Assembly (NCBI GenBank): GCA_017520825.1 | Contig: JAFXEX010000026.1 | Span: forward strand, 1-64,000 | Origin: Clostridia bacterium | GTDB taxonomy: Bacteria > Bacillota > Clostridia > Oscillospirales > SIG627 | DNA length: 64,000 bases | Reading direction: 5' to 3' | Shown: positions 1 to 64,000 of the stretch, piece after piece | How the letters are laid out: every line of letters starts with the position of its first letter | How positions within the stretch are numbered: position 1 is the stretch's first letter | The notes under the pieces: generated by a model | What the model was told of the DNA's origin: nothing | The model's database searches: none | The model's input: the letters and a program-made list of their open reading frames with translations, nothing else | Translations under genes and position numbers: made by a program

Positions 1-179
1 AATGCACAGTGCACAATTCACAATGCACAGTTAATGTTAATTTGCCTCTGGCAAATTTTCAATCGAAGAAAATTTCGCACGGCGAAATTGTCCACAATTG
101 TGCATTGTGCATTGTTAATTGTTCATTTGCGAAGCAAATCAACCATAATTCTGCATTCTGCATTTTGCATTCTGCATTC
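1..179. repeat. Hairpin-rich intergenic repeat with 7-bp periodicity
   Basis: This non-coding stretch beyond the thiI stop is built from short palindromes and near-tandem heptamers. Three perfect hairpins with 3-nt loops are visible: 39-57 (AATTTGCC arms), 71-89 (AATTTCGC arms) and 125-139 (ATTTGC arms). They are framed by TGCATTG/CAATGCA-type words in inverted orientation (about 12-33 and 95-117). Positions about 145-178 hold five near-identical ATTCTGC-like units. It resembles the palindromic, MITE-like intergenic repeats of clostridial genomes. It may continue beyond the window edge. No gene is seen in it. Confidence 0.6.
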
Positions 180-1355
180 TCAAAGCTCCACCACAAGCTC
201 GGTCATGCTCTCCATAGCTCTGTCCATAAGAGCCTCTCTGTCAAGTCGGGCTTCTGCCTTAATTACCTTTTCGAGAATGGGCTTGGTTCTTGGATGCCGT
301 GGTGTAAAGACGGTACAGCAGTCCTCGTAGGGCAGAATAGACGTCTCAAATGTATCTATTTTTCTTGCAATTTCTACTATTTCCTCTTTATCCATTCCGA
401 TACAGGGACGAAAGACGGGCAACGAGGTGGTGCAATCGGTAACGGCAATGGCAGACATTGTCTGACTTGCCACCTGTCCTATACTCTCACCCGTTATAAG
501 CGCCTGAGCGCCACACTTCTTTGCAACTCCTTCTGCAAGGGGCATCATAAATCGTCGAAGAATGAGGGTGAAGTAATCCTCCTCACAATTATCGCGAATG
601 GCTTCCTGAATTTCGGTAAGACTAACGAAATGTATTCTTATTCTGTCGGTGTATTCGCAAAGGCAACGAGCCAAGGCAATAACCTTTTCCTTCGCACGCT
701 CTGAGGTGTAAGGGAAGCTCTCAAAATGCACGGCTTCAATTTCAACGCCTCTTTTTGCAAGCATATAGCCTGCCACGGGAGAATCAATTCCTCCCGAAAG
801 GAGAAGCAGTCCTCTGCCGTTTGAAAGATAGGGCATACCTCCTGCGCCATGCTCCGAGCCTGCGTGAATATAGGCGTATTTTTCTCTGATTTCCACTCTT
901 ACCACTATTTCGGGGCTTACCACGTCTACCTTTACGTCGGGGCAAAGCTCTGAAAGCTCACCACCTACCTCTGCCATTATCTGAGGTGAGGTAAGAGGAA
1001 ATTGCTTGTCACTTCTTCTTGCGTCAACCTTGAAGGAACGGTACGAGCTTATATGCTGAGGTATATTTTCGCAGGCAACCTTAACGATATCGTCCATATT
1101 CTTTTCGGCTCTGTACGCAATGCAAAGGGACACGATGCCGAACACCTTTTTCAAAACCTCGTAGGCTTCCTCAACCCTTGAGTCGTCGTGAGGGGTAACG
1201 TAGAGAGTGGACTGCATACATTCAAATTCGAAGGCGTCGCCCACAAGTCTTCTCATTCTTGCCTTTATTTTATCGCAGAGAAGCTTTTCAAAGGAGCGCT
1301 TGTTGGCTCCCTTTAAAATCAGCTCTCCGTATTTCATGAGTATAGTTCTCGTCAT
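180..1355 (-). CDS. thiI: tRNA 4-thiouridine synthase ThiI
   Basis: ThiI adenylates U8 of tRNA and inserts sulfur; it also serves in thiamine thiazole synthesis. The 391-residue product has an N-terminal ferredoxin-like/THUMP region (about residues 60-165) and the PP-loop motif SGGIDSP near residue 187, followed by the AANH-type ATPase domain. It ends without the C-terminal rhodanese domain of the enterobacterial form, as is usual in Firmicutes. An AAGGAAGG ribosome site precedes the ATG. The gene lies 15 bp downstream of a cysteine desulfurase on the same strand, which is the expected persulfide donor, so the two probably form a sulfur-relay operon. Confidence 0.95.
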   Translation of the reverse strand: MTRTILMKYGELILKGANKRSFEKLLCDKIKARMRRLVGDAFEFECMQSTLYVTPHDDSRVEEAYEVLKKVFGIVSLCIAYRAEKNMDDIVKVACENIPQHISSYRSFKVDARRSDKQFPLTSPQIMAEVGGELSELCPDVKVDVVSPEIVVRVEIREKYAYIHAGSEHGAGGMPYLSNGRGLLLLSGGIDSPVAGYMLAKRGVEIEAVHFESFPYTSERAKEKVIALARCLCEYTDRIRIHFVSLTEIQEAIRDNCEEDYFTLILRRFMMPLAEGVAKKCGAQALITGESIGQVASQTMSAIAVTDCTTSLPVFRPCIGMDKEEIVEIARKIDTFETSILPYEDCCTVFTPRHPRTKPILEKVIKAEARLDREALMDRAMESMTELVVEL

Positions 1356-1370
1356 AATAGTCCTTCCTTG

Positions 1371-2498
1371 TTATCTCACCCTTGCAACGCTTTGCATTGC
1401 CTGTGAGAGACTCTTTGCCAACGCATCTATATCGTCCTTGGTGTTATAGTGCGACAGACTTATACGCAATGCGCCGTCGGCTTGTCTGTCGGTAAGACCA
1501 AATGCCTCAAGCACACCGCTTTTTCCTTTTTTTGCCGAGCACGCCGACCCACTTGACACGAAAATTCCGTCACTTGAAAGCTTGTGCAAAAGCACCTCGC
1601 TTCTGTAGCCCTCTACCGAAACATTTACAATGGATGGGCAGGGGGTTTCAGGGATATTCAGCTTTACGCCCGAAATGCTTCCAAGTGTCTCAACGGTATA
1701 TCCGTAAAGCTCCTTCATATATTCAAGCCTCGTGCCGTCTCCCATCAGCTCGCTGACGGTAGCGCCCATTACGGCAATGCCCATAGTGTTTTCCGTACCA
1801 CTTCTGAGATTTCTTTCCTGGCCACCACCGTAGGTGTGTGGTGGAAGCACCAGTCCTTTTTTTATAATTACGGCGCCGGTACCCTTTAAGCCGTGTACCT
1901 TGTGTGCCGAAACCGAAATTATATCTGCGCCGAGCGACGACAGGGACAAACGCTCTTTGGTGTAAGCCTGAACGCAGTCGCTGTGAATAATGGCTCGTGG
2001 GGACACCCTTTTTACTGCCCTTGCCACCGAGCCGACGTCGTAAATTGCACCCGTTTCGTTATTGGTGCGCATAACGGTCACCAGAGAAATATCGGGGGAC
2101 AGACTTCTTTCAAGCTGTGCCATATCAAGCGCGCCACCCCTTGTGGACAGACGGATTATCTCCCAGCCCTCTCCTTCAAGGTATTCCAGAGGCTTGGACA
2201 CTGCAGGATGCTCCGAATCGGTGGTAATTATCTTCTTTCCCACCTTTGCGTTCTTCCTTGCCCCACCAAGAATGGCAATGTTGTCTGCCTCCGTTCCACT
2301 TGAGGTAAAATACACCTCGTCGGCACGGACGCCCAGGCTTTTAGCCACGGCTTCACGGGCAAGAGTGATTTCCTTTTCTGCCTTCAGTCCCTCGTTGTGA
2401 AGAGAAGAGGGATTGCCGAAAATCTCAAGCATCTCCCATATTTTCTTTTTTGCCGACTCCGAAAGAGGAGTGGTTGCGCTATTATCAAGGTATACCAT
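1371..2498 (-). CDS. Cysteine desulfurase (NifS/IscS-like)
   Basis: This PLP enzyme converts cysteine to alanine and an enzyme-bound persulfide. The 375-residue sequence carries the fold-type I signature: start MVYLDNSATT, the cofactor lysine in SAHK (K200), the HSDCVQ motif (about 172-177) and the persulfide-carrying cysteine in SSGSACS (C320). A GGGAAAGGGG ribosome site supports the ATG at 2498. It lies directly upstream of thiI, so the likely role is sulfur supply for tRNA 4-thiouridine and thiamine rather than general Fe-S assembly; no scaffold gene (iscU/sufU) is nearby. The promoter at 2567-2595 faces it. Confidence 0.93.
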   Translation of the reverse strand: MVYLDNSATTPLSESAKKKIWEMLEIFGNPSSLHNEGLKAEKEITLAREAVAKSLGVRADEVYFTSSGTEADNIAILGGARKNAKVGKKIITTDSEHPAVSKPLEYLEGEGWEIIRLSTRGGALDMAQLERSLSPDISLVTVMRTNNETGAIYDVGSVARAVKRVSPRAIIHSDCVQAYTKERLSLSSLGADIISVSAHKVHGLKGTGAVIIKKGLVLPPHTYGGGQERNLRSGTENTMGIAVMGATVSELMGDGTRLEYMKELYGYTVETLGSISGVKLNIPETPCPSIVNVSVEGYRSEVLLHKLSSDGIFVSSGSACSAKKGKSGVLEAFGLTDRQADGALRISLSHYNTKDDIDALAKSLSQAMQSVARVR

Positions 2499-2530
2499 AT
2501 TGTCCCCTTTCCCTTGAGTGCAAAAATGTC

Positions 2531-2559
2531 TTGCTTTTAAACACTTTTCGTATTATAAT
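2531..2559 (+). promoter_or_regulatory. Sigma-A-type promoter for the dusB operon
   Basis: TTGCTT (2531-2536), 17-bp spacer and TATAAT (2554-2559) lie about 60 bp upstream of the dusB start. It overlaps the divergent promoter region of the cysteine desulfurase gene. Confidence 0.65.
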
Positions 2560-2566
2560 CTATTAT

Positions 2567-2595
2567 AGTATAAACTTGGAATTTTAGCAATACAA
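2567..2595 (-). promoter_or_regulatory. Sigma-A-type promoter for the cysteine desulfurase-thiI operon
   Basis: Read on the minus strand, TTGTAT (2590-2595) and TATACT (2567-2572) are separated by 17 bp. It is divergent from the dusB promoter in the 123-bp gap between the two operons. Confidence 0.6.
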
Positions 2596-2621
2596 GAAAC
2601 GAATTTTTTTAAAGGATTTAT

Positions 2622-3554
2622 ATGACCAAGATATTTTTTGCGCCTATGGCAGGAGTTGGTGACAGCGCCTTCCGAACCGTCTGTATGAGACACGGCGCCG
2701 ACGGTGTTACAAGTGAAATGATTTCGGCAAAGGCTACGGTTTTCGGTGACAAAAAAACCCTTGAGCTTGCCTCTCGCACTAACGAGGAGACTCCCTTTGC
2801 CCTTCAGATATTCGGCTCTGAGCCCGAAATTATGGCGAAGGGCGCTAAAATTTTAGCAGAAAAAGCACGTCCCGATTCCATCGATATCAATATGGGCTGT
2901 CCCGTGAATAAAATTGTGAAAAACGGCGAGGGCTCGGCGCTGATGAAGAGACCCGAGCTGGTGTACGAAATCGTTGCCAGAGTAACCGAAGCAGTCTATC
3001 CTCTGCCCGTTACCGTCAAAATCAGAAGTGGAATTGACGAAAACAGTATCAACGCCGTTGAGGTCGCCCTTATGGCTGAAAAGGGTGGCGCCTCTATGCT
3101 CACAGTCCACGGAAGAACACGCAGTCAGCTTTACGCGCCACCCGTAAACCTTGATATTATACGAGAGGTAAAAAGGGCAGTTTCCTGCCCCGTTGTGGGA
3201 AACGGAGATATAGTGTCGGGTGAAACGGCTTTGAAAATGCTGAAGGAGACCGGCTGTGACCACCTGATGATTGGCAGAGGGGCTTTGGGCAGACCCTGGA
3301 TATTCAACGAAATAAAGGCAGAACTTTTCGGCACGGAAAAGCCCTCAATTCCCACCGGGGAAGAGCTTTTTGAGGAAATTCTGACTCATCTTGACCTTGC
3401 TATTTCCCTCAAGGGTGAAAGGCAGGCAATAATGGAGTCACGCGCTCAGATAGCCTGGTACGTAAAGGGTACTAAGGGCGCTGCAAAAATAAGGCAAAGA
3501 ATTAATTCTGCTTCCTCAAGGGAGCAGGTTGTGGAGATACTTAAGGAAATATGA
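2622..3554 (+). CDS. dusB: tRNA-dihydrouridine synthase
   Basis: This FMN-dependent enzyme reduces uridines in the tRNA D-loop. The 310-residue protein begins with the family motif APMAGVGD and contains the hallmark catalytic stretch INMGCPVNK (about residues 88-96, with the active cysteine), the HGRTR motif and the FMN-binding VGNGDI and MIGRGALGRPW motifs. Length is normal for DusB/Dus family members. The stop overlaps the start of the sigma factor gene by 4 bp (ATGA), so the two are translationally coupled. Confidence 0.93.
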   Translation: MTKIFFAPMAGVGDSAFRTVCMRHGADGVTSEMISAKATVFGDKKTLELASRTNEETPFALQIFGSEPEIMAKGAKILAEKARPDSIDINMGCPVNKIVKNGEGSALMKRPELVYEIVARVTEAVYPLPVTVKIRSGIDENSINAVEVALMAEKGGASMLTVHGRTRSQLYAPPVNLDIIREVKRAVSCPVVGNGDIVSGETALKMLKETGCDHLMIGRGALGRPWIFNEIKAELFGTEKPSIPTGEELFEEILTHLDLAISLKGERQAIMESRAQIAWYVKGTKGAAKIRQRINSASSREQVVEILKEI

Positions 3555-4144
3555 AAAAACACGAGCTTGAAGAAAGGCTTATCAAAGAGTCCTTGTCGGG
3601 CAACGCCGAGTCCTTCGGTGAACTTGTTCGGCACTATGAAAGATTCGTCTTTAATATAGCCTTTTCTTATATGACAAATTACGACGACGCCTTTGACGTG
3701 GCTCAGGATTCCTTCGTCAAGGCGTGGCAAAGGCTGTCCTCCTTCAAGGGAGTGTCAGCGTTTTCCACCTGGCTTTACAGAATAACAGTAAACACTGCCA
3801 AGGACGCCCTTTCGGAGCGCAACAGACGGGAAAAGGACAGTGAAATAGACGAGCGTGTTCCGTCGGAGCTGGAAACTCCCGAGGAGAAAATGCTCCGTGA
3901 GGAAAGCGCCCGACAATTAAAAAAGGCGTTGGACACACTGGACCCCGATATGAGAGAAATACTCGTTTTGCGTGAATTTGAAGAAATGTCCTACGCTGAA
4001 ATAAGCAGGTGTCTGAATATAGAAGAGGGCACCGTAAAAAGCCGTTTGAGTCGGGCAAGAGAACGGCTTCGTGAAATTCTTCGGGAACAAAATCCCGAAA
4101 ACTTCGTCAAAACAGTGAAGGAAAAAGAAAGGAGGGGGAATTGA
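3551..4144 (+). CDS. ECF-family RNA polymerase sigma factor
   Basis: This 197-residue protein has sigma-70 region 2 in its N-terminal half (about 20-90, with DAFDVAQDSFVKAWQ as the core-binding and -10 segment) and region 4 in its C-terminal half (about 125-185, including MSYAEI and EGTVKSRLSRAR). Regions 1 and 3 are lacking, as in ECF sigma factors of the SigW/RpoE type. The start overlaps the dus stop, and the stop overlaps the next gene, which encodes its zinc anti-sigma partner. The signal that releases the sigma factor cannot be read from sequence. Confidence 0.92.
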   Translation: MKKHELEERLIKESLSGNAESFGELVRHYERFVFNIAFSYMTNYDDAFDVAQDSFVKAWQRLSSFKGVSAFSTWLYRITVNTAKDALSERNRREKDSEIDERVPSELETPEEKMLREESARQLKKALDTLDPDMREILVLREFEEMSYAEISRCLNIEEGTVKSRLSRARERLREILREQNPENFVKTVKEKERRGN

Positions 4145-4941
4145 TGACCTGCTATGAAGCAAGAGAAAACTTTGGTGCGCTGATTGACGGCGAGTTAACC
4201 AACGACGAAAAGGAAGCTCTGCTTTCCCATATTGCAGAATGTGAGGAATGCAGAAAGGAATACGAAGAGCTTCGTCGGCTTAAAAAGGAATTTTCAAGGC
4301 TGACGGTTCAGCTTGACGGCGCACTTGCCAAGAGCGCTATGGAAAAAATTTACACCCAAGCCACCCCCGAAAAAAAGAAAACTCCCTTCTTTTTCAGATA
4401 TATCGGTACTGCTGCAGCTTTGGTGATTATCGCTTCCCTTTTCCTATACACACGGCTTGCCCCTGCAAACGAAGGCGCCGAGCTTGACGGAGCTGACGAA
4501 CCTCAAGCAGAATCCGTAACAATACAAAGTGGCAAGCTTTGGGCTGACGAGGACACCTCCGTAACCGAAAGCGTATTTGAAGCCGAAGAAGAGGATTCCG
4601 GAAAAACCGACTATTCAGAAAAGGACCAATATGACGACGTTCTGACCGACGTTACCCCGGAAGCAGCGCCGATGCCCGAAAGCGCACTTGGCGAAGCCCC
4701 CAACGATTGCAAGCCAAGCTACGTAACGGATGCCAGAAAAATAGGTTTTATTTTCGTTGAGGTGGAAGTAGAAGACCTGGTGCCTCTTTTTGATAACGTT
4801 GAAAAAGTAGAGAAGGATTGCCTCACGGTTAATTCAACCCCACAAGACGTTGTGAGGGTGCTGACTCAGAACAGCATTGACGTTCTTAACACCCAAATTC
4901 CTACCGACGTGGAAAGCACCACCATAATAGAACAAGAGTAA
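4144..4941 (+). CDS. Membrane anti-sigma factor with ZAS zinc finger
   Basis: The 265-residue product (ATG at 4144, sharing one base with the sigma factor stop; strong AAGGAGGGGG just upstream) has the anti-sigma signature H29-x3-C33-x2-C36 with C3. This zinc-binding fold holds the ECF factor inactive. A single membrane segment lies around residues 83-103. The long acidic linker (about 105-190) and small C-terminal domain would be outside the cell and could be the sensing part. A TTG three bases upstream is an alternative start but is less likely. It is co-transcribed with the sigma gene. Confidence 0.88.
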   Translation: MTCYEARENFGALIDGELTNDEKEALLSHIAECEECRKEYEELRRLKKEFSRLTVQLDGALAKSAMEKIYTQATPEKKKTPFFFRYIGTAAALVIIASLFLYTRLAPANEGAELDGADEPQAESVTIQSGKLWADEDTSVTESVFEAEEEDSGKTDYSEKDQYDDVLTDVTPEAAPMPESALGEAPNDCKPSYVTDARKIGFIFVEVEVEDLVPLFDNVEKVEKDCLTVNSTPQDVVRVLTQNSIDVLNTQIPTDVESTTIIEQE

Positions 4942-4967
4942 ATTTTATTTAAACGAAGAGGTATATT

Positions 4968-5891
4968 TTGAATTTCTTTACAACACTTTCAACCGTTGCA
5001 GTTATGCTTTTATACGCTGTTCCGGGATTTATATTAATGAAAACAAAGGCAGTTAACGAGGAGGCTATTCGGGCAATATCGAAGATTATGCTTTTCGTCT
5101 GTCAGCCCTGCTTCTCGGTGTACGCCTTCATTCAGCTTGACTTTTCCTGGTCGTTTCTGATTCAGGTACTGATTTTTATGGCAGTGGTCATAGTGGTTCA
5201 GCTTGCCATTATTCTGATTTTTGCGCTGATACACAAAAAACGCTTTGACGAGGCAAAAAACAGAATATGCGTTATTGCAAGCGCCTTCGGAAACTGCGTG
5301 TTCTTCGGAGCGCCCGTGCTTGAAGCCCTGCTTCCCCACTTCCCCGAGGCTATTGCCTTTGCCAACGCTTACGCCGTTGCAATGAATTTGCTGGGCTGGA
5401 CGGTTGGCTCTGCTATTATTACCAAGGACAAAAAGTACATCAATTTCAAAAAGGTGATTTTCAATCCCGGCACTATAGGTCTTTTGTGCGCCATCGTGCT
5501 ATACGTTTTGAAAATTGATTTTACGGCAAATATCCAAGGCTCCCTCTCTCTGCTTGGAAGAATGACCACGCCACTGTCCATGATGGTGCTTGGTATGAGA
5601 CTTGCAACGGTGAGAATAAAGCCCATTTTTGCCACTCCTCTGTTCTATGCAACCGTTCTTTTCAAGCAGATGGTGCTTCCCCTTATCGGAGGCTTCGTTT
5701 TCTCCCTGCTTCCCTTTTTCACGGGGGACGTGAGAACAACGGCGTTTATACTTTTTGCCTGCCCCGTAGCAAGCATAGTGTTGAACTTCGCAGAGCTTCT
5801 TGGGGACGGACAGGAGGCTGCTGCAGACCTTTTCTTGCTTGGTACGCTATCAAGCATTGTTACGATGCCAACAATTTTACTGCTTCTGTAA
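4968..5891 (+). CDS. AEC family transporter (auxin efflux carrier-like permease)
   Basis: This is a 307-residue, very hydrophobic protein with about ten predicted membrane segments in two halves. Features of the AEC/BASS-like fold include PGFILMK in helix 1, GNCVFFGAPV in the middle, and MTTPLSMMVLGM starting the second half. Such carriers export malate, other organic acids or related anions; the substrate cannot be predicted here. Translation probably starts at TTG (4968) with an upstream GAAGAGG. It is only 26 bp from the anti-sigma gene and is followed by a strong terminator, so it may belong to the sigma factor regulon. Confidence 0.85.
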   Translation: MNFFTTLSTVAVMLLYAVPGFILMKTKAVNEEAIRAISKIMLFVCQPCFSVYAFIQLDFSWSFLIQVLIFMAVVIVVQLAIILIFALIHKKRFDEAKNRICVIASAFGNCVFFGAPVLEALLPHFPEAIAFANAYAVAMNLLGWTVGSAIITKDKKYINFKKVIFNPGTIGLLCAIVLYVLKIDFTANIQGSLSLLGRMTTPLSMMVLGMRLATVRIKPIFATPLFYATVLFKQMVLPLIGGFVFSLLPFFTGDVRTTAFILFACPVASIVLNFAELLGDGQEAAADLFLLGTLSSIVTMPTILLLL

Positions 5892-5894
5892 AAC

Positions 5895-5926
5895 AAAAAA
5901 TCGGCGGAAAATCCGCCGATTTTTTA
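5895..5926. terminator. Bidirectional Rho-independent terminator
   Basis: Perfect TCGGCGGA/TCCGCCGA stem (5901-5908 and 5912-5919), 3-nt loop, flanked by A6 and T6. It sits between two convergent genes and can terminate both. Confidence 0.93.
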
Positions 5927-5936
5927 TTTGTATTAA

Positions 5937-7496
5937 TTACATACCCTTCTTAACTGCATCAAAGTCGTCCTGAATTTCCTGCGAGGGTGCGGGAGTGAGG
6001 AGAGATACTACAACGATGCAGATTGAGGAGAAGATGAATGCGGGGAGAAGCTCGTAGATAGCAAATACGCCACCAAGCTGTGAAATCACAAGCTTCCAGA
6101 GGAATACCATACCTGCGCCACCTACCATACCTGCAACTGCGCCTGCCTTCGTAGTTCTCTTCCAGAAGAGTGAGAACAGCATAAGAGGACCGAAGGTTGC
6201 TCCGAAGCCTGCCCATGCAAAGGATACGATGTTGAATATAACGCTCTTTTCGTCAAGGGCAAAGAGCACGGCTATAAGAGCAATAACGAGAAGCGTAATT
6301 CTTGAAACCGTCATTACCTGCTTGTCTGAAGCGTTCTTCTTTGCAACACCCTGATAAATGTTCTTTGCAACTGCAGATGCCGCGATAAGCAAATATGAGT
6401 CTGAAGACGAAATAGTAGCAGCAAGGATACCTGCCATTACGAAGCCTGCAAGTAATGGAGGCAGAAGCTTTGTTGAAATGGTGATAAAGATGTTTTCTGC
6501 ACCACTCTTGGTAAGATGCTCAATGGGATAAACCTGACGTCCTACGATACCGATAAACACTGCAACTGCAAGTGAAATAACTACCCATATCATAGCAATT
6601 CTTCTTGAACGCTTGAGCTCGCTCTCTTCTCTGATTGCCATAAATCTGAGGAGTACCTGAGGCATACCGAAGTAGCCGAGACCCCACGCCATCATAGAGA
6701 ACACAGTAAGCAAGCCGTAGTCTGCCACACCGTTCCACTGAGGAGCGCCGTCAACCACTGCCTGAACGCCCTCGGCATCAACTGCAGGAGAGGCAAGACC
6801 GAAGAATTCAAGGAAGCCGGGGATTTCGTTTGCGTTGCTGATAACAGCCGAAAGGCCACCTGCTTCAACGGTACCGAGAATAACCACAACTGCAAGGGCA
6901 ACTATCATAACGATACTCTGCATAAAGTCGGATGCCGACTCTGCAAGGAAGCCACCGAGAAGTGTATAAAGAAGCACGAATACTGCGCCGAGAATCATCA
7001 TTGACTGATAGGATGCGCCGAAAAGCGTTGAGAAAAGCTTTCCACAGGTAACGAAGCAGCTTGATGCATAAACTGTGAAGAACACAAGGATAAAGAGCGC
7101 TGCAAGCGTCATTATCAAGCCGTTTTTCTCTCTGAAACGGTTTGAGAAGAAATCGGGAAGCGTAATAGAGTTGTTTGCTCTTACGCTGTAACGGCGAAGT
7201 CTTTTAGAAACTATAAGCCAGTTAAAATATGTACCGACTGCAAGACCGAGAGCCGTCCAGAAGGCGTCGGCAAGACCACACCAATAAGCAACACCCGGGA
7301 GACCCATCAAAAGCCAACCACTCATATCGGATGCTTCTGCGCTCATTGCAGTTACCCAGGGACCGAGACTTCTTCCACCGAGGAAGTAGTTTTCAGAGCT
7401 TGCATTGGCTCTCTTTGCAAAGGCAAAGCCGATTCCTATAACCAACGCCATGTAAACTATCATGGAAATAAGTATCTGTATTGTATTTGAATCCAT
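5937..7496 (-). CDS. putP: Sodium/proline symporter (PutP-type SSS family)
   Basis: This 519-residue sodium:solute symporter has about 13 membrane segments. Family features include SAEASDMSGWLLMGLPG in helix 2 (sodium and substrate site), the FLAESASDFMQ segment, the WGLGYFGMPQVLLRFMAI motif and SSSDSYLLIAASAVAKNIY in helix 8 (sodium-coordinating serines). These match PutP closely, so sodium-coupled proline uptake is the best call. An upstream in-frame start at 7529 exists, but MDSNTIQ (7496) has the better spacing from AGGAAGG. The gene converges on the AEC gene. Confidence 0.88.
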   Translation of the reverse strand: MDSNTIQILISMIVYMALVIGIGFAFAKRANASSENYFLGGRSLGPWVTAMSAEASDMSGWLLMGLPGVAYWCGLADAFWTALGLAVGTYFNWLIVSKRLRRYSVRANNSITLPDFFSNRFREKNGLIMTLAALFILVFFTVYASSCFVTCGKLFSTLFGASYQSMMILGAVFVLLYTLLGGFLAESASDFMQSIVMIVALAVVVILGTVEAGGLSAVISNANEIPGFLEFFGLASPAVDAEGVQAVVDGAPQWNGVADYGLLTVFSMMAWGLGYFGMPQVLLRFMAIREESELKRSRRIAMIWVVISLAVAVFIGIVGRQVYPIEHLTKSGAENIFITISTKLLPPLLAGFVMAGILAATISSSDSYLLIAASAVAKNIYQGVAKKNASDKQVMTVSRITLLVIALIAVLFALDEKSVIFNIVSFAWAGFGATFGPLMLFSLFWKRTTKAGAVAGMVGGAGMVFLWKLVISQLGGVFAIYELLPAFIFSSICIVVVSLLTPAPSQEIQDDFDAVKKGM

Positions 7497-7531
7497 TGTA
7501 ATAAAATTCCTTCCTGAAAATAAAATCAAAG

Positions 7532-7568
7532 AAGAGACAAAAGAGATTTCCCTTTTATCTCTTCTCTT
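7532..7568 (-). terminator. Possible terminator after the 137-aa membrane protein gene
   Basis: AAGAGAT-type inverted repeats with an A/T-rich loop lie just downstream of the 7579 stop and upstream of putP. The stem is AT-rich and the T run is imperfect, so this is a weak call. Confidence 0.35.
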
Positions 7569-7578
7569 TTGGTGTTTA

Positions 7579-7992
7579 TTAGCCCATTATCTTGTTGACA
7601 ACAGAGTCAACCACGGGGATATAGAGTGTAGACTGTGAAAATGCCTTGATTCCGAGAATTGCAAGAACTACGCTTTCAATTACTGAAATAATTGTGTGAA
7701 GAAGAGAAACTATATCCGAAAGAATTTCGGGATAGAAATACTCGTCAAAGAGAGCAAGCACGTCGTTTATAACGTTGAAGAGATAGGGCACGAGAGAAAC
7801 GGCGAAGGAAAGAAGTGACATTGCAACGGTAAAGGTCACTGCCTTTACTGCCATTCTGCGAAGCCATTCGTCACCCTCTGCAATAAGTACGTAGCCTGCT
7901 ACGAGAAGCAAGGGAAGATATCCTGCAAAAAGAGATGCAAAATATGCCAATGCACCAAGTGCGCCTACTGAAATTCCAAGCTTTGTTTTCAT
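7579..7992 (-). CDS. Small membrane protein, function unknown
   Basis: This 137-residue protein is not recognised beyond its hydrophobicity. Three or four membrane segments can be seen: about 9-38 (with LAYFASLFAGYLPLL), 50-75 and 100-118. A short soluble GDEWLRRMA motif follows the first. The start has AAGGAG 8 bp upstream. The gene lies 18 bp downstream of a zinc-ribbon protein gene and shares its promoter. Fused or adjacent membrane and zinc-ribbon proteins are common in Clostridia, but no function can be assigned. Confidence 0.7.
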   Translation of the reverse strand: MKTKLGISVGALGALAYFASLFAGYLPLLLVAGYVLIAEGDEWLRRMAVKAVTFTVAMSLLSFAVSLVPYLFNVINDVLALFDEYFYPEILSDIVSLLHTIISVIESVVLAILGIKAFSQSTLYIPVVDSVVNKIMG

Positions 7993-8010
7993 TGTAATTC
8001 TCCTTATAAA

Positions 8011-8466
8011 TTAATTTTCTTTAAGCTTTTCTCCGCATGAAGTACAAAAAGCAGCTTCGGCAGGAACCTCTGCACCACACTTTGGACAAACGGATGCGTT
8101 CTTAGGTTCTTCTTTTGAAAGCTTTTCTCCACAGGCAGTACAGAAAACTGCGTCTGCAGAAAGCTCAGTCTTACATTTAGGACAAGCAGTAATTCCCTTT
8201 ATGTCCTTGATTTGCTGTTTGCTTTCAGCGATTTTTTGCTCGGAAGCTCTGATTTCGCCAACCAGGTCGGCAAATTCACCCTCAACGCTTCCTCCTACTC
8301 TCTCAACGAAAAGCTTGCCGATTTTTTTATAAAGCTCGTCAATTTTTCTCTCTTCGTCAGAGATGGCAATGTTCAGCTTTGTAATGTCCGCAATATCGCG
8401 TCCCTTTTGAGCTACCGTCTGCGTAGCCTCGCTGACCTTTTTCGTAAAATTATCAAAAAATGCCAT
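8011..8466 (-). CDS. Double zinc-ribbon protein with coiled coil
   Basis: The 151-residue protein starts at MAFFDNF, placed by an AAAGGAG site 7 bp upstream; an upstream in-frame start at 8529 lies within the promoter and is rejected. Residues about 25-90 are a charged, probably coiled-coil segment. Two DZANK-type zinc ribbons follow, CPKC...CTAC and CPKC...CTSC, about 30 residues apart and nearly identical, so they arose by duplication. Such ribbons usually mediate protein or nucleic-acid contacts. It is the first gene of a two-gene unit with a membrane protein. Confidence 0.8.
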   Translation of the reverse strand: MAFFDNFTKKVSEATQTVAQKGRDIADITKLNIAISDEERKIDELYKKIGKLFVERVGGSVEGEFADLVGEIRASEQKIAESKQQIKDIKGITACPKCKTELSADAVFCTACGEKLSKEEPKNASVCPKCGAEVPAEAAFCTSCGEKLKEN

Positions 8467-8500
8467 AATATTCTCCTTTCGGTAAAAGTACGACAATGAT

Positions 8501-8529
8501 ATTATATTCAAAGTTAACAGATTTGTCAA
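8501..8529 (-). promoter_or_regulatory. Exact-consensus sigma-A promoter for the zinc-ribbon operon
   Basis: On the minus strand, TTGACA (8524-8529), a 17-bp spacer and TATAAT (8501-8506) match the sigma-A consensus at all twelve positions. The start codon follows about 35 bp after the -10 box. Confidence 0.85.
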
Positions 8530-8553
8530 TATTTATTAATCAAAGGGAGTATT

Positions 8554-9225
8554 TTACAGACCAAAAACCTCGTCAAGATTAAATGCAGATACCACGCCGT
8601 GAGCCTCGGTGTTTATTCCACACTCGGTAGTAATTGCATTCATTACCTCAAGCTTATTTTCACGGGGCACGAGAATCAGAACGAAGTCCTGCTCCTCCAT
8701 AAGAGGTATACCCAGGGCTTCAGACACCTCGTGAGAGCCGTCACGCATACCCTTTATAATCGTGCCACCTCTTGCTCCGGCGCTGCGAGCAGCCTCTACA
8801 ACGTCGTCACTGTATCCACCTGTAACTGCTGCAAGTATAGCAACGTAGGGTGCCTGTTCTTTCATTTCGTTTTCATCTCCTTGTGTTTGTTCTTCCCTCT
8901 TCAATAAAGCCATTACCTGACTCTGCATGCTTGAGGGAGAAAGTGTGAACGCTATTCCACGTCCCTTTTGTGAAAAGGAAAGCTTTTCGTCAAGCTGTCG
9001 GAACAGCTCTGCCGTTTTGGTTCTGTCAAGAAAGCCTGCCGTTATCAGCTTTTCTCGTCCACTGAGACCGAATAGCTCCATCATTGCCGAGGGGGCAGTT
9101 CCGTGTCCGTGGCAGGAGAAGGTTATGGCTGAGCCCGATGCTTCAAAGGCCTCCTTCAATTTCTTTTCGTTACCTGTGTTAGTTATTGTAAACGCCAATC
9201 TCGGCGACAATTTCAATTCCGTCAT
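8554..9225 (-). CDS. Tandem PII-like regulator coupled to DUF1538
   Basis: The 223-residue protein has two halves that both look like PII-type (GlnB-like) ferredoxin folds. The C-terminal half (about 125-223) has the clear family pattern: a VTGGYSDDVVEAARSAGARGGTI-type stretch (B-loop-like GARGGT), EEQDFVLILV and a glycine-rich end. The N-terminal half (about 5-110) is more diverged. The usual T-loop tyrosine is not evident, so classical uridylylation is unlikely. The start overlaps the DUF1538 stop (ATGA), strongly suggesting that it regulates that membrane protein, as PII does AmtB. The ligand is unknown. Confidence 0.75.
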   Translation of the reverse strand: MTELKLSPRLAFTITNTGNEKKLKEAFEASGSAITFSCHGHGTAPSAMMELFGLSGREKLITAGFLDRTKTAELFRQLDEKLSFSQKGRGIAFTLSPSSMQSQVMALLKREEQTQGDENEMKEQAPYVAILAAVTGGYSDDVVEAARSAGARGGTIIKGMRDGSHEVSEALGIPLMEEQDFVLILVPRENKLEVMNAITTECGINTEAHGVVSAFNLDEVFGL

Positions 9226-10733
9226 TGTTCGTCCTCCAATTCAACGATTTCGTCGGGCACCTTCTTGGCAGGTATAGAAACTGCCTTGGTCTTTCTTGCA
9301 TAAATAAGTCCCATAAGCTGAATTGTAATGAGGGGTGAGAGGGCAACCATCGCTACAACTCCAAAGGCGTCCGTTATTACGTTACCTCCAACTCCCATAC
9401 ACGCGCCCATTGCCAAGGGCAAAAGGAAGGTAGAGGTCATAGGACCACTGGCAACTCCACCGGAGTCAAAGGCAATACCCACGAACACCGAGGGAACTCG
9501 GTGGCTGAGAAGCAGGGCGATAGCGTAGCCGGGTATCAATATCCAATAAATATTCAAGCCTGTAATTACTCTCACCATTGAAAGCACAACGGCACCCGAA
9601 ACACCTATTGACAAGGCAGTATTCATCATCTTGTGAGAAACGATACCACCCGTTATTTCATCTACCTGAGCGTTGAGCACCTGAACGGCAGGCTCGGCCT
9701 TTACGATAAAATAGCCCACCAGCGCTCCGATAGGAATAAGCAGAAGCTTATACTCTCCGTTTCCAAGAGTTTCGCCCAAAAGATTTCCAACGGGGGCAAA
9801 GCCTACGTTTACGCCTGTGAGGAACATAACCAGACCGATAATGGTGTAAACGAAGCCGATGAGCATACGGCCTGCCTGCATAGGACGGTATGAGCGTGTA
9901 AAAATCTGAAAAATCGCAAACACGCAAACCACGGGAACTATACTGATGCACACTTCCTTTACGTAGTGAGGAAGCTCCTTGTAAAACACGTTGGCAACGT
10001 CGGTTGTGGAAACAACGGGAGTAAGCTCGGTGCTATGATAAAGAGCCTCGCCCGGATTGTAGAAAATTCCGAGAAGGAGTACCGAAAGAATAGGTCCGAT
10101 AGAGCAAAGAGCAATAAGACCGAAGCTGTCGTTGGCACTGTCCTTGTCGCTTCTGACAGCAGCAAAGCCCACACCGAGAGTCATAATAAAGGGAACCGTC
10201 ATAGGTCCCGTAGTAACACCACCCGAGTCAAAGGCAACGGGAATAAACGAATTTGGAGCGAGGAAGGAAAGGGCAAATACAATAAGGTAAAATACGGTCA
10301 GTATTTTTGAAAGGCTTACCTTTTTATAAATTCTCAAAAAGGCTATAACAAGATATACGCCAACGCCTATAGCCACGGTATAGATTAATATACTGTTAGG
10401 AACGGACGCCACCTGATTTGCAAGCACCTGAAGGTCGGGCTCTGCAATGGTGATAATTACACCCATAAGGAAGCAAATTATCAGGATGAAGGGTAGCTTC
10501 TTCATTTTTATCATGGAAGAGCCTATACCCTTGCCCAACGGCGTTATAGACATTTCTGCGCCCAATTGGAAAAAGCCCATACCCACTATAAGAAGCACAG
10601 CCCCCACCAAAAACAGTGCAAGGGTTCCGATTTCCATAGGTACGAGAGTAACGCTGAGCGCCAGCACTATCAAGGTTATAGGTAATACGCTTGATAGCGA
10701 CTCGTTGATTTTTTCTTTCAGTTTTTCGTTCAA
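9222..10733 (-). CDS. DUF1538 family integral membrane protein
   Basis: A 503-residue protein with about 12 or more membrane segments built as two repeats. Each repeat contains the same signature: FDSGGVTTGPMT near residue 170 and FDSGGVASGPMT near residue 420. This internal symmetry is typical of DUF1538 proteins and suggests a transporter-like inverted or direct repeat with two reentrant Gly/Ser-rich segments. The substrate is not known to me. It is co-transcribed and translationally coupled with a double PII-like protein and is driven by an exact-consensus promoter, so it is probably a regulated permease or channel. Confidence 0.8.
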   Translation of the reverse strand: MNEKLKEKINESLSSVLPITLIVLALSVTLVPMEIGTLALFLVGAVLLIVGMGFFQLGAEMSITPLGKGIGSSMIKMKKLPFILIICFLMGVIITIAEPDLQVLANQVASVPNSILIYTVAIGVGVYLVIAFLRIYKKVSLSKILTVFYLIVFALSFLAPNSFIPVAFDSGGVTTGPMTVPFIMTLGVGFAAVRSDKDSANDSFGLIALCSIGPILSVLLLGIFYNPGEALYHSTELTPVVSTTDVANVFYKELPHYVKEVCISIVPVVCVFAIFQIFTRSYRPMQAGRMLIGFVYTIIGLVMFLTGVNVGFAPVGNLLGETLGNGEYKLLLIPIGALVGYFIVKAEPAVQVLNAQVDEITGGIVSHKMMNTALSIGVSGAVVLSMVRVITGLNIYWILIPGYAIALLLSHRVPSVFVGIAFDSGGVASGPMTSTFLLPLAMGACMGVGGNVITDAFGVVAMVALSPLITIQLMGLIYARKTKAVSIPAKKVPDEIVELEDEQ

Positions 10734-10803
10734 AGCTTCGCCCTCTTTACGTTATCCCGACGTTATACAACGCCTCTGAAATATAATGCAATCTTTCCTA
10801 TTT

Positions 10804-10832
10804 ATTATAGACGATATAAAATCTTTTGTCAA
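10804..10832 (-). promoter_or_regulatory. Exact-consensus sigma-A promoter for DUF1538/PII
   Basis: On the minus strand, TTGACA (10827-10832), 17-bp spacer and TATAAT (10804-10809). The 70-nt leader before the 10733 start shows no obvious riboswitch. Confidence 0.85.
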
Positions 10833-10868
10833 TAGTCACAGACGTCTAAAGCGTTCGTTAACAGGCAA

Positions 10869-10896
10869 CAAAAAGCCGTCTTTCGACGGCTTTTGT
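10869..10896 (-). terminator. Rho-independent terminator after aspS
   Basis: AAAAGCCGTC/GACGGCTTTT arms (10871-10880 and 10885-10894) with a 4-nt loop. The T run lies in the minus-strand direction, immediately after the aspS stop. Confidence 0.88.
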
Positions 10897-10899
10897 CAT

Positions 10900-12660
10900 T
10901 TATTCTTTTATAGCGATGCCCAGCTCGTCAAGTGACTTCTGAGGAACCTCAGAGGGACACTGTGTCATAAGCTCGGATGCGTTCTGTACCTTGGGGAAGG
11001 CGATAACGTCACGGATAGCGTCAAGTCCAAGCATAAGGCTTACAAGTCTGTCAAGACCGAAGGCAAGTCCTGCGTGAGGAGGCGCTCCGTACTTGAAGGC
11101 TTCAAGCAGGAAGCCGAATTTTGCCTCTGCGTCCTCCTTGGTGAGACCGAGAGCCTCGAAAACCGTTGCCTGAAGGTCCTGTCGGTGAATTCTTACTGAG
11201 CCACCACCAAGCTCGGTACCGTTGAGTACGATATCGTAGGCTCTTGCAAGAACCTTTTCGGGAGCTGTGGTGAGGTACTGAATATCTTCCTCACGGGGCG
11301 CTGTAAAGGGATGGTGCATTGCAACGTATCTTTCGTCCTCCTCGGAATACTCGAACATAGGGAAGTCGGTAACCCAGAGGAATTTGAAATCGTTCTTGTC
11401 ACGAAGCCCAAGCTTGCCTGCAACCTCGCAACGAAGAGCGCCAAGGGAGTCGAATACAACCTTGTTTTTAGCGTCTGCAACAACGAGAAGAAGGTCACCC
11501 TCTTCAAAGCCTGCAAGTCCGTAAACCGAGCGTACCTCCTCTTCGGAAAGGAACTTTGCGAAGGAGGATGAAAGCTCGCCCGACCACTTGGACCAGGCAA
11601 GACCCTTTGCCTTGTAGGTCTTTACGAAATCGGTCAGCTTATCTATTTCCTTACGGGAGAACTTGTCTGCTCCACCCTTGATATTTATAGCTCTTACGGA
11701 GCCACCCTCGGCAATAGCCGAAGCAAATACCTTGAATTCGGTATCCTTCAAAACGCTTGAAAGGTCACAAATTTCAAAGCCGAAGCGAAGGTCGGGCTTG
11801 TCCGAGCCGTATCTGCTCATAGCCTCGTTCCAGGACATTCTCTTGAGAGGAAGCTCTACTTCAACGTTGAGAATTTTCTTGAAAAGAGTTGCGATAAAGC
11901 CTTCAACCATAGTCATAATATCGTTTTCGTCAACGAAGGACATTTCAAGGTCTATCTGTGTGAATTCGGGCTGTCTGTCGGCACGAAGGTCCTCGTCTCT
12001 GAAGCACTTTGCTATCTGAATATATCTGTCGAAGCCTGAAAGCATAAGAATCTGCTTGTAAAGCTGAGGTGACTGAGGAAGTGCGTAAAATGAGCCGGGG
12101 TGAACACGGCTTGGTACAAGATAGTCTCTTGCGCCCTCGGGTGTTGATTTAATGAGAACGGGGGTCTCTATTTCAATAAAGCCGTTGTCCTCAAAATACT
12201 CTCTTGCGTGTCTTGCAATTTTGGAGCGCACCATCATATTGTGCTGCAAGGGAGCGCGTCTCAGGTCGAGATATCTGTATTTAAGTCTCAATTCCTCTTT
12301 TACGTCGGTATCGTCCTTGATTTCAAAGGGAGGTGTCTGTGACGCCGAAAGTACCTCAAGCTTGTCAACGAAAAGCTCAACTGCACCCGTAGGCATATTG
12401 GGGTTGACTGCGCCCTCTCCTCTGTGACGGATAACACCCTCTGCAGCAAGCACGAATTCTGCTCTTGCAGAAAAGGCGATGTCAAAAACAGCTCTGTCCG
12501 TAGTGTCGTCAAAGGCAAGCTGAATGATACCCGTTCTGTCTCTCAAATCAATAAAAATAAGAGTGCCAAGGTCTCTCTGCTTCTGTACCCAACCACAGAC
12601 CTTTGCTCTCGTGCCTACGTCAGCCTCGCTGAACTCGGCACAATATTTCGTTCTGTACAT
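10900..12660 (-). CDS. aspS: Aspartyl-tRNA synthetase
   Basis: This class II synthetase of 586 residues charges tRNA-Asp. The OB-fold anticodon domain is at the N terminus (about 1-105). The catalytic domain has motif 2 (FRDEDLRADRQPEFTQID, about 215-232) and motif 3 (GLAFGLDRL, near 530). The bacterial GAD insertion lies between about 290 and 410. An EETPVLIKSTPEGARD-like motif 1 region precedes motif 2. The architecture is the standard bacterial type. It lies 60 bp downstream of hisS with a hairpin between, a common Firmicutes arrangement. Confidence 0.97.
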   Translation of the reverse strand: MYRTKYCAEFSEADVGTRAKVCGWVQKQRDLGTLIFIDLRDRTGIIQLAFDDTTDRAVFDIAFSARAEFVLAAEGVIRHRGEGAVNPNMPTGAVELFVDKLEVLSASQTPPFEIKDDTDVKEELRLKYRYLDLRRAPLQHNMMVRSKIARHAREYFEDNGFIEIETPVLIKSTPEGARDYLVPSRVHPGSFYALPQSPQLYKQILMLSGFDRYIQIAKCFRDEDLRADRQPEFTQIDLEMSFVDENDIMTMVEGFIATLFKKILNVEVELPLKRMSWNEAMSRYGSDKPDLRFGFEICDLSSVLKDTEFKVFASAIAEGGSVRAINIKGGADKFSRKEIDKLTDFVKTYKAKGLAWSKWSGELSSSFAKFLSEEEVRSVYGLAGFEEGDLLLVVADAKNKVVFDSLGALRCEVAGKLGLRDKNDFKFLWVTDFPMFEYSEEDERYVAMHHPFTAPREEDIQYLTTAPEKVLARAYDIVLNGTELGGGSVRIHRQDLQATVFEALGLTKEDAEAKFGFLLEAFKYGAPPHAGLAFGLDRLVSLMLGLDAIRDVIAFPKVQNASELMTQCPSEVPQKSLDELGIAIKE

Positions 12661-12679
12661 AATATACTCCTTTGCTCTG

Positions 12680-12707
12680 AAAAAGCGTTCCCGGAGAACG
12701 CCTTTTC
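12680..12707 (-). terminator. Hairpin between hisS and aspS (terminator or attenuator)
   Basis: AAAAGGCGTTC/GAACGCTTTTT arms read on the minus strand with a short loop and T5. Because aspS follows directly, it may reduce rather than end transcription. Confidence 0.6.
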
Positions 12708-12720
12708 TAAGCTTTAAATT

Positions 12721-13974
12721 TTACTTTACAAGTTTTGCAATGTTTTCAACGTCGGCAATATCTATCTCTTGGCTTTCGCCCGTGGACATATTTTTCAGGG
12801 TCGCCTTACCTGCTTCAAGCTCACTGTCACCTAAAACGCAGGAAAATCTTGCGCCCGTTTTGTCGGCATACTTCATCTGCGCCTTAAGGCTTCTGCCAAC
12901 CTGGTCAAAGGAAGCGTTTATTCCGTGCTTCTTAAGCGCCAAAGACATCTCAAAGCTTTTAAGTCTTGCGTTGTCCCCCATTGACGCTATATAAAGGGCA
13001 GGTGAATTTGAAATCTCGGGAAGCTTGTCGGTTGCCTTAAGAGCAAGCATTACACGGGTAAGTCCCATTGCAAAGCCGATACCTGAAAGCTTTGGTCCAC
13101 CAAGCTCCTCAACCAGTCCGTCGTAGCGTCCACCACCACAGATTGTGCTCTTGGAGCCGATGTCCTCCGAAATAAACTCAAACACCGTTCTCTGATAATA
13201 GTCAAGTCCTCTTACTATTTTGGGATTGACGGTGTACTTTATGCCTGCAGCATCAAGATATTTTTTAAGCTCCTCCATATGAGCGGCACATTCGGGACAA
13301 AGATAGTCAACCGTCTTGGGCGCCTTTTCGGCAAGTGCCGAGCATACGGGGCTTTTACAGTCAAGTATTCTCAAAGGATTCTTGTTGAGTCTGTCAAGAC
13401 AGGTGTCGCAAAGGTCCTCACGGCAGTTGTCAAAATAATCGTGAAGCGCCTTGTGGTATTTGGGTCGGCAATGACGACAGCCGATTGAATTTATTTCAAG
13501 ACTGACGTTAAGACCTAAATTCTTGAAAATATCGTAGCCCAGTGAAATTACGTTAGCGTCGGCAGCAGGATTTTGCGCGCCGAACTGCTCAACACCGAAC
13601 TGATAAAACTCTCTGGAGCGTCCTGCCTCTGGCTTCTCGTAGCGAAAGCAGGAAATCAGATAATAAAGGGAAAGGGGCATAACGCCCGTTGCAAGTGAGT
13701 TTTCGATAACGCTTCTCACAACTCCTGCCGTTCCCTCGGGACGCAGGGTGATGCTTCTTCTGTCGTTATCCTCAAAGGAATACATTTCCTTTTGCACCAC
13801 GTCACTGGTTTCACCTACTCCACGCTTATAAAGCTCGCTGGATTCAAAGGTGGGCAGTCTTATTTCACTGTAGCCGTAAAGGTCGGCTGTTTCTTTAATT
13901 GTTTTTTCGACCCACTGCCATACCTCGCTCTCACCGGGAAGTATATCAATGGTTCCTCTTGGCTTCTGTATCAT
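12721..13974 (-). CDS. hisS: Histidyl-tRNA synthetase
   Basis: The 417-residue class II synthetase charges tRNA-His. It shows motif 1 near RLPTFE, motif 2 (SCFRYEKPEAGRSREFYQFG, about 108-127), the histidine-specific RGLDYYQRTVFE segment (about 258) and GGGRYDGLVEELGG, then motif 3 (GIGFAMGLTR). The C-terminal anticodon-binding domain occupies about 325-417. Length is normal. It lies in the same orientation as aspS and is probably co-transcribed with it and perhaps with the MGS-like gene. Confidence 0.97.
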   Translation of the reverse strand: MIQKPRGTIDILPGESEVWQWVEKTIKETADLYGYSEIRLPTFESSELYKRGVGETSDVVQKEMYSFEDNDRRSITLRPEGTAGVVRSVIENSLATGVMPLSLYYLISCFRYEKPEAGRSREFYQFGVEQFGAQNPAADANVISLGYDIFKNLGLNVSLEINSIGCRHCRPKYHKALHDYFDNCREDLCDTCLDRLNKNPLRILDCKSPVCSALAEKAPKTVDYLCPECAAHMEELKKYLDAAGIKYTVNPKIVRGLDYYQRTVFEFISEDIGSKSTICGGGRYDGLVEELGGPKLSGIGFAMGLTRVMLALKATDKLPEISNSPALYIASMGDNARLKSFEMSLALKKHGINASFDQVGRSLKAQMKYADKTGARFSCVLGDSELEAGKATLKNMSTGESQEIDIADVENIAKLVK

Positions 13975-14006
13975 TTTTACCTCTTAAGTTTTTGCCCTAC
14001 GGCAGA

Positions 14007-14399
14007 CTATTTTATCAGCATTCTCCAATCAAGGTCGCCTCTTTCAAGCGCCATAATAAGAGCCTCGGCAGTTGCAATGTTGGTAGCGTAGGGAACGTTG
14101 TATGCGTCGCAGAGCTGCAATATCTCTTCCTCGCTTCTGTCCCCGAAGAAATCGTCCCTGTCTCTGAAGTATAACAACAGGTCTATTTCGTTATAGGATA
14201 CCTTTGCGGCAACCTGCTGTATTCCCCCGTGCTCCGCTATAAGAAGCGGTTCTATATCAAGCCCGGTTGCGTCTTGAATATTCTTTCCCAGACTTCCTGC
14301 AGCACAAAGCTGATGTCTGCTGAGTATTCCGCAATAGGCAATACAAAACTGTGTCATCAATTCCTTTTTCTTCTCGTGAGCCATTATTGCTATCTGCAT
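14007..14399 (-). CDS. Methylglyoxal synthase-like protein with degenerate active site
   Basis: The 130-residue product aligns end to end with MgsA (IAIMAH at the start, DATGLDIE, GEID-like NEIDLL, YFRD, YATNIATAEALI near the end). Key residues of the E. coli enzyme are changed: catalytic D71 is Ile (I60), H98 is Asp, D101 is Glu, the phosphate-binding TGTTG loop is AAGSLG, and the SGP preceding the catalytic loop is AEH. H19 and D91 equivalents remain. The fold is therefore likely kept, but methylglyoxal synthesis from DHAP is doubtful; it may be a ligand-binding MGS-like domain. It lies between a MinD-like gene and hisS. Confidence 0.8.
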   Translation of the reverse strand: MQIAIMAHEKKKELMTQFCIAYCGILSRHQLCAAGSLGKNIQDATGLDIEPLLIAEHGGIQQVAAKVSYNEIDLLLYFRDRDDFFGDRSEEEILQLCDAYNVPYATNIATAEALIMALERGDLDWRMLIK

Positions 14400-14431
14400 A
14401 GACGATATCCTTTCTTTAGTCAGTTTGTATG

Positions 14432-15223
14432 TTAGTATAGTCTGAATCTGTGCCTTCTGGGTACTGCGCCGTCAAAAAGGGCAACGCTTTCCCCCGTAAG
14501 TCTTCTTGCAATGTTTTTCAGAGCCTTCCCTGCCAGAGAGCGCTTATCCTCAATCACGGTTTTGCCCGAGGATATTAAAGCCTCTACTCTCTTGTCAAAG
14601 GGCACCACGCCTATAAGGGTAACCGACGAATGCTCGGTTATATCCATTACTCCCACGAAATCGTTTTTGCCTGCCCTGTCGGGAACGAAGGAATTTATTA
14701 CCAGTCTTATTTTTTCCTCCCCCGTCTTATAAAGATCGGCGCCAAGCTTTTCTGCAGCCCTGACGGATGCGGCGTTCTGGGTACACACAATAAGCACCTC
14801 GTCAACCTCACCACTATTGCTGGCCATATCCAGAAGCCTACCCGTTCCTGCTGCCATATCCAGCAAAACGAAGTCGTATTCTCTTTTGACGTTCTTCAGA
14901 AAGGAGGTGAACATTCTGTCGGTAAGGGTAGTGTCGTAGGTGCAGTCAACGTTCATTGGAGCTGAAATAAAGAATAAATTCTCTTCTCTGCTGTCACTCT
15001 CAACGGCGACACCCAAGGATGCCCTGCCCGTCATAACGTCCCAACAGCTGGGAGAAGCAGAATTTTCATGTCCTAAGGCTATATCAAGACTTCTTACGCC
15101 GAAGTCCATATCCACGGCAAGAGTTTTCTGTCCCATTTTTGCGAGGGCATGAGACAATGCGGCAGAGACCGTGGTCTTGCCCACTCCTCCCTTTAAGGAG
15201 GCAACCATTATGATTTTTCCCAT
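14432..15223 (-). CDS. MinD/ParA-like P-loop ATPase
   Basis: The 263-residue protein starts at MGKIIMVASLKGGVGKTT (deviant Walker A, residues about 9-18). The start is chosen by AAGAGGTGAG 9 bp upstream; an upstream in-frame start at 15286 lies in the promoter. Switch I-type DMDFGVRSLD, Walker B-like FVLLDMAAG and a NSF base-recognition region are present. The C-terminus (RRHRFRLY) is short and basic and does not look like the amphipathic MinD membrane helix. No minC or minE is adjacent. It could be a MinD, FlhG-like or other positioning ATPase; the exact role is open. Confidence 0.75.
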   Translation of the reverse strand: MGKIIMVASLKGGVGKTTVSAALSHALAKMGQKTLAVDMDFGVRSLDIALGHENSASPSCWDVMTGRASLGVAVESDSREENLFFISAPMNVDCTYDTTLTDRMFTSFLKNVKREYDFVLLDMAAGTGRLLDMASNSGEVDEVLIVCTQNAASVRAAEKLGADLYKTGEEKIRLVINSFVPDRAGKNDFVGVMDITEHSSVTLIGVVPFDKRVEALISSGKTVIEDKRSLAGKALKNIARRLTGESVALFDGAVPRRHRFRLY

Positions 15224-15245
15224 GCTTCTCACCTCTTTAAGTAAA

Positions 15246-15274
15246 ATGATACCATATTTCTCTTTAAAAATCAA
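15246..15274 (-). promoter_or_regulatory. Promoter for the MinD-like gene
   Basis: Minus strand: TTGATT (15269-15274), 17-bp spacer ending TGG (extended -10), TATCAT (15246-15251), with the start 23 bp beyond. Confidence 0.65.
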
Positions 15275-15373
15275 GTATGTACTCATATAAAAAACGAATC
15301 TTTTGGGTGAAAACCTTCATCTTTTGTTACGTGCTTTTACGAGTGTTGTTTATCAAATGTTAACTCTTTGTAC

Positions 15374-15402
15374 TTGAAGTTTTTTCACGCATCTGCTAAA
15401 AT
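15374..15402 (+). promoter_or_regulatory. Promoter for the 133-aa membrane protein gene
   Basis: TTGAAG (15374-15379), 17-bp spacer ending TGC (extended -10) and TAAAAT (15397-15402), 30 bp before the start codon. Confidence 0.65.
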
Positions 15403-15432
15403 ATAGATATAAAACACAAGTGAGGAGAAAAT

Positions 15433-15834
15433 ATGAAATACCTTTCGCAGAAAAAAACGCTGTTCCTTTTGGTAACGTCCTTCATATTGTTGGGAGGCAT
15501 ATATCTGTTGCCCATACTGTTGGAAAATATGCTTTTGCAGAAGATAATAACCATATCCTACCTTGTGTTGGGAACCGTTTTTGCCACGCTTTTTTTCCTT
15601 GTGAACGGAGCCTCCACCACTATTATTGACGGCGAATACGAAAAGGCTTTCTATAAAACCGTCAAAGACGGAAGCGCAACAAGCGAGGGAGAAAATCTGC
15701 ATTGGAATCCTCTGAAGCTTTCTCTCGTAAAGAGAATTTATTATTCAAAGATTTTACTTTGCTTACTTTTCCCCATTCTGGTGATGTTCTTTATAGAATA
15801 CGTGGCTTTACTGGTGTCCCAGTTTACAGAGTAA
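15433..15834 (+). CDS. Small membrane protein, function unknown
   Basis: A 133-residue protein with GTGAGGAG just upstream of its ATG and a good promoter. Three membrane segments are visible: about 9-30, 36-58 and 108-128. A charged loop lies between the second and third (with DGEYEKAFYKTV). I do not recognise a family. It is a single-gene unit flanked by AT-rich non-coding DNA. Confidence 0.7.
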   Translation: MKYLSQKKTLFLLVTSFILLGGIYLLPILLENMLLQKIITISYLVLGTVFATLFFLVNGASTTIIDGEYEKAFYKTVKDGSATSEGENLHWNPLKLSLVKRIYYSKILLCLLFPILVMFFIEYVALLVSQFTE

Positions 15835-15981
15835 GAACAAAACCACTATATCTTGTACTTGCGTTTCTCCATTGACACAACATCGGCTGCTTTTTGACCT
15901 TCTTTAAAAACGAGCGCGAAACTTTTTAGCAACTTGCTCAAAAAAGCGAGTTAAATTTTTTGGATTTTACGCATATTGCAC

Positions 15982-16022
15982 AAAAGCGTAACGAAATGTC
16001 GTAAAATCGTTACGCTTTTTCG
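15982..16022 (+). terminator. Long hairpin followed by T run
   Basis: The arms AAAAGCGTAACGA (15982-15994) and TCGTTACGCTTTT (16007-16019) are exact inverted repeats of 13 bp around a 12-nt loop, followed by T. It could terminate the upstream unit or be an operator-like palindrome for the envelope peptidase gene. Confidence 0.6.
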
Positions 16023-16076
16023 TATATTTTTCGTCGAAAACGGGCAAATTTTTATGATTTTGGGAAACCCTCAAAT

Positions 16077-16105
16077 TTGCTTTATTTCGTTTTTTATGGT
16101 AAAAT
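16077..16105 (+). promoter_or_regulatory. Candidate promoter of the M23/G5 peptidase gene
   Basis: TTGCTT (16077-16082), 17-bp spacer, TAAAAT (16100-16105) with a TGG just before the -10 box. About 80 nt of leader follow. Confidence 0.5.
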
Positions 16106-16184
16106 ACCCACGATTGACTGATAATGGCGATAATATGGCGTGCCATAAAAGTCAAAATAAGAGCTTTGGAAAGGAGTGTTACCG

Positions 16185-17921
16185 ATGGCACAGGACAGTA
16201 CAAAAGAAGAGTCAACCCAAGCCGTAACGGCTGAAAATCGGGGCACTTCTGTCAGACCCGTAAGGAGACGGCAGACCTTTTCTGGTCTTTACCGAGGCTT
16301 CAGAAAATCAGGTCTTTCAAGGCTTGATTCTGCCTTCAATTCTCTCTACATATGCCAGACCAACAAGTTCTGCTCAAAGCGAGTTAACGTGAACGACGTG
16401 GGCGACGGCTTCTTTAATCACCCTAAGGGCTGGTTTAAGGAAAAGGAAGAGAGAGTAAGACGGGCAACCGAAACGAAAACCCTTAAGCTTCTTGGCGCTC
16501 TTGCCGTAATGCTTTCCCCTTTTTCTAAGAGCGTTCAGCGAAGGAGCAAAACCTCCGAGGAAAAAGCAATGGGCTTTAAGAGAGCGCTTCCAACCTGCGC
16601 CGTACTGCTTGTTGCAGTCCTGCTTCTCACTGCCGTATACGTAAACACTGCAAAGGATACGGTGTTTGAAATTTCGGTAGACGGAGTAGTGGTCGGCGAG
16701 GTTTCTTCGGCAAAAACCGTTGACGAGGCACTTAATCGGGTAAACGCAAAAATTTCTTCTGTGACGGGCGAGGCGTTCTCCTTCCCTCACGAAATTTCAT
16801 ATACTCTGAAAAACACGGCGACTGCAAGCTGTATGGATACCCAACAGGTATACGACCTGCTTTACGGCTACGTTGACGGCTACGTCATTGAGGGCTACGG
16901 TCTTTACGTAGATTCACAGCTTATAGCAGTGCTTGACAATCGTGAGGACATTACCGACGTAATCGAGACGATTAAAGCAGAGCATATGGAAATCACCCAC
17001 GAGGACGAGAGCATTGCCAACAAAATAGAAATCAAGCATCAGGAATATTCTCCCGAGGCGATTATAACCAAGGAACAGCTTACGGCTATTCTCACTGCCG
17101 AGGGCAAGGACGAGGAAGAAGAGGAGCAGACCTATTCAGCCCTGCTTTCTTCACAGACGACTCCTGCAACCATTTCTCTTGAGGAAGCTTCTCCCGAGTT
17201 TAAAGAAATGCTTGAATCAGCGCTCTCGAGTAACACCAACGACGCTATCGTTCTTGATTTCGAGGTTTATTACGAGGAAACGGTAAGAGAATCCGTTGCT
17301 TATCAGACTACCTACATCGAAGACGACACCTATTATCACGGACAGGAATTTATACAGACGTCGGGCAGAAACGGTCTTGCCGACAGTACCTACAAAGTAA
17401 AATACATCAACGGCAAGGAAGCAAGCCGCGAGCTGATTTCACAGAGCATTGTGAGAAAGCCACGTACCTGCGTAATAAAGGTTGGTACAAAAACCCTTCC
17501 CGAAATGATGACCGAGTCTCAGCACGGTGGAAAGTATATGATCAACCCCGTTCCCACGGCTTACGTATCCGACCACTTCGGCTGGAGAAGGCTGAGAGGA
17601 AAATCCGATTACCACGAGGCGCTTGACCTTGCAGCGTGGGTAGGAACTCCCATTTACGCGGCAGCGTCGGGTGAGGTAATATACTCGGGCTACAGTGCAT
17701 CCTACGGAAACTACATAAAGATAAAGCACGCAGACGGTCTTATTACGCTTTACGCTCATTGCTCAAAGCTTTTGGTTTCGTCGGGCGACTACGTTGACCA
17801 GGCAGACGAAATTGCTCTTGTGGGCTCAACGGGTAACTCAACGGGCTACCACCTGCATTTCGAGGTTATTAAAGACGGCGAAAAGGTTGACCCTGAATTG
17901 TACATTTATTCTCTTGATTAA
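16185..17921 (+). CDS. Membrane-anchored M23 peptidase with G5 domain
   Basis: The 578-residue protein starts at ATG 16185, 8 bp after GGAAAGGAG. An N-terminal cytoplasmic basic region (about 130 residues) leads to one membrane segment (about 137-158, with CAVLLVAVLLLTAVYV). The extracytoplasmic part has a G5 domain (about 360-435) and a C-terminal LytM/M23 zinc endopeptidase domain (about 455-578) with H-x3-D (HEALD), YAHCS and HLHFE metal and catalytic motifs. It probably cleaves peptidoglycan cross-bridges during growth, or positions other hydrolases. All metal ligands appear present. A strong terminator follows. Confidence 0.88.
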   Translation: MAQDSTKEESTQAVTAENRGTSVRPVRRRQTFSGLYRGFRKSGLSRLDSAFNSLYICQTNKFCSKRVNVNDVGDGFFNHPKGWFKEKEERVRRATETKTLKLLGALAVMLSPFSKSVQRRSKTSEEKAMGFKRALPTCAVLLVAVLLLTAVYVNTAKDTVFEISVDGVVVGEVSSAKTVDEALNRVNAKISSVTGEAFSFPHEISYTLKNTATASCMDTQQVYDLLYGYVDGYVIEGYGLYVDSQLIAVLDNREDITDVIETIKAEHMEITHEDESIANKIEIKHQEYSPEAIITKEQLTAILTAEGKDEEEEEQTYSALLSSQTTPATISLEEASPEFKEMLESALSSNTNDAIVLDFEVYYEETVRESVAYQTTYIEDDTYYHGQEFIQTSGRNGLADSTYKVKYINGKEASRELISQSIVRKPRTCVIKVGTKTLPEMMTESQHGGKYMINPVPTAYVSDHFGWRRLRGKSDYHEALDLAAWVGTPIYAAASGEVIYSGYSASYGNYIKIKHADGLITLYAHCSKLLVSSGDYVDQADEIALVGSTGNSTGYHLHFEVIKDGEKVDPELYIYSLD

Positions 17922-17959
17922 AAAAGAACACCGATTGGTAAGCCAATCGGTGTTTTTGT
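17921..17959. terminator. Bidirectional terminator
   Basis: AACACCGATTGG (17927-17938) and CCAATCGGTGTT (17943-17954) form a 12-bp stem with a 4-nt loop, bordered by A and T runs, between convergent genes. Confidence 0.93.
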
Positions 17960-17968
17960 TTTAACTGC

Positions 17969-19564
17969 TTATTTATAGGGAATAAATCTATATGCGTAAT
18001 CGAACAACGTATGAGTATAGCTATAGGTTGATTCGTATGCTTTAACAAGATCCATTATAGCAAAGTAGGTCTGATCGTCAAGAGCGCCGGTCACCTCAAA
18101 GCCACAAGCCGTCTGGAAGGCTGCCAACGCACGTGTGGTGGAGTCCGTCCAGGCTCCGTCTACCTCTTCCTCAGACAAAAATCCAACCGTCTCAAGTCTC
18201 ATTTCAAGGCCCTTTACAGTGCTGTTTTTCGCACCCTCAACTGCCTTGCTGTAGTTGAGATAGGTAAAAGGAGGCGCTTTTGGGGAAAGCAGGTTTCTTT
18301 CAATCTTGCCCGTAACGAAGGAGTCGGGGATAATGCCCACCTCGTTATAGGTCTTGCCGTACTTGTCGTATGCCACGTAGGTGGTTATTCCACAAGCTGC
18401 GCCGTCGTCAAAGGTAAAGACCGACTGAGCAACGCCCTTGCCGTAGGTCTGACTGCCTATAATCTCAGCGTCGGTTATTTTACGGAGAGTATCTGCAAAA
18501 ATTTCAGCCGAGGAAGCAGTAGCTCCGTTTACCAACACGCTTACCTTATCAAAGCTATATCCGTTAGCATAAGAGGAAAAGACGATGCTTGACAGATTTC
18601 CTGCCCTGCCCATATAGAAGAGAAGCTCTCTGTACGGCGTAAACTTGGAAAGAATATACGCTGCAACGTATATGTCACCACCCGAGTTGTCCTGCAGGTC
18701 CACGATTACGTTTGTGTAGCCATTTGCATAGGCTTCGTCGATTGCACTTGAAATTTCATAGGCTGTAGCCTGATACATGAAGCTGTTTATGTCTATGTAA
18801 ATCAAGTTCTTTTCGGGATAAAGAGTAATTGCGTGCTCGTCGAAGAGGTTTGTGGTTCTTTCAAGGTTATACTCCGTTTCAACGTCTCCGTGGGCAAGCT
18901 TAATCTGAAGAGTAGGTGCCTGAGGGTCTACAAGGGAAAGATAAGTGGCAAGCGCCTCAAAGCCCAAGCCCTCAAGGTTGTATCCGTCGAATTCCACAAT
19001 TCTGTCGCCTACGGCAATGCCTGCCTTTTGTGCAGGGGAGCCGTCGGCAACCTCGTCAACGTAGATGCCTGCCTTATCCGTATCGGTTGCATCCTTCCAG
19101 AGCATCTTTATACCGATGCCCTTGCTTGAGGTAGGGCTGAAAAAGCTTTCGCTTTCTCTGTCGTTAAGGTAATAGCTGAATTTATCAAGGGTATCAAAAA
19201 GAGCGTAATAGGTTGGCTCCATATTGTTTATGTCTACCTGCGTTACGCTTTGGGCAAAGCCCGAAAAAATCTCCTCGGCCGTCAGACCACCGTAATGGTA
19301 ATACTCAATAAGAGCAACGAAGGTCTCAAATTTCGCAGTATACAGCCTGTCCTCACTTTCGTCCACTATGCTCATAAGCACAAGGAATTCCTCGTAGGTC
19401 ATATCGGGAGTTATGGGAATAATTCCCTTGTGAAGACTCTCTATCAGCTGCTGCTCCTCGCTTTTCTGAGGTGCAGGAGCAATGAGAAGTGGGGCTGCCA
19501 AAGCGTTCGTGGCAAAGCCCGAAAGCATTATAACTGCAAGGGTAAGGATTAAAGCTTTTTTCAT
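17969..19564 (-). CDS. C-terminal processing peptidase (S41) with PDZ and peptidoglycan-binding domains
   Basis: The 531-residue exported serine protease has a signal peptide (about 1-23, ending ALAA). A PDZ domain lies around 145-230 (GIGIKML, GSPAQKAGI, GDRIVEFDG). The S41 catalytic core has the Ser/Lys dyad in GATASSAEIF (S351) and YGKGVAQ (K376). A C-terminal PG_binding_1 repeat (about 450-510, VDGAWTDSTTRALAAFQ) would tether it to the wall. Such CtpA-like enzymes trim secreted or signalling proteins. Its start overlaps the ddl stop, so wall synthesis and processing genes are co-expressed. Confidence 0.92.
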   Translation of the reverse strand: MKKALILTLAVIMLSGFATNALAAPLLIAPAPQKSEEQQLIESLHKGIIPITPDMTYEEFLVLMSIVDESEDRLYTAKFETFVALIEYYHYGGLTAEEIFSGFAQSVTQVDINNMEPTYYALFDTLDKFSYYLNDRESESFFSPTSSKGIGIKMLWKDATDTDKAGIYVDEVADGSPAQKAGIAVGDRIVEFDGYNLEGLGFEALATYLSLVDPQAPTLQIKLAHGDVETEYNLERTTNLFDEHAITLYPEKNLIYIDINSFMYQATAYEISSAIDEAYANGYTNVIVDLQDNSGGDIYVAAYILSKFTPYRELLFYMGRAGNLSSIVFSSYANGYSFDKVSVLVNGATASSAEIFADTLRKITDAEIIGSQTYGKGVAQSVFTFDDGAACGITTYVAYDKYGKTYNEVGIIPDSFVTGKIERNLLSPKAPPFTYLNYSKAVEGAKNSTVKGLEMRLETVGFLSEEEVDGAWTDSTTRALAAFQTACGFEVTGALDDQTYFAIMDLVKAYESTYSYTHTLFDYAYRFIPYK

Positions 19565-20637
19565 TTGTGTTCCTCCATGGCATAGTCAACCAACAGGTCG
19601 ATAAGCTTGCCGTATGCAACTCCGTACTCTGCCATAAGCTTGGGGTACATACTTATTTTTGTAAATCCCGGAAGAGTATTTATTTCATTGAAAATAACAC
19701 CCTTCTTGCCTGCAAAGAAATCCACTCTTGACAGTCCTCGACAGTCGAGAGCACGGAAAATCTCTACGGCAAGTCCACGTATTTTTTCAAGCGTGTCCTT
19801 GTCAAGTCGGGCAGGAAGATAATAGCTTGTGGTGTCGTTTACGTATTTGGTCTCATAGTCGTAAAAATCGCTGTTGGGAACTATTTCACCGGGGATTGAT
19901 GCAAGAGTTACACGCTTGCCGTTCTCAAAGACGTCAAGGACTGCAGTTTCAACCTCTGCGCCCTCGATATATTCCTCAACAAGCACCTTACCGTCATATT
20001 TCAACGCCTTGCTCAGCGCCTCAACCAAGGCTTCTCGGTCACGCGCCTTTGAAACGCCCACCGACGAGCCCGTTCCTGCAGGCTTTACGAACATGGGGTA
20101 TCCAAGATTTTCCTCGCACCAGAGTATATCTGCCTCAGAGTAGTCCTCTCTGAACAGGCGCCAGTTTGCCATGGGTACGTTTACCGTCTGTAAAATAGTC
20201 TTGGTTATAGCCTTGTCCATAGACACTGCAGAGCCACGGTTGTCAGAGCCCACGTATGCAACTCCCGACAGCTTCAGAAGTCCCTGAAGGTTTCCGTCTT
20301 CGCAGTTTTCTCCGTGCACGACGGGGAAAAAGCAGTCTATTCCCTGAATTTTATAGGTTCCCTCTGCCTTGTTCAGCACCATAATTCCGTGGTGTGCAGG
20401 ACAGGGACTGATTATTGCAGGCACAAGATGCTCGGTGTCGTGGCAAAAGCTTGCATCGGCAATTTTTTCAACGTCGCCCGTGTAGAGAAACTGTCTGCCG
20501 TCCTTTAAAATACCCAGAGAAAACAGCTCGTATCTTTCGTTGTCTAAATTCTTGATTACCGACGATGCAGACATGCAGGACACCTCGTGCTCGCTTGACG
20601 CACCGCCGAAAATAATACAAAGCTTGATTTTGTTCAT
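19561..20637 (-). CDS. ddl: D-alanine-D-alanine ligase
   Basis: This ATP-grasp enzyme joins two D-alanines for the peptidoglycan stem peptide. The 358-residue form starts at MNKIKLCIIFGG, placed by a GGGGG ribosome site; a start 12 bases upstream is possible. Motifs seen are FGGASSEHEVS (N-terminal substrate loop), GTGSSVGVSK (ATP-binding, about 190), EEYIEGAEVE and the C-terminal NEINTLPGFTKISMYPKL. The length fits the VanA/DdlB superfamily. The residues of the binding loop were not examined closely enough to exclude D-Lac specificity. It is coupled by ATGA to the S41 protease. Confidence 0.94.
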   Translation of the reverse strand: MNKIKLCIIFGGASSEHEVSCMSASSVIKNLDNERYELFSLGILKDGRQFLYTGDVEKIADASFCHDTEHLVPAIISPCPAHHGIMVLNKAEGTYKIQGIDCFFPVVHGENCEDGNLQGLLKLSGVAYVGSDNRGSAVSMDKAITKTILQTVNVPMANWRLFREDYSEADILWCEENLGYPMFVKPAGTGSSVGVSKARDREALVEALSKALKYDGKVLVEEYIEGAEVETAVLDVFENGKRVTLASIPGEIVPNSDFYDYETKYVNDTTSYYLPARLDKDTLEKIRGLAVEIFRALDCRGLSRVDFFAGKKGVIFNEINTLPGFTKISMYPKLMAEYGVAYGKLIDLLVDYAMEEHK

Positions 20638-20719
20638 AAAAACCCCCATAAAACATATCGCTTATTACGTTAATTATATGCGAAAAGTCGAAAAAGTTCA
20701 ATAGGAAATTTTTATATAA

Positions 20720-20917
20720 TTACAGTTTGTTTTTAGAACACGTTTTTATGAAATACTCAAAGAGGGCACCGCCGTCAACGGTGTCCTCTCTTTTTTTGGA
20801 AAAACACATACGCTCGGGGTGCCATTGCACTCCTATTATATCAAGCGTTCTATGACTTATTGCCTCAACGGTTTTGCCGTCAGCTGCCATCATTACTGCC
20901 TCAAATTTATTTTTTGG
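20720..20917 (-). pseudogene. 3' remnant of a class I glutamine amidotransferase (C26-like)
   Basis: In the gap between ddl and hppA, one minus-strand frame of 65 codons reads as the C-terminal end of a PuuD-type gamma-glutamyl-GABA hydrolase or related class I amidotransferase. It includes VEAI, the LDIIGVQWHPERM motif containing the catalytic His and Glu, then DGGALFEYF and a stop at 20720. Upstream the frame is closed at 20918-20920 and the hppA stop lies 7 bp further, so the N-terminal two thirds, including the nucleophile cysteine, are missing. It appears to be a decayed or truncated gene. An internal ATG at 20895 is possible but unlikely to yield a functional protein. Confidence 0.7.
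20761..20797. terminator. Possible hairpin inside the amidotransferase remnant
   Basis: AGAGGGCACCG (20761-20771) pairs with CGGTGTCCTCT (20779-20789), one G-U pair, followed on the plus strand by T7. No plus-strand gene lies upstream, so its use as a terminator is doubtful; read from hppA its T run is weak. Confidence 0.3.
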
Positions 20918-20926
20918 TTATATGTA

Positions 20927-23011
20927 TTAAAGAATTGAAAAATTAACTATAAGTGCTGCAAAAACGATTGAAACCATAGAAAGAAGCTTTATAAGAATAT
21001 TGATAGCAGGACCTGCCGTATCCTTGAAGGGGTCTCCTACGGTATCGCCTACCACTGCTGCCTTGTGGTTGTCAGAGCCCTTACCACCGTGCACTCCGCT
21101 TTCAATATATTTCTTTGCGTTATCCCAGGCTCCACCTGAATTTGACATAAATACTGCCATAAGGAAGCCGGAGGCAGTTGCGCCTGCAAGCATTCCTACA
21201 ACGCCTGAACATCCAAGTACGATACCTACGATAATCGGAACTACAACGGCAACGATTGTGGGAAGTATCATTTCACGAAGGCTGGCTTTTGTACAGATAT
21301 CAACACAGCTTGTGTAATCTGCATCTGCTTCGCCTTCCATAAGCCCCTTTATTTCCTTGAACTGACGGCGTACCTCTTTAACCACGCTCTGTGCTGCACG
21401 GCCAACCGAATTCATAGTAAGAGCAGCGAAAACGAAGGGCAGACATGCGCCGATAAACAAGCCTACAAGAACGGTGGGATTAGTTATATTAAGGTTTGCT
21501 ATCTTTGCCATACCACCGTCAATAGTGTTAACCTTATCAATATACGATGCCATAAGCGCAAGAGCCGTAAGAGCAGCAGAGCCTATTGCAAAGCCCTTGC
21601 CCGTAGCAGCAGTTGTGTTTCCGAGAGAGTCGAGAGCGTCGGTGCGTTCTCTTACCTCTTTATCAAGCCCTGCCATCTGTGCAATACCACCTGCGTTATC
21701 TGCAACGGGTCCGTAAGCGTCGGTTGCCAGGGTAATACCAAGAGTTGAAAGCATACCTACTGCTGCAAGAGCTATACCGTAAAGTCCCATTGAAGCATCG
21801 GCTGCGCCACCGGAAACGTAGTATGCAACAAGCACGCATACGGCTACGATTACTATGGGAAGAAGTGTTGAAAGCATACCTACCGATAAGCCACTGATAA
21901 TAATGGTAGCCGTTCCCGTTTCGGAGGTAGAAGCAAGCTTTTTGGTAGGCTTATAGCTGTCTGAAGTAAAATATTCTGTTGCCTGACCGATAAGCACACC
22001 TGCTACGAGTCCTGCAAGAATAGCAAAATATACGGTCCAATTATCCTTACCGAGTACGTAATATACTACGGGCAACGCTACGATTGCAATAACGATTGCA
22101 GAAAAATTGGTTCCGCGTGACAATGCGCTCAATAACTGCTTCTGGCTTGCGCCCTCTTTGGTTCTTACGAGGAATGTTCCGAGTATCGAGCATATAACTC
22201 CGATTGCTGCAAGAAGCATAGGCAACGCCATTGCCGCAAGATTGTGAAGTGCTGCTACGCCAAGTGCGCTTGCAGAAATAATTGAGCCTACGTAGGATTC
22301 GTAAAGGTCGGCTCCCATACCTGCAACGTCACCTACGTTGTCGCCTACGTTGTCGGCTATAACCGCAGGGTTACGGGGGTCGTCCTCGGGAATTCCGGCC
22401 TCAACCTTACCCACGAGGTCGGCGCCTACGTCAGCAGCCTTTGTAAACACGCCTCCACCAACTCTGGCAAACAACGCCATAGAGGAAGCGCCCATACCAA
22501 AGGTAAGCATAGCGCTTGAAATAGCTTCATTTGAAAGGCTGAATACGAATTTTAAAAGGAAAAACCATACGGAAATGTCCAGAAGTCCAAGCCCTACCAC
22601 GGTAAAGCCCATAACGCTTCCGGAGGAAAATGCCACGCGAAGTCCTCTGTTCAGCCCTTCCCGGCAGGCGTTTGCCGTTCTTGAATTAGCAAGAGTTGCT
22701 ATTTTCATTCCTACAAAGCCCGATAAAGCCGAGAAAAAGCCTCCCGTAACGAAAGCAAAGGGAACGTAAGGGGTGAGAAGCCCTGCGTACGCCATTACTC
22801 CCAATATAACGAACATAACTCCGAAAAATACCACTACAATCTTATACTGACGCTTAAGATATGCGTTTGCGCCCTGTCTGATTGATAAGGATATTTTTTT
22901 CATCTTTTCGGTTCCTTCGGAAAATCCGAGTACCTTGCGTGCTGTAACGAATGCGAAAATCAATGCAAGCAATGCTCCCGCAAAGGTTAACAAAATAAGT
23001 GCCTTGTCCAT
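20927..23011 (-). CDS. hppA: Membrane-bound ion-translocating pyrophosphatase
   Basis: The 694-residue protein has about 16 membrane helices and pumps H+ or Na+ at the expense of pyrophosphate. The catalytic loop is intact: DVGADLVGKVEAGIPEDD (about 188-205), DNVGDNVGDVAGMGADL and, near the C-terminus, DNAKKYIE and VVGDTVGDPFKDTAGP. The GNTTAATGKG motif has Ala where potassium-independent pumps have Lys, so it belongs to the K+-dependent class. In Clostridia many of these transport sodium; which ion cannot be fixed here. A monocistronic unit with promoter at 23090-23118 is likely. Confidence 0.95.
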   Translation of the reverse strand: MDKALILLTFAGALLALIFAFVTARKVLGFSEGTEKMKKISLSIRQGANAYLKRQYKIVVVFFGVMFVILGVMAYAGLLTPYVPFAFVTGGFFSALSGFVGMKIATLANSRTANACREGLNRGLRVAFSSGSVMGFTVVGLGLLDISVWFFLLKFVFSLSNEAISSAMLTFGMGASSMALFARVGGGVFTKAADVGADLVGKVEAGIPEDDPRNPAVIADNVGDNVGDVAGMGADLYESYVGSIISASALGVAALHNLAAMALPMLLAAIGVICSILGTFLVRTKEGASQKQLLSALSRGTNFSAIVIAIVALPVVYYVLGKDNWTVYFAILAGLVAGVLIGQATEYFTSDSYKPTKKLASTSETGTATIIISGLSVGMLSTLLPIVIVAVCVLVAYYVSGGAADASMGLYGIALAAVGMLSTLGITLATDAYGPVADNAGGIAQMAGLDKEVRERTDALDSLGNTTAATGKGFAIGSAALTALALMASYIDKVNTIDGGMAKIANLNITNPTVLVGLFIGACLPFVFAALTMNSVGRAAQSVVKEVRRQFKEIKGLMEGEADADYTSCVDICTKASLREMILPTIVAVVVPIIVGIVLGCSGVVGMLAGATASGFLMAVFMSNSGGAWDNAKKYIESGVHGGKGSDNHKAAVVGDTVGDPFKDTAGPAINILIKLLSMVSIVFAALIVNFSIL

Positions 23012-23089
23012 AAATTCAAAGCTCCAAAATATATTTCATAGAACCATACGATTTTCTCCTAATTCTCAATATAAAATTCTATAGCGATA

Positions 23090-23118
23090 ATTATAACATA
23101 TTTAATTTTAAAAAACAA
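23090..23118 (-). promoter_or_regulatory. Promoter of hppA
   Basis: Minus strand: TTGTTT (23113-23118), 17-bp spacer, TATAAT (23090-23095), with a leader of about 75 nt. Confidence 0.65.
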
Positions 23119-23208
23119 ATACTTTTTTATATATACCAAAATAACTTTTTTTGAATATATAGTCCCTGTTTTTAGTCAATAAATTTGCTTTGTTTAACAA
23201 ATTATCTA

Positions 23209-23236
23209 TTTACTTTTCGGCGTTTTGTGATATAAT
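23209..23236 (+). promoter_or_regulatory. Promoter of the lipoprotein gene
   Basis: TTTACT (23209-23214), 16-bp spacer ending TGA, TATAAT (23231-23236): an extended -10 promoter about 30 bp upstream of the start. Most of the 255-bp gap (23012-23266) is otherwise AT-rich without a gene. Confidence 0.7.
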
Positions 23237-23266
23237 TAGAATGAGTGAAAATGTTCGGAGGAAAAA

Positions 23267-23806
23267 ATGAAAAAAATAACTGTTGTACTTATAGCTTTAC
23301 TGCTTTTGATAACTGCATCTTCCTGCTCAAAGAAGGAGGAAGGCGATATTCCCGAAGGAATGGCGGCTCTTGAAAACGACGTAACCGATTTTACCCTTTA
23401 TTACCCTGAGGAATGGTCGGTTGATCGCAACGACGGTATGGTTAGCGTATACGTGTCGGACAAGGACCGTTCAAACGTTTCTGTTACTACCTTTGCAGCT
23501 TCTGCTGAAGTTACCAGCGTTGACGCATATCTGAATATGGGTGATACCACCTATTTTGACCACATGAAAGAGACCTTCCCCGACCTTGAGATGCTGGCTG
23601 ACGGAGAGGAAACCACTCTGGACGGCGTGCCTGCGAGACAGTACGTTTTCACGGCAACCGTTGCAGGAGATGCCTATAAATTCAAGCAGGTTATAACCTA
23701 TTACTACGGTTATATCTATATGCTCACCTACACCTCTACCACAGACGGCTTCGATTCCCACGTGGACGAGGTAAACTCCATTATATCAGAGTTCAGCTTT
23801 AAATAA
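23267..23806 (+). CDS. Lipoprotein with PsbP-like fold
   Basis: The 179-residue precursor has a lipoprotein signal peptide with lipobox ending TASSC (Cys20), so it is anchored outside the membrane. The mature part contains FTLYYPEEWSV (about 46-56), VDAYL, LDGVPARQYVF and YMLTYTS, the pattern of small PsbP/DUF1795-like domains found in exported proteins of Firmicutes. Its function is unknown. CGGAGG lies just upstream of the ATG. It precedes the yqhQ-prmC genes but has its own promoter. Confidence 0.75.
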   Translation: MKKITVVLIALLLLITASSCSKKEEGDIPEGMAALENDVTDFTLYYPEEWSVDRNDGMVSVYVSDKDRSNVSVTTFAASAEVTSVDAYLNMGDTTYFDHMKETFPDLEMLADGEETTLDGVPARQYVFTATVAGDAYKFKQVITYYYGYIYMLTYTSTTDGFDSHVDEVNSIISEFSFK

Positions 23807-23863
23807 ACAGTGGTGTCTGTTAAAAAGAAATTTTAAAAAACACGAACCCCTTAAGGAGATCCT

Positions 23864-24856
23864 ATGTCAAAAGAAAAACGCGCTTGTCCCACTGCTGCAA
23901 ACCGTGTGGGAGGACAGGCTGTACTTGAAGGCATTATGATGAAGCACAAAACCAGCTGTGCCACTGCAGTCAGATGCCCCGACGGCAAGATTGCCGTAGA
24001 AAAAAGAGAAGTAAAATCGATTAAAGAAAAAATCCCCTTCCTCAGAATTCCCATTATCCGAGGAGTAGTAAATTTCGTGGAATCCATGATGCTTTCCATG
24101 TCTACCCTCACTCTATCGGCAGAGATGCAGGGCATCGAGGAAGAGCCTTCAAAATTTGAAAAATGGCTGGAAAAGAAGCTCGGCAAAAGTCTTATGTCGG
24201 TTGCTGCAATAATCGGAGGCGTGCTTGGCGTTCTTTTGGCGCTGGGACTTTTCTTCTATCTGCCAATGGCAGTTTCAAAGCTATTTTCCCTCGTTTTCGA
24301 TATGCCTGCCGTCGTAAAGGCAATCGTCGAGGGCGTCGCTAAAATGGCGATTTTCGTTTTGTATATATGGCTCGTTGCCTTTATGCCCGATATTCGCCGT
24401 ACCTACGAGTACCACGGCGCAGAGCATAAGTCTATTTTCTGTCACGAGGCAGGCTTACCACTTACCGTAGAGAACATAAAAAAGCAATCTCGCTTTCACC
24501 CACGCTGTGGTACAAGCATGATGTTCGTAATGCTCTTGCTTGGTATCGTCGTGTCGGCAGCGCTCCCTGCATCTTTGTGGAACAATCTGTTTTTAAGATT
24601 TTTAACAAAGCTTCTTATACTTCCCCTGGTTGTAGGCATAGGCTACGAATTAACTATACTTTCTGGAACGCACGACAATTTTGTACTGCGTATTCTCACA
24701 AAGCCCGGACTTTGGTTTCAGAGAATAACCACCCGTGAGCCCGACGATAAGGAAATCGAGGTGGCAATAGTTGCCCTCAAATCCTCGCTTCCCGAGGAAT
24801 ATCCCCCTGAAACAGTGTTTGACGGAATAGAGAACGGACAATGCTTGGAAAACTGA
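23864..24856 (+). CDS. yqhQ: DUF1385 family membrane protein (YqhQ-like)
   Basis: The 330-residue protein begins with the family motif VGGQAVLEGIMMK (about 15-27), followed by the RIPIIRGVVNFVE region, three or four membrane segments (about 105-165 and 215-265) and the conserved YHGAEHKSIFCHEAG and FHPRCGTSMMF motifs with His and Cys residues that could bind metal. Members are typically found beside prmC and prfA in Firmicutes and have no settled function. The 3' end overlaps the prmC start by 16 bp. AAGGAG lies upstream. Confidence 0.88.
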   Translation: MSKEKRACPTAANRVGGQAVLEGIMMKHKTSCATAVRCPDGKIAVEKREVKSIKEKIPFLRIPIIRGVVNFVESMMLSMSTLTLSAEMQGIEEEPSKFEKWLEKKLGKSLMSVAAIIGGVLGVLLALGLFFYLPMAVSKLFSLVFDMPAVVKAIVEGVAKMAIFVLYIWLVAFMPDIRRTYEYHGAEHKSIFCHEAGLPLTVENIKKQSRFHPRCGTSMMFVMLLLGIVVSAALPASLWNNLFLRFLTKLLILPLVVGIGYELTILSGTHDNFVLRILTKPGLWFQRITTREPDDKEIEVAIVALKSSLPEEYPPETVFDGIENGQCLEN

Positions 24857-25632
24857 AAAGGTTGTGGGAAGGGTCCTCCTTCGCCCGTGAAAACCTTGCC
24901 TTTCGTGAAACGGTAGGACTTCTGCTTGAAAAGTACGGCTATTCCAGAGACGCCCTTTTGCTTGGTAAGGATATTAACTGCTCCTTGCTGATATCAGATT
25001 TTGAAAGAGCAGTAAACGGCGAGCCCCTGGGATATATTCTGGGTAAAGTCCCCTTCTGGCAAGAGGAATATTTCGTTGAAGAGGGGGTGCTTATCCCCCG
25101 TAGCGACAGCGAGGCTCTGGTTGAAGAGGCAATACGGCGCATCCCACAAAACACTCATTTCGTTGATATTTGTACGGGAAGTGGTTGTATCGGCATTTCG
25201 GTATTGCGTGCCCGTCAGGACTTGACGGCAACCCTTTTGGATATATCTCCCGTAGCAGAAAGGGTAGCAAAGAAAAATATTAATGCCTTGGAGGTATCGG
25301 ACAGATGCGAATTCAGGCGCTTCGACCTGTTTTCAGACCCTCTGCCCGATTGCTCAACGGTTATTATGAATCCCCCTTATATCACAAGGGATGAAATGAA
25401 GTCCTTGCCCGAAAACGTAAAGCGAGAGCCTGCTCTTGCGCTGGACGGTGGAGAGGACGGCTTGGATTTTTACAGATTCGTTGCAGACGACCACGCTTAT
25501 TCGGACAAATTGCTTATTTTTGAAATAGGCTATAAACAAGGAAATTCCCTCTGCCGTCTTTTTAACGGTGGAGAGATAATAAAGGACCTGTGTGGAAACG
25601 ACAGGTGCTTCATAAAAAATAATTTAATGTAA
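24841..25632 (+). CDS. prmC: Release factor glutamine methyltransferase PrmC/HemK
   Basis: PrmC methylates the GGQ glutamine of peptide release factors. The 263-residue sequence has the N-terminal helical domain and the SAM-binding methyltransferase domain with IPRSDSEALVEEA, DICTGSGCIGIS (motif I, about 103-114) and the catalytic NPPYI (about 180-184). Length is slightly short but complete. It overlaps yqhQ. The usual downstream prfA is absent; the next gene is an unrelated large protein. Confidence 0.93.
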   Translation: MLGKLKRLWEGSSFARENLAFRETVGLLLEKYGYSRDALLLGKDINCSLLISDFERAVNGEPLGYILGKVPFWQEEYFVEEGVLIPRSDSEALVEEAIRRIPQNTHFVDICTGSGCIGISVLRARQDLTATLLDISPVAERVAKKNINALEVSDRCEFRRFDLFSDPLPDCSTVIMNPPYITRDEMKSLPENVKREPALALDGGEDGLDFYRFVADDHAYSDKLLIFEIGYKQGNSLCRLFNGGEIIKDLCGNDRCFIKNNLM

Positions 25633-25661
25633 GAACAACGGCACAAGAGAAAGGAGACATC

Positions 25662-27872
25662 ATGCCATCAACTCTTATATCTAATGCAGAAATTGACGTT
25701 TTAAAGCTTCCTCACTTCCCCACGGCCTTTTTGGGCGCAATCTGGCGCGCCTGGGGACAGGTTTCGGCAGAAACCCTTGCAAAGGTCCTTGAAACCACAC
25801 CCGAAAACGTAAGAAAATCCGCGTCGGACATGGGACTTGACCCCGACGTTAAGGCAGACGAGGCTCTTTGGAAGAAGAGAGGCTACATAACCCTCATAAG
25901 AAATATGTGGCATCTGTTGACCTTCGATCAGATATGCACCTTGCTCGGAGTGTCGGACACAGAGCTTGACACCACCCTGAAGGAAGACGACTTTCTCTAT
26001 CATAAGATGGGTAACTTCTTCCCGATAATGCCTAAAACCGTTTGGCGCGAGCTGACCGAGGCAGAGAAAAAAGAGGTTGCATTCATCAAGGAAAACTGTT
26101 TGAAATACAAGGCTCTTGACAGTCAGTATCCCGACGATGCCTTTCGCTTCGTTAAGGAATACTACAAGGAAGCCGACGGCGCACCTGAATTCGTCAGTGA
26201 CATTAACGGAGATTTGAGAGTAATCTACTCCTTCTTCGCGCTTTTCGGCGACCCGTTGATGGAGGACGACTGCGACCCATTCCCCGACAGACTTCTTGAG
26301 GAATACGCTCGCTACGGCATCAACGGAATTTGGATGCAGGGAGTGCTTTATCAGCTTGCTCCTTATCCCTTTGCACCGGAGCTGTCAAAGGGCTGGGAAA
26401 AGCGTCTTGCAAACCTTGCAAAAATAGTTAAAAAGGCGGCAAAATACGGCATCGGCATCTATCTCTACATAAACGAGCCCAGATGTATGCCCGAAAGAGT
26501 CTTTGAAAAGTACCCTCAGATCAAGGGTCATATGAGAAATAACGACGTTGGAATGTACTCGGTATGTACCTCTACTCCCGAGGTTCAGGAATATCTTGAT
26601 TCTGCAATGTATCAGCTCTTCAAGACGGCAGAGGGCCTTGCAGGCTTTATCACAATATCTGCAAGTGAAAATCAGACCAACTGCTATTCCCACAGAAAGA
26701 ACGGTGACTGCAACTGTCCCAGATGTAAGGAAAGAAAGAGCTACGACGTAATCGCAGAAGTAAACAATATTATGTCCCGTGCTGCAAAGAGAGCAAACCC
26801 CAAAGCCCGTGCAGTAATATGGACTTGGTCCTGGAACGGAGAGGACGTTGACGAAATCATAAGACGTCTTGACAAGGACGTAATAGTTCAAACCGTTTCG
26901 GAAACTAAAATGAAGCTGGTTAAGGGTGGAATTGAAAGTGAAATCCGTGACTACTCTATGTCAAACCCCGGACCCAGCGATGCAGCAATGCAGGAATGGA
27001 ACGTGGCAAAGGAATGTGGACTTGACTGCTCGGCAAAGGTGCAGTTCAACTGCTCGTGGGAGCTTCCCGGAGTACCCTACGTACCTGCTTTCGACCTGGT
27101 GGCAGAGCACGCTTCAAATCTTCATCGAGAAAAGGTAAAGCACGTTATGCTCTCCTGGACTCTCGGTGGCTCACCCTCACCCAACATTGCCCTTGCAGGC
27201 GAAATTATGCGCAAGGAAACGCTTGACGGCAACGAGGTGCGTGACTTTATAGAACGCAACTATCCCGGAGAAATGGCAGAGGTAGCCTATGAAGCGCAAA
27301 AAATCTTCTCTGAAGCCTTCCGTCAGTTCCCCTTCCACATAGCAGTGCTTTACAATGCACCTCAGACCTCGGGACCCAAGAGCCCCTTCTTCACCGAGCC
27401 AACGGGCTTGAATTCCACAATGACCTGCTTCCCCTACGACGACCTCAAGAGATGGAAAGCAATTTTCCCCGAGGAAATTTATATAAATCAGTTCCAGCTT
27501 GTAGTTGACGGCTGGCGCCGTGCCCTTGACGTTATGGAAGGATATAAAGGCGAAAGAAACGTTGCATTTAACGAGCTTTACGATATGATGCTTGGCTCCT
27601 ACGTGCATTATCTTACCAATCTCAACCTGGCAAAATTCGTACACAGAAGAAACGAATGTCTTGAAAGAGGCTTTACGGAAGCAGATTACAAGTATTTGCT
27701 TGAAATACTTGACTGCGAGGAAAAGAACGTTGTTGACGCCCTCAAGCTTCAGAGCCGTGAATCAAGGCTGGGCTTCGAGGCAGCAAACCATTATTGCTTC
27801 ACCAGACAGGACCTTTTGGAAAAGCTTATCAATATTGCATGGTGCAAGAGATACTACGAAAATCTTCTCTAA
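25662..27872 (+). CDS. Large protein of unknown function, possible TIM-barrel glycosidase
   Basis: This 736-residue protein has no signal peptide. The first 125 residues contain two short helix-turn-helix-like stretches (SAETLAKVLETTPENVRK and LLTFDQICTLLGVSDTEL). From about residue 185 the pattern resembles GH20/DUF4838-like TIM-barrel enzymes: YGINGIWMQGVLY, YGIGIYLYINEPRC, GFITISASENQTNCYSH, a NCPRC pair of cysteines, AVIWTWSWNG and FNCSWELPGVPYVPA. Acidic residues after strands could be catalytic, but I cannot assign them. The C-terminal 150 residues are helical. It is preceded by AAAGGAGA and lies between prmC and recA, an unusual place. The function is inferred only. Confidence 0.5.
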   Translation: MPSTLISNAEIDVLKLPHFPTAFLGAIWRAWGQVSAETLAKVLETTPENVRKSASDMGLDPDVKADEALWKKRGYITLIRNMWHLLTFDQICTLLGVSDTELDTTLKEDDFLYHKMGNFFPIMPKTVWRELTEAEKKEVAFIKENCLKYKALDSQYPDDAFRFVKEYYKEADGAPEFVSDINGDLRVIYSFFALFGDPLMEDDCDPFPDRLLEEYARYGINGIWMQGVLYQLAPYPFAPELSKGWEKRLANLAKIVKKAAKYGIGIYLYINEPRCMPERVFEKYPQIKGHMRNNDVGMYSVCTSTPEVQEYLDSAMYQLFKTAEGLAGFITISASENQTNCYSHRKNGDCNCPRCKERKSYDVIAEVNNIMSRAAKRANPKARAVIWTWSWNGEDVDEIIRRLDKDVIVQTVSETKMKLVKGGIESEIRDYSMSNPGPSDAAMQEWNVAKECGLDCSAKVQFNCSWELPGVPYVPAFDLVAEHASNLHREKVKHVMLSWTLGGSPSPNIALAGEIMRKETLDGNEVRDFIERNYPGEMAEVAYEAQKIFSEAFRQFPFHIAVLYNAPQTSGPKSPFFTEPTGLNSTMTCFPYDDLKRWKAIFPEEIYINQFQLVVDGWRRALDVMEGYKGERNVAFNELYDMMLGSYVHYLTNLNLAKFVHRRNECLERGFTEADYKYLLEILDCEEKNVVDALKLQSRESRLGFEAANHYCFTRQDLLEKLINIAWCKRYYENLL

Positions 27873-27896
27873 AATAACCTACAAAAGGAGATAAAA

Positions 27897-29009
27897 ATGG
27901 ACGAGAAAAAGAAAAAGACAGCCGAGGCTGCCGAAGAAAAGAACGACGGCAAGGAAGCGGCGAGAAAAAAAGCAATTTCCCAGATAACTAAAAGATACGG
28001 CCAAGGCTCTATTATGAGACTTGGTGACAACACTCAGATGCAGGTAAGCGCAATTCCCACAGGCTCTCTCTCTTTGGACTTTGCGCTGGGTATCGGTGGT
28101 GTTCCCAAGGGCAGAATAGTAGAAATTTACGGACCTGAAAGCTCGGGTAAGACCACTCTTGCTCTCCATATAGCAGCAGAGGCGCAGAAGCTTGGCGGCT
28201 CTGCAGCGTTTATCGACGCCGAGCACGCTCTCGACCCTGCCTATGCGCAGGCAATCGGAGTTGATATTCAGGACCTTCTCGTAGCACAGCCCGACAACGG
28301 CGAGCAGGCTCTTGAAATTGCCGAGGCTCTTATCCGTTCAGACGCTATCGACGTTGTAATCATCGACTCGGTTGCAGCCCTTGTTCCCAAGGCTGAAATT
28401 GAAGGCGATATGGGTCAGGCAATGGTGGGCGCTCACGCAAGACTTATGTCTCAGGCACTCCGTAAGCTGTCAGGTGCTATCGCAAAGAGCCAGTGCGTTC
28501 TTATCTTCATCAACCAGCTTCGTGAAAAGGTTGGTATCGTATACGGAAACCCCGAGGTTACCACCGGTGGTAAGGCGCTGAAGTTCTACGCCTCGGTAAG
28601 AATAGACGTAAGACGTGGCCAGCAGATAAAGAATAAGAGCGACGTTGTAGGAAACCATACCAAGTGTAAGGTTGTAAAGAACAAGTGCGCAGCCCCCTTC
28701 AAGTCGGCTGAATTCGATATTATGTACGGCGAGGGAATTTCCTCGGACGGCGAGCTTCTTGACCTTGGCGAAAGCCTTGGAATAGTTCAGAAGAGTGGTT
28801 CGTGGTACGGCTACGGTGGTTTAAGACTTGGACAGGGTAAGGATAATTCCAAAATTTACCTTAAAGAAAATCCCGATATCCGTGACGAAATCAAGTCGAA
28901 AATTCTTGCTCAGGCAAACGACCTTCAGGGCAAGCTGTCCTTTGGTGGAATAAGTGGTCTTGACGACGACGAAGACGAGGATATCGGAGAAGAGGGCTTT
29001 GAGGAATAA
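27897..29009 (+). CDS. recA: Recombinase A
   Basis: The 370-residue DNA strand-exchange ATPase has Walker [10 protein letters not shown] (about 81-89), Walker [11 protein letters not shown] (about 155-164), the L2-region [13 protein letters not shown] and a conserved core throughout. A charged N-terminal extension of about 25 residues (K/E/A-rich) precedes the usual start of the core, and the C-terminus is acidic ([15 protein letters not shown]). AAAGGAG precedes the ATG. recX follows after 20 bp, the normal regulator pairing. No SOS box was identified immediately upstream, and transcription may come from the preceding gene. Confidence 0.98.
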
Positions 29010-29029
29010 GCCCATCCGTGTGATAAAAT

Positions 29030-29638
29030 ATGATATATTTAAGACATTATAGCATTGAAAAAAACAAAGAAGTAGTTATCGTTACCGACGAGGGCGAGTT
29101 TCCCATATGGGTAAAGGACTTTGAAAAAAGCTTTACAAATATGGTAAAGGGCGACGAAATCGTGGAGTCCGAGCTTCTCGTTGCTCTTGCAATAAGACGG
29201 GAAATCAAGAAAAAGGCAATTCGCCGTCTTGCAGCAGGAGACGTAACGAAAAAAGATCTTAAACGCCGTCTGCTTCGCGAAAAGGTATATGGTGGAAACG
29301 CCAATGCCGATTGGCTTGAGGACCTTCTCTCAAAGCTTGAAAGAGCCGGCTATATAGACGATAACGGCTATGCCATACGCTTTGCCGAAAAGTGTCTTGA
29401 CAAGGCGTGGGGAGAAATGAAAATAAGGGGCACTATGCACGAGAAAGGCTTTGAGCCCCAGCATATTGATAACGCTCTTGAAAAGCTTTCCCCCAACTTC
29501 GTCGCAATTGCCGAGGACTATATCAAGGACAAGCTTGACAACTGTGACAGAGACACCGTATACAGAAAAATGTACCAAAGAGGCTTCCGTTCCGAAGAAA
29601 TCGTGGAAGCTATCGAAAATTTGAAAGGGAACCAATAA
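29030..29638 (+). CDS. recX: RecA regulator RecX
   Basis: The 202-residue protein carries the RecX three-helix repeats: LRRLAAGDVTKKDLKRRL-type in the centre, LERAGYIDDNGYAIRFAEKCL (about 101-121) and KMYQRGFRSEEIVEAIENL at the end. RecX binds and modulates the RecA filament. Its stop overlaps the rimO start (AATAATG region). The ribosome site before its ATG is poor, suggesting coupling to recA translation. Confidence 0.88.
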   Translation: MIYLRHYSIEKNKEVVIVTDEGEFPIWVKDFEKSFTNMVKGDEIVESELLVALAIRREIKKKAIRRLAAGDVTKKDLKRRLLREKVYGGNANADWLEDLLSKLERAGYIDDNGYAIRFAEKCLDKAWGEMKIRGTMHEKGFEPQHIDNALEKLSPNFVAIAEDYIKDKLDNCDRDTVYRKMYQRGFRSEEIVEAIENLKGNQ

Positions 29639-30972
29639 TGCCAGATATAAAAGTAGGCTTCGTGTCTCTGGGATGTCCGAAAAACACCTGCGACACCGAA
29701 GTAATGCTTGGACTGTTGAATGAAAAGGGCTACGAGCTTGTAGCTGAGGATATTTATGCCGACGTAATGATTATAAATACCTGCGCCTTCATTCAAAGCG
29801 CCAAGGAAGAAGCAATAGAGTCAATTTTAGATATTGCTTATCTGAAAAAGCACCACAACCTCAAGGGAATTGTGGTTACAGGCTGTCTTGCCACAAGATA
29901 CGCAAAGGATATAGAAGCCTCTCTTCCCGAGGTTGATGCAATTCTTTCGGCAGGTGACGAGGGCAAAATATGCGAGGCTGTTGAAGCTGCATACCGTGGA
30001 GAAAAATACGTTTCCACAGCCCCCACTGAAAACCTTGCCTTTGGTGGAGACAGAGTAGTAACTACTCCCGAATATACTGCCTATCTCAAAATAGCAGAGG
30101 GCTGCGACAACAGATGTGCCTATTGCTCAATCCCCGACATACGAGGAAAATTCAGAAGCCGTGACGCCGATGACATCATAGCCGAAGCCCATACCCTTTT
30201 TGACCTGGGTGTTCGTGAGCTTTGCCTTGTTGCGCAGGACACTACACGCTACGGCTACGACCTGACGGGCAGATATATGCTTTCCGAGCTTCTGGAAAGG
30301 CTTTGCACCGAGGAGGGCTTGGACTTTAAGTGGATAAGACTGCTGTATTGCTATCCCGACAAGATAACCGACGAGCTGATTGAGGTTATGGCTAAGTACG
30401 ATAACGTAGCAAAATACATAGACCTTCCTATTCAGCACGTAAACGACAGAGTTTTGAAGGTTATGAACCGTCACGGTGGGTCAGAGGTGATAAAAAGCGC
30501 AGTTTCAAGACTTCGTGCAAGAATCCCCGACATCACCATACGTACAACGGTTATAACGGGCTTCCCAACGGAAACTGCCGAGGAAGCGACAGAGCTTCTG
30601 GAATACGTCAAGGAAACACGCTTTGAGCGTCTCGGAGCCTTCACCTATTCCCGTGAGGAAGACACCCCTGCTTATTCCATGAAGCCTCAGGTTTCAGAAA
30701 AGCAGAAGCAAAAGCGTTGCGACGCTATAATGGAAGCGCAATACCGAATTCATAGCGAAAACAACGAAAAAGCCGTAGGAAAGTGCATCACCGTGCTTTG
30801 TGAGGGCTACGACCCCGTAGGCGAAACCTATTACGGCAGAAGTGAAGCCGATGCACCCGACATAGACGGCAAGGTGTACTTCAGTGCAAAGCACAGACTC
30901 CGTGAGGGCGAGTTTGTCCAAGTGGAAATAACCGGCGTGTTAGACTACGATTTAGTAGGACGCCAGAAATAA
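29638..30972 (+). CDS. rimO: Ribosomal protein S12 methylthiotransferase RimO
   Basis: This radical-SAM enzyme adds a methylthio group to an aspartate of ribosomal protein S12. The 444-residue product has the N-terminal UPF0004 domain with GCPKNTCDTE and NTCAF cysteines, the radical SAM cluster motif CDNRCAYC (about 157-164), IPDIRGKFRSR, and a C-terminal TRAM domain. The LGCPKN signature favours RimO over MiaB. It overlaps recX by one base and is followed by pgsA, as in other Clostridia. Confidence 0.95.
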   Translation: MPDIKVGFVSLGCPKNTCDTEVMLGLLNEKGYELVAEDIYADVMIINTCAFIQSAKEEAIESILDIAYLKKHHNLKGIVVTGCLATRYAKDIEASLPEVDAILSAGDEGKICEAVEAAYRGEKYVSTAPTENLAFGGDRVVTTPEYTAYLKIAEGCDNRCAYCSIPDIRGKFRSRDADDIIAEAHTLFDLGVRELCLVAQDTTRYGYDLTGRYMLSELLERLCTEEGLDFKWIRLLYCYPDKITDELIEVMAKYDNVAKYIDLPIQHVNDRVLKVMNRHGGSEVIKSAVSRLRARIPDITIRTTVITGFPTETAEEATELLEYVKETRFERLGAFTYSREEDTPAYSMKPQVSEKQKQKRCDAIMEAQYRIHSENNEKAVGKCITVLCEGYDPVGETYYGRSEADAPDIDGKVYFSAKHRLREGEFVQVEITGVLDYDLVGRQK

Positions 30973-30996
30973 CCTGATTCTGAAAGGATTTTAACG

Positions 30997-31572
30997 ATGA
31001 GTAAAATAAACCTTCCAAACAAGCTTACAATTTTAAGAATGTGTCTCGTTCCCATAGTGATGGTTTTCATTCTCTATCCCTCGCTGACGGGAAACAATCC
31101 TTTGCTTTACGGAATTATTCCCACAATACTCTTTATTCTCACTGCAATTACCGACTTTATTGACGGAAAAATTGCACGCAAGCACAACCTTATTACCGAT
31201 TTCGGTAAATTTATGGACCCCGTTGCCGATAAATTTATGGTAATCGGCACGCTGGTTTCAATCACCGTTGCAAACGATGTACTCAGACCTTATATGGTAT
31301 GGGTGTCAATCATCGTTATTTTCCGTGAGCTTGCAGTGACCTCAATCCGACTTGTCGTATCGGGTGAAGGAATAGTTGTTCCTGCAAATTGGCTTGGCAA
31401 GTGCAAAACCATGACTCAATCCATTTCTATTGCAGTCTTTCTCGTTGAACACATTTTCTGGGATGCATATATTTTGTCCTATATTGGTATGCTTGCCACA
31501 GCAATACTCACTCTCTGGTCAGGAATTGCTTACCTCAAGGAGTATTGGAAATATATCGACCCCACAAAATAA
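30997..31572 (+). CDS. pgsA: CDP-diacylglycerol-glycerol-3-phosphate 3-phosphatidyltransferase
   Basis: PgsA makes phosphatidylglycerophosphate, the first step to phosphatidylglycerol. The 191-residue membrane protein begins with NLPNKLTILRM and has the CDP-alcohol phosphotransferase signature DG-x2-AR-x8-G-x3-D-x3-D in DGKIAR...GKFMDPVAD (about 56-78). Several membrane helices cover the rest. GAAAGGA is upstream. It sits in the recA-recX-rimO operon. Confidence 0.95.
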   Translation: MSKINLPNKLTILRMCLVPIVMVFILYPSLTGNNPLLYGIIPTILFILTAITDFIDGKIARKHNLITDFGKFMDPVADKFMVIGTLVSITVANDVLRPYMVWVSIIVIFRELAVTSIRLVVSGEGIVVPANWLGKCKTMTQSISIAVFLVEHIFWDAYILSYIGMLATAILTLWSGIAYLKEYWKYIDPTK

Positions 31573-31587
31573 TTATTTGGAGTTACA

Positions 31588-32850
31588 ATGCAAGAAAAAT
31601 TAACAACGATATCGGGAATACGTCTGTATTCCCTTTATACTGCCGTGCATAGCTTTACGCTATCCATATATATTCCTGCAGGTCCTCTCTACGACGGAGT
31701 TGAAAACGCGGGAATGTCCCATCTGTTTGAGCACGCAGTATTCAGAAACGTCAATCACCTTATGGGTGGTGAACTTTATCGGGAGCTTGACCGTTATGGG
31801 CTTACCCTTTCGGGCGCTACCTATAACGAGCTGGTGCAGATATCCGTTCAAGGCTCTTTAAGCCACTTTGAAAAAGCAGTTGAAATACTGTTGCTGGCGC
31901 TTTCGCCACTTGTAATAACACCTGCCGAGCTGAATGCCGAAAAGGAAAGAATCAAGCGTGAGATAAGAGAGGACACCTATCGCTCCTCGGTTGACGCCAT
32001 GAGCCAGAAGGCAGTGTGGCAGGAAACGGGTCTTGCTGAAACCATAACGGGAACCGTAGGCAAAATTTCCAAGGTAACCGTAAAAAGACTTTCCGACTTT
32101 GCAAGCACGCTTCTCTGCCGTGAAAACGTATTTTTCTATCTGACGGGAGCGTTCGAAGAAAAGCATCTTGCGTTTCTCCGTGATAAAATGGCAGGAATAT
32201 CCTTGCCGTCGGGTGAAAAGCGTGAAAACGTGGCGCAAAAGCCTTCAGGCTTTTTCAACAGAAAGCCCGATATAACAGTGAAAAGAGCCAATTTCTGCAA
32301 GGTTAAGCTTGCCTTTGACGTTGACTGCAAAAAGACGAAAAAGCCAGCCCGAGATATAGTTTACGACGTTCTTTTCCAGGGAGACACCTCTAAAATATTT
32401 TTAGAGCTATCCGAAAAAAACGGCTACGTTTACAGCTTTGACGCCAACCTTGACGAATACAGAAATCTGGGCTCGCTGTCCCTAGCCTTTGAAACCTCTG
32501 CCACCGACTTCGCTCCGGCGCTTCGGCTTGTCAAGGAGATTCTCGACGGCGTAACCGAAAGAATAGAGGAGGATGAGCTTTCTCTGGCAAAGGTGCCTTA
32601 TACCGAGAACTACGACTTTATTTTAGACGATGCCGAGGGTCTGAATTGGAACAAAGCGTGGGAATCACATATTCTCGGCTTTGAATATAATACTCTTGAA
32701 GACAGAAGAAAGGCTTACTCCGACGTAACCTTAAAGGAAGCGATTGAAACTGCAAGGGAGATTTTCAAGCCGTCCAATCTTACAATCTCGGCAAAGCACA
32801 GAAACCCCGAGGTTGCCCTTAAAATAATTAAAGATATATTTTTGTCTTGA
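31588..32850 (+). CDS. M16 family zinc peptidase (YmfF/YmfH-like)
   Basis: The 420-residue insulinase-family protein retains the inverted zinc motif HLFEH (about 48-52) and a downstream glutamate in EIREDTY for the third ligand, so it looks catalytically competent. The second, non-catalytic half is present to about residue 410. Processing-peptidase-like members in Firmicutes often occur as pairs near pgsA and recA; only one is here. GGAG precedes the ATG, and the stop overlaps the -35 box of the next promoter. The substrate is unknown. Confidence 0.8.
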   Translation: MQEKLTTISGIRLYSLYTAVHSFTLSIYIPAGPLYDGVENAGMSHLFEHAVFRNVNHLMGGELYRELDRYGLTLSGATYNELVQISVQGSLSHFEKAVEILLLALSPLVITPAELNAEKERIKREIREDTYRSSVDAMSQKAVWQETGLAETITGTVGKISKVTVKRLSDFASTLLCRENVFFYLTGAFEEKHLAFLRDKMAGISLPSGEKRENVAQKPSGFFNRKPDITVKRANFCKVKLAFDVDCKKTKKPARDIVYDVLFQGDTSKIFLELSEKNGYVYSFDANLDEYRNLGSLSLAFETSATDFAPALRLVKEILDGVTERIEEDELSLAKVPYTENYDFILDDAEGLNWNKAWESHILGFEYNTLEDRRKAYSDVTLKEAIETAREIFKPSNLTISAKHRNPEVALKIIKDIFLS

Positions 32851-32875
32851 CCTTTTTGAAAAGATATGCTACAAT
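32847..32875 (+). promoter_or_regulatory. Promoter of the cysteine T-box operon
   Basis: TTGACC (32847-32852), 17-bp spacer ending TGC and TACAAT (32870-32875). The -35 box overlaps the stop codon of the M16 gene. Confidence 0.75.
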
Positions 32876-32890
32876 AACCTTGAATTTAAT

Positions 32891-33068
32891 ATACTTCGGC
32901 GTGACAAGAGTATCGGAAGAAAAGCTGACAGAGAGAACGCGTATGGTGAGAGCGTTTAAGTAATATTCCGTGAAAGTGCAGTCACAGATAAAGCCGAAAA
33001 CCAAAAAGTTATAAATAAGAGTGGAACCGCGCAACAGCGCCTCTTGACAAAGAGGGGCTGTTTTTGTT
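32891..33068 (+). promoter_or_regulatory. T-box riboswitch, cysteine specifier
   Basis: The leader shows Stem I with GTGAC (32901-32905) pairing to GTCAC (32981-32985), an AGAGTA-like S-turn element (32908-32913) and a specifier codon TGC (32977-32979) for cysteine. The T-box core lies near 33019-33031 (AGAGTGGAACCGC). The terminator is 33035-33060 (CAGC/GCTG closing a CCTCT/AGAGG stem with one mismatch) followed by T5. Uncharged tRNA-Cys should favour the antiterminator and read-through into cysE and cysS, matching the specifier. Confidence 0.9.
33035..33066 (+). terminator. T-box terminator hairpin
   Basis: Arms 33035-33044 and 33051-33060 with T5 to T6 downstream. The 5' arm overlaps the end of the conserved T-box sequence as expected for a switch. 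Confidence 0.85.
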
Positions 33069-33378
33069 TATAAAGACTTAACCCAAAACACTTGCCTTAA
33101 ACACGCTACAAAAGGCGAGAGTTTTGGCGGGAAAATCGTCAATCCCGAAGCCGTCGCCGTACAAATGTACGGCAGTGCAAGGGAGGGGCGAAGAAAATGA
33201 AATTTTCACAGACGGAAGAAAGCGAAGCTTTCAACATTAGAAAAACATATAACAAGGGTGTTGTGTGTTGGCGCTTTGTTTCTTGGGGGAAACAATGAAA
33301 AGCTTTAATAATCATTTCATTTTCGGTTTTAACCCAAAAGACACGCCGTAAAACGACTATAACTTTCAGGAGCTCTAT
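33069..33378. other. 310-bp region between T-box terminator and cysE with repeats and a small frame
   Basis: Imperfect direct repeats TTAACCCAAAA(C/G)AC... at 33078-33104 and 33329-33354 flank this stretch. Within are a perfect 7-bp hairpin (33156-33173), an exact 11-bp inverted repeat (GAAAATGAAAT at 33193-33203 and its complement at 33314-33324) and a small reading frame. It may be a small inserted element. Transcription from the T-box must cross it to reach cysE. Confidence 0.5.
33197..33298 (+). CDS. Possible small protein of 33 residues
   Basis: An ATG preceded 7 bp earlier by GGGAGGGGCG opens a 33-codon frame ending TGA at 33298. The product would contain TEESEAFN and CWRFVSWGKQ, with no membrane segment. 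It has a good ribosome site and lies inside the repeat-flanked element described at 33069-33378. I do not recognise it. It might be a leader peptide or a remnant of a mobile element gene. Confidence 0.3.
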   Translation: MKFSQTEESEAFNIRKTYNKGVVCWRFVSWGKQ

Positions 33379-34008
33379 ATGAAAATACTTCAAGACCTTA
33401 AATCCATCAAAGCCCGTGACCCTGCGGCAAGAAACGTGCTTGAAATATTCTTTTTATATTCGGGATTTCACGCCCTTATATATTACAGAATAGGAAATTT
33501 CTTCTACAGACGTAAGCTGTTTTTCATCGCCAGACTTATCTCGCAAATGGGCAGATTTTTCACGGGAATTGAAATACACCCCGGAGCCACCATCGGCAGA
33601 GGTCTGTTTATAGACCACGGCTCGGGAGTAGTCATTGGCGAGACTGCCGAAATAGGAGATGAATGTACCCTCTATCAGGGAGTTACCCTTGGTGGTACGG
33701 GTAAGGACACGGGAAAGAGACACCCAACCCTCGGAAACGGCGTTCTCGTGGGAGCGGGAGCAAAGGTGCTGGGTCCCTTCAAGGTTGGCGACAGAGCCAA
33801 AATTGCTGCAGGCTCGGTAGTCCTCACAGAAATACCCCCCGACTGCACGGCAGTTGGTGCCCCTGCAAGAATAGTTAGACGAGGTGGAGAGCGTCCTGCC
33901 GATCTTGACCAGGTGCATATTCCCGACCCCGTTTCCCAGGAGCTTTGCAAGCTTCACGCAGAAATAGACAAGCTGAAAAAAGAACTGGAAAAAATGCAGA
34001 ATTCGTAA
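33379..34008 (+). CDS. cysE: Serine O-acetyltransferase
   Basis: CysE makes O-acetylserine for cysteine synthesis. The 209-residue protein is the short EpsC/CysE type. It has the N-terminal helical part and a left-handed beta-helix with hexapeptide repeats from about residue 65 (GIEIHPGATIGRGLFIDHGS) containing DHGSGVVIGETA and the GGTGKDTGKRHP active-site loop. TTTCAGGAGC is upstream. It is under the cysteine T-box and precedes cysS, linking cysteine synthesis to charging. No cysK is nearby. Confidence 0.95.
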   Translation: MKILQDLKSIKARDPAARNVLEIFFLYSGFHALIYYRIGNFFYRRKLFFIARLISQMGRFFTGIEIHPGATIGRGLFIDHGSGVVIGETAEIGDECTLYQGVTLGGTGKDTGKRHPTLGNGVLVGAGAKVLGPFKVGDRAKIAAGSVVLTEIPPDCTAVGAPARIVRRGGERPADLDQVHIPDPVSQELCKLHAEIDKLKKELEKMQNS

Positions 34009-34056
34009 TCAATTTTCAATCTGCAAATAATAAAAGTAACAACATATGGCAAAGAA

Positions 34057-34155
34057 GTTTTTTGCAAGACGAGGCGTCAAGGTGAAAAGCAAGACGAAGG
34101 CTTACTTTCGTAAGTCAAGTCGCTTTTTACCAAAGCAACGAAGTATTGCAGAAAA
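34057..34155. repeat. Long imperfect palindrome between cysE and cysS
   Basis: The two arms (about 34057-34104 and 34108-34155) are imperfect inverted repeats, about two-thirds identical, around CTTTCG. Inner parts such as GTGAAAAGC/GCTTTTTAC and CTTAC/GTAAG and outer TTTTGCAA/TTGCAGAAAA match well. In RNA it would form one extended stem-loop. An ATG at 34046 opens a frame through it that runs into cysS out of frame; this is a by-product of the repeat and not called as a gene. Confidence 0.6.
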
Positions 34156-34181
34156 ATCCGAGCCAAATAAGGAGATATATT

Positions 34182-35570
34182 ATGAAATTTTACAATTCCA
34201 TCACCAAAAGAAAAGAAGATATGGAGTTCAAGGACAACACCGTCAGAATGTACGCTTGTGGTCCTACCGTTTACAACTTTTTCCACGTAGGAAACGCAAG
34301 ATGCTTCGTTATTTTCGACCTGCTTCGCCGTTACCTTGAGTACAGAGGAAATAAAGTTACCTTCGTACAGAACTTCACCGACATTGACGACAAAATGATA
34401 AAGCGCGCCAACGAGGAAGGCACTACGGTTAAGGCTGTTGCAGATAAGTATATCGAGGAATATTTCACCGATGCAAAGGGCCTCGGTATCACACCTGCAA
34501 CCTTCCACCCCAGAGCCACAGAAAATATGGCTGAAATTATAGAAATTATCGAAATCCTTATAGAAAAGGGCTTTGCTTATGCTGCCGACAACGGTGACGT
34601 TTACTTTTCGGCACGTAAGTTCAAGGGCTACGGCACACTTGGTGGCTTCGATATAGACGACCTTGAAAGTGGTGCGAGAATTGACGTAAACGACGTAAAG
34701 CGTGACCCTCTTGACTTCGCTCTCTGGAAGGCGTACAAGGAGGGTGAGCCCTATTGGGAATCACCTTGGGGCAAGGGACGTCCGGGCTGGCATATCGAAT
34801 GCTCGGCAATGGTTAATAAGTTCCTCGGTAAGACTATCGACCTTCACGGTGGCGGACAGGACCTGACCTTCCCTCACCACGAAAACGAGGTTGCACAGTC
34901 GGAAGCAGCGTTCGGCGTTCCCTTCTGCCGTGCCTTCATACACAACGGCTATATTAACGTAGACAATAAGAAGATGTCCAAGTCTTTGGGTAACTTCTTT
35001 ACCGTCCGTGATGCAGCTGCAAAATACGGCTATCCTGCAATCCGTTTCTTCCTTGTTTCTGCACAATACAGAAGCCCCATTAATTTCTCTGCAGAAATTC
35101 TCGAGCAGGCAAAGGCTTCTCTTGAAAGAATGTACAACTGCGAAAACGCTATAAAATACGCTCTTAAAACTGCAAACGGCGACGCTTTGACAAAGGAAGC
35201 CGAGATTAACGCTCTTGGTCAGTATAAGGAAAAGTTCATCGAAGCAATGGACGACGACTTCAATACTGCCGATGGCATTTCAGCAATATTTGAAATGATA
35301 AGGGCAATTAACTCTCTTCTTGCAGGCGATCTTTCAAAGGCAGACCTGGAAGCAATTTACTCTATATATAAGGAGCTTGTTGGTCTTATGGGCTTCCTTC
35401 TTCCCGAGGAGGAGGGTGACAGCGCCTGGATAGACGCACTCATCGAAGAAAGACTTCAGGCAAAGAAGGCAAAGAACTATGCAAGAGCCGACGAAATCCG
35501 TGAGGAATTAAAGGCGAAGGGCATAATTCTCGAGGACACACCCTCGGGCACAAAATGGAAAAGGGCATGA
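34182..35570 (+). CDS. cysS: Cysteinyl-tRNA synthetase
   Basis: The 462-residue class I synthetase charges tRNA-Cys. The start at 34182 follows AAGGAGATATAT; an in-frame start 36 bases upstream lacks a good site. The HIGH-type motif HVGN lies in GPTVYNFFHVGNAR (about 29-42), followed by the zinc ligands (C at about 28, C in ECSAM, H and E in HHENE), the KMSKS sequence (about 267) and a C-terminal helical domain. Regulated with cysE by the T-box. Confidence 0.97.
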   Translation: MKFYNSITKRKEDMEFKDNTVRMYACGPTVYNFFHVGNARCFVIFDLLRRYLEYRGNKVTFVQNFTDIDDKMIKRANEEGTTVKAVADKYIEEYFTDAKGLGITPATFHPRATENMAEIIEIIEILIEKGFAYAADNGDVYFSARKFKGYGTLGGFDIDDLESGARIDVNDVKRDPLDFALWKAYKEGEPYWESPWGKGRPGWHIECSAMVNKFLGKTIDLHGGGQDLTFPHHENEVAQSEAAFGVPFCRAFIHNGYINVDNKKMSKSLGNFFTVRDAAAKYGYPAIRFFLVSAQYRSPINFSAEILEQAKASLERMYNCENAIKYALKTANGDALTKEAEINALGQYKEKFIEAMDDDFNTADGISAIFEMIRAINSLLAGDLSKADLEAIYSIYKELVGLMGFLLPEEEGDSAWIDALIEERLQAKKAKNYARADEIREELKAKGIILEDTPSGTKWKRA

Positions 35571-36526
35571 AGCACGCAAATATACCCGTTTTCGTACCCC
35601 ACGTAGGATGTCCCAACGATTGCGTTTTCTGTAATCAACGCACCATTTCGGGAAAAACGGATTTCCGTATTGAAAAGGTCCGAGAGGAAATAGAAGAAGC
35701 ACTAAAGACAGTAGTGTCTTGTGTTCGTCAAATTGCTTTCTTTGGAGGAAGCTTTACGGGAATTGAACGGTCTCTTATGACTCAGCTTCTTGAAATAGCA
35801 AACGAATATATAGAAAAGGGTCTGGCAGACTCGGTAAGACTGTCTACCCGACCCGATTATATTGACGGAGAAATACTTGATATATTAGAGCAGTACAAGG
35901 TAAAAAGCATTGAGCTTGGCATACAAAGTATGAACGACAGAGTTCTTGCTATGAACAAGCGAGGACACACTGCCGAGGCTTCCCGAAGGGCAATGGAGCT
36001 TATATCCAAGCGTGGCTTCGGACTGACGGGTCAGATGATGACCGGAATGTACGGCTCGTCCCCCGAGGACGAAGTGATGACGGCAGAGGAAATATGCAAG
36101 TATGCCGATTCAGCTCGCATTTATCCCACGGTCACCTTCAAGGACACTCAGCTTGCAAATCTGTACGAAAAAGGCGACTACTCTCCACCAAGTCTTGAGG
36201 AAACGGTGGAGCGAGGCTCTGCAGTTTACAGAATTTTTAAGGAAAAGGGCGTTGACGTTATACGCATAGGGCTTCAATCGGGTGAAGGTCTTCATTCGGA
36301 CAAGGTAATAGCCGGAGAATATCACGATGCTATCGGTGAGCTTATACTCTCCCGTGTCTGCCTTGACGAAATGCGTGAAAGACGAATACCCGTAGAATTT
36401 TCCAATGGCACGGCAACCTTTTCAGTTCCCAAAAAGCTCCTTTCTCAATATATCGGTCAAAGACGAAAAAACGTCAATATATTGGAAAAAGAGCTTGGAT
36501 TAAAGGTAAGAATTATTCCAATATAA
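35567..36526 (+). CDS. Radical SAM protein, HemN/Elp3-like
   Basis: The 319-residue protein has the cluster motif CPNDCVFCNQR (about residues 14-24), with the Cx3Cx2C spacing. It continues with AFFGGSFTG (the GGE-like SAM-binding strand), RLSTRPDYID and SIELGIQSMND, typical of the Elp3/HemN/Oxygen-independent coproporphyrinogen oxidase-like superfamily; no full HemN second-SAM motif is seen. The function is unassigned. The ATG at 35567 overlaps the cysS stop (ATGA); a start at 35555 is also possible. A terminator follows. Confidence 0.8.
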   Translation: MKHANIPVFVPHVGCPNDCVFCNQRTISGKTDFRIEKVREEIEEALKTVVSCVRQIAFFGGSFTGIERSLMTQLLEIANEYIEKGLADSVRLSTRPDYIDGEILDILEQYKVKSIELGIQSMNDRVLAMNKRGHTAEASRRAMELISKRGFGLTGQMMTGMYGSSPEDEVMTAEEICKYADSARIYPTVTFKDTQLANLYEKGDYSPPSLEETVERGSAVYRIFKEKGVDVIRIGLQSGEGLHSDKVIAGEYHDAIGELILSRVCLDEMRERRIPVEFSNGTATFSVPKKLLSQYIGQRRKNVNILEKELGLKVRIIPI

Positions 36527-36530
36527 TTAA

Positions 36531-36557
36531 AAAAGGACGAGAAATCTCGTCCTTTTT
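36531..36557. terminator. Bidirectional terminator
   Basis: GGACGAGA/TCTCGTCC arms (36535-36542 and 36545-36552) with A4 and T6 flanks, between convergent genes. Confidence 0.9.
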
Positions 36558-36563
36558 TATACG

Positions 36564-37364
36564 CTATAATATTTCAATCTCGGTCATACTGTAGGCAGAC
36601 GCAGTCTTTACAACAACGTCCCCTCGGTCACGCAAGGCGTCCTTTGATACCTTTAAGGCAATGTCGGGACGGTTGTTTTCCTCTGAAAGATGGGCAAGAG
36701 TGAAGCTTTTGCTTCCCTTTTCCTCAAGCTCACGCACAAATTCTGCACACGCCGTATTGGACAAATGCCCTCTTTCCGACAGAATTCGTTCCTTCAGAAA
36801 TTCGGGGTACGGACCCGATTTCAGCATTTCTATATCGTGATTGGATTCAATTACTATATTTCTGACACCCGAAAAGAGCCGTCTCATATCCTCGGTGACG
36901 TGTCCTATATCGGTTGCATAACCAATACTCTTTTTGTCCTTCGTTGACTCTATCAGAAAGCCCAGACTTCCGGCTACGTCGTGAGGGGTGGAAAACGGCT
37001 TCACCGACATTGTACCTATTTCATAGGTCTTGTCGGGCTTTACCGTCAAAATACTCGATGCAACTCTGCGACAGTCCTCCACGTCATAATTTTTACAAGG
37101 AGAACAAACGGCTCTTGCCGTTTCAACGGTTGTAAAAATCCTTACGTCATACTTCTTTACAATATTATACAAGGCTTTAACGTGGTCTGTATGCTCGTGA
37201 GTGACGAATATGCCCTTTATATTTTCCATGCCGTCACCAAGGGCTTCAAGGCATTCTCTTATTCTTTTCAGGTTACCACCGGCATCAACAAGGATGGATG
37301 TGTCGCCGTCGGTCATATAGGTACAGTTACCCTTTGAGCCTGAAAAAAGTACGTGTGCTTTCAT
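36564..37364 (-). CDS. MBL-fold metal-dependent hydrolase (YycJ/WalJ-like)
   Basis: The 266-residue metallo-beta-lactamase-fold protein has LFSGSKGNCTYM at the start, VDAGG, the metal motif THEHTDHVKAL (about 55-65), GYATDIGH (about 152-159) and ESNHD. These match the WalJ/YycJ family of Firmicutes, which is implicated in coupling DNA replication and cell envelope or mismatch repair as a 5' exonuclease. The ordinary walRK context is absent. It is on the same strand as, and 38 bp downstream of, a phosphopantetheinyl transferase. Confidence 0.85.
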   Translation of the reverse strand: MKAHVLFSGSKGNCTYMTDGDTSILVDAGGNLKRIRECLEALGDGMENIKGIFVTHEHTDHVKALYNIVKKYDVRIFTTVETARAVCSPCKNYDVEDCRRVASSILTVKPDKTYEIGTMSVKPFSTPHDVAGSLGFLIESTKDKKSIGYATDIGHVTEDMRRLFSGVRNIVIESNHDIEMLKSGPYPEFLKERILSERGHLSNTACAEFVRELEEKGSKSFTLAHLSEENNRPDIALKVSKDALRDRGDVVVKTASAYSMTEIEIL

Positions 37365-37402
37365 AAGTTTCCTTTTTATAGTTCAATGTATTGGATTCTG
37401 CT

Positions 37403-37903
37403 TTACTCAAAAACGTGGATTTCGGGCTTTTCAATTCCCTCCGGTGTTGCAATAACTGCTGAAAAAGCCCTGCCTGCAAAGGCGCTAACCTCTGCCGACA
37501 GGTCGGTAAAGGCAATATCGGGAGGAAGTGCTTTCCCCTTTTGTTTAAAAACACCCTCACCCGTCAGCTTTCCATATGCTTCTTTTTTTACCCACAGACT
37601 GTAAAAGTCGCAATCCTTCTCACTTTCGTGGAAAAAATCGGTCAACCGTTGGCTTTTTCTCTCCTTGCGTAACTCTATATCAAGTCCTATTTCACAAGGG
37701 GCAATAACAACTGCCACAACTCCGTCAGAATGGGCAACGCTGATTCCCCAACCCGAAGGCTCGGTTATAATCGGCTTCCCCAAGGGAGTCACCTCTGTTT
37801 TCCATTCCCCAAAAAAACTGTCAAGCGCCCTCCTTTTCAGGAGGGCGGACAATTCCTTTTCGTTTTTGCCTTTTGCAAGGTACAAAACCGATTTATTCTT
37901 CAT
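37403..37903 (-). CDS. 4'-phosphopantetheinyl transferase superfamily protein
   Basis: The 166-residue protein has the Sfp/AcpS-type signature: [26 protein letters not shown] (magnesium-binding Asp and Glu, about 74-83) and [14 protein letters not shown] (about 107-120). It would attach phosphopantetheine from CoA to carrier proteins. It is shorter than typical Sfp and lacks part of the C-terminal half. Its 5' end overlaps gyrA by 11 bp, so it is translated from the gyr transcript. It is probably the holo-ACP synthase for fatty acid synthesis, or a secondary-metabolism enzyme. Confidence 0.82.
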
Positions 37904-40460
37904 CTTCTGTTACTTCTGCGTCATCGTCGTCAACGTCGGGCTCGTCTCCCTCGGGAAGGTCATCCACCTCTTCGTTTTCGTCAAGTACCTCGTTTCCTTC
38001 CTCGGTTTCCTCTACCTCGGCCTGCACTCTCTGAATGCCTACGATAGACTGACCTTCAGAAAGTCTCATGAGGATAACGCCTGCTGCAGCACGTCCACTG
38101 ACGGAAATCTGCTCTGCAGGAACTCTGATCAATACACCCTCGTTTGTAATAAGCATTACGTCGTCCTCGGGGTCAATTTCGGTGATGCCTACGAGAGCGC
38201 CCGTCTTTTCGGTAATCTTCTGGCATCTGACACCCTTACCGCCTCTTCCCGAAAGTCTGAAGGTTTCAAGCTTAGAGCACTTACCAATACCATTTTCGGT
38301 AACGGTCAGTATAAGGTTGTCGTATTCACCCGACTCGTTGGGTGTCGCTGTGATACATCCTACCACCTTTGCGCCCTCGCCAAGTCTTACTGCTCTGACG
38401 CCTCTTGCCTGTCTGCCCATTACACGCACTCTGCTCTCGTGGAACTTGACTGCAAGACCCTCGCTGGTGGAAATTACGATTTCCGAGTCGCCTTCGGTCT
38501 TCTTAACGGCGAGAAGCTTATCTCCCTCGTCAAGTCTTATGGCGTTTATACCACCCTTTCTGATGTGACGGAAGAGCTTGAGAGGAGTTCTCTTGATGAT
38601 ACCCTTTTCGGTAACCATTACGAGATTTTCCTCGGTGTTAATCTTGGCAATAGAGATAAAGGTGGTGATTTCTTCTCCCTCGGCAAGAGAAAGCACGTTG
38701 TTCATATGGCTTCCCTTGGCAGTACGTGAGGCTTCGGGAATTTCATAGCACTTTTTAATGTACAGTCTGCCAATATTGGAGAACATAAACAGATAGTTAT
38801 GGCTATGTGATATGAACATGGACTTAACGGAGTCCTCTTCCTTGGTTTTCATAGCAAAGAGACCCTTACCACCTCTGTTTTGAGCAGAATACTCGTCAGA
38901 GGGAACTCGCTTGATATATCCGTCGTGAGTTATGGTAATAACGCACTTGTGTCTTTCAATAAGGTCCTCAAGAACGATATCGTCCTCAGCCTCCTCAATG
39001 CTGGTGCGTCTTTCGTCGCCGTACTTACGCTTGATTTCAAGCATTTCTTCCTTCATTATCTCACGAATTCTGTAATCGTGAGCAAGGATATCCTCGTAGT
39101 CGGCAATAAGAGCGTGCAATCTTTCAAGCTCCTGAAGAATTGCATCAACCTCGAGAGAAGCAAGGCTTCCCAATGGCATTTTTACAATTGCCTGTGCCTG
39201 CGCTTCGGTAAAGCCGAAGGGAGATGCAACAAGGTTGTCCTTAGCGTCCTGAGAGGAACGGCTTCCTCTGATTATCTTAATTACCTCGTCAATATTGTCG
39301 ATAGCTATTTTATAGCCCTCGTAAATATGCGCTTTAGCCTTGGCTTTTTCAAGGTCGTGCTCTATACGACGGGTAATAACGGACTCTCTGTGTCTGATAT
39401 AATGCTGAAGTATCTGCTTCAGATTAAGGGTTTTAGGCTCGTTATCCACAAGGGCGAGCATATTCATAGCGCAGGTATCCTGAAGCTGAGTATACTTGTA
39501 AAGCTGGTTTACTATAACCATTTCGTTGGCGTCACGCTTAAGCTCAACGACGATTCTCATACCGTTTCTGCCCGATTCGTCACGCACCTCAGAAATGCCC
39601 TCAACTCTTTTCTCTTTTACAAGGTCTGCAATGGCTTCAACAAGTCTGGACTTATTAACCTGATAGGGTATTTCGGTGTATACTATGCTCTTATGGTTTG
39701 CTCTTTCCTCAATGTGATAAACGGCACGCACCATAACGTGTCCCTTACCTGTGTGATACGCCTGCTTTATACCCGAGGTGCCGTAAATCATAGCACGGGT
39801 GGGGAAGTCGGGACCCTTGATATATTGCATAATATCAAGTATTTCACAGTCAGGGTTTTCCATAACGAAAATCGTTCCGTCAATTACCTCGGAAAGATTG
39901 TGAGTAGGAATATAGGTAGCCATACCTACGGCAATACCCACGGAGCCGTTTACCAGAAGGTTTGGAAATCCTGCTGGAAGGACAACGGGCTCCTGGAGCT
40001 TGTTGTCGAAGTTTGGCATAAAATCAACTACGTTTTTCTCAATATCCGTCAGAAGCTCAGAGGCAATTTTCGACATTCTTGCCTCGGTGTAACGGTATGC
40101 AGCAGCGCCGTCTCCGTCAACGTTACCGAAGTTACCCTGTCCGTCAATAAGAGTATAACGCATTGAAAAGGGCTGCGCAAGTCTTACCATAGCGTCGTAT
40201 ACCGACGAGTCGCCGTGAGGGTGATAATGACCCAGCACGTTACCTACAGTGGTAGCAGATTTACGGTAATCCTTATCGTGAGTCAGATTGTCCTCGTACA
40301 TAGAATATAAAATTCTTCGGTGTACGGGCTTCATACCGTCTCTTACGTCGGGCAGAGCTCTCGATACTATAACCGACATTGCATATTCAATATAGGACTT
40401 CTTTACTTCTTTGTTTATTTCAACGTTTTGTATGGACTGTCCTTCAAGATTGATATCCAT
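37893..40460 (-). CDS. gyrA: DNA gyrase subunit A
   Basis: The 855-residue subunit does DNA breakage and reunion. The N-terminal region has the quinolone-pocket motif [10 protein letters not shown] with Ser83 and Asp87 equivalents unmutated, and the catalytic Tyr in AYRYTEARM. The C-terminal pinwheel contains the GyrA box QNRGGKG (a variant of QRRGGKG) and repeated beta-blades. The tail is strongly acidic (about 50 residues, E/D-rich). A GAAAGGAA ribosome site precedes the ATG. It follows gyrB on the same strand after a 281-bp gap. Confidence 0.97.
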
Positions 40461-40741
40461 TTAATGATATTCCTTTCGTTAATTGCGACGGAGTTTATCT
40501 TGTCGCTGATTAGAAAATTTTCACCTGCTTTTCCACAAGCCGTTGGTGGAAAATTTTAGTATGGTTATAAGTTTGAATTATTAGTTATTTTTTATCAAAT
40601 ATAACACTTTGAAAAATACTCGCTTTATATAAGTGTTTTTTCTGATTGATTAAATTTATCAAGCATTAGTTGTGTAAAATTTTTCCCACAAAAGTTTTAC
40701 ACAAAGTTTTCCACAGGCTGTGGAAAACTTTTTCCGTGTCG
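40461..40741. promoter_or_regulatory. gyrB-gyrA intergenic region with DnaA-box-like sites
   Basis: This 281-bp gap has no gene. It holds three exact TTTTCCACA words (40529-40537, 40707-40715 and, on the other strand, 40719-40727) and a mismatched fourth (GGTGGAAAA, about 40545). The pair at 40707-40727 forms a perfect hairpin (AAAGTTTTCCACA arms). A second imperfect palindrome lies at 40512-40559. DnaA binding, transcription attenuation between gyrB and gyrA, or both are possible. Confidence 0.6.
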
Positions 40742-43047
<2,306 letters not shown>

Positions 43048-43058
43048 TCTTTTCTCCC

Positions 43059-44138
43059 TTAACAGTATTTTCCACCGTTGACAAATACTCTTTTTCCTCC
43101 GTATATTCCTTCCTCGTCGCCAAGACAAGAGGTAACTATTACCTGCTTGTTTTTTAATTTTGAAAGAATATATTCACGACGCTTTTCATCAAGCTCGGAA
43201 AGAATATCGTCAAAAAGATATATGGGAGAGCTTTTTGTTTTTTCCTCTGCAATTTCTCCCTCGGCAAGCTTCATTGCAACCACCACGGAGCGTTGCTGTC
43301 CCTGAGAGCCGTACTGACGCAAACTGGTGCCGTTTACAGAAATTTCAATATCGTCTCTTCCTGCACCTGCAGTCATAGAATGATATACTATATCTCTTTT
43401 TCTGGCGTTTGGAATAAGTGAGGCGTAAAATTCCTCGGGATTTTTATCACTGGTCAGCCCCGACATCTTATATTCGTAGCTTAATCTGTCTCCCGACATA
43501 TCAAATAAATGCTTTTCAGCTCTTGAAAACAGCTCTTTTGCATATTCTCGTCGGATTTCACTTATTTTAGCAGAGCTTTTAATTATGTTTTCATCGTATA
43601 TATCAAGCATGGTATTCTCGGCTTCGGTACCCTTATAATCACGCAAAATAGCGTTTTTTTCACCAGAAAGCTTTGAATATCTGTATAAATCCGAAATATA
43701 CGTCTTTTTTAACTGACAAAGTGAGGAATCTATAAGCGCTCTCCGTTCCTTCGGTCCGTTTTTAACAATTCTCAAATGCTCGGGAACGAATAAAACTGCT
43801 CTGAAATTGCCGAAAAACTCACTCATTTTAGTAATTTTTACTTTGTTATAGAAGAAAGTTCTTTTTCCGCTCTTTTGAATAACAACGTCAAAATTACATA
43901 TTCTTCCGCCATCCTCAAAAATTGCGGAAAGCTTTGCCTCATCCTGATCAAAGCGTATCAGGTCTCGGTCGTTTGAGGTGCGAAAGCTTTTGGAATTTGC
44001 AAAGTAATAAATTGCCTCAACAACGTTTGTTTTTCCCTCGGCGTTATTTCCCCATATCAAAGTTGTATCCGGGGAAAATTCAATTTTTTCTTTTTCAATA
44101 TTTCTGAAATTTTCTGCCGTCAGTTCAATTATTCTCAT
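43059..44138 (-). CDS. recF: DNA replication and repair protein RecF
   Basis: This 359-residue ABC-like ATPase loads RecA at single-stranded gaps. Walker A is GNNAEGKTNVVEA (about 30-42), the signature motif lies in RQYGSQGQQRSVVVAMKL (about 277-294) and Walker B is PIYLFDDILSELD. It overlaps the dnaN stop region by 14 bp. A yaaA (S4-domain) gene normally found between dnaN and recF is absent. Confidence 0.95.
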   Translation of the reverse strand: MRIIELTAENFRNIEKEKIEFSPDTTLIWGNNAEGKTNVVEAIYYFANSKSFRTSNDRDLIRFDQDEAKLSAIFEDGGRICNFDVVIQKSGKRTFFYNKVKITKMSEFFGNFRAVLFVPEHLRIVKNGPKERRALIDSSLCQLKKTYISDLYRYSKLSGEKNAILRDYKGTEAENTMLDIYDENIIKSSAKISEIRREYAKELFSRAEKHLFDMSGDRLSYEYKMSGLTSDKNPEEFYASLIPNARKRDIVYHSMTAGAGRDDIEISVNGTSLRQYGSQGQQRSVVVAMKLAEGEIAEEKTKSSPIYLFDDILSELDEKRREYILSKLKNKQVIVTSCLGDEEGIYGGKRVFVNGGKYC

Positions 44139-45243
44139 CGCTCAATCTCACTGGAAGCACGAGATAGAAATATGAATCGTGGTCCACGGGTTGTATGCTC
44201 ATTCCAACTAAAGGAGTTTTCATTCTTAAAACAACCTCTTCATCTCCACTGAGAGAAGCAGCTCTCAAAGCGTCGAGAAGATATTTATTGTTAAATCCTA
44301 TATCAAGCTCACCACCTGTAACGCTTGCAGGAATTTCGTCTCTTACCTTTCCGTTAACACTGTCGCAGGAAAGAAGAAGTCCGCCGGGCGCTACCGTAAT
44401 CTTAACGGGGCTCTTTACTCTTTCGTCAATTACAAGTCCTGCTCTTTCACAGCTTGCAATTATATCGTCAAGCCTTACCTTAACCTCTATGGTGGTATCC
44501 TTGGGTATGGGCTTGAGATAATCTATGTAATCTCCCTCAATAAGTCTTGAGAAGAAGCAAAGATTATCAAAATGCATTATTATATGCTTATTTGTAAGCT
44601 CAACTGTAATTATATCTTCACTGTCGTTAAGAAGCTTCATAAGGTCGGAAAGTGTTCTTCCGGGCACTATAAACTTCATTATTTCGTTAGACTTTACAAG
44701 CTCGTGTCTGATTGAAAGTCTGAAAGCGTCACAGGAAACCAAGGTCATCTTTTCGTTGTCAATTTCAAAATTTATACCTGTGAGCATAGGTCTCTTTTCA
44801 TCAACTGAAACAGAAAAGAGAAGCTGTTGACAAAGCTTTTTGAGTATTCCCTTGGGAATTTGAAAGCTTCTGTCACCCGTCAGCTCGGGAATTGAAGGAT
44901 ACCCTTCAGTTGAAAGTCCTAATATTTCAAATTTGATTTTGCCTGAAATGATAGTAACCTTCTGTTCCTTATCAGAGGTAAGCTCAACCATTCCCTCGGG
45001 AAAAGCTCTTATAATCGAGCTGAGCTTCTGTGCATTAAGGAGTATTTCTCCCTCTTCTTCTATATTTACGGGAGTTTGTGTTTTTACACCCTTTGCAAGA
45101 TCATAGCCTGTAACGGTAAGAATTCCGTCCTTTGCTTTAAGATAGATACATTCAAGCGCAGGAATAAGTGGCTTCGTTGATAATGCACACAACGTAGGTG
45201 TTACTGCTTCAAGCAGAACGTTCTTTTCAGCCTTAATTTTCAT
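44125..45243 (-). CDS. dnaN: DNA polymerase III beta clamp
   Basis: The 372-residue sliding clamp shows the three-domain fold characteristic of DnaN, with typical end PVRLSDENN near YFYLVLPVRL and RPMLTGINFEI in the middle domain. Start at ATG 45243, immediately downstream of the oriC region. Length is normal. Confidence 0.95.
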   Translation of the reverse strand: MKIKAEKNVLLEAVTPTLCALSTKPLIPALECIYLKAKDGILTVTGYDLAKGVKTQTPVNIEEEGEILLNAQKLSSIIRAFPEGMVELTSDKEQKVTIISGKIKFEILGLSTEGYPSIPELTGDRSFQIPKGILKKLCQQLLFSVSVDEKRPMLTGINFEIDNEKMTLVSCDAFRLSIRHELVKSNEIMKFIVPGRTLSDLMKLLNDSEDIITVELTNKHIIMHFDNLCFFSRLIEGDYIDYLKPIPKDTTIEVKVRLDDIIASCERAGLVIDERVKSPVKITVAPGGLLLSCDSVNGKVRDEIPASVTGGELDIGFNNKYLLDALRAASLSGDEEVVLRMKTPLVGMSIQPVDHDSYFYLVLPVRLSDENN

Positions 45244-45633
45244 TACGATGTTCCCGACGAAAGCTTTTCGTCAGACCCCTTTCAAAAATATTTTTATCTT
45301 TTTTATTAACACACAATTTTACTTTTCCCTTTTCCAAGCCGTGAAAGGAACGACTATATCATATATATAAATATAAAGTAATAGTAGTAGTAACGGTGGA
45401 ATCTGTGGAAAAGTCTGAAAGTCATTGATACAGCCTTTAAATTTCAAAATTTTCAATGTTAAAAAGCTGTTTATAAAATAATCAGGTTTTTATTCGACAA
45501 GCATCGACTGTTTTTTACAAAAATTTCAGCCTGTGGAAAAGCTTGAATTTTCCACAACGAAATCCACAGACGGATGTGGAAAAACGAATTGGTTTTCTTT
45601 CACGTAATTATTGCCGAATTTTAATAAAAATTT
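45244..45633. other. Chromosomal replication origin (oriC) region
   Basis: The 390-bp gap between dnaA and dnaN contains no gene. Minus-strand reading from about 45412 to 45350 gives DnaA box TTTTCCACA, a GC patch, then a DnaA-trio run (TTACTACTACTATTACTT, plus-strand 45376-45393), then the AT-rich unwinding stretch ATATTTATATATATGATA. Further boxes are TGTGGAAAA at 45532-45540 and 45575-45583, TTTTCCACA at 45548-45556, and a near match AAATCCACA at 45560-45568. The arrangement fits the basal unwinding system of Firmicutes origins. Confidence 0.92.
45376..45412 (-). other. DnaA-trio and adjacent DnaA box
   Basis: TGTGGAAAA (45404-45412) and the triplet run 45376-45393 (AGTAATAGTAGTAGTAAC on the plus strand) with CGG between. 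The trio spacing of three bases and orientation away from the box match the single-strand binding element used by DnaA to open the duplex. Confidence 0.85.
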
Positions 45634-47034
45634 TTATTGACCCGTTATCGAGCGAATTATTTCGTTTATATTGTGCTCAAGAGTTGGATCAACCTTAATA
45701 TCCTCGCTTATTTTTGAATAAGCTGAAAGGACCGAAGTATGATGCATATTGAAATATCTGCCTATATCCGAAAGCGACATATTGGTAATGGTACGAAGTA
45801 TGTAAATAGTAATATGTCTTGCGTTAGAAAGCTCTTTATTTCTCTTTCTGCCCTTTATTTCTTCCACGGGAACGTTATATTTTTTGGAAACAGATTCAAA
45901 AATTTCGTCAATGGTAATTCCCGTTGGAACGGAATCGGAAAACATATCCTGCAAGCATTCCTTTACAGAATCAAAGGTAAGCTGAGTTCCTGTGAGAAGA
46001 GAGGTTGCGTGAAGTCTCTTTATAGCGCCCTCAAGGTGACGGATATTTCCCTTTAAATTATCTGCAAGGAAAATAAGAACGGTATCCGAAAGATTTAATT
46101 TATAGCTTTCAGCCTTGCTTTTGAGTATTGCAAGTCTCAATTCATAGTCCGGTGGCTGAATGTCAACTGCCAAGCCCCATTCAAATCTTGTCCTCAGTCT
46201 TTCTTCAAGTGCAGGAATATCCTTTGCAGGACGGTCAGATGCCAGAATTATCTGTTTTTTGTCCTCGTAAAGAGTATTGAAGGTATGGAAAAATTCTTCC
46301 TGAGTTGACGGCTTACCTGCAATAAACTGAATATCGTCAACAAGAAGTACGTCGGCTTTTCTGTAACGGTCACGGAAATATTGCATAGGAACCTTTTTTG
46401 AAAGAGAGTTGATAAGCTCGTTTGCAAAATCCTCGCCTCGCACGTACACTACGTTAGTGTCCTTTCTGCGAAGAATAATTTCATTGGTTATAGCGTACAG
46501 AAGGTGGGTTTTTCCAAGTCCCGAATTTCCGTAAATAAAAAGAGGATTGTAGGAATGCTCAGCGTCTGCAGCAATTGCACGGCAGGCTGCGTGAGCAAAT
46601 TTATTTGTATTACCTACGATAAAGTTGTCAAAGGTGTAAAGAGGGTTATATTCCATATATGTCAGACCGTCTTCACCTACGTTTCCACGGATGCCCTCGT
46701 GCTTTTCGGTAGAATCCTCGTCGAGAATAAAGGCAGGTCTTTCGGATTCCTCTATTATTTGTACCTTTCCGTAGGTGTTTTGGTCAAAAACCTCAAGGGT
46801 TATCGGTACCTTAAAGCCGATAACGTCAGAAAGATATTTTTCAAGGGTTTCAAGATACCGTGATGATATAATATCCTTTTTAAGCTGCGTCTTTGTATCA
46901 ACCGTTGCAAAGGTATTCGTAAGCTTTACAAGCTCAAGGTCTCTGAACCATAAATTGTAGGTCGGCTCTGAAAATTCTCCGCTTGTGGCAATGTTGGAAA
47001 GGACACAAGCCCAAATCTCGTTTAATGAATCCAT
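45634..47034 (-). CDS. dnaA: Chromosomal replication initiator DnaA
   Basis: The 466-residue initiator has the N-terminal domain I (about 1-90), the AAA+ domain with Walker A GNSGLGKTHL (about 169-178) and Walker B VLLVDDIQF, and the C-terminal domain IV with the DnaA-box recognition signature MHHTSVLSAYSKI (about 436-448). AAAAGGAA precedes the ATG. The promoter at 47087-47115 lies about 50 bp upstream. It is next to the oriC described above. Confidence 0.97.
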   Translation of the reverse strand: MDSLNEIWACVLSNIATSGEFSEPTYNLWFRDLELVKLTNTFATVDTKTQLKKDIISSRYLETLEKYLSDVIGFKVPITLEVFDQNTYGKVQIIEESERPAFILDEDSTEKHEGIRGNVGEDGLTYMEYNPLYTFDNFIVGNTNKFAHAACRAIAADAEHSYNPLFIYGNSGLGKTHLLYAITNEIILRRKDTNVVYVRGEDFANELINSLSKKVPMQYFRDRYRKADVLLVDDIQFIAGKPSTQEEFFHTFNTLYEDKKQIILASDRPAKDIPALEERLRTRFEWGLAVDIQPPDYELRLAILKSKAESYKLNLSDTVLIFLADNLKGNIRHLEGAIKRLHATSLLTGTQLTFDSVKECLQDMFSDSVPTGITIDEIFESVSKKYNVPVEEIKGRKRNKELSNARHITIYILRTITNMSLSDIGRYFNMHHTSVLSAYSKISEDIKVDPTLEHNINEIIRSITGQ

Positions 47035-47086
47035 TTTTATTCCTTTTCTAAAAATTTTCTACATATATATATAATTAGCCAGTTAC

Positions 47087-47115
47087 AGTATAACATAAAA
47101 AGGGCATTTTTGCAA
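47087..47115 (-). promoter_or_regulatory. Promoter of dnaA
   Basis: Minus strand: TTGCAA (47110-47115), 17-bp spacer, TATACT (47087-47092). One DnaA box (47153-47161) lies about 40 bp upstream, consistent with autoregulation. Confidence 0.65.
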
Positions 47116-47275
47116 TAGTTTTTTCGCCTTAAAAAGCAAAAATAAGAGCCTGTTTTCCACAGCTTTTTATACTGTTTGAGCCGAGTTTCAGAAGATGCTT
47201 TTTTTGTCAAAACAAAAGATAATCTTTTATTGAAGTTGCATAATTTATATACGTATTTTTACATAGATTTTACAC

Positions 47276-47304
47276 TTGTTTTTTTCCTCTACGTATGGTA
47301 CAAT
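47276..47304 (+). promoter_or_regulatory. Promoter of the MgtC-like gene
   Basis: TTGTTT (47276-47281), 17-bp spacer ending TGG, TACAAT (47299-47304), about 40 bp before the start codon. Confidence 0.7.
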
Positions 47305-47343
47305 AATACATCACACTAAAATTGAACGAAAAGGAGATAAAAA

Positions 47344-48057
47344 TTGGGAATTTTTACAGGCTTTATTGAAATGATGAGCGATGCCCAGTCGGAATGGGTA
47401 TATCTTATAAGAATATTACTTGCTTGCATCTGTGGTGGAGCAATCGGTATAGAAAGAACTCTTAGACAAAAGGATGCAGGCTTCAGAACCCACGTTATAG
47501 TTGCTCTGGGTGCAGCCTTGATAATGATAGTATCAAAATACGGCTTTATTGACATTTTGCAATATGAGGGCCTTCGTGCAGACGCATCCAGAATTGCATC
47601 AAACGTTGTAACGGGTATATCCTTCCTTGGCGCAGGTATGATTTTCGTTAAGGGCACCAATATTAAGGGTCTGACAACTGCTGCGGGAATTTGGGCAACA
47701 GCTGCCGTAGGTCTTGCAATCGGAAGCGGTCTTTACATAACGGGTGTAGTTTCTTCTATAATCATTATCGTTATACATATTCTCTTCCACACCTTCCTTA
47801 TAGGCTTTGACAAGATACTTGCAAACGACAATTCCTTTGACGTAGTAGTAAGGCTTCAGAATACCCCCGACGCTCTTGATCGCTTTAAAACAGTGCTTGC
47901 AGATAACAACATAGTTATAAGGGACAGTAAAATGACCTTGGGCGACGATAATTGCTTTACTATCGTCATGTCGGTGGCAGGCGACTCCCAGCTTGATGCA
48001 TCAAAGGTTCTTGACCTGTTCAACGCAGAAAAGGAAATCAAAGCAATAACAATGTAA
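47344..48057 (+). CDS. MgtC/SapB family membrane protein
   Basis: The 237-residue protein has the MgtC N-terminal membrane domain (about 20-150) with RILLACICGGAIGIERTLRQ, GFRTHVIVALGAALIM and SFLGAGMIF, and a C-terminal cytoplasmic ACT-like domain (about 155-237). Family members influence magnesium homeostasis and membrane potential. Translation probably starts at TTG (47344), since AAAGGAGATAAAAA precedes it at the right distance. A strong terminator follows. Confidence 0.85.
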   Translation: MGIFTGFIEMMSDAQSEWVYLIRILLACICGGAIGIERTLRQKDAGFRTHVIVALGAALIMIVSKYGFIDILQYEGLRADASRIASNVVTGISFLGAGMIFVKGTNIKGLTTAAGIWATAAVGLAIGSGLYITGVVSSIIIIVIHILFHTFLIGFDKILANDNSFDVVVRLQNTPDALDRFKTVLADNNIVIRDSKMTLGDDNCFTIVMSVAGDSQLDASKVLDLFNAEKEIKAITM

Positions 48058-48060
48058 CAG

Positions 48061-48088
48061 AAAAAGGGCTGTTTAACAGCCCTTTTTT
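48061..48088. terminator. Bidirectional terminator
   Basis: AAAAAGGGCTGT (48061-48072) and ACAGCCCTTTTT (48076-48087) arms with a 3-nt loop. It separates the MgtC-like gene and the methyltransferase gene, which converge. Confidence 0.9.
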
Positions 48089-48100
48089 AGTTTTAAAAAA

Positions 48101-49060
48101 TTATTCATATGTTTTTTTTATTTGCTCTGCTATTCTTGATATAACGGATACGCATACAGAATTTCCTGCTTGTTTGTATAATCGAGCGTCACTCATGTTT
48201 GAAGGCAAAATAAAATCTTTTGGAAATCCTTGTGTATTAAAGCATTCATGAGGTGTCATTTTACGAATTCCATGTTTTGTTTTAATAATACATACATTAT
48301 GTCCACCTTCACCTTGATTGGCTGTTAGTGTTGGAACAACTCCACTTTTATTTTTTCTAACATATCTTCTTCTCCATTGATAAACAGCGTTATCATCGTC
48401 AATAGCATCTACAAGCTTCTCGTAAATGTCTCCTTTAAATTTTCCTGCCGTATAATAATATTTTTCTGGCATTTTTGTGTTGAAGTCAATGATATCGGAT
48501 AACTTTGAAGATAATTCTATTGGCTCGGGAAATTCAAATTTATTAAATTTATCGGTATCTTTAAAAGCTACTATGTAAATACGTTCTCTATTTTGAGGAA
48601 TGTTACCATAAGACATAGCATTTAAAACTGCATGCTTTACATGATAGTTTTGTGCGTGTAACTCTTTTAATATCACTTTAAAAGTATTTCCGTTATCGTG
48701 GCTAACAAGGTTTTTTACATTTTCTAAAAAAATAATTTGTGGTTGTTTTTCTTTGAAAATTCTGACTAACTCGAAAAATAATATTCCTCGACCTTTTTCG
48801 TCTTCAAATCCTTTTCTAAGTCCGGCAATACTAAAAGCTTGACATGGAAATCCTGCAAGCATTACGTCAAAATCGGGGATTTCTGATGTTTTAACATCGT
48901 GAATGTCTCTACAATCAACTTTAATATCAAAATTATGTTCAAATGTCTGTGCCGGATACGCATCAATCTCATTGGCGTATATGGTTTTAAAAAAACCGGT
49001 ACTTTCAAATCCAATATCAATTCCGCCTACTCCGGCAAAGAAAGAAGCACATTTTAACAT
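48101..49060 (-). CDS. DNA (cytosine-5) methyltransferase of a type II R-M system
   Basis: The 319-residue enzyme has all main C5-methyltransferase motifs: FFAGVGGIDIGF (I), GFPCQAFS with catalytic Cys (IV), ENVKNL (VI), QNRERIYIVAF (VIII) and QAGNSVCVSVI (X). The target recognition region (about 185-265) is small. The DNA is notably AT-rich compared with its surroundings: the 60 bases from 48481 contain only 19 G or C. It is the last gene of a four-gene minus-strand set with two nuclease candidates and a controller-like gene. Confidence 0.93.
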   Translation of the reverse strand: MLKCASFFAGVGGIDIGFESTGFFKTIYANEIDAYPAQTFEHNFDIKVDCRDIHDVKTSEIPDFDVMLAGFPCQAFSIAGLRKGFEDEKGRGILFFELVRIFKEKQPQIIFLENVKNLVSHDNGNTFKVILKELHAQNYHVKHAVLNAMSYGNIPQNRERIYIVAFKDTDKFNKFEFPEPIELSSKLSDIIDFNTKMPEKYYYTAGKFKGDIYEKLVDAIDDDNAVYQWRRRYVRKNKSGVVPTLTANQGEGGHNVCIIKTKHGIRKMTPHECFNTQGFPKDFILPSNMSDARLYKQAGNSVCVSVISRIAEQIKKTYE

Positions 49061-49179
49061 TTTGCTTTGCCACCTTTTTTAAAAATCACATAACAATCTT
49101 AAATCATTTTATCATAAATTACAACGCGATGCAATACTATTCCAAAAACAAACTCAAATTTTTAATTTGTTGAGTATTT

Positions 49180-49725
49180 TCAATTGCGATTATCTTCAAT
49201 TATTCTACATCTTCGTATATCAAAGATGATGTCGGGCTGTAAATTATAAGCATCAACAAAAAGGCTTTGTAAACTAACGTGAGGGCGACGCCCTTTATCT
49301 TTTTGTTGTTGTATGGTTTCCCGACTATTAGCTGGGTAAGTCCCAAACTCGTTGGAATTAATTTTTAAATCGTATATATACAAAAGGTTATCGTCAAGGT
49401 TAAACCTTAAGAAAACCAAGTCGTCGAATTGGCATCTCGGTCCAAAAGAAGACAAGTCTCCTTCAAATCTTGAAGTTGCTTTAAATTCAATTTTTCTGTT
49501 TGTTACGGGGTCGAAAGCGTCTCCAACTTCATCTCCTCTGTTCCACAAAAATCCTAAACAGTAACAGCCCATAGGTTCACTAATTGCATCAGGCATATTA
49601 ATTCCTCGATGGCTGTTGTTCTGAATATATGTATTTAAATCTTTCCATTTGAAGTATGCTCTGCAAGTTTCGTCAATTCTTGCGTCGTCTATTTGAATAT
49701 GTCCAAAGCTATTATAAATAGGCAT
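49180..49725 (-). CDS. Probable type II restriction endonuclease (181 aa)
   Basis: The 181-residue protein shows a PD-(D/E)xK-like pattern: D in NRGDEVGDAFDP and E-F-K in RKIEFKATS (about 70-85). Its size and place beside a C5 methyltransferase suggest the cognate endonuclease. It may belong to the small Bsp6I-type family (GCNGC cutters), but I cannot confirm the assignment. It is 119 bp upstream of the methyltransferase gene. Confidence 0.6.
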   Translation of the reverse strand: MPIYNSFGHIQIDDARIDETCRAYFKWKDLNTYIQNNSHRGINMPDAISEPMGCYCLGFLWNRGDEVGDAFDPVTNRKIEFKATSRFEGDLSSFGPRCQFDDLVFLRFNLDDNLLYIYDLKINSNEFGTYPANSRETIQQQKDKGRRPHVSLQSLFVDAYNLQPDIIFDIRRCRIIEDNRN

Positions 49726-49768
49726 AAAATTATTTCTCCTTGATAATTATTTTTATGTAGGTTTTGCT

Positions 49769-50518
49769 TTATAATATTTTTAAAAGCTCAAAAACATCGT
49801 TCATATCTCCCGCTTGCACATAATAATTATCTGCGTCAAAACGAGTGTTTTTGTTAAGAAAAGTACCTTTATTAACAAAATAATTGTTTTTTATTATGTA
49901 TTTGAAATCTTCTAAGCTGATATATCCAGCATAATCATATAACCACTCTGTATTTTTAAATTTTTCCCACAAAAGTTTACGGTCAATGCTATTTTCATAT
50001 AGCAAAAAGTTATTTCGCATGATGTCTTCGCAAAAAGGGCTTATTCTTACCAATACAAAAAAGTCGTAAGAGGAATTTCCAGTATCTTTGTTTGGAATAT
50101 AGTTGCCGTTTTCATCCCAATCATTTTTTTCTAAAAGCAAAAGATTTCCAAAGCTTTTTGTTGATTTTATTGCTATTTTTTTATTGTTTACAACAATATC
50201 AACGCTATCCCAAGTCCCTAACTTTGATACGGAAAAATCAGGAAACACAGAAGAATCTATTTTATAAAACAAGTTACACGCTGCACACTCCGCTAATTTT
50301 CCCTGAAAAGTATTAGCGAAAATCTCACCGTTTTTTCTTTCGGTAGTGCCTCCTGTTCTGTGATTTCTATGTTCTCCTTTGTTTGCAAAAGTCATATCAT
50401 AAGCAAACTCAAAAACTCTTTTGATTGTTTCTTCCTTAAATTTATTTGTTTTGGAATCAAAAGGTTTTTTGTGCGTTATAAAAAAAACCTCGTCTGCTTC
50501 TTTTAATCTATGAAACAC
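49769..50518 (-). CDS. Second nuclease candidate of the R-M island (249 aa)
   Basis: The 249-residue protein carries an E...D-x(n)-xIKS arrangement: FQGKLAECAA with E, WDSVDIVV with D, and KKIAIKSTK with the catalytic-type lysine (about 85-125). This is a PD-(D/E)xK-type core. It is not recognised as a known restriction enzyme. With the 181-aa gene it forms an unusual R-R-M set. It could be a second endonuclease, a nicking V-type repair enzyme (but the Vsr motif is not evident) or a degraded or new specificity. AT-rich. Confidence 0.55.
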   Translation of the reverse strand: MFHRLKEADEVFFITHKKPFDSKTNKFKEETIKRVFEFAYDMTFANKGEHRNHRTGGTTERKNGEIFANTFQGKLAECAACNLFYKIDSSVFPDFSVSKLGTWDSVDIVVNNKKIAIKSTKSFGNLLLLEKNDWDENGNYIPNKDTGNSSYDFFVLVRISPFCEDIMRNNFLLYENSIDRKLLWEKFKNTEWLYDYAGYISLEDFKYIIKNNYFVNKGTFLNKNTRFDADNYYVQAGDMNDVFELLKIL

Positions 50519-50566
50519 TGGCTATTCCTTTCGTTATGTAATAGTAATTCATGTGGCTTTAATAGT

Positions 50567-50785
50567 TTAATCCTCTATAAATAATTTAAAAGTTTCAATT
50601 TCAAGAGCATCAGCAATTTTTTGAATGTTATCAAGCGAAATGCTTCGACGGAAACACTCAATATCACTGATATATGTTCGATGCAAGCCACAAAGCTCTG
50701 CAAATTTTTCTTGTGAAATCTTCTTTTTAGTGCGATATTTGCGTACATTTGTTCCAAACACCTTAATAATATCCAACAGTATCAC
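50567..50785 (-). CDS. HTH (Xre) controller-like regulator
   Basis: The 72-residue protein is a single helix-turn-helix domain with ISQEKFAELCGLHRTYISDIE (about 24-44). This size and location, upstream of the nuclease genes of an R-M island, are typical for C (controller) proteins that delay endonuclease expression. No C-box palindrome was pinned down in the AT-rich region before it (50786-50880). Its target is inferred from context only. Confidence 0.75.
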   Translation of the reverse strand: MILLDIIKVFGTNVRKYRTKKKISQEKFAELCGLHRTYISDIECFRRSISLDNIQKIADALEIETFKLFIED

Positions 50786-50890
50786 CTCAGATATATTTTA
50801 AATTAAAGAACACAATAAGTCTACATACAATAAGGGTACTTTGAACAACATGTAAAAAAAGAAAAATTACATTTGAAAAAGAACAACAAA

Positions 50891-50917
50891 AAAACGGCGA
50901 AACTTCGCCGTTTTTTA
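50891..50917. terminator. Terminator between rlmH and the R-M island
   Basis: CGGCGA/TCGCCG arms (50895-50900 and 50905-50910) with A4 to the left and T6 to the right. It can end rlmH transcription read on the minus strand. Confidence 0.8.
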
Positions 50918-50950
50918 TTGCGTAGAAATTGTATTATATCAGCCACGCAC

Positions 50951-51430
50951 TTATTTATGATATTTTTTGCCTGCTATAATAGTCTGTCCTCGGTATATCT
51001 GCTCGGCGAGGATAACCCGCATAAGCTGATGAGGAAAGGTCATTTTTGAAAAGGACAGTCGCAGGTCGGCAATTTTCTTTACTTCCTCTGCAAGTCCGTG
51101 TGACGAGCCTATTATAAAGGTAATTTTTGAATATTCTGCCGAGGCGTTTTCCATAAGTGTGGCAAGCTCCTCTGACGAAAGCTGTTTTCCCTCTACGCAG
51201 AGGGCTATTTTTTTAGAACGCATATCGGTTTTTGCAAGAATTTGCTTTGCTTCGCTTGATAGCGCCTTTTGTATTTGCGCCTCTGTAGGTGCTTCGGGAA
51301 CGGCTTCCTCTTTTATGAGAATATCCTCAAATTTAGCATATCCACCGATACGCTTGGTGTATTCCTTATAGGCGTCGCAGAGATACTTTTCCTTAAAGTC
51401 CCCTACGTGAATGACTGTAATCGAAATCAT
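50951..51430 (-). CDS. rlmH: 23S rRNA (pseudouridine-1915 N3)-methyltransferase RlmH
   Basis: This 159-residue SPOUT enzyme ends with AEQIYRG and contains FIIGSSHGLAEEV (SAM-binding knot, about 104-116) and FSKMTFPHQLMRVILAEQIYRG, family hallmarks. The gene is often located near the origin in Firmicutes. It is preceded by GGAAAGAAAAATG and lies 9 bp downstream of an RNHCP gene. Confidence 0.95.
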   Translation of the reverse strand: MISITVIHVGDFKEKYLCDAYKEYTKRIGGYAKFEDILIKEEAVPEAPTEAQIQKALSSEAKQILAKTDMRSKKIALCVEGKQLSSEELATLMENASAEYSKITFIIGSSHGLAEEVKKIADLRLSFSKMTFPHQLMRVILAEQIYRGQTIIAGKKYHK

Positions 51431-51439
51431 TTTTCTTTC

Positions 51440-51751
51440 CTAAAACGGATTTGTAAGCTTGATAATAAGCTTCATATCGTCGTCATCGGCGCATTTGTTG
51501 CGCACGATAGCACCACATTTTTCACACTTGAATACTATAATAAAGCCTTTTTTCGCATCAGGTAACGCCTGTATGGGCTTTAATACGCCACGGCATGGGT
51601 TTGCTCTGTCCCCCGGCATTACGTCCACGTGCAGAGAGGACAAGCAATAGGGACAGTGATTGCGTGAGGTGTAGCCAAGAGGCGAAACCTCTTTTCCACA
51701 CACCTGACAAATAAATCCGTTGTCATTTTTTTGAAATCTTTTTTCTTGCAT
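51440..51751 (-). CDS. RNHCP-domain zinc-binding protein
   Basis: The 103-residue protein has the name-giving motif SRNHCPYC (about 29-36), plus CQVC (about 15-18) and CEKC (about 76-79). The two CxxC pairs make a zinc ribbon. The family is named for this motif and has no known function. It is coupled to rlmH and follows a MORN protein gene. Confidence 0.85.
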   Translation of the reverse strand: MQEKRFQKNDNGFICQVCGKEVSPLGYTSRNHCPYCLSSLHVDVMPGDRANPCRGVLKPIQALPDAKKGFIIVFKCEKCGAIVRNKCADDDDMKLIIKLTNPF

Positions 51752-51774
51752 AAAACGTTTTGCCTTTACAAGCT

Positions 51775-52746
51775 TTATTCGGTTATTTGCTGAACTATAA
51801 CGCCGTTTTCAAAAATACCCTCGTATACTCTTCCCGAGAGCCATTGATATCTGCCCTTGCCCGAAAGCTCGTTCTGAGCAAATTCGCCGATATAAAACTC
51901 AATTTGGTTTCTCAAAAGAATATTTTCAAACGTCTGGAAAAAGGGGTTAACGGTAGTGGCGTCGGTTTTGTCGCCGTCAATAAAATGTCGGCTGAAATCA
52001 CCCTCAAAATAGGCAAGGAAGCCCGATTTAAACTCGTCGTTCAGCTCTACGTTGAAAAGTGAATCAAATTCGCTGGAATATTCCTCGCTCTTGGACCAGA
52101 CGTAGATTCCTCTGCCGGTGCGCTTGTCTGCCGAAAATTCTCCAACGTAAATATCGTCGTCGTCAAAAAGGTATGCGCCGTTGCCCTCTTTTATGGAATT
52201 TACGTACTGACCGATATATACGGCGCCGTTAGCAAAGGAGGTTATGCCGAAGCCGTTCTTTTCGCCCTTTCTGAACTCTCCCTGATAAACGGTTCCGTCC
52301 TTCTTTACGTACTTACCGAAGCCGTCTCTGATTTCGTGGTCGGTAGCACCGATGTAAACGTCGCCGTTGGTATAGGTTACGGTGGCGTTACCCGTGCAGT
52401 AGCCCTCATAGAAATCGCCTTCAAAAATAGTACCGTCAGCCTTGGTAAGAGTTCCCTTTCCGTGAGGAAGATAGCCCGAAAGAGCGCCAATATAGATATC
52501 GCCGTTCTTTCCCTCTATGGTTTTGTTTTCAGCGTCAAGAGTGGCCGTTCTTCCGTCGTAATAGTACAGTCTACCCGAAACGGCAACGCCGTTTTCCACT
52601 CTGCCCACGAATTTAAGCTCGTGGGTTTTGTCGTTTACGTATCTCACGCCCACAAAGGCATAGAGAACTATAAACGTTACGGTTAAAAGCACCAGGGCGA
52701 AAATAAAGGTTACAGCCAACGGGTGCATTTTTCTTTTGTTTGCCAA
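51775..52746 (-). CDS. Membrane-anchored MORN-repeat protein
   Basis: The 323-residue protein has an N-terminal membrane segment (about 12-33) followed by at least eight MORN repeats of about 23 residues, for example YIGALSGYLPHGKGTL, FEGDFYEGYCTGNATV, YQGEFRKGEKNGFGI and YIGQYVNSIKEGNGAY, and two more after residue 250. The repeats form a beta-hairpin stack and would be outside the membrane. Bacterial MORN proteins have various roles in scaffolding; the function here is unknown. AAGGAGGAAG precedes the ATG. Confidence 0.8.
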   Translation of the reverse strand: MANKRKMHPLAVTFIFALVLLTVTFIVLYAFVGVRYVNDKTHELKFVGRVENGVAVSGRLYYYDGRTATLDAENKTIEGKNGDIYIGALSGYLPHGKGTLTKADGTIFEGDFYEGYCTGNATVTYTNGDVYIGATDHEIRDGFGKYVKKDGTVYQGEFRKGEKNGFGITSFANGAVYIGQYVNSIKEGNGAYLFDDDDIYVGEFSADKRTGRGIYVWSKSEEYSSEFDSLFNVELNDEFKSGFLAYFEGDFSRHFIDGDKTDATTVNPFFQTFENILLRNQIEFYIGEFAQNELSGKGRYQWLSGRVYEGIFENGVIVQQITE

Positions 52747-52759
52747 AGCCCTTCCTCCT

Positions 52760-53188
52760 TTACAGAATCTTCGGGACTACAAATTGTAAAAGTATTATAA
52801 TTATAGCAAAAAGTATAACCGTTACGGCAAGAGTTAAGGGAGTCAGCCTTTCCGTGCCGAAAATTCCCTGCGCCTTTATCTGATGCTCGGGCAGAATATA
52901 GTAACGTCTGTATTCTGCTTTAAGCTTTTCGTCGTCGCAGGAAACAAGCGAGGACAAAGTTGTCCTGCGTTGTAAAGCGTTGATAAGGAGAATGCTTTTC
53001 TTTATTCCAAGCTCGTCAAGAGTTTTTGCGTTGACCTCGCAGTCGCAGGAATTAGACAGCATAGCCTCTATAAATCTTCCGTAAATACCCTTGGTAAGGA
53101 GAGACGCTATAAAGGCTATTACTATACCGATTAAAATGCAATAAATAATAATTATAATACTGTCAATGTTTTCAACAAAAATGTTCAT
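52760..53188 (-). CDS. Small membrane protein, function unknown
   Basis: The 142-residue protein has membrane segments near both ends (about 9-31 and 118-139) and a soluble middle with SCDCEVNAKTLDELG and YILPEHQIKAQG. No family is recognised. It lies between serS and the MORN gene, spaced 12-14 bp from both, so they form an operon. Confidence 0.65.
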   Translation of the reverse strand: MNIFVENIDSIIIIIYCILIGIVIAFIASLLTKGIYGRFIEAMLSNSCDCEVNAKTLDELGIKKSILLINALQRRTTLSSLVSCDDEKLKAEYRRYYILPEHQIKAQGIFGTERLTPLTLAVTVILFAIIIILLQFVVPKIL

Positions 53189-53199
53189 AGAATCCCCGT

Positions 53200-54474
53200 T
53201 TATTTTTCTATTTTGGTATGCTTCATATAAGGAACGAGAGCCTCGGGGATAGTTACTGTGCCGTCCTCGTTCTGATAGTTTTCAAGTATTGCTGCAACCG
53301 TTCTGCCGATAGCAAGACCCGAGCCGTTAAGGGTATGCACGAAGCGAGCCTTTGAGTCGCCCGTTTCCTTATATTTGATGTTAGCTCGTCTTGCCTGATA
53401 GTCCTCGAAGTTAGAGCATGAGGAAATCTCAACGTATCTGTTGTACGAGGGCATCCAAACCTCAACGTCGTAGGTTTTTGCCGATGAGAAGCCCATATCG
53501 CCCGTAGAAAGAGCAACTACTCTGTAAGGAAGTCCAAGACCTTCAAGAGCTGCGCATGCGTCGTTGGTGAGAGACTCAAGCTCTGCATAGGATTCCTCGG
53601 GCTTTGCAAATTTAACAAGCTCTACCTTGTTGAACTGATGCTGACGGATAAGACCTCTCTGGTCACGTCCGGCACTTCCTGCTTCTGCTCTGAAGCAAGC
53701 AGAATATGCGCAGTACTTTATAGTGAGTCTGTCGCCGTCAAGAATTTCGTTGCGATGCATATTGGTAACGGGTACCTCTGCCGTAGGAATGAGGAAATAT
53801 CCGTTATTTGCTACCTTAAACGCATCCTCTTCAAACTTGGGAAGCTGACCGGTACCCCTCATGGAATCACGGTTTACCATATAGGGAGGAAATACCTCTG
53901 TATAGCCGTTTGAGGTGTGTGTATCAAGGTAGTAGTTAATTACTGCTCTTTCAAGTCTTGCGCCCAAGCCCTTATAGAAATGGAAGCGTGCGCCTGTTAC
54001 CTTAGCTGCAGTGTCGGGGTCAAGAATATCAAGATTCTTGCCTATATCCCAATGTGCCAAGGGCTCAAATGAAAACTCACGGGGAGCACCTACTCGTCTT
54101 ACCTCAACGTTCTCTGAATCGTCAGCGCCTACGGGCACAGTTTCAGAGGGTGTGTTGGGAATTGAGAGCAGAATGTCCTCAATTTCGGTATCAATAGCTG
54201 AAATTTTGTCGGTATCAGCCTTTACGGAGTCGGAAAGCTCCTTCATTTCGGCAAAAATAGCCGTTGTGTCCTGTCCCTCTTTTTTAAGCTTGGGAATTTC
54301 CTTTGAAATCTGGTTCTGCTTAGCTCTGCGCGCCTCTGTGTCGGCAATGAGAGCTCGGCGATCTGTATCAAGGGCAAGAAGCTTATCTATTTCAGCAGAG
54401 AAGTCCTTTCCTCTTGTAGCAAGTCTTTCTTTAAAATATTGGGGGTTTTCTTTAATAAGTTTGATGTCAAGCAT
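53200..54474 (-). CDS. serS: Seryl-tRNA synthetase
   Basis: The 424-residue class II synthetase has the N-terminal long coiled-coil arm (about 25-105), motif 2 ([25 protein letters not shown], about 273) and motif 3 ([14 protein letters not shown] near the end). The length is standard. It heads the unit ending in rlmH and lies 22 bp after parB. Confidence 0.97.
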
Positions 54475-54495
54475 TTTTATATGTCCTTCCGTTAA

Positions 54496-55392
54496 TTATT
54501 TGTCCAATTGATCTATAAAATCTTCTCCGCAGAGAACTGTAAGAAGCTCCTCTAAGTCGGCAGATGAGGAATAGCTCAAAGTAAGCTTTCCTGAGGATTT
54601 TCCTGCCGTTTGCTTAATCTTAACTCGCCTTCTTATTCTTTCCGTAGCAAGCCTTTCCACCGATGCGATATATTCGTCGGTTATTGAAAAGGGCTTGGTT
54701 GAAGGTGGTGTCAGCTCCTCTCGCACAAGAGGTTGAGTGTTCACCGTCCAACGCACCTCATTTTCGGTATCTCTTACCGAAAGTCCCTCTGAAACTATAC
54801 GGGACACCATTTCAAGAATGTCCTCGTCGTTTTTAAGGGGCAAAAGCGCTCTTGCGTGACCTGCCGAAATAGAGCCGTCGCGAAGGGCTTCAAGGGCAGG
54901 CTTTGGAAGCTTGAGAAGTCTGAGTGCGTTTGTAACGGCGCTTCTCGATTTTCCTATTCTGTCTGCTGCCTCTTCCTGAGTAATGCCGAAGTCGGAAATG
55001 AGCTTTTCGTAGCCCATAGCCTCGTCTACGGGGTTTAAATCCTCTCTTTGCAGGTTCTCAATGAGAGCGATTTCGGCTGCATCACGGTCCGTTATGTCGT
55101 CTCTGATGATTACGGGAAGCTTTTCAAGTCCTGCAATCTGTGACGCTCTGTAACGGCGCTCACCAGCGACAATTTTGTACTGTGTTCCCGATTTGCGCAC
55201 TATAAGAGGCTGAATAACACCGTGTATTTTTATGGACTCGGCAAGCTCGTTTATAGTGTCGTCGATAAAGGTTTTTCTGTGCTGGTTGGCATCGGGGATG
55301 ATTTTCTTTATGTCAAGCTCTCTGACCTCCTGGTCGGTATCAGAGTCAAGAAAAAGAGCGTCAAGTCCCTTTCCTAATCCTTTTTTTTCCAT
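54496..55392 (-). CDS. parB: Chromosome partitioning protein ParB (Spo0J)
   Basis: The 298-residue CTP-dependent clamp binds parS. The N-terminal domain has the box with NQHRKTF and the conserved GERRYRAS (about 77-84), followed by the HTH region (EEAADRIGKSRSAVTNALRLLKLP, about 135-158). It is co-transcribed with parA, which ends 28 bp before its start. Two perfect parS sites are 0.9 and 2.4 kb away. Confidence 0.95.
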   Translation of the reverse strand: MEKKGLGKGLDALFLDSDTDQEVRELDIKKIIPDANQHRKTFIDDTINELAESIKIHGVIQPLIVRKSGTQYKIVAGERRYRASQIAGLEKLPVIIRDDITDRDAAEIALIENLQREDLNPVDEAMGYEKLISDFGITQEEAADRIGKSRSAVTNALRLLKLPKPALEALRDGSISAGHARALLPLKNDEDILEMVSRIVSEGLSVRDTENEVRWTVNTQPLVREELTPPSTKPFSITDEYIASVERLATERIRRRVKIKQTAGKSSGKLTLSYSSSADLEELLTVLCGEDFIDQLDK

Positions 55393-55420
55393 ATTTTCTT
55401 CCTTTTAATAAATAATAGAG

Positions 55421-56179
55421 TTAGTTTTCTACTCTGCTTATCAGCTCTTTGGTGACCTCCATGTAATTCAAAGCGCCACGGGAAAATTTATCGTAATAGT
55501 TGATAGGCTTTGAATGGCTCGGTGCTTCCGAAAGCCTTACGTTACGTGGAATCGAGTTTTTGAAGAGCTTACCCGGGAAATGCTTCTTCACTTCCTCCAT
55601 AACCTGAACGGTCAGGTTCAGTCTGCCGTCGTACATTGTGAGAATAACGCCCAACAAATCAAGCTCGGGGTTGTATAAGCGCCTTACCTGCTTAATTGTG
55701 AAGATAAGCTGAGAAAGACCCTCAAGAGCAAAATATTCGCACTGCATAGGCACTGTTACGTAATCAGATGCAGTCAGAGCGTTAAGGGTTATAAGACTAA
55801 GAGACGGAGGACAGTCAAGAATGACGTAGTCGTACTCGTCTTTTATGGGCAAAAACGCCTCTTTAAGCTTGTTTTCTCTCTTACTTTGGTCTGCAAGAGC
55901 AATATCTGCTGCCGCAAGATTCATATCAGAGGGTAAAACGTCAAGCCCCTTGAATTTAGTGGTTTGAATAGCATCCTTTATAGGTGCGCCCGACAACATA
56001 ACGTCATATAGCGTTATTTCGGCACTTTTCGCCCCTACTGCAGAGGAAGCGTTGCCCTGAGGGTCGCAGTCTACAAGTAAGGTTTTCTTGCCGAGATAGC
56101 CTAAATCGGCAGCTATATTCACTGCAGAAGTGGTTTTTCCTACGCCACCCTTTTGGTTGGCAAAAGCAATTATCTTCAT
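55421..56179 (-). CDS. parA: Chromosome partitioning ATPase ParA (Soj)
   Basis: The 252-residue ATPase has the deviant Walker A NQKGGVGKTTS (about 8-18), ALDCPPSL-type Walker B (YVILDCPPSL) and LVDCDPQGN. It moves or positions ParB-bound origins. The canonical small size and location next to parB mark it as the chromosomal Soj. Confidence 0.96.
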   Translation of the reverse strand: MKIIAFANQKGGVGKTTSAVNIAADLGYLGKKTLLVDCDPQGNASSAVGAKSAEITLYDVMLSGAPIKDAIQTTKFKGLDVLPSDMNLAAADIALADQSKRENKLKEAFLPIKDEYDYVILDCPPSLSLITLNALTASDYVTVPMQCEYFALEGLSQLIFTIKQVRRLYNPELDLLGVILTMYDGRLNLTVQVMEEVKKHFPGKLFKNSIPRNVRLSEAPSHSKPINYYDKFSRGALNYMEVTKELISRVEN

Positions 56180-56278
56180 TTATGTATCCTTTTTTGCTGA
56201 TAATATATTCATTATATATTTTATCAGTAATTTACTCGGTTGTCAATGGTTGTAATGTAAATATTTAAATTTCTGAAA

Positions 56279-56294
56279 TGTTTCACGTGAAACA
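56279..56294. promoter_or_regulatory. parS centromere site 1
   Basis: TGTTTCACGTGAAACA, a perfect 16-bp parS palindrome, lies between parA and the ParB paralogue gene. Confidence 0.97.
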
Positions 56295-56304
56295 TTTATT
56301 GCTA

Positions 56305-57063
56305 TCAGTTTTCAATACGGATTTTGTACTCCGTACTGCCGTTTTTCTGTTCTGACATGAGGTTTGCTTTAATTCCTGCCTCTTTTAGCGTAGTTATTGC
56401 TCGGGACAAGGTGTTGTCAAAAAGCCTCATATCCCGAAATTTAGGCGTTCTGTTGGCTTTAGCCTTTGAAACCACTCTTTTTCCTCGGCGCTCTTTTTCG
56501 CATAAAGCCTGCACCTCGGTAAGCTTAAGCCTTGATTGAATTACCTCGCTCAGTAGCTCCGTTCTCTTGCATATTTCATCAAAAGAAGCTATTTCAGAGG
56601 CTATTTCGGGGCTTATGCCGTTGCGCCGTACGATTTCTCTTTCAAATTCGCCCATTTTTGTCAGCTTTAGTAAGGAATATAGTTCTTTTTCGCTATAGCC
56701 TGCGCCGTCACATAGCTCTTCGGGAGTTAATCCTTCGTTGACTATTAAAGACCGAAGCGCCTCTGCTTCTTCAAAGCAGTCCTGCTTTTCTTTCTTTTTT
56801 ATTATTACTCTTGCCAGCTCCGACGGAGTTTCTGTAACGTATGCAGGAATAGCGTTCATTCTGGCTAATCTGCAGGCGTAAAACCTTTTAATTCCCGATA
56901 TTACTTCATATCTGTCGGTATGAAGTATTCTCCTTGCCGTAATTGGCACCAGAAGTCCGTGCTTTGCGATACTGCGTGCTAAAGCAACGATTTCGCCCCG
57001 TTCTGCTTGTTCGCAAGGCTTTAACAGTATTAATCTGTCCATTTTTAAATTGTAAAATTCCAT
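56305..57063 (-). CDS. ParB-like protein with altered nucleotide box
   Basis: The 252-residue protein has a ParB N-terminal-like domain (about 8-90, with HGLLVPITARR and VISGIKRFYAC) and an HTH-like helix region (about 110-160, LIVNEGLTPEELCDGAGYSEKELYSLLKL). The GERRxRA motif that binds CTP in ParB and Noc is changed to GIKRFYA, losing the Glu and one Arg. It could be a Noc-like paralogue or a ParB-fold protein without CTP switching. The start is supported by AGGAGGGAG. It is bracketed by the two parS sites. Confidence 0.7.
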   Translation of the reverse strand: MEFYNLKMDRLILLKPCEQAERGEIVALARSIAKHGLLVPITARRILHTDRYEVISGIKRFYACRLARMNAIPAYVTETPSELARVIIKKKEKQDCFEEAEALRSLIVNEGLTPEELCDGAGYSEKELYSLLKLTKMGEFEREIVRRNGISPEIASEIASFDEICKRTELLSEVIQSRLKLTEVQALCEKERRGKRVVSKAKANRTPKFRDMRLFDNTLSRAITTLKEAGIKANLMSEQKNGSTEYKIRIEN

Positions 57064-57145
57064 ATAAGCTCCCTCCTGCGTTAATTATAGGAGATAAAGC
57101 CCGAAAATTATGTCACAAAATAAGATAAAGCCGTTATTTTCGGCT

Positions 57146-57772
57146 TTATTGTGTCATTTTCTTTAGTTTGTTCAGCGCATCCGATATTGAGCCCACACCG
57201 TCTATTATACCTGCGTTTACTGCTTCTGTTCCGTACAAAATGCTCCCTATGTCGCAGGACATTTCGGTAGTATTGAGCATAAGACGGCGCAATTCGTCGC
57301 TTTTTATCGAGGAATGCTTTACTACAAAGGAATTAATTCTGTCCTGCATTCTGGTGAGATAGTCAAAAGCCTGGTCGACGCCCAAAACAACGCCGTTCAT
57401 TCTTACCGGGTGTATTATCATTGAAGCAGTATGTGTGATAAAGGAATAGTCAGCCGATACTGCCAAGGGAACACCTATACTGTGCCCACCACCTAAAATA
57501 AGGGACACTGTGGGTTTTGACATTCCTGCAATAGCTTCGGCAATAGCCAGACCTGCCTCGACGTCACCACCAACCGTATTAAGCAGTATTAAAACGCCAC
57601 TTACGGAGTAATCCTCCTCTAAAGCAATGATTTTTGGTATAAGCTCCTCGTATTTCGTTGCTTTTATACCTTCGGGCAGAGCCGTATGACCCTCAATTTG
57701 CCCTGAAATCATTAGTGCTTGTAATCTTTTCATTTTCGGCTCTCGCCTTGCTTTAAACATTTTCATATTCAT
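57146..57772 (-). CDS. ClpP-fold serine protease, TepA-like
   Basis: The 208-residue protein has the ClpP/crotonase-like fold with the nucleophile region GGGHSIGVPLA (about 93-103), the catalytic His in IIHPVRMNG and the oxyanion-type GGDVEAGLAIAEAI. It matches the translocation-enhancing protein TepA/ClpP-like family of Firmicutes, which is often near spoIIIE. No ftsK/spoIIIE is next to it here. Its role is unproven in this organism; cytoplasmic location is expected. Confidence 0.8.
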   Translation of the reverse strand: MNMKMFKARREPKMKRLQALMISGQIEGHTALPEGIKATKYEELIPKIIALEEDYSVSGVLILLNTVGGDVEAGLAIAEAIAGMSKPTVSLILGGGHSIGVPLAVSADYSFITHTASMIIHPVRMNGVVLGVDQAFDYLTRMQDRINSFVVKHSSIKSDELRRLMLNTTEMSCDIGSILYGTEAVNAGIIDGVGSISDALNKLKKMTQ

Positions 57773-57815
57773 ACCTCTTTTGAGATATTTTGTCCGAAAA
57801 CGAAAAATTTATGTA

Positions 57816-57831
57816 TGTTTCACGTGAAACA
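57816..57831. promoter_or_regulatory. parS centromere site 2
   Basis: TGTTTCACGTGAAACA, identical to parS site 1, lies just upstream of the ClpP-like gene and downstream of the AraC regulator stop. Confidence 0.97.
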
Positions 57832-57843
57832 TTTGAATTTTAC

Positions 57844-58647
57844 TTATCTCAGAATATTCTTTGGGGAAGTACCGTTCATTTTTTTATAAGCTACGTAAAA
57901 GCTTGAATAATCTCCAAATCCCGCCTCAATACAAGCGTCTGTCAGGCTTTTGCCCGAAGAGTACAAATCACGCACAAGAAGAATTCTCTTGTGAGTAATG
58001 TATTTTACAACTCCTATGCCCATTCTTTTCTTGAACTGACGGCAGAGATAGTATTTACTGATATAAAATCGGTCTGCAAGTGTATCAAGAGAAAGGGGGT
58101 GTGTAATGTGTTGATTTATATACAGTACCACGTCTCGTACTACGCCCAGACTTTCGGAGGATTCACGCTCGGGCAGAGTGTTAAGGGTATAGAAAAATTC
58201 GGTTAAAGCGCTTTTTACAAGGGGTTTTTCGTCTTTAGCGACGTATTTTTTCAGTCTTTCAATAATTTCAGCAAGACCACTTTCTTTGACCGTTTCTGCA
58301 GAGAAGTGATTGCCCACGCCAACTGCTCTGTCGTTAAATACTGCCAGATAGTCAGTGCAGTTATTTTCTTCAAAAAAATCGGAATTGGCATTAATTACCA
58401 ATCGTTTATAGATAGTTTTTGAGTTGTGGCGCATAAGGTGCATTTCGTCGCTTCTGGCAATGGCGATATCGCCGGGGGACATTTTATAAATCGTTCCCTC
58501 TACCCAAAAGGATGCGTCGCCCTCTTCCATATAAAGTATTTCAAATATTCCCTCGTGGGAGTGAAGCTGATAAGAAAAGGTCTCACTTACCTCGTCGCAC
58601 ACGTAGCCCACGTCGTAACCACTTCCTGCCGAATATAGCTGTTCCAT
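57844..58647 (-). CDS. AraC-family transcriptional regulator
   Basis: The 267-residue regulator has an N-terminal cupin-like sensing domain (about 15-130, with HSHEGIFEILYM-like HSHEG motif and DIAIARSDEMH) and two C-terminal HTH motifs (about 170-265; HPLSLDTLADRFYISKYYL and DACIEAGFGDYSSF). It is divergent from the uronate operon, so it most likely controls that operon. Its ligand could be a uronic acid or intermediate. Confidence 0.9.
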   Translation of the reverse strand: MEQLYSAGSGYDVGYVCDEVSETFSYQLHSHEGIFEILYMEEGDASFWVEGTIYKMSPGDIAIARSDEMHLMRHNSKTIYKRLVINANSDFFEENNCTDYLAVFNDRAVGVGNHFSAETVKESGLAEIIERLKKYVAKDEKPLVKSALTEFFYTLNTLPERESSESLGVVRDVVLYINQHITHPLSLDTLADRFYISKYYLCRQFKKRMGIGVVKYITHKRILLVRDLYSSGKSLTDACIEAGFGDYSSFYVAYKKMNGTSPKNILR

Positions 58648-58692
58648 ACAGATTTCCTTCCGAATTTTACCTGTTTTGTTTTACATATATCA

Positions 58693-58721
58693 ATTTTAAC
58701 ATAAAAGAGCAATAATTTCAA
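58693..58721 (-). promoter_or_regulatory. Promoter of the AraC-family regulator
   Basis: Minus strand: TTGAAA (58716-58721), 17-bp spacer, TAAAAT (58693-58698). A plus-strand promoter for the operon (possibly near GATAAAATGATACT at 58763-58776) lacks a clear -35 box, as is common for activator-dependent promoters. Confidence 0.6.
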
Positions 58722-58819
58722 TGTTTTTGTCAATAATTACAAAGAAATATTTAATAAATCGTGATAAAATGATACTGACAGAGTGTCGGAATATTTTTAC
58801 AGAAAAGAAAGGGCATAAT

Positions 58820-59671
58820 ATGAGCGTATTTACAATTTCAGGTTTTTCGGACGAAATAGATAAGATGATTGACGTGCAGTTTGCGCACATCAAATCCTTG
58901 GGAATCACACATTTCGAGCCCAGATTCGTTGACGGAACGAGTATAGCAGACCTTACCGACGAGCAGGTAAGCGTTCTTAAAGAAAAAATGCAAAAAGAGG
59001 GGATAAAGGTTTCCTCCATAGGCTCTCCTATTGGAAAAATCAAGATTACCGACGAGTTCGAGCCCCATCTTCAGAAGCTTGCCAGAGTTATCGAAATTGC
59101 AAAGGCTCTTGATGCTAAATACATACGAATTTTCAGCTTTTTCATCGAAAAAGGTGACGACCTTGAAAAGTGGCACGACGAGGTTATCTGCAGAATGAAG
59201 AAGATGACCGAGCTTGCCGAGCGTGAGGGAATAATGCTTCTCCACGAAAATGAGAAAAACATCTGGGGCGAGCTTCCTGAGCAGTGTGATAGAATCATCC
59301 GTGAGGTTAATTCTCCCTGCCTCCGTGCAGTATTTGACCCTGCCAACTTTATTCAGGCAGGCGCAAAGCCTTATCCCGATGCCTACAATATTATGAAGCC
59401 CCACATTGAGTATATGCACATCAAGGATGCTCTTGAGGACGGAAGCGTTGTGCCTGCAGGCTACGGCATCGGTCAGATAGACAAAATACTCGGAGACCTT
59501 AAAAATTCGGGTTGGACGGGCTACGTCAGCCTTGAGCCACATCTCGGTGCATTCGAGGGACTTGGCTCTCTTGAAGGTGGAGAGGACAAAACCGTTATGA
59601 AATCGGGCGCAACTCCCGAAAAGTTCACTCTGGCTTACGAGTCACTGGTGAAAATTATCAACAGTCTTTAA
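58820..59671 (+). CDS. Sugar phosphate isomerase/epimerase (AP endonuclease 2-like TIM barrel)
   Basis: The 283-residue protein starts at MSVFTISGF (58820; GAAAGGG upstream); an in-frame start 99 bases earlier lies in the promoter. Metal-binding pattern of the family is seen: E in LLHENEKN, D in VFDPANFI, H in YMHIKDA and E in VSLEPHLG. It is the first gene of the catabolic operon. The exact substrate cannot be inferred from the motifs. Confidence 0.85.
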   Translation: MSVFTISGFSDEIDKMIDVQFAHIKSLGITHFEPRFVDGTSIADLTDEQVSVLKEKMQKEGIKVSSIGSPIGKIKITDEFEPHLQKLARVIEIAKALDAKYIRIFSFFIEKGDDLEKWHDEVICRMKKMTELAEREGIMLLHENEKNIWGELPEQCDRIIREVNSPCLRAVFDPANFIQAGAKPYPDAYNIMKPHIEYMHIKDALEDGSVVPAGYGIGQIDKILGDLKNSGWTGYVSLEPHLGAFEGLGSLEGGEDKTVMKSGATPEKFTLAYESLVKIINSL

Positions 59672-59707
59672 TTTAGCGTAATAAAAAGAGTTTTAAGGAG
59701 AAAAACT

Positions 59708-60874
59708 ATGGAAAAGCTCAGATTTGGTATCGTGGGTGTGGGCAACATGGGTACCACTCACGCGAAAAACTTTGTGGCAGGAAAGGTAGAGGAAGCAGAG
59801 CTTACGGCTCTTTGCGATATTGACGAGGGCAGAAGAGCCTTTATAAAGGAAACCTTCCCCGAAATCCCCGTTTTTGAAAAGGCAGAGGATTTGTTTGCAA
59901 GTGGACTGGTTGACGCCGTTATAATTGCAGTTCCTCACTACGACCACCCTAAATACGTTATAAAAGCCTTTGAAGCAGGACTTCACGTTATTACCGAGAA
60001 GCCTGCAGGCGTTTACACCAAGCAGGTGCTTGAAATGAACGAGGCTTCAAAGAAAACCAACAAGCTCTTCGGTATTATGTACAATCAGAGAATGAATCCT
60101 GCATATTCTCACCTCAGAGAAATGATAAAGTCGGGCGAGCTTGGACGCATCAAGAGAGTTCAATGGACAGTTACGAATTGGTACCGACCTCAATCCTACC
60201 ACGACAGCGCTGCATGGCGCTCTACCTGGGCGACCGAGGGTGGTGGAACTCTTATCAACCAGAATCCCCACCAGCTTGACCTTTGGCAATGGATGTTCGG
60301 TATGCCTAAAAAGCTTGTTTCTCACGCCTTTTTCGGTAAAAACCGTGACATAGAGGTTGAGGACGAGGTTACGGCGTATATGGAATACGAGGACGGTATG
60401 ACGGGTGTATATATCACCTCGATTGCTGAAGCCCCCGGCACAAACAGACTTGAAATTGCCTGCGATATGGGTAGAGTTATCGTTGAGGACAACAAGATTA
60501 CCTTCAACAAGCTTGAGCAGTCGGAGCCCGACTTCAACAGAGAATTTAAGGGTGCTTTCGGCTCTCCCAAGCACGAAACCATTATTCCTGATATTCCCGA
60601 GGGAGCAGGACCTCAGCACGTTGGAATTTTCAACAACTTTACGTCAGCCGTTCTTCACGGCACGCCCCTTCTTTCTCCAGGCGTTGAAGGCGTTAACGGC
60701 TTGACTATCTCAAATGCAATGCATTATTCCACCTGGAAGGGCAACGTTGAGGTTGATATCGCTAACTTCCCCCACGACGATTTTTATGCAGAGCTTAAAA
60801 AGAGAATTGACAGCTCAACAGTTAAGAAGAAGGTAGTTGAGGTTAAGGCTACCGATATGTCTGGAACCTATTAA
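59708..60874 (+). CDS. Gfo/Idh/MocA-family oxidoreductase
   Basis: The 388-residue NAD(P)-dependent dehydrogenase has the Rossmann motif GVGNMGTTHAKN (about 9-20), EKPAGVYTKQ (about 98-107, with the conserved EKP lysine), and the C-terminal alpha/beta domain with GGTLINQNPHQLD (His near the catalytic site). AAGGAGAAAAAC precedes the ATG. It follows the first epimerase after 36 bp. Likely oxidises or reduces a sugar or inositol-like compound. Confidence 0.9.
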   Translation: MEKLRFGIVGVGNMGTTHAKNFVAGKVEEAELTALCDIDEGRRAFIKETFPEIPVFEKAEDLFASGLVDAVIIAVPHYDHPKYVIKAFEAGLHVITEKPAGVYTKQVLEMNEASKKTNKLFGIMYNQRMNPAYSHLREMIKSGELGRIKRVQWTVTNWYRPQSYHDSAAWRSTWATEGGGTLINQNPHQLDLWQWMFGMPKKLVSHAFFGKNRDIEVEDEVTAYMEYEDGMTGVYITSIAEAPGTNRLEIACDMGRVIVEDNKITFNKLEQSEPDFNREFKGAFGSPKHETIIPDIPEGAGPQHVGIFNNFTSAVLHGTPLLSPGVEGVNGLTISNAMHYSTWKGNVEVDIANFPHDDFYAELKKRIDSSTVKKKVVEVKATDMSGTY

Positions 60875-60884
60875 GAGGGCAAAA

Positions 60885-61655
60885 ATGGATAAGAGATTAG
60901 GCGCACAGCTTTATTCGGTAAGGGATTTGTGCAAAACCAAGGAAGAGTTTGAAGGCACAATGAAAAAGCTTGCCGAAATAGGCTTTAAAACCGTTCAGCT
61001 TTCGGGCATTCCCACCGAGGTTTCGGGCGACCCCTTGTACGTTCGCTCGGTTTTTGAAAGCAACGGTCTGGAATGTGTGGCAACCCACAGAGCCTTCACC
61101 GATTACGACAACGATATTGACGCAATGGTGGATTACCACAAAAAGCTTAATTGTAAGGTTGCGGGAATCGGAGCTTTGCCCATTGAATTCAGAGGTGACC
61201 TTGCAACTCTTCGTGAGACGGTGAAAAAGTGTAACGAATTCAACAAGAGGCTTATGGCTGAAGGAATGAAATTCGGTTGGCATAACCACGCATTTGAATA
61301 TAGTAAGCTTGAGGGCAAGTTTATTATGGACGTATGTCTTGAAGAAGGGGAGTTTTCCTTTATTCTCGACACCTATTGGCTTGCCTGCGCAGGTATTGAC
61401 CCTGCCAAGTTTATCAGAGACCGCGGCGAGCGAATTTCTGTAATTCATTATAAAGACCTTATGGTTACCGATAAAAACGAGGTGCGATACACCGAGGTTG
61501 GAAGTGGAACGCTTAATTGGGACGACATAGTTGCATCCTCCGTAAAGCCTGATTGCGCAGTTATCGAGCTTGACAGATATCATATTAACGACGACCCTAT
61601 CCAATCACTATCTATGAGTTATAAATTCCTTACGGAAAGATACGATTTTACTTAA
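60885..61655 (+). CDS. Sugar phosphate isomerase/epimerase (second copy)
   Basis: The 256-residue protein starts at MDKRLGAQLYSVRD, preceded by AAGAGGG. Family features: GWHNHAFEYS, ILDTYWLACAG and IHYKDLM, with His, Asp and His metal ligands and E in AVIELDRY at the end. It shares the fold of the first epimerase gene but the two are not close copies. It lies 10 bp after the oxidoreductase gene, so the set behaves as one operon. Confidence 0.88.
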   Translation: MDKRLGAQLYSVRDLCKTKEEFEGTMKKLAEIGFKTVQLSGIPTEVSGDPLYVRSVFESNGLECVATHRAFTDYDNDIDAMVDYHKKLNCKVAGIGALPIEFRGDLATLRETVKKCNEFNKRLMAEGMKFGWHNHAFEYSKLEGKFIMDVCLEEGEFSFILDTYWLACAGIDPAKFIRDRGERISVIHYKDLMVTDKNEVRYTEVGSGTLNWDDIVASSVKPDCAVIELDRYHINDDPIQSLSMSYKFLTERYDFT

Positions 61656-61679
61656 ACACAAGACAGGAGGACATACAAA

Positions 61680-63056
61680 ATGGCTTTTATGGATAAGAAT
61701 TTTCTTTTGGACACCAAGACAGCAAGACATTTGTTCTTTGACGTTGCACAGGGACTTCCCATTTACGATTACCACTGCCACCTTTCTCCCAAGGAGATAG
61801 CAGAGGACAAAAAATATAAGAACATAACTGAAATATGGTTGGATGGAGACCATTACAAATGGCGTTTTATGCGCTCAATGGGCGTTGACGAGAAAAACAT
61901 CACGGGTGACGGTGACGATTACGAAAAGTTCCGTTCATACTGTGAGTGCATAGGCTATGCCTTCGGCAACCCCTTGTACCACTGGTCACATCTGGAGCTT
62001 CAGAGATATTTCGGTATTACTACCCCTATTTCTGCCGATACGGCGAAGGAAATCTGGGACAAGGCAAACCACGTGCTTACTACCAAGTTTTCTGCTCAGA
62101 CGGCTATCAACGAGTCGAACGTAGAGCTTATAGGCACTACCGACGATCCCTTTGATACTCTTGAATATCACAAGCAGATAAAGGAGGAGGGCAAGCTCAA
62201 GACAAGAGTTGTTCCCACCTTCCGTCCCGACAAGGCTTGCGCAATAGAAAGCCCTGATTTCAAGGGATATATGGAAACCAACGGAGTAAAATCCTTTGCA
62301 GACCTTAAAGAAAAGCTGGTTGCCCGTCTCGACTATTTCGTAGAGCTGGGAAGCAAAATTTCCGACCACGCTCTCGTGACGGTTCCTTATCTTATCAAGA
62401 CAGAGGCAGAGGTTTCTGCAATATTTGATAAGGCTATGTCGGGCGAGGCTCTTTCAGCCGAAGAGGTTGAGGCTTACCGTACCAATATGCTTCTCTTCCT
62501 TGGCAGAGAGTATAAGAAGCGTGACGTAGTAATGCAGCTCCATATGAGCGCAATCAGAAACAACAACACCAGAATGTATAAGCTTCTCGGCCCCGACACG
62601 GGCTTTGACTCAATCGGTATCTTTTCACTTGCCGAAAAGCTTTCAAGAATTCTTGACGCTCTTGAGGTTGAGGACAATCTTCCTAAAACTATATTGTATT
62701 CACTTAACCCCGGTGATAACTATATGCTTGCTACCATGCTGGGCAACTTCCAGGGTGGTGGAATCAAGGGTAAATTGCAGATAGGTACGGCATGGTGGTT
62801 CAACGATCACCTTGATGGAATGAGAGAACAGCTCAAGGCTCTTGAGAGCGAGGGCGCACTTGCAGCGTTCGTAGGTATGACTACCGACTCCAGAAGCTTC
62901 CTGTCCTATCCCAGACACGAGTATTTCAGAAGAATAGTTTGCCAGAGAATAGGAAGAATAGTAGAGAACGGAGAATTTGACAATAACCGCAAGATGCTTG
63001 ATAAACTGGTTGCCGACGTTTGCTTGCATAACGCCGAAAACTATTTTGGAATGTAA
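61680..63056 (+). CDS. uxaC: Glucuronate (uronate) isomerase
   Basis: UxaC converts D-glucuronate to D-fructuronate and galacturonate to tagaturonate. The 458-residue protein contains the family signatures YDYHCHLSPKEIAEDK (zinc-binding HCH, about 28-43), WLDGDHYKWRFMRSMG, PTFRPDKA and TDSRSFLSYPRHEYFRR near the C-terminus. ACAGGAGGACATAC precedes the ATG. Full length for the family. Confidence 0.96.
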   Translation: MAFMDKNFLLDTKTARHLFFDVAQGLPIYDYHCHLSPKEIAEDKKYKNITEIWLDGDHYKWRFMRSMGVDEKNITGDGDDYEKFRSYCECIGYAFGNPLYHWSHLELQRYFGITTPISADTAKEIWDKANHVLTTKFSAQTAINESNVELIGTTDDPFDTLEYHKQIKEEGKLKTRVVPTFRPDKACAIESPDFKGYMETNGVKSFADLKEKLVARLDYFVELGSKISDHALVTVPYLIKTEAEVSAIFDKAMSGEALSAEEVEAYRTNMLLFLGREYKKRDVVMQLHMSAIRNNNTRMYKLLGPDTGFDSIGIFSLAEKLSRILDALEVEDNLPKTILYSLNPGDNYMLATMLGNFQGGGIKGKLQIGTAWWFNDHLDGMREQLKALESEGALAAFVGMTTDSRSFLSYPRHEYFRRIVCQRIGRIVENGEFDNNRKMLDKLVADVCLHNAENYFGM

Positions 63057-63103
63057 GCGCTTTAAGCAGTTATAATAAATAATAAAAAACTCAGGAGACG
63101 AAT

Positions 63104-63961
63104 ATGAAGTTACCATTTAATTTAGATTTAAGCGGAAAAACGGCAGTAGTTACAGGTGGTGGAGGAGTTCTTTGCGCAATGTTTGCAGAGGCGCTGGCGC
63201 AGTGTGGAGCAAAGACTGCTATACTTGACCTTAACGTAGAAGCGGCAAATAAGGCTGCAGAAAAAATCAACGCAAACGGTGGAACGGCTAAGGGCTACGA
63301 GTGTAACGTGCTTAAAAGAGAGAGTGTTGAGGCTGCAAGAGAGCAGATCCTTGCCGATTTCGGAAAATGCGATATTCTTATCAACGGCGCAGGTGGAAAC
63401 AACCCCAGAGGAACTACAACCAAGGAGTATCTTGACCCCGAGGACCTTAAAAACGCAGGAGAAGACGTAAAGACGTTTTTTGACCTTGACCCCGACGGAG
63501 TTGGTTTTGTGTTCAATCTGAATTTCCTTGGTACGCTTATACCCACACAGGTTTTTGCAAAGGATATGGCAGAAAACGGAAAGGGAAATATTATTAACAT
63601 ATCTTCAATGAACGCATTTTGTCCCCTTACTAAAATCCCTGCATATTCGGGCGCAAAGGCTGCAGTTTCCAATTTTACACAGTGGCTGGCAGTTCACTTT
63701 TCAAGAGTGGGCATCAGAGTTAACGCAATAGCTCCCGGCTTCTTTGTAACGGCACAAAACAAAGCGCTTCTGTTCAACGAGGACGGAACGCCCACGCTCA
63801 GAACGGGCAAAATCCTTGCGGCAACTCCTATGGGAAGATTTGGCGAGGCAGAAGAGCTTGTAGGAACACTTTTGTGGCTTGCAAACGACGAGGCTTCGGG
63901 CTTTGTGGACGGAACGGTTATCCCCGTTGACGGTGGCTTTAACGCATATTCGGGCGTTTAA
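63104..63961 (+). CDS. SDR family oxidoreductase, probable D-mannonate dehydrogenase (fructuronate reductase)
   Basis: The 285-residue short-chain dehydrogenase has VTGGGGVLCAMFA (NAD-binding, about 16-28), NGAGGNNP, the catalytic Ser in ISSMNAF, YSGAKAA (Tyr and Lys) and VDGGFNAYSG near the end. Members of this SDR type next to uxaC are usually fructuronate reductases in Firmicutes, distinct from the long-chain UxuB. CAGGAGACGA precedes the ATG. The operon may continue past the window; mannonate dehydratase was not found inside it. Confidence 0.82.
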   Translation: MKLPFNLDLSGKTAVVTGGGGVLCAMFAEALAQCGAKTAILDLNVEAANKAAEKINANGGTAKGYECNVLKRESVEAAREQILADFGKCDILINGAGGNNPRGTTTKEYLDPEDLKNAGEDVKTFFDLDPDGVGFVFNLNFLGTLIPTQVFAKDMAENGKGNIINISSMNAFCPLTKIPAYSGAKAAVSNFTQWLAVHFSRVGIRVNAIAPGFFVTAQNKALLFNEDGTPTLRTGKILAATPMGRFGEAEELVGTLLWLANDEASGFVDGTVIPVDGGFNAYSGV

Positions 63962-64000
63962 AAGACTTTTTACGACAGGGCAAAATAATTATTTTTGCAA

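Follow-up and report, generated by a model that had tools for sequence, protein, structure and literature searches.

The open reading frame (ORF) between prmC and recA, hereafter X, probably encodes a cytoplasmic glycoside hydrolase of an unnamed family, which would belong to the fold group of GH20, GH67, GH84, GH89 and GH138, carries a pair of HTH-like units, probably structural, at its N-terminus, and probably reached its present place by one insertion. The window referred to below is the whole stretch of DNA analyzed, 64,000 nucleotides long.

The prmC-X-recA Region

The genes and sites of the region were as follows.

24841..25632, + strand: prmC, upstream neighbor (NCBIfam)
25650..25656, + strand: ribosome-binding site of X, AAAGGAG, 5 nt before the ATG
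25662..27872, + strand: ORF X, probable cytoplasmic glycosidase of 736 aa, with homologs and purifying selection
27897..29009, + strand: recA, downstream neighbor (TIGR02012), starting 24 nt past the X stop codon and preceded by its own AAAGGAG

As read from the window, X starts with an ATG at 25662 and stops at 27870-27872, in agreement with the earlier note, which had described a 736-aa ORF at this place. The stop codon of prmC is separated from the ATG of X by 29 nt. Assignment of prmC was based on TIGR00536, which scored above its cut-off, and the best model, TIGR03534, was slightly under its own; rimO and pgsA were also confirmed by NCBIfam among the neighbors. No terminator-like site was seen on the + strand between prmC, X and recA, and promoter-like sites over the X region exceeded those in shuffled sequences, with nothing specific to X. 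X is probably read through with the prmC-recA operon.

Full-length homologs of X with 33-77% identity occur across Clostridia, and dN/dS was ~0.09-0.12 in the closer pairs of congeners, so that, on these sequence comparisons, X is a real gene and not a chance ORF. Note that the dN/dS value of 0.22 for the pair G000/G002 was obtained where synonymous sites were close to saturation; the prmC value for G003/G005, which was out of frame, was left out. No signal peptide or membrane segment was apparent in X, the highest 19-residue Kyte-Doolittle mean over the whole protein being 1.04, which supports the previous description of X as non-secreted. The motifs NCPRC and AVIWTWSWNG, pointed out in the same description, are both present in the X sequence.

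Family and Distribution of X

As a single protein, X gave no match above cut-off in Pfam and NCBIfam, and as a single sequence it had no significant relative among PDB sequences. In Pfam at E<=1, X matched neither the GH20 family (PF00728), DUF4838/GH163, nor the GH67 family (PF07488). Furthermore, PF00728 did not appear in the 25 families listed for a set of 31 X family members, and PF07488 was matched only weakly, by 4 of the 31 homologs (best E 0.0029). As far as such searches reach, the X family is without a model in the protein-family libraries used (Pfam, NCBIfam).

The searches for the X family ranged within the phylum of the window. A whole-genome search of relatives gave 15 full-length matches, including the window's own, with at least 38% identity, in addition to partial matches to paralogs. 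Of 391 genomes sampled across the class, 39 had an X match when paralogs were counted, and ~25 of these 39 (~6% of 391) contain most of X or its tandem HTH-like region. The N-terminal region, the barrel and the C-terminal region were all conserved throughout two alignments, A1 (17 sequences) and A3 (31 sequences). The named relatives are metagenome-assembled genomes of Clostridia and Oscillospiraceae, and the titles that give a source mention deer and sheep gut. A plasmid collection searched with X and with one long homolog returned no match.

In hhalign comparisons, two paralog families proved to be related to X in their barrels (E 2.8e-66 and 8.7e-29). One of them, of ~900 aa (E 2.8e-66), is also present in the genome of the window, at G000:C30:3560-4696 (L002), and at L021 and L017. 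The L002 ORF has 984 codons (481-3432, minus strand), with the same barrel as X and no HTH-like region, and L017 is the copy retained by G001, a congener that has no X. A third, remoter family (L018, L019 and L020), whose members are ~680-720 aa long, has a GH20b-like N-terminus and a related barrel. It occurs in several of the related genomes, and Pfam gave nothing above cut-off for it.

Predicted Fold of X

The AlphaFold2 model of X, calculated from an alignment of only 6 sequences, had a pLDDT of 76.6 and a pTM of 0.80, and was divided into the following domains.

26208..27215, + strand: predicted TIM barrel, residues ~183-518 (AlphaFold2 model and fold matches)
27234..27869, + strand: predicted C-terminal helical domain, residues 525-736 (AlphaFold2 model)

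The eight barrel strands in the model were residues 186-189, 222-227, 265-270, 328-331, 383-387, 407-412, 455-460 and 494-497. The top PDB matches by Foldseek were GH138 (E 2.8e-12), GH20 GcnA (8.7e-9), GH67 (1.8e-8) and GH89 (1.2e-7), and GH84 was also among the best. VIA-align gave Z values of 14-17 against Cwp19, GH84, GH67, GH20 and beta-amylase; specifically, Z was 15.5 for GH67 (383 residues, rmsd 5.1) and 14.9 for GcnA (426 residues, rmsd 6.1). Barrels of other function, namely beta-amylase, old yellow enzyme and xylose isomerase, also scored against X. Because the matches were at 10-14% identity, X was matched to a fold group. At the fold level, the model supports placing X within the TIM-barrel group that includes the GH20, GH67, GH84, GH89 and GH138 folds.

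These results bear out the earlier suggestion of a TIM-barrel, glycosidase-like fold. The narrower proposal of GH20/DUF4838-like membership was not supported, since X has no Pfam match to either family and its strand-4 motif is SEN, not the HxGGDE of GH20.

Candidate Catalytic Residues

Conserved residues at the ends of the barrel strands were located in the 31 sequences of the family.

26475..26477, + strand: E272, after strand 3, invariant in 31 sequences
26667..26669, + strand: E336, after strand 4, candidate general acid, invariant and Glu in both paralog families
26682..26726, + strand: strand-4 loop with cysteines C341, C352 and C355, all three invariant, a possible metal site
26901..26903, + strand: E414, after strand 6, candidate base, invariant in 31 sequences
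27060..27062, + strand: E467, after strand 7, candidate nucleophile or base, invariant; the paralog families have Glu or Asp here

W389, W499 and K459 were also invariant in the 31 sequences. Strand 4 of X reads GFITISASENQTNC, in which E336-N337 is invariant. The GH20 motif is HxGGDE, with an Asp-Glu pair after strand 4, and X has no HxGGDE. An acid at strand 4 with a partner at strand 6 or strand 7 is a usual arrangement in the GH20/GH67/GH84/GH89-type fold group. E336 aligns with a Glu in both paralog families, and E467 with a Glu in one and an Asp in the other; E272 is not retained in the remote family. We infer that E336 may serve as the general acid, and E467 and/or E414 as the nucleophile or base, with the qualification that residues 335-338, which include E336, have a pLDDT below 50 in the X model.

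The cysteines of the strand-4 loop lie next to the candidate acid and may form a metal site. A zinc site of the form C-x2-H...C-x2-C was considered and is weakened by the finding that H344, unlike the three invariant cysteines, is present in no more than 18 of the 31 sequences; the site lacks a conserved fourth ligand.

The N-Terminal Tandem HTH-Like Region

Two HTH-like stretches had been noticed earlier in the first 125 residues of X. Both were conserved in 30 homologs, and each was predicted to be a three-helix unit.

25713..25850, + strand: first HTH-like three-helix unit, residues 18-63
25869..26009, + strand: second HTH-like three-helix unit, residues 70-116, with invariant W83, D110, F111 and K115

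In hhalign the two units matched one another (P 6e-6, from a single pair), and they share the pattern IAxxLxTxxExVxxxAxxMGL, and the second ends in a conserved acidic EDDF. The net charge of residues 18-116 was negative in 25 of 30 homologs. The region taken alone gave nothing significant against the PDB, the best values being a Foldseek E of 0.74 and a VIA Z of 5.1 (RecQ C-terminal domain), and its structure resembled the HTH regions of RecQ, AsnC, MarR and DtxR types only weakly. It was present in 36 of the 42 genomes searched, always within an X-sized open frame or a cut or broken copy of one, and a search of a phylum-wide sample with the N-terminal region alone found it in two genomes only, both times with the barrel. 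Our literature search found no glycosidase described as having an HTH region at its N-terminus.

A DNA-binding-like N-terminus on a glycosidase, as the earlier note put it, is upheld in part: the fold and the conserved HTH-like region were supported, whereas DNA binding was not. Since the region has no significant PDB match, is negatively charged in most homologs, and occurs, in the genomes searched, only in the X-type gene, residues 18-116 are more likely to be a structural or interaction module than a DNA-binding one.

A GH20b-Like Domain in the Long Homologs

Many homologs across the class are 800-870 aa long, and their barrel is separated from the N-terminal region by ~110-130 residues, compared with 16-32 in the short forms. 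Pfam GH20b (PF02838) matched the extra stretch weakly to moderately, with 7 of the 31 members at E<=1 and a best value of 1.8e-5; there were also weak matches to GH67M and NAGLU_N. The order looked for as typical of the GH20/GH67/GH84/GH89 fold group was a GH20b-like domain, then the TIM barrel, then a helical domain at the C-terminus; X has the last two as predicted domains, and the GH20b-like part is found in the long homologs only. Examples of long homologs are L026 (JAGAJK010000044, 5965-8469) and L079-L099, in which the GH20b-like domain lies between the HTH-like region and the barrel.

A FastTree tree was built from the barrel only, with the paralogs as the outgroup; these were scored as long though their stretch is shorter, and several branches were weak. 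On this tree the long form stood at the root; Fitch parsimony counted four changes, or five losses if only losses were allowed. X fell in a short-form clade. This suggests that the long form is ancestral and that the GH20b-like domain was lost in the lineage of X.

Location of X beside recA

In five of the six genomes of g1, the genus of the window, prmC and recA flank X (G000, G002, G003, G004 and G005). The sixth, G001, has no X, and its prmC and recA are <30 nt apart. In nine other members of the bacterial family in which this stretch was read, prmC was followed by recA without X. The earlier note had X standing where prfA is normally found; displacement of prfA was ruled out because recA directly follows prmC in most relatives and prfA is on another contig (G000:C5).

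A five-gene tree nested G001 within g1, with support values of 0.84 and 0.967, and G003 and G005 branched outside. The X tree had the same order within g1, and monophyly of the g1 copies of X with respect to G015 was unsupported (0.119). Because G001 nests inside g1 and G003 and G005 lie outside, a single insertion before the g1 radiation, in the ancestor of the genus, with vertical inheritance and one later loss in G001, fits best. A recent insertion with the gene absent from all close relatives, raised earlier as a possibility, was not what we found, as X occupies the same place in four of five congeners.

In other genera, the homologs lie elsewhere, often beside glycan genes, namely GH95, GH29, GH3, GH2, GH38, GH106 and rhamnose mutarotase. 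Several are in housekeeping surroundings (thrS, asnS), which give no clue to the substrate; the homolog of genus g6, for instance, is directly upstream of thrS (L032:8039-12124, L033:1155-5308 and L034:929-5010). The position next to recA is an insertion stably kept in a single genus, and it does not point to a role in DNA repair.

Discussion

Three other explanations of X were weighed. X might be a DNA repair or SOS protein functionally tied to recA, as its position directly upstream of recA in five genomes and the probable common transcript would suggest. This is hardly credible, however, when one congener has prmC and recA adjacent without X, homologs in other genera are located elsewhere, and the fold is of the glycosidase type. 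Another explanation is a sugar-sensing glycosidase that also binds DNA (trigger enzyme), whose HTH units would read an operator and whose barrel would be the sensor, so that genes would be regulated by the sugar substrate. The tandem pattern conserved in 30 homologs and the weak likeness to RecQ, AsnC, MarR and DtxR type regions agree with this, but a net negative charge in 25 of 30 homologs, non-significant fold matches, restriction of the domain to the X-type gene, and the acidic EDDF at the end of the second unit make it improbable.

A non-hydrolytic barrel derived from a glycosidase ancestor, such as a lyase, an isomerase or a carbohydrate-binding scaffold, is unlikely, though it deserves some weight: the fold alone does not show hydrolysis, and some strand-end residues (E272) are not retained in the remote paralog family. 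The four invariant acidic residues after the strands, together with the invariant tryptophans, argue against it. As the glycoside hydrolase that we prefer, X would act in the cytoplasm, probably as an exo-acting enzyme on short imported oligosaccharides, and its N-terminal pair would be a structural or interaction part and not a DNA reader.

On this assignment, X represents a probable glycosidase family, unnamed in the libraries searched and held by ~6% of the 391-genome class sample, whose accessory domain has no confident relative among solved structures. It would be a further intracellular enzyme with which bacteria of the herbivore gut cleave sugars. X also shows that a function on DNA need not follow from an HTH-like stretch beside recA; otherwise it would be an ordinary metabolic gene, though unusually placed.

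Comparison with known systems places X near several of them. The ~900-aa paralog family has a clearly homologous barrel and C-terminal domain; unlike X, it lacks the tandem HTH-like region and has another N-terminal part in its place. GH138 (BP0997, a rhamnogalacturonan II enzyme; 6hzg, 6hzf and 6hze) was the best Foldseek match of the whole X model, with an alignment that covers the barrel and the C-terminal part and leaves the HTH-like region of X outside its range; no sequence similarity was found, as no GH138 chain was hit at E<=5 when the A3 profile was searched against PDB sequences. GH20 enzymes of the GcnA/GH20C type (2epn and 5a6b) differ from X, which has no PF00728 match, no HxGGDE at strand 4 and no GH20b-like domain; they share with X the TIM barrel and the C-terminal helical domain, and with the long homologs the GH20b-like domain. 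Finally, the GH67 alpha-glucuronidases (1h41 and 1mqq) resemble X in having the barrel and the C-terminal part; PF07488 gave weak matches for 4 of the 31 family members and, at E<=1, none for X.

Follow-up and report, generated by a model that had tools for sequence, protein, structure and literature searches.

A Noc orthologue lacking the GERR glutamate and most DNA-contact residues is preserved across three species of a Clostridia genus

CTP switches are typified by Noc and ParB, and the arginine of their GxxR motif is required for nucleotide binding; GxxR is likewise retained in PadC of Myxococcus xanthus. According to the accessible part of PMC8494293, the Bacillus subtilis ParB variants E78Q and E111Q show no appreciable CTP hydrolysis, and PadC binds CTP without hydrolyzing it, F348 replacing the E78 glutamate and ENLQR being absent. 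For Noc proteins that have lost the GERR glutamate, no published account was found in a search of open-access papers. Here, we analyze a stretch of 64,000 nucleotides from a Clostridia genome (the window), in which an altered noc gene stands within a partition locus composed of the following features.

57063 to 56305, minus strand: decayed Noc orthologue of 252 aa, an open reading frame without internal stop
56875..56895, minus strand: GIKRFYA in the translation of noc (codons/residues 57-63), at the position of GERRxRA, the P motif
55421..56179, minus strand: ParA/Soj, 252 aa, downstream of noc
54496..55392, minus strand: ParB/Spo0J, 298 aa, canonical, with GLGKGL, QHRKTF, GERRYRA, ENLQR and GKSRSAV
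57146..57772, minus strand: ClpP-fold gene, 208 aa, upstream of noc in the same orientation, which we take to be TepA-like
56279..56294, no strand assigned: perfect parS, TGTTTCACGTGAAACA, between noc and parA
57816..57831, no strand assigned: perfect parS, upstream of the TepA-like gene

The two perfect parS sites bracket tepA-noc, and no others were detected in the genome at up to one mismatch (1.5 Mb, 84% complete). The order parS, tepA-like, noc, parS, parA, parB is found in all three gene-bearing genomes of the genus, the other two being G001 and G002; both have a parS in the same noc-parA interval, and the G002 counterpart of the site upstream of the TepA-like gene carries one mismatch. 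Neither ParB/Noc nor a Soj-type ParA was found in G003, G004, and G005 of the same genus (MAGs 68, 90, and 90% complete), where ParA searches returned weak matches of 30-48 bits only. G005 has one perfect parS (C6:221-236) next to a polA-like gene; it lies at the end of a contig, where an assembly gap is possible. A third ParB-like protein of the window genome (L003, G000:C27:13746-14018) reads GHRRTRA. By eye, the minus strand of the window further holds what is presumably a C5-cytosine-methyltransferase-like ORF with two restriction-like neighbor ORFs (48101-50518) and, at 51775-52746, a hydrophobic N-terminus followed by repeated YxGeFxxGxxxG-type units resembling MORN repeats.

A sequence-only reading of the locus had described a ParB-fold paralogue with GIKRFYA next to a Spo0J with GERRYRA, a description borne out by open reading frame, translation, and Pfam domains. 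The window Noc contains ...YEVISGIKRFYACRLA... (GIKRFYA) and its Spo0J neighbor ...YKIVAGERRYRASQIA... (GERRYRA), and the former passes the curated Pfam cut-offs for both of its halves, ParB_N scoring 41.5 bits against 26.3 and HTH_ParB 34.6 bits against 22.6. Sequencing error is unlikely, because both G001 and G002 have GNKRFYA at the same position; G[IN]KR is thus the kind of change common to all three gene-bearing genomes of the genus. The motif change is hence real; its extent had been understated, as ENxQR, the QPR box, and most DNA contacts are also altered. In the alignment with Noc, QPR is replaced by a gapped, unrelated stretch and ENxQR by IIKKK, leaving neither Glu nor Asn; when aligned with Spo0J, gaps fall there instead, and Glu and Asn are still absent. 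None of the Noc CTPase motifs QPR, GERR, and ENxQR is retained, and the two missing glutamates are at the positions of B. subtilis ParB E78 and E111, in the numbering given in the accessible part of PMC8494293. Judged from these residues, the window protein very likely does not run a normal CTP cycle. The earlier suggestion that it is differently controlled is supported.

Several parts of the protein have nevertheless persisted, namely GxxRxxA, a C-terminal block (KFxDxRLFDNTxSRA..LKEAG), and the block KRFYACRL, the latter common to all three species. A whole ParB/Noc fold with the C-terminal helix-strand-strand domain is predicted from a six-row alignment (pLDDT 78.6), in which three Spo0J rows lean the model towards the ParB fold; confidence is low at the C terminus (51 over residues 211-220 and 63-71 over residues 221-252). 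With the three Noc rows only, pLDDT is 56 and most elements appear in the same order, and this version was excluded from the fold search. The best solved match of the model by VIA is Noc 7nfu_B (Z 16.0, 193 aligned, rmsd 6.2).

The ancestry of the gene was addressed by a tree of 25 Noc and 17 Spo0J proteins of the same order, in which each set forms one side of a branch (100/100). Tree and synteny therefore point to a resident Noc and not a new Spo0J duplicate: the window gene is the local chromosomal Noc orthologue, belonging to the Noc rather than the ParB lineage. Although the NCBIfam model nucleoid_noc is the best model for the window protein (107.5 bits, below the cut-off of 315), it does not argue for Noc, because the Spo0J neighbor scores higher on it (241.4 bits). 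We also weighed the import of a parB from a plasmid or phage and rejected it, since phylogeny and gene order fit a resident Noc; 15 records of a phage collection match, the five listed at 25-29% identity. With motif columns blanked, the three genus genes stand apart from the other rows of their own family f1, possibly by long-branch attraction, and are placed beside G092/G138 of family f20 (98/71) and next to G014/G018, an arrangement not settled by bootstrap; the long stem of the genus group renders its placement inside Noc unsure. The sequence-only reading was to fall if its closest homologues proved to be known Noc proteins sharing the motif and binding CTP normally, and it does not fall on that count as worded: they are indeed Noc; the near ones lack GERR, and most of the distant ones keep it.

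DNA contacts were scored at ten positions (Q162, G170, K171, S172, Q173, N178, K179, K184, R201, and R204) of the ParB/Noc residue list in the accessible part of PMC7383237. By this list, the window protein retains 3/10 and its two relatives 1/10 and 0/10, while the 153 Glu-kept Noc of the survey below have a median of 8/10, with five or fewer in 11 of them. Glu stands at the R201 position in each of the three species. Net charge of the HTH is -5 in the window protein and -2 in each relative, compared with +3.6 +/- 2.3 in Glu-kept Noc. The N-terminal membrane-targeting helix of Noc was looked for in the window protein and not found; there is no room for it, since the open frame comprises only 259 aa for a protein of 252 aa, the first predicted strand of which begins at residue 2. 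A ParA-binding peptide of the LG(K/R)GL type is present in the Spo0J neighbor and absent from the window protein. Searching for the NBS ATTTCCCGGGAAAT with up to two mismatches yielded, among the matches listed per strand, 10 versus 4 for the reversed control in the window genome, 10 versus 11 in G001, and 10 versus 6 in G002, counts that are too weak to judge NBS survival against a control that does not match every composition effect.

Because all three noc pairs of the genus have saturated synonymous sites and YN00 gave no estimate for most pairs, selection was assessed by codon-position counts. Between species pairs, divergence is 0.32-0.38 at positions 1+2 and 0.61-0.64 at position 3 (p 7e-14 to 5e-11), and the N domain and the C domain each show the signal. 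Constraint is also seen in the mid/HTH part (p 0.004-0.04), and not all short segments are significant (post-HTH 161-195: p 0.003, 0.14, and 0.08; linker: 0.12, 0.03, and 0.5). The open frame is kept in three species at 49-55% identity, and the codon-position counts show purifying selection on noc across them. Within the genus, dN reaches 0.41-0.52 for noc versus 0.19-0.21 for Spo0J; GERR-type Noc are also faster than Spo0J (G011-G016, 0.41 versus 0.21; G008-G012, 0.43 versus 0.33). The stem of the genus Noc measures 2.24 changes per site versus 0.28 for the Spo0J group, with tips of 0.45-0.84 versus 0.17-0.23. A burst followed by renewed constraint fits these lengths, which we take as a hint only. 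Stem length carries no weight in our case, because blanking the motif columns shortens the stem to 1.06 and long stems also occur elsewhere in Noc (GERR-type G011/G016, 0.99; GYRR-type G014/G018, 2.25).

To place these losses, one Noc per genome was surveyed in 167 genomes of the order with a readable GERR stretch. Of these, 153 still have the GERR glutamate and 14 do not, the losses being spread over four families (f1, 8; f10, 3; f20, 2; f26, 1), where f1 was sampled fully and other families thinly, and where very decayed Noc can escape detection by the Noc HMM. In f1 itself, the window's own family, 8/16 Noc read have lost it. Noc places were listed down to ~244 bits, and 37 genomes were searched again, their second matches being read where fetched; the best matches of G024, G032, G048, G067, G125, and G136, as well as G064 and G160, lie outside the survey reading. 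The count excludes G078, whose Noc has no N domain, G019, whose 471-aa GARR protein is hard to classify, and other fragments, and G044 (GERE), G092, and G138 (both GEKR) were scored as Glu-kept despite other changes. Proteins classed as Spo0J-like by script read GERR in 58/60 cases and GHRR in the remaining two. On the motif-blanked tree, eight changes of state are needed, three of which are forced by well-supported branches alone.

All 14 Glu-lost Noc retain Gly, the last Arg, and Ala of GxxRxxA, whereas the ENxQR Glu is kept in 8/14, its Asn in 8/14, and the QPR Arg in 9/14; the loss does not always go as far as in the window protein. Scored with the same contact list, G128, G151, G169, and G192 have lost Glu and keep 8-9 DNA residues, while the Noc of G011 and G016 (L071 and L077) have an intact GERR and kept CTPase boxes with 0/10 DNA-contact residues, so that their NBS recognition would be gone or changed. 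Hydrolysis and DNA-binding residues have therefore been lost separately. Further combinations occur in G138 and G092 of f20 (L246 and L247), where Glu is kept (GEKR) and ENxQR and most residues of that contact list are lost, and in G014 and G018 of f1 (L074 and L078), where GYRR is combined with a C-terminal block retained and much of the middle (HTH) part missing.

Since the residues for splitting CTP and most of those gripping DNA are lost, yet selection preserves the gene, this Noc relative probably has a different job. The reading we favor, with moderate confidence, is a Noc orthologue turned non-hydrolyzing protein that left DNA. Such a protein would not hydrolyze CTP and would nucleate neither on NBS nor on parS; like other ParB/Noc proteins, it would dimerize through the C-terminal domain, and it could act as a scaffold or regulator brought to its site by another protein, possibly a division or partition factor encoded at the same locus. 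Counting against it, the GxxR arginine retained throughout the Glu-lost Noc suggests that some ligand may still bind, and the HTH, being constrained too, may have acquired another surface or recognize other DNA.

The persistence of Gly, Arg, and Ala in 14/14 Glu-lost Noc also speaks for a PadC-like alternative, which we hold possible though doubtful: GxxR would still hold CTP (or ATP/GTP) in a non-hydrolyzing, ligand-gated adaptor that is not a clamp. PadC itself sets the precedent for binding without hydrolysis, residues 1-94 of the model match PadC 6ryk_B (Z 12.4, rmsd 2.4, 91 aligned), and a 2025 fold survey raises a "noncatalytic binder" as possible in the accessible part of PMC12704722. 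However, the window protein has neither the QPR box nor the ENxQR Asn, and the accessible part of PMC8429893 reports, with a CTP analogue as ligand, weaker binding by Noc N121S (Kd 232 versus 68 uM) and no detectable binding by R89A; moreover, GxxR retention could serve the fold alone. We make no ligand claim, because a heading in the available portion of the 2025 survey states that nucleotide specificity can at present be reliably predicted neither from sequence nor with AlphaFold3 (PMC12704722).

Very unlikely is the proposal of the sequence-only reading, a CTP-independent or locked clamp still working at parS, despite a gene placed between the only two parS sites detected in its genome. ParT, described in the accessible part of PMC12260392, makes a CTP-independent ParB-like protein a known thing, but shows the opposite pattern, lacking the CTPase fold and yet loading at parS. 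With 3/10 contacts of the list, Glu at the R201 position in all three species, a net negative HTH, no LGKGL peptide, and Noc-lineage descent, the window protein is not supported as a partner of the parS system; nor is "locked" supported, because locking onto DNA presupposes an intact DNA-binding part. Least probable is a useless Noc heading for loss, for although other members of the order have an eroded Noc or none that was found, and the window Noc evolves faster than its Spo0J (dN 0.41-0.52 versus 0.19-0.21), GERR-type Noc outpace Spo0J too, three species that share 49-55% identity and have saturated synonymous sites all keep an open frame, codon-position constraint covers both N and C domains, and KRFYACRL is common to all three.

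Beyond the favored reading of a non-hydrolyzing Noc that left DNA, we tentatively suggest that Noc of this order may have repeatedly turned into pseudo-CTPases, losing hydrolysis and DNA binding independently of each other but keeping the nucleotide-binding GxxR and the dimer domain. The window gene might then stand at the end of this series, as a scaffold, either nucleotide-sensing or constitutive, that performs or has replaced nucleoid occlusion without a DNA clamp. The chief interest lies in a loss that recurs and in parts that drop out singly. A natural series of Noc with Glu lost, DNA residues lost, or both would show which part of Noc selection preserves, and separately decayed Noc are ready-made proteins to ask if division control needs the clamp.

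Among known systems, the ATP-binding ParB-fold proteins sulfiredoxin, SerK, and SbnI resemble the window protein in the fold of the N domain (Z about 8-12), but lack HTH and C domain according to the accessible part of PMC12704722. ParT of the Streptomyces plasmid SCP2 is likewise a ParB relative working without a CTP cycle; as far as PMC12260392 is accessible, it has no CTPase fold and loads at parS, whereas the window protein keeps the fold and has an eroded HTH. PadC shares the ParB-CTPase fold and the feature set of a replaced catalytic Glu, lost ENLQR, and kept GxxR; it recruits ParA to the bactofilin cytoskeleton (PMC12704722, accessible part), while the window protein is of Noc descent and has HTH and C-terminal parts. 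Compared with Noc of B. subtilis and G. thermoleovorans, the window protein lacks the GERR Glu, ENxQR, QPR, most NBS contacts, and the N-terminal membrane helix, but it shares with them the absence of the ParA-binding peptide, the C-terminal block, the predicted fold, the position before parA-parB, and the ancestry.
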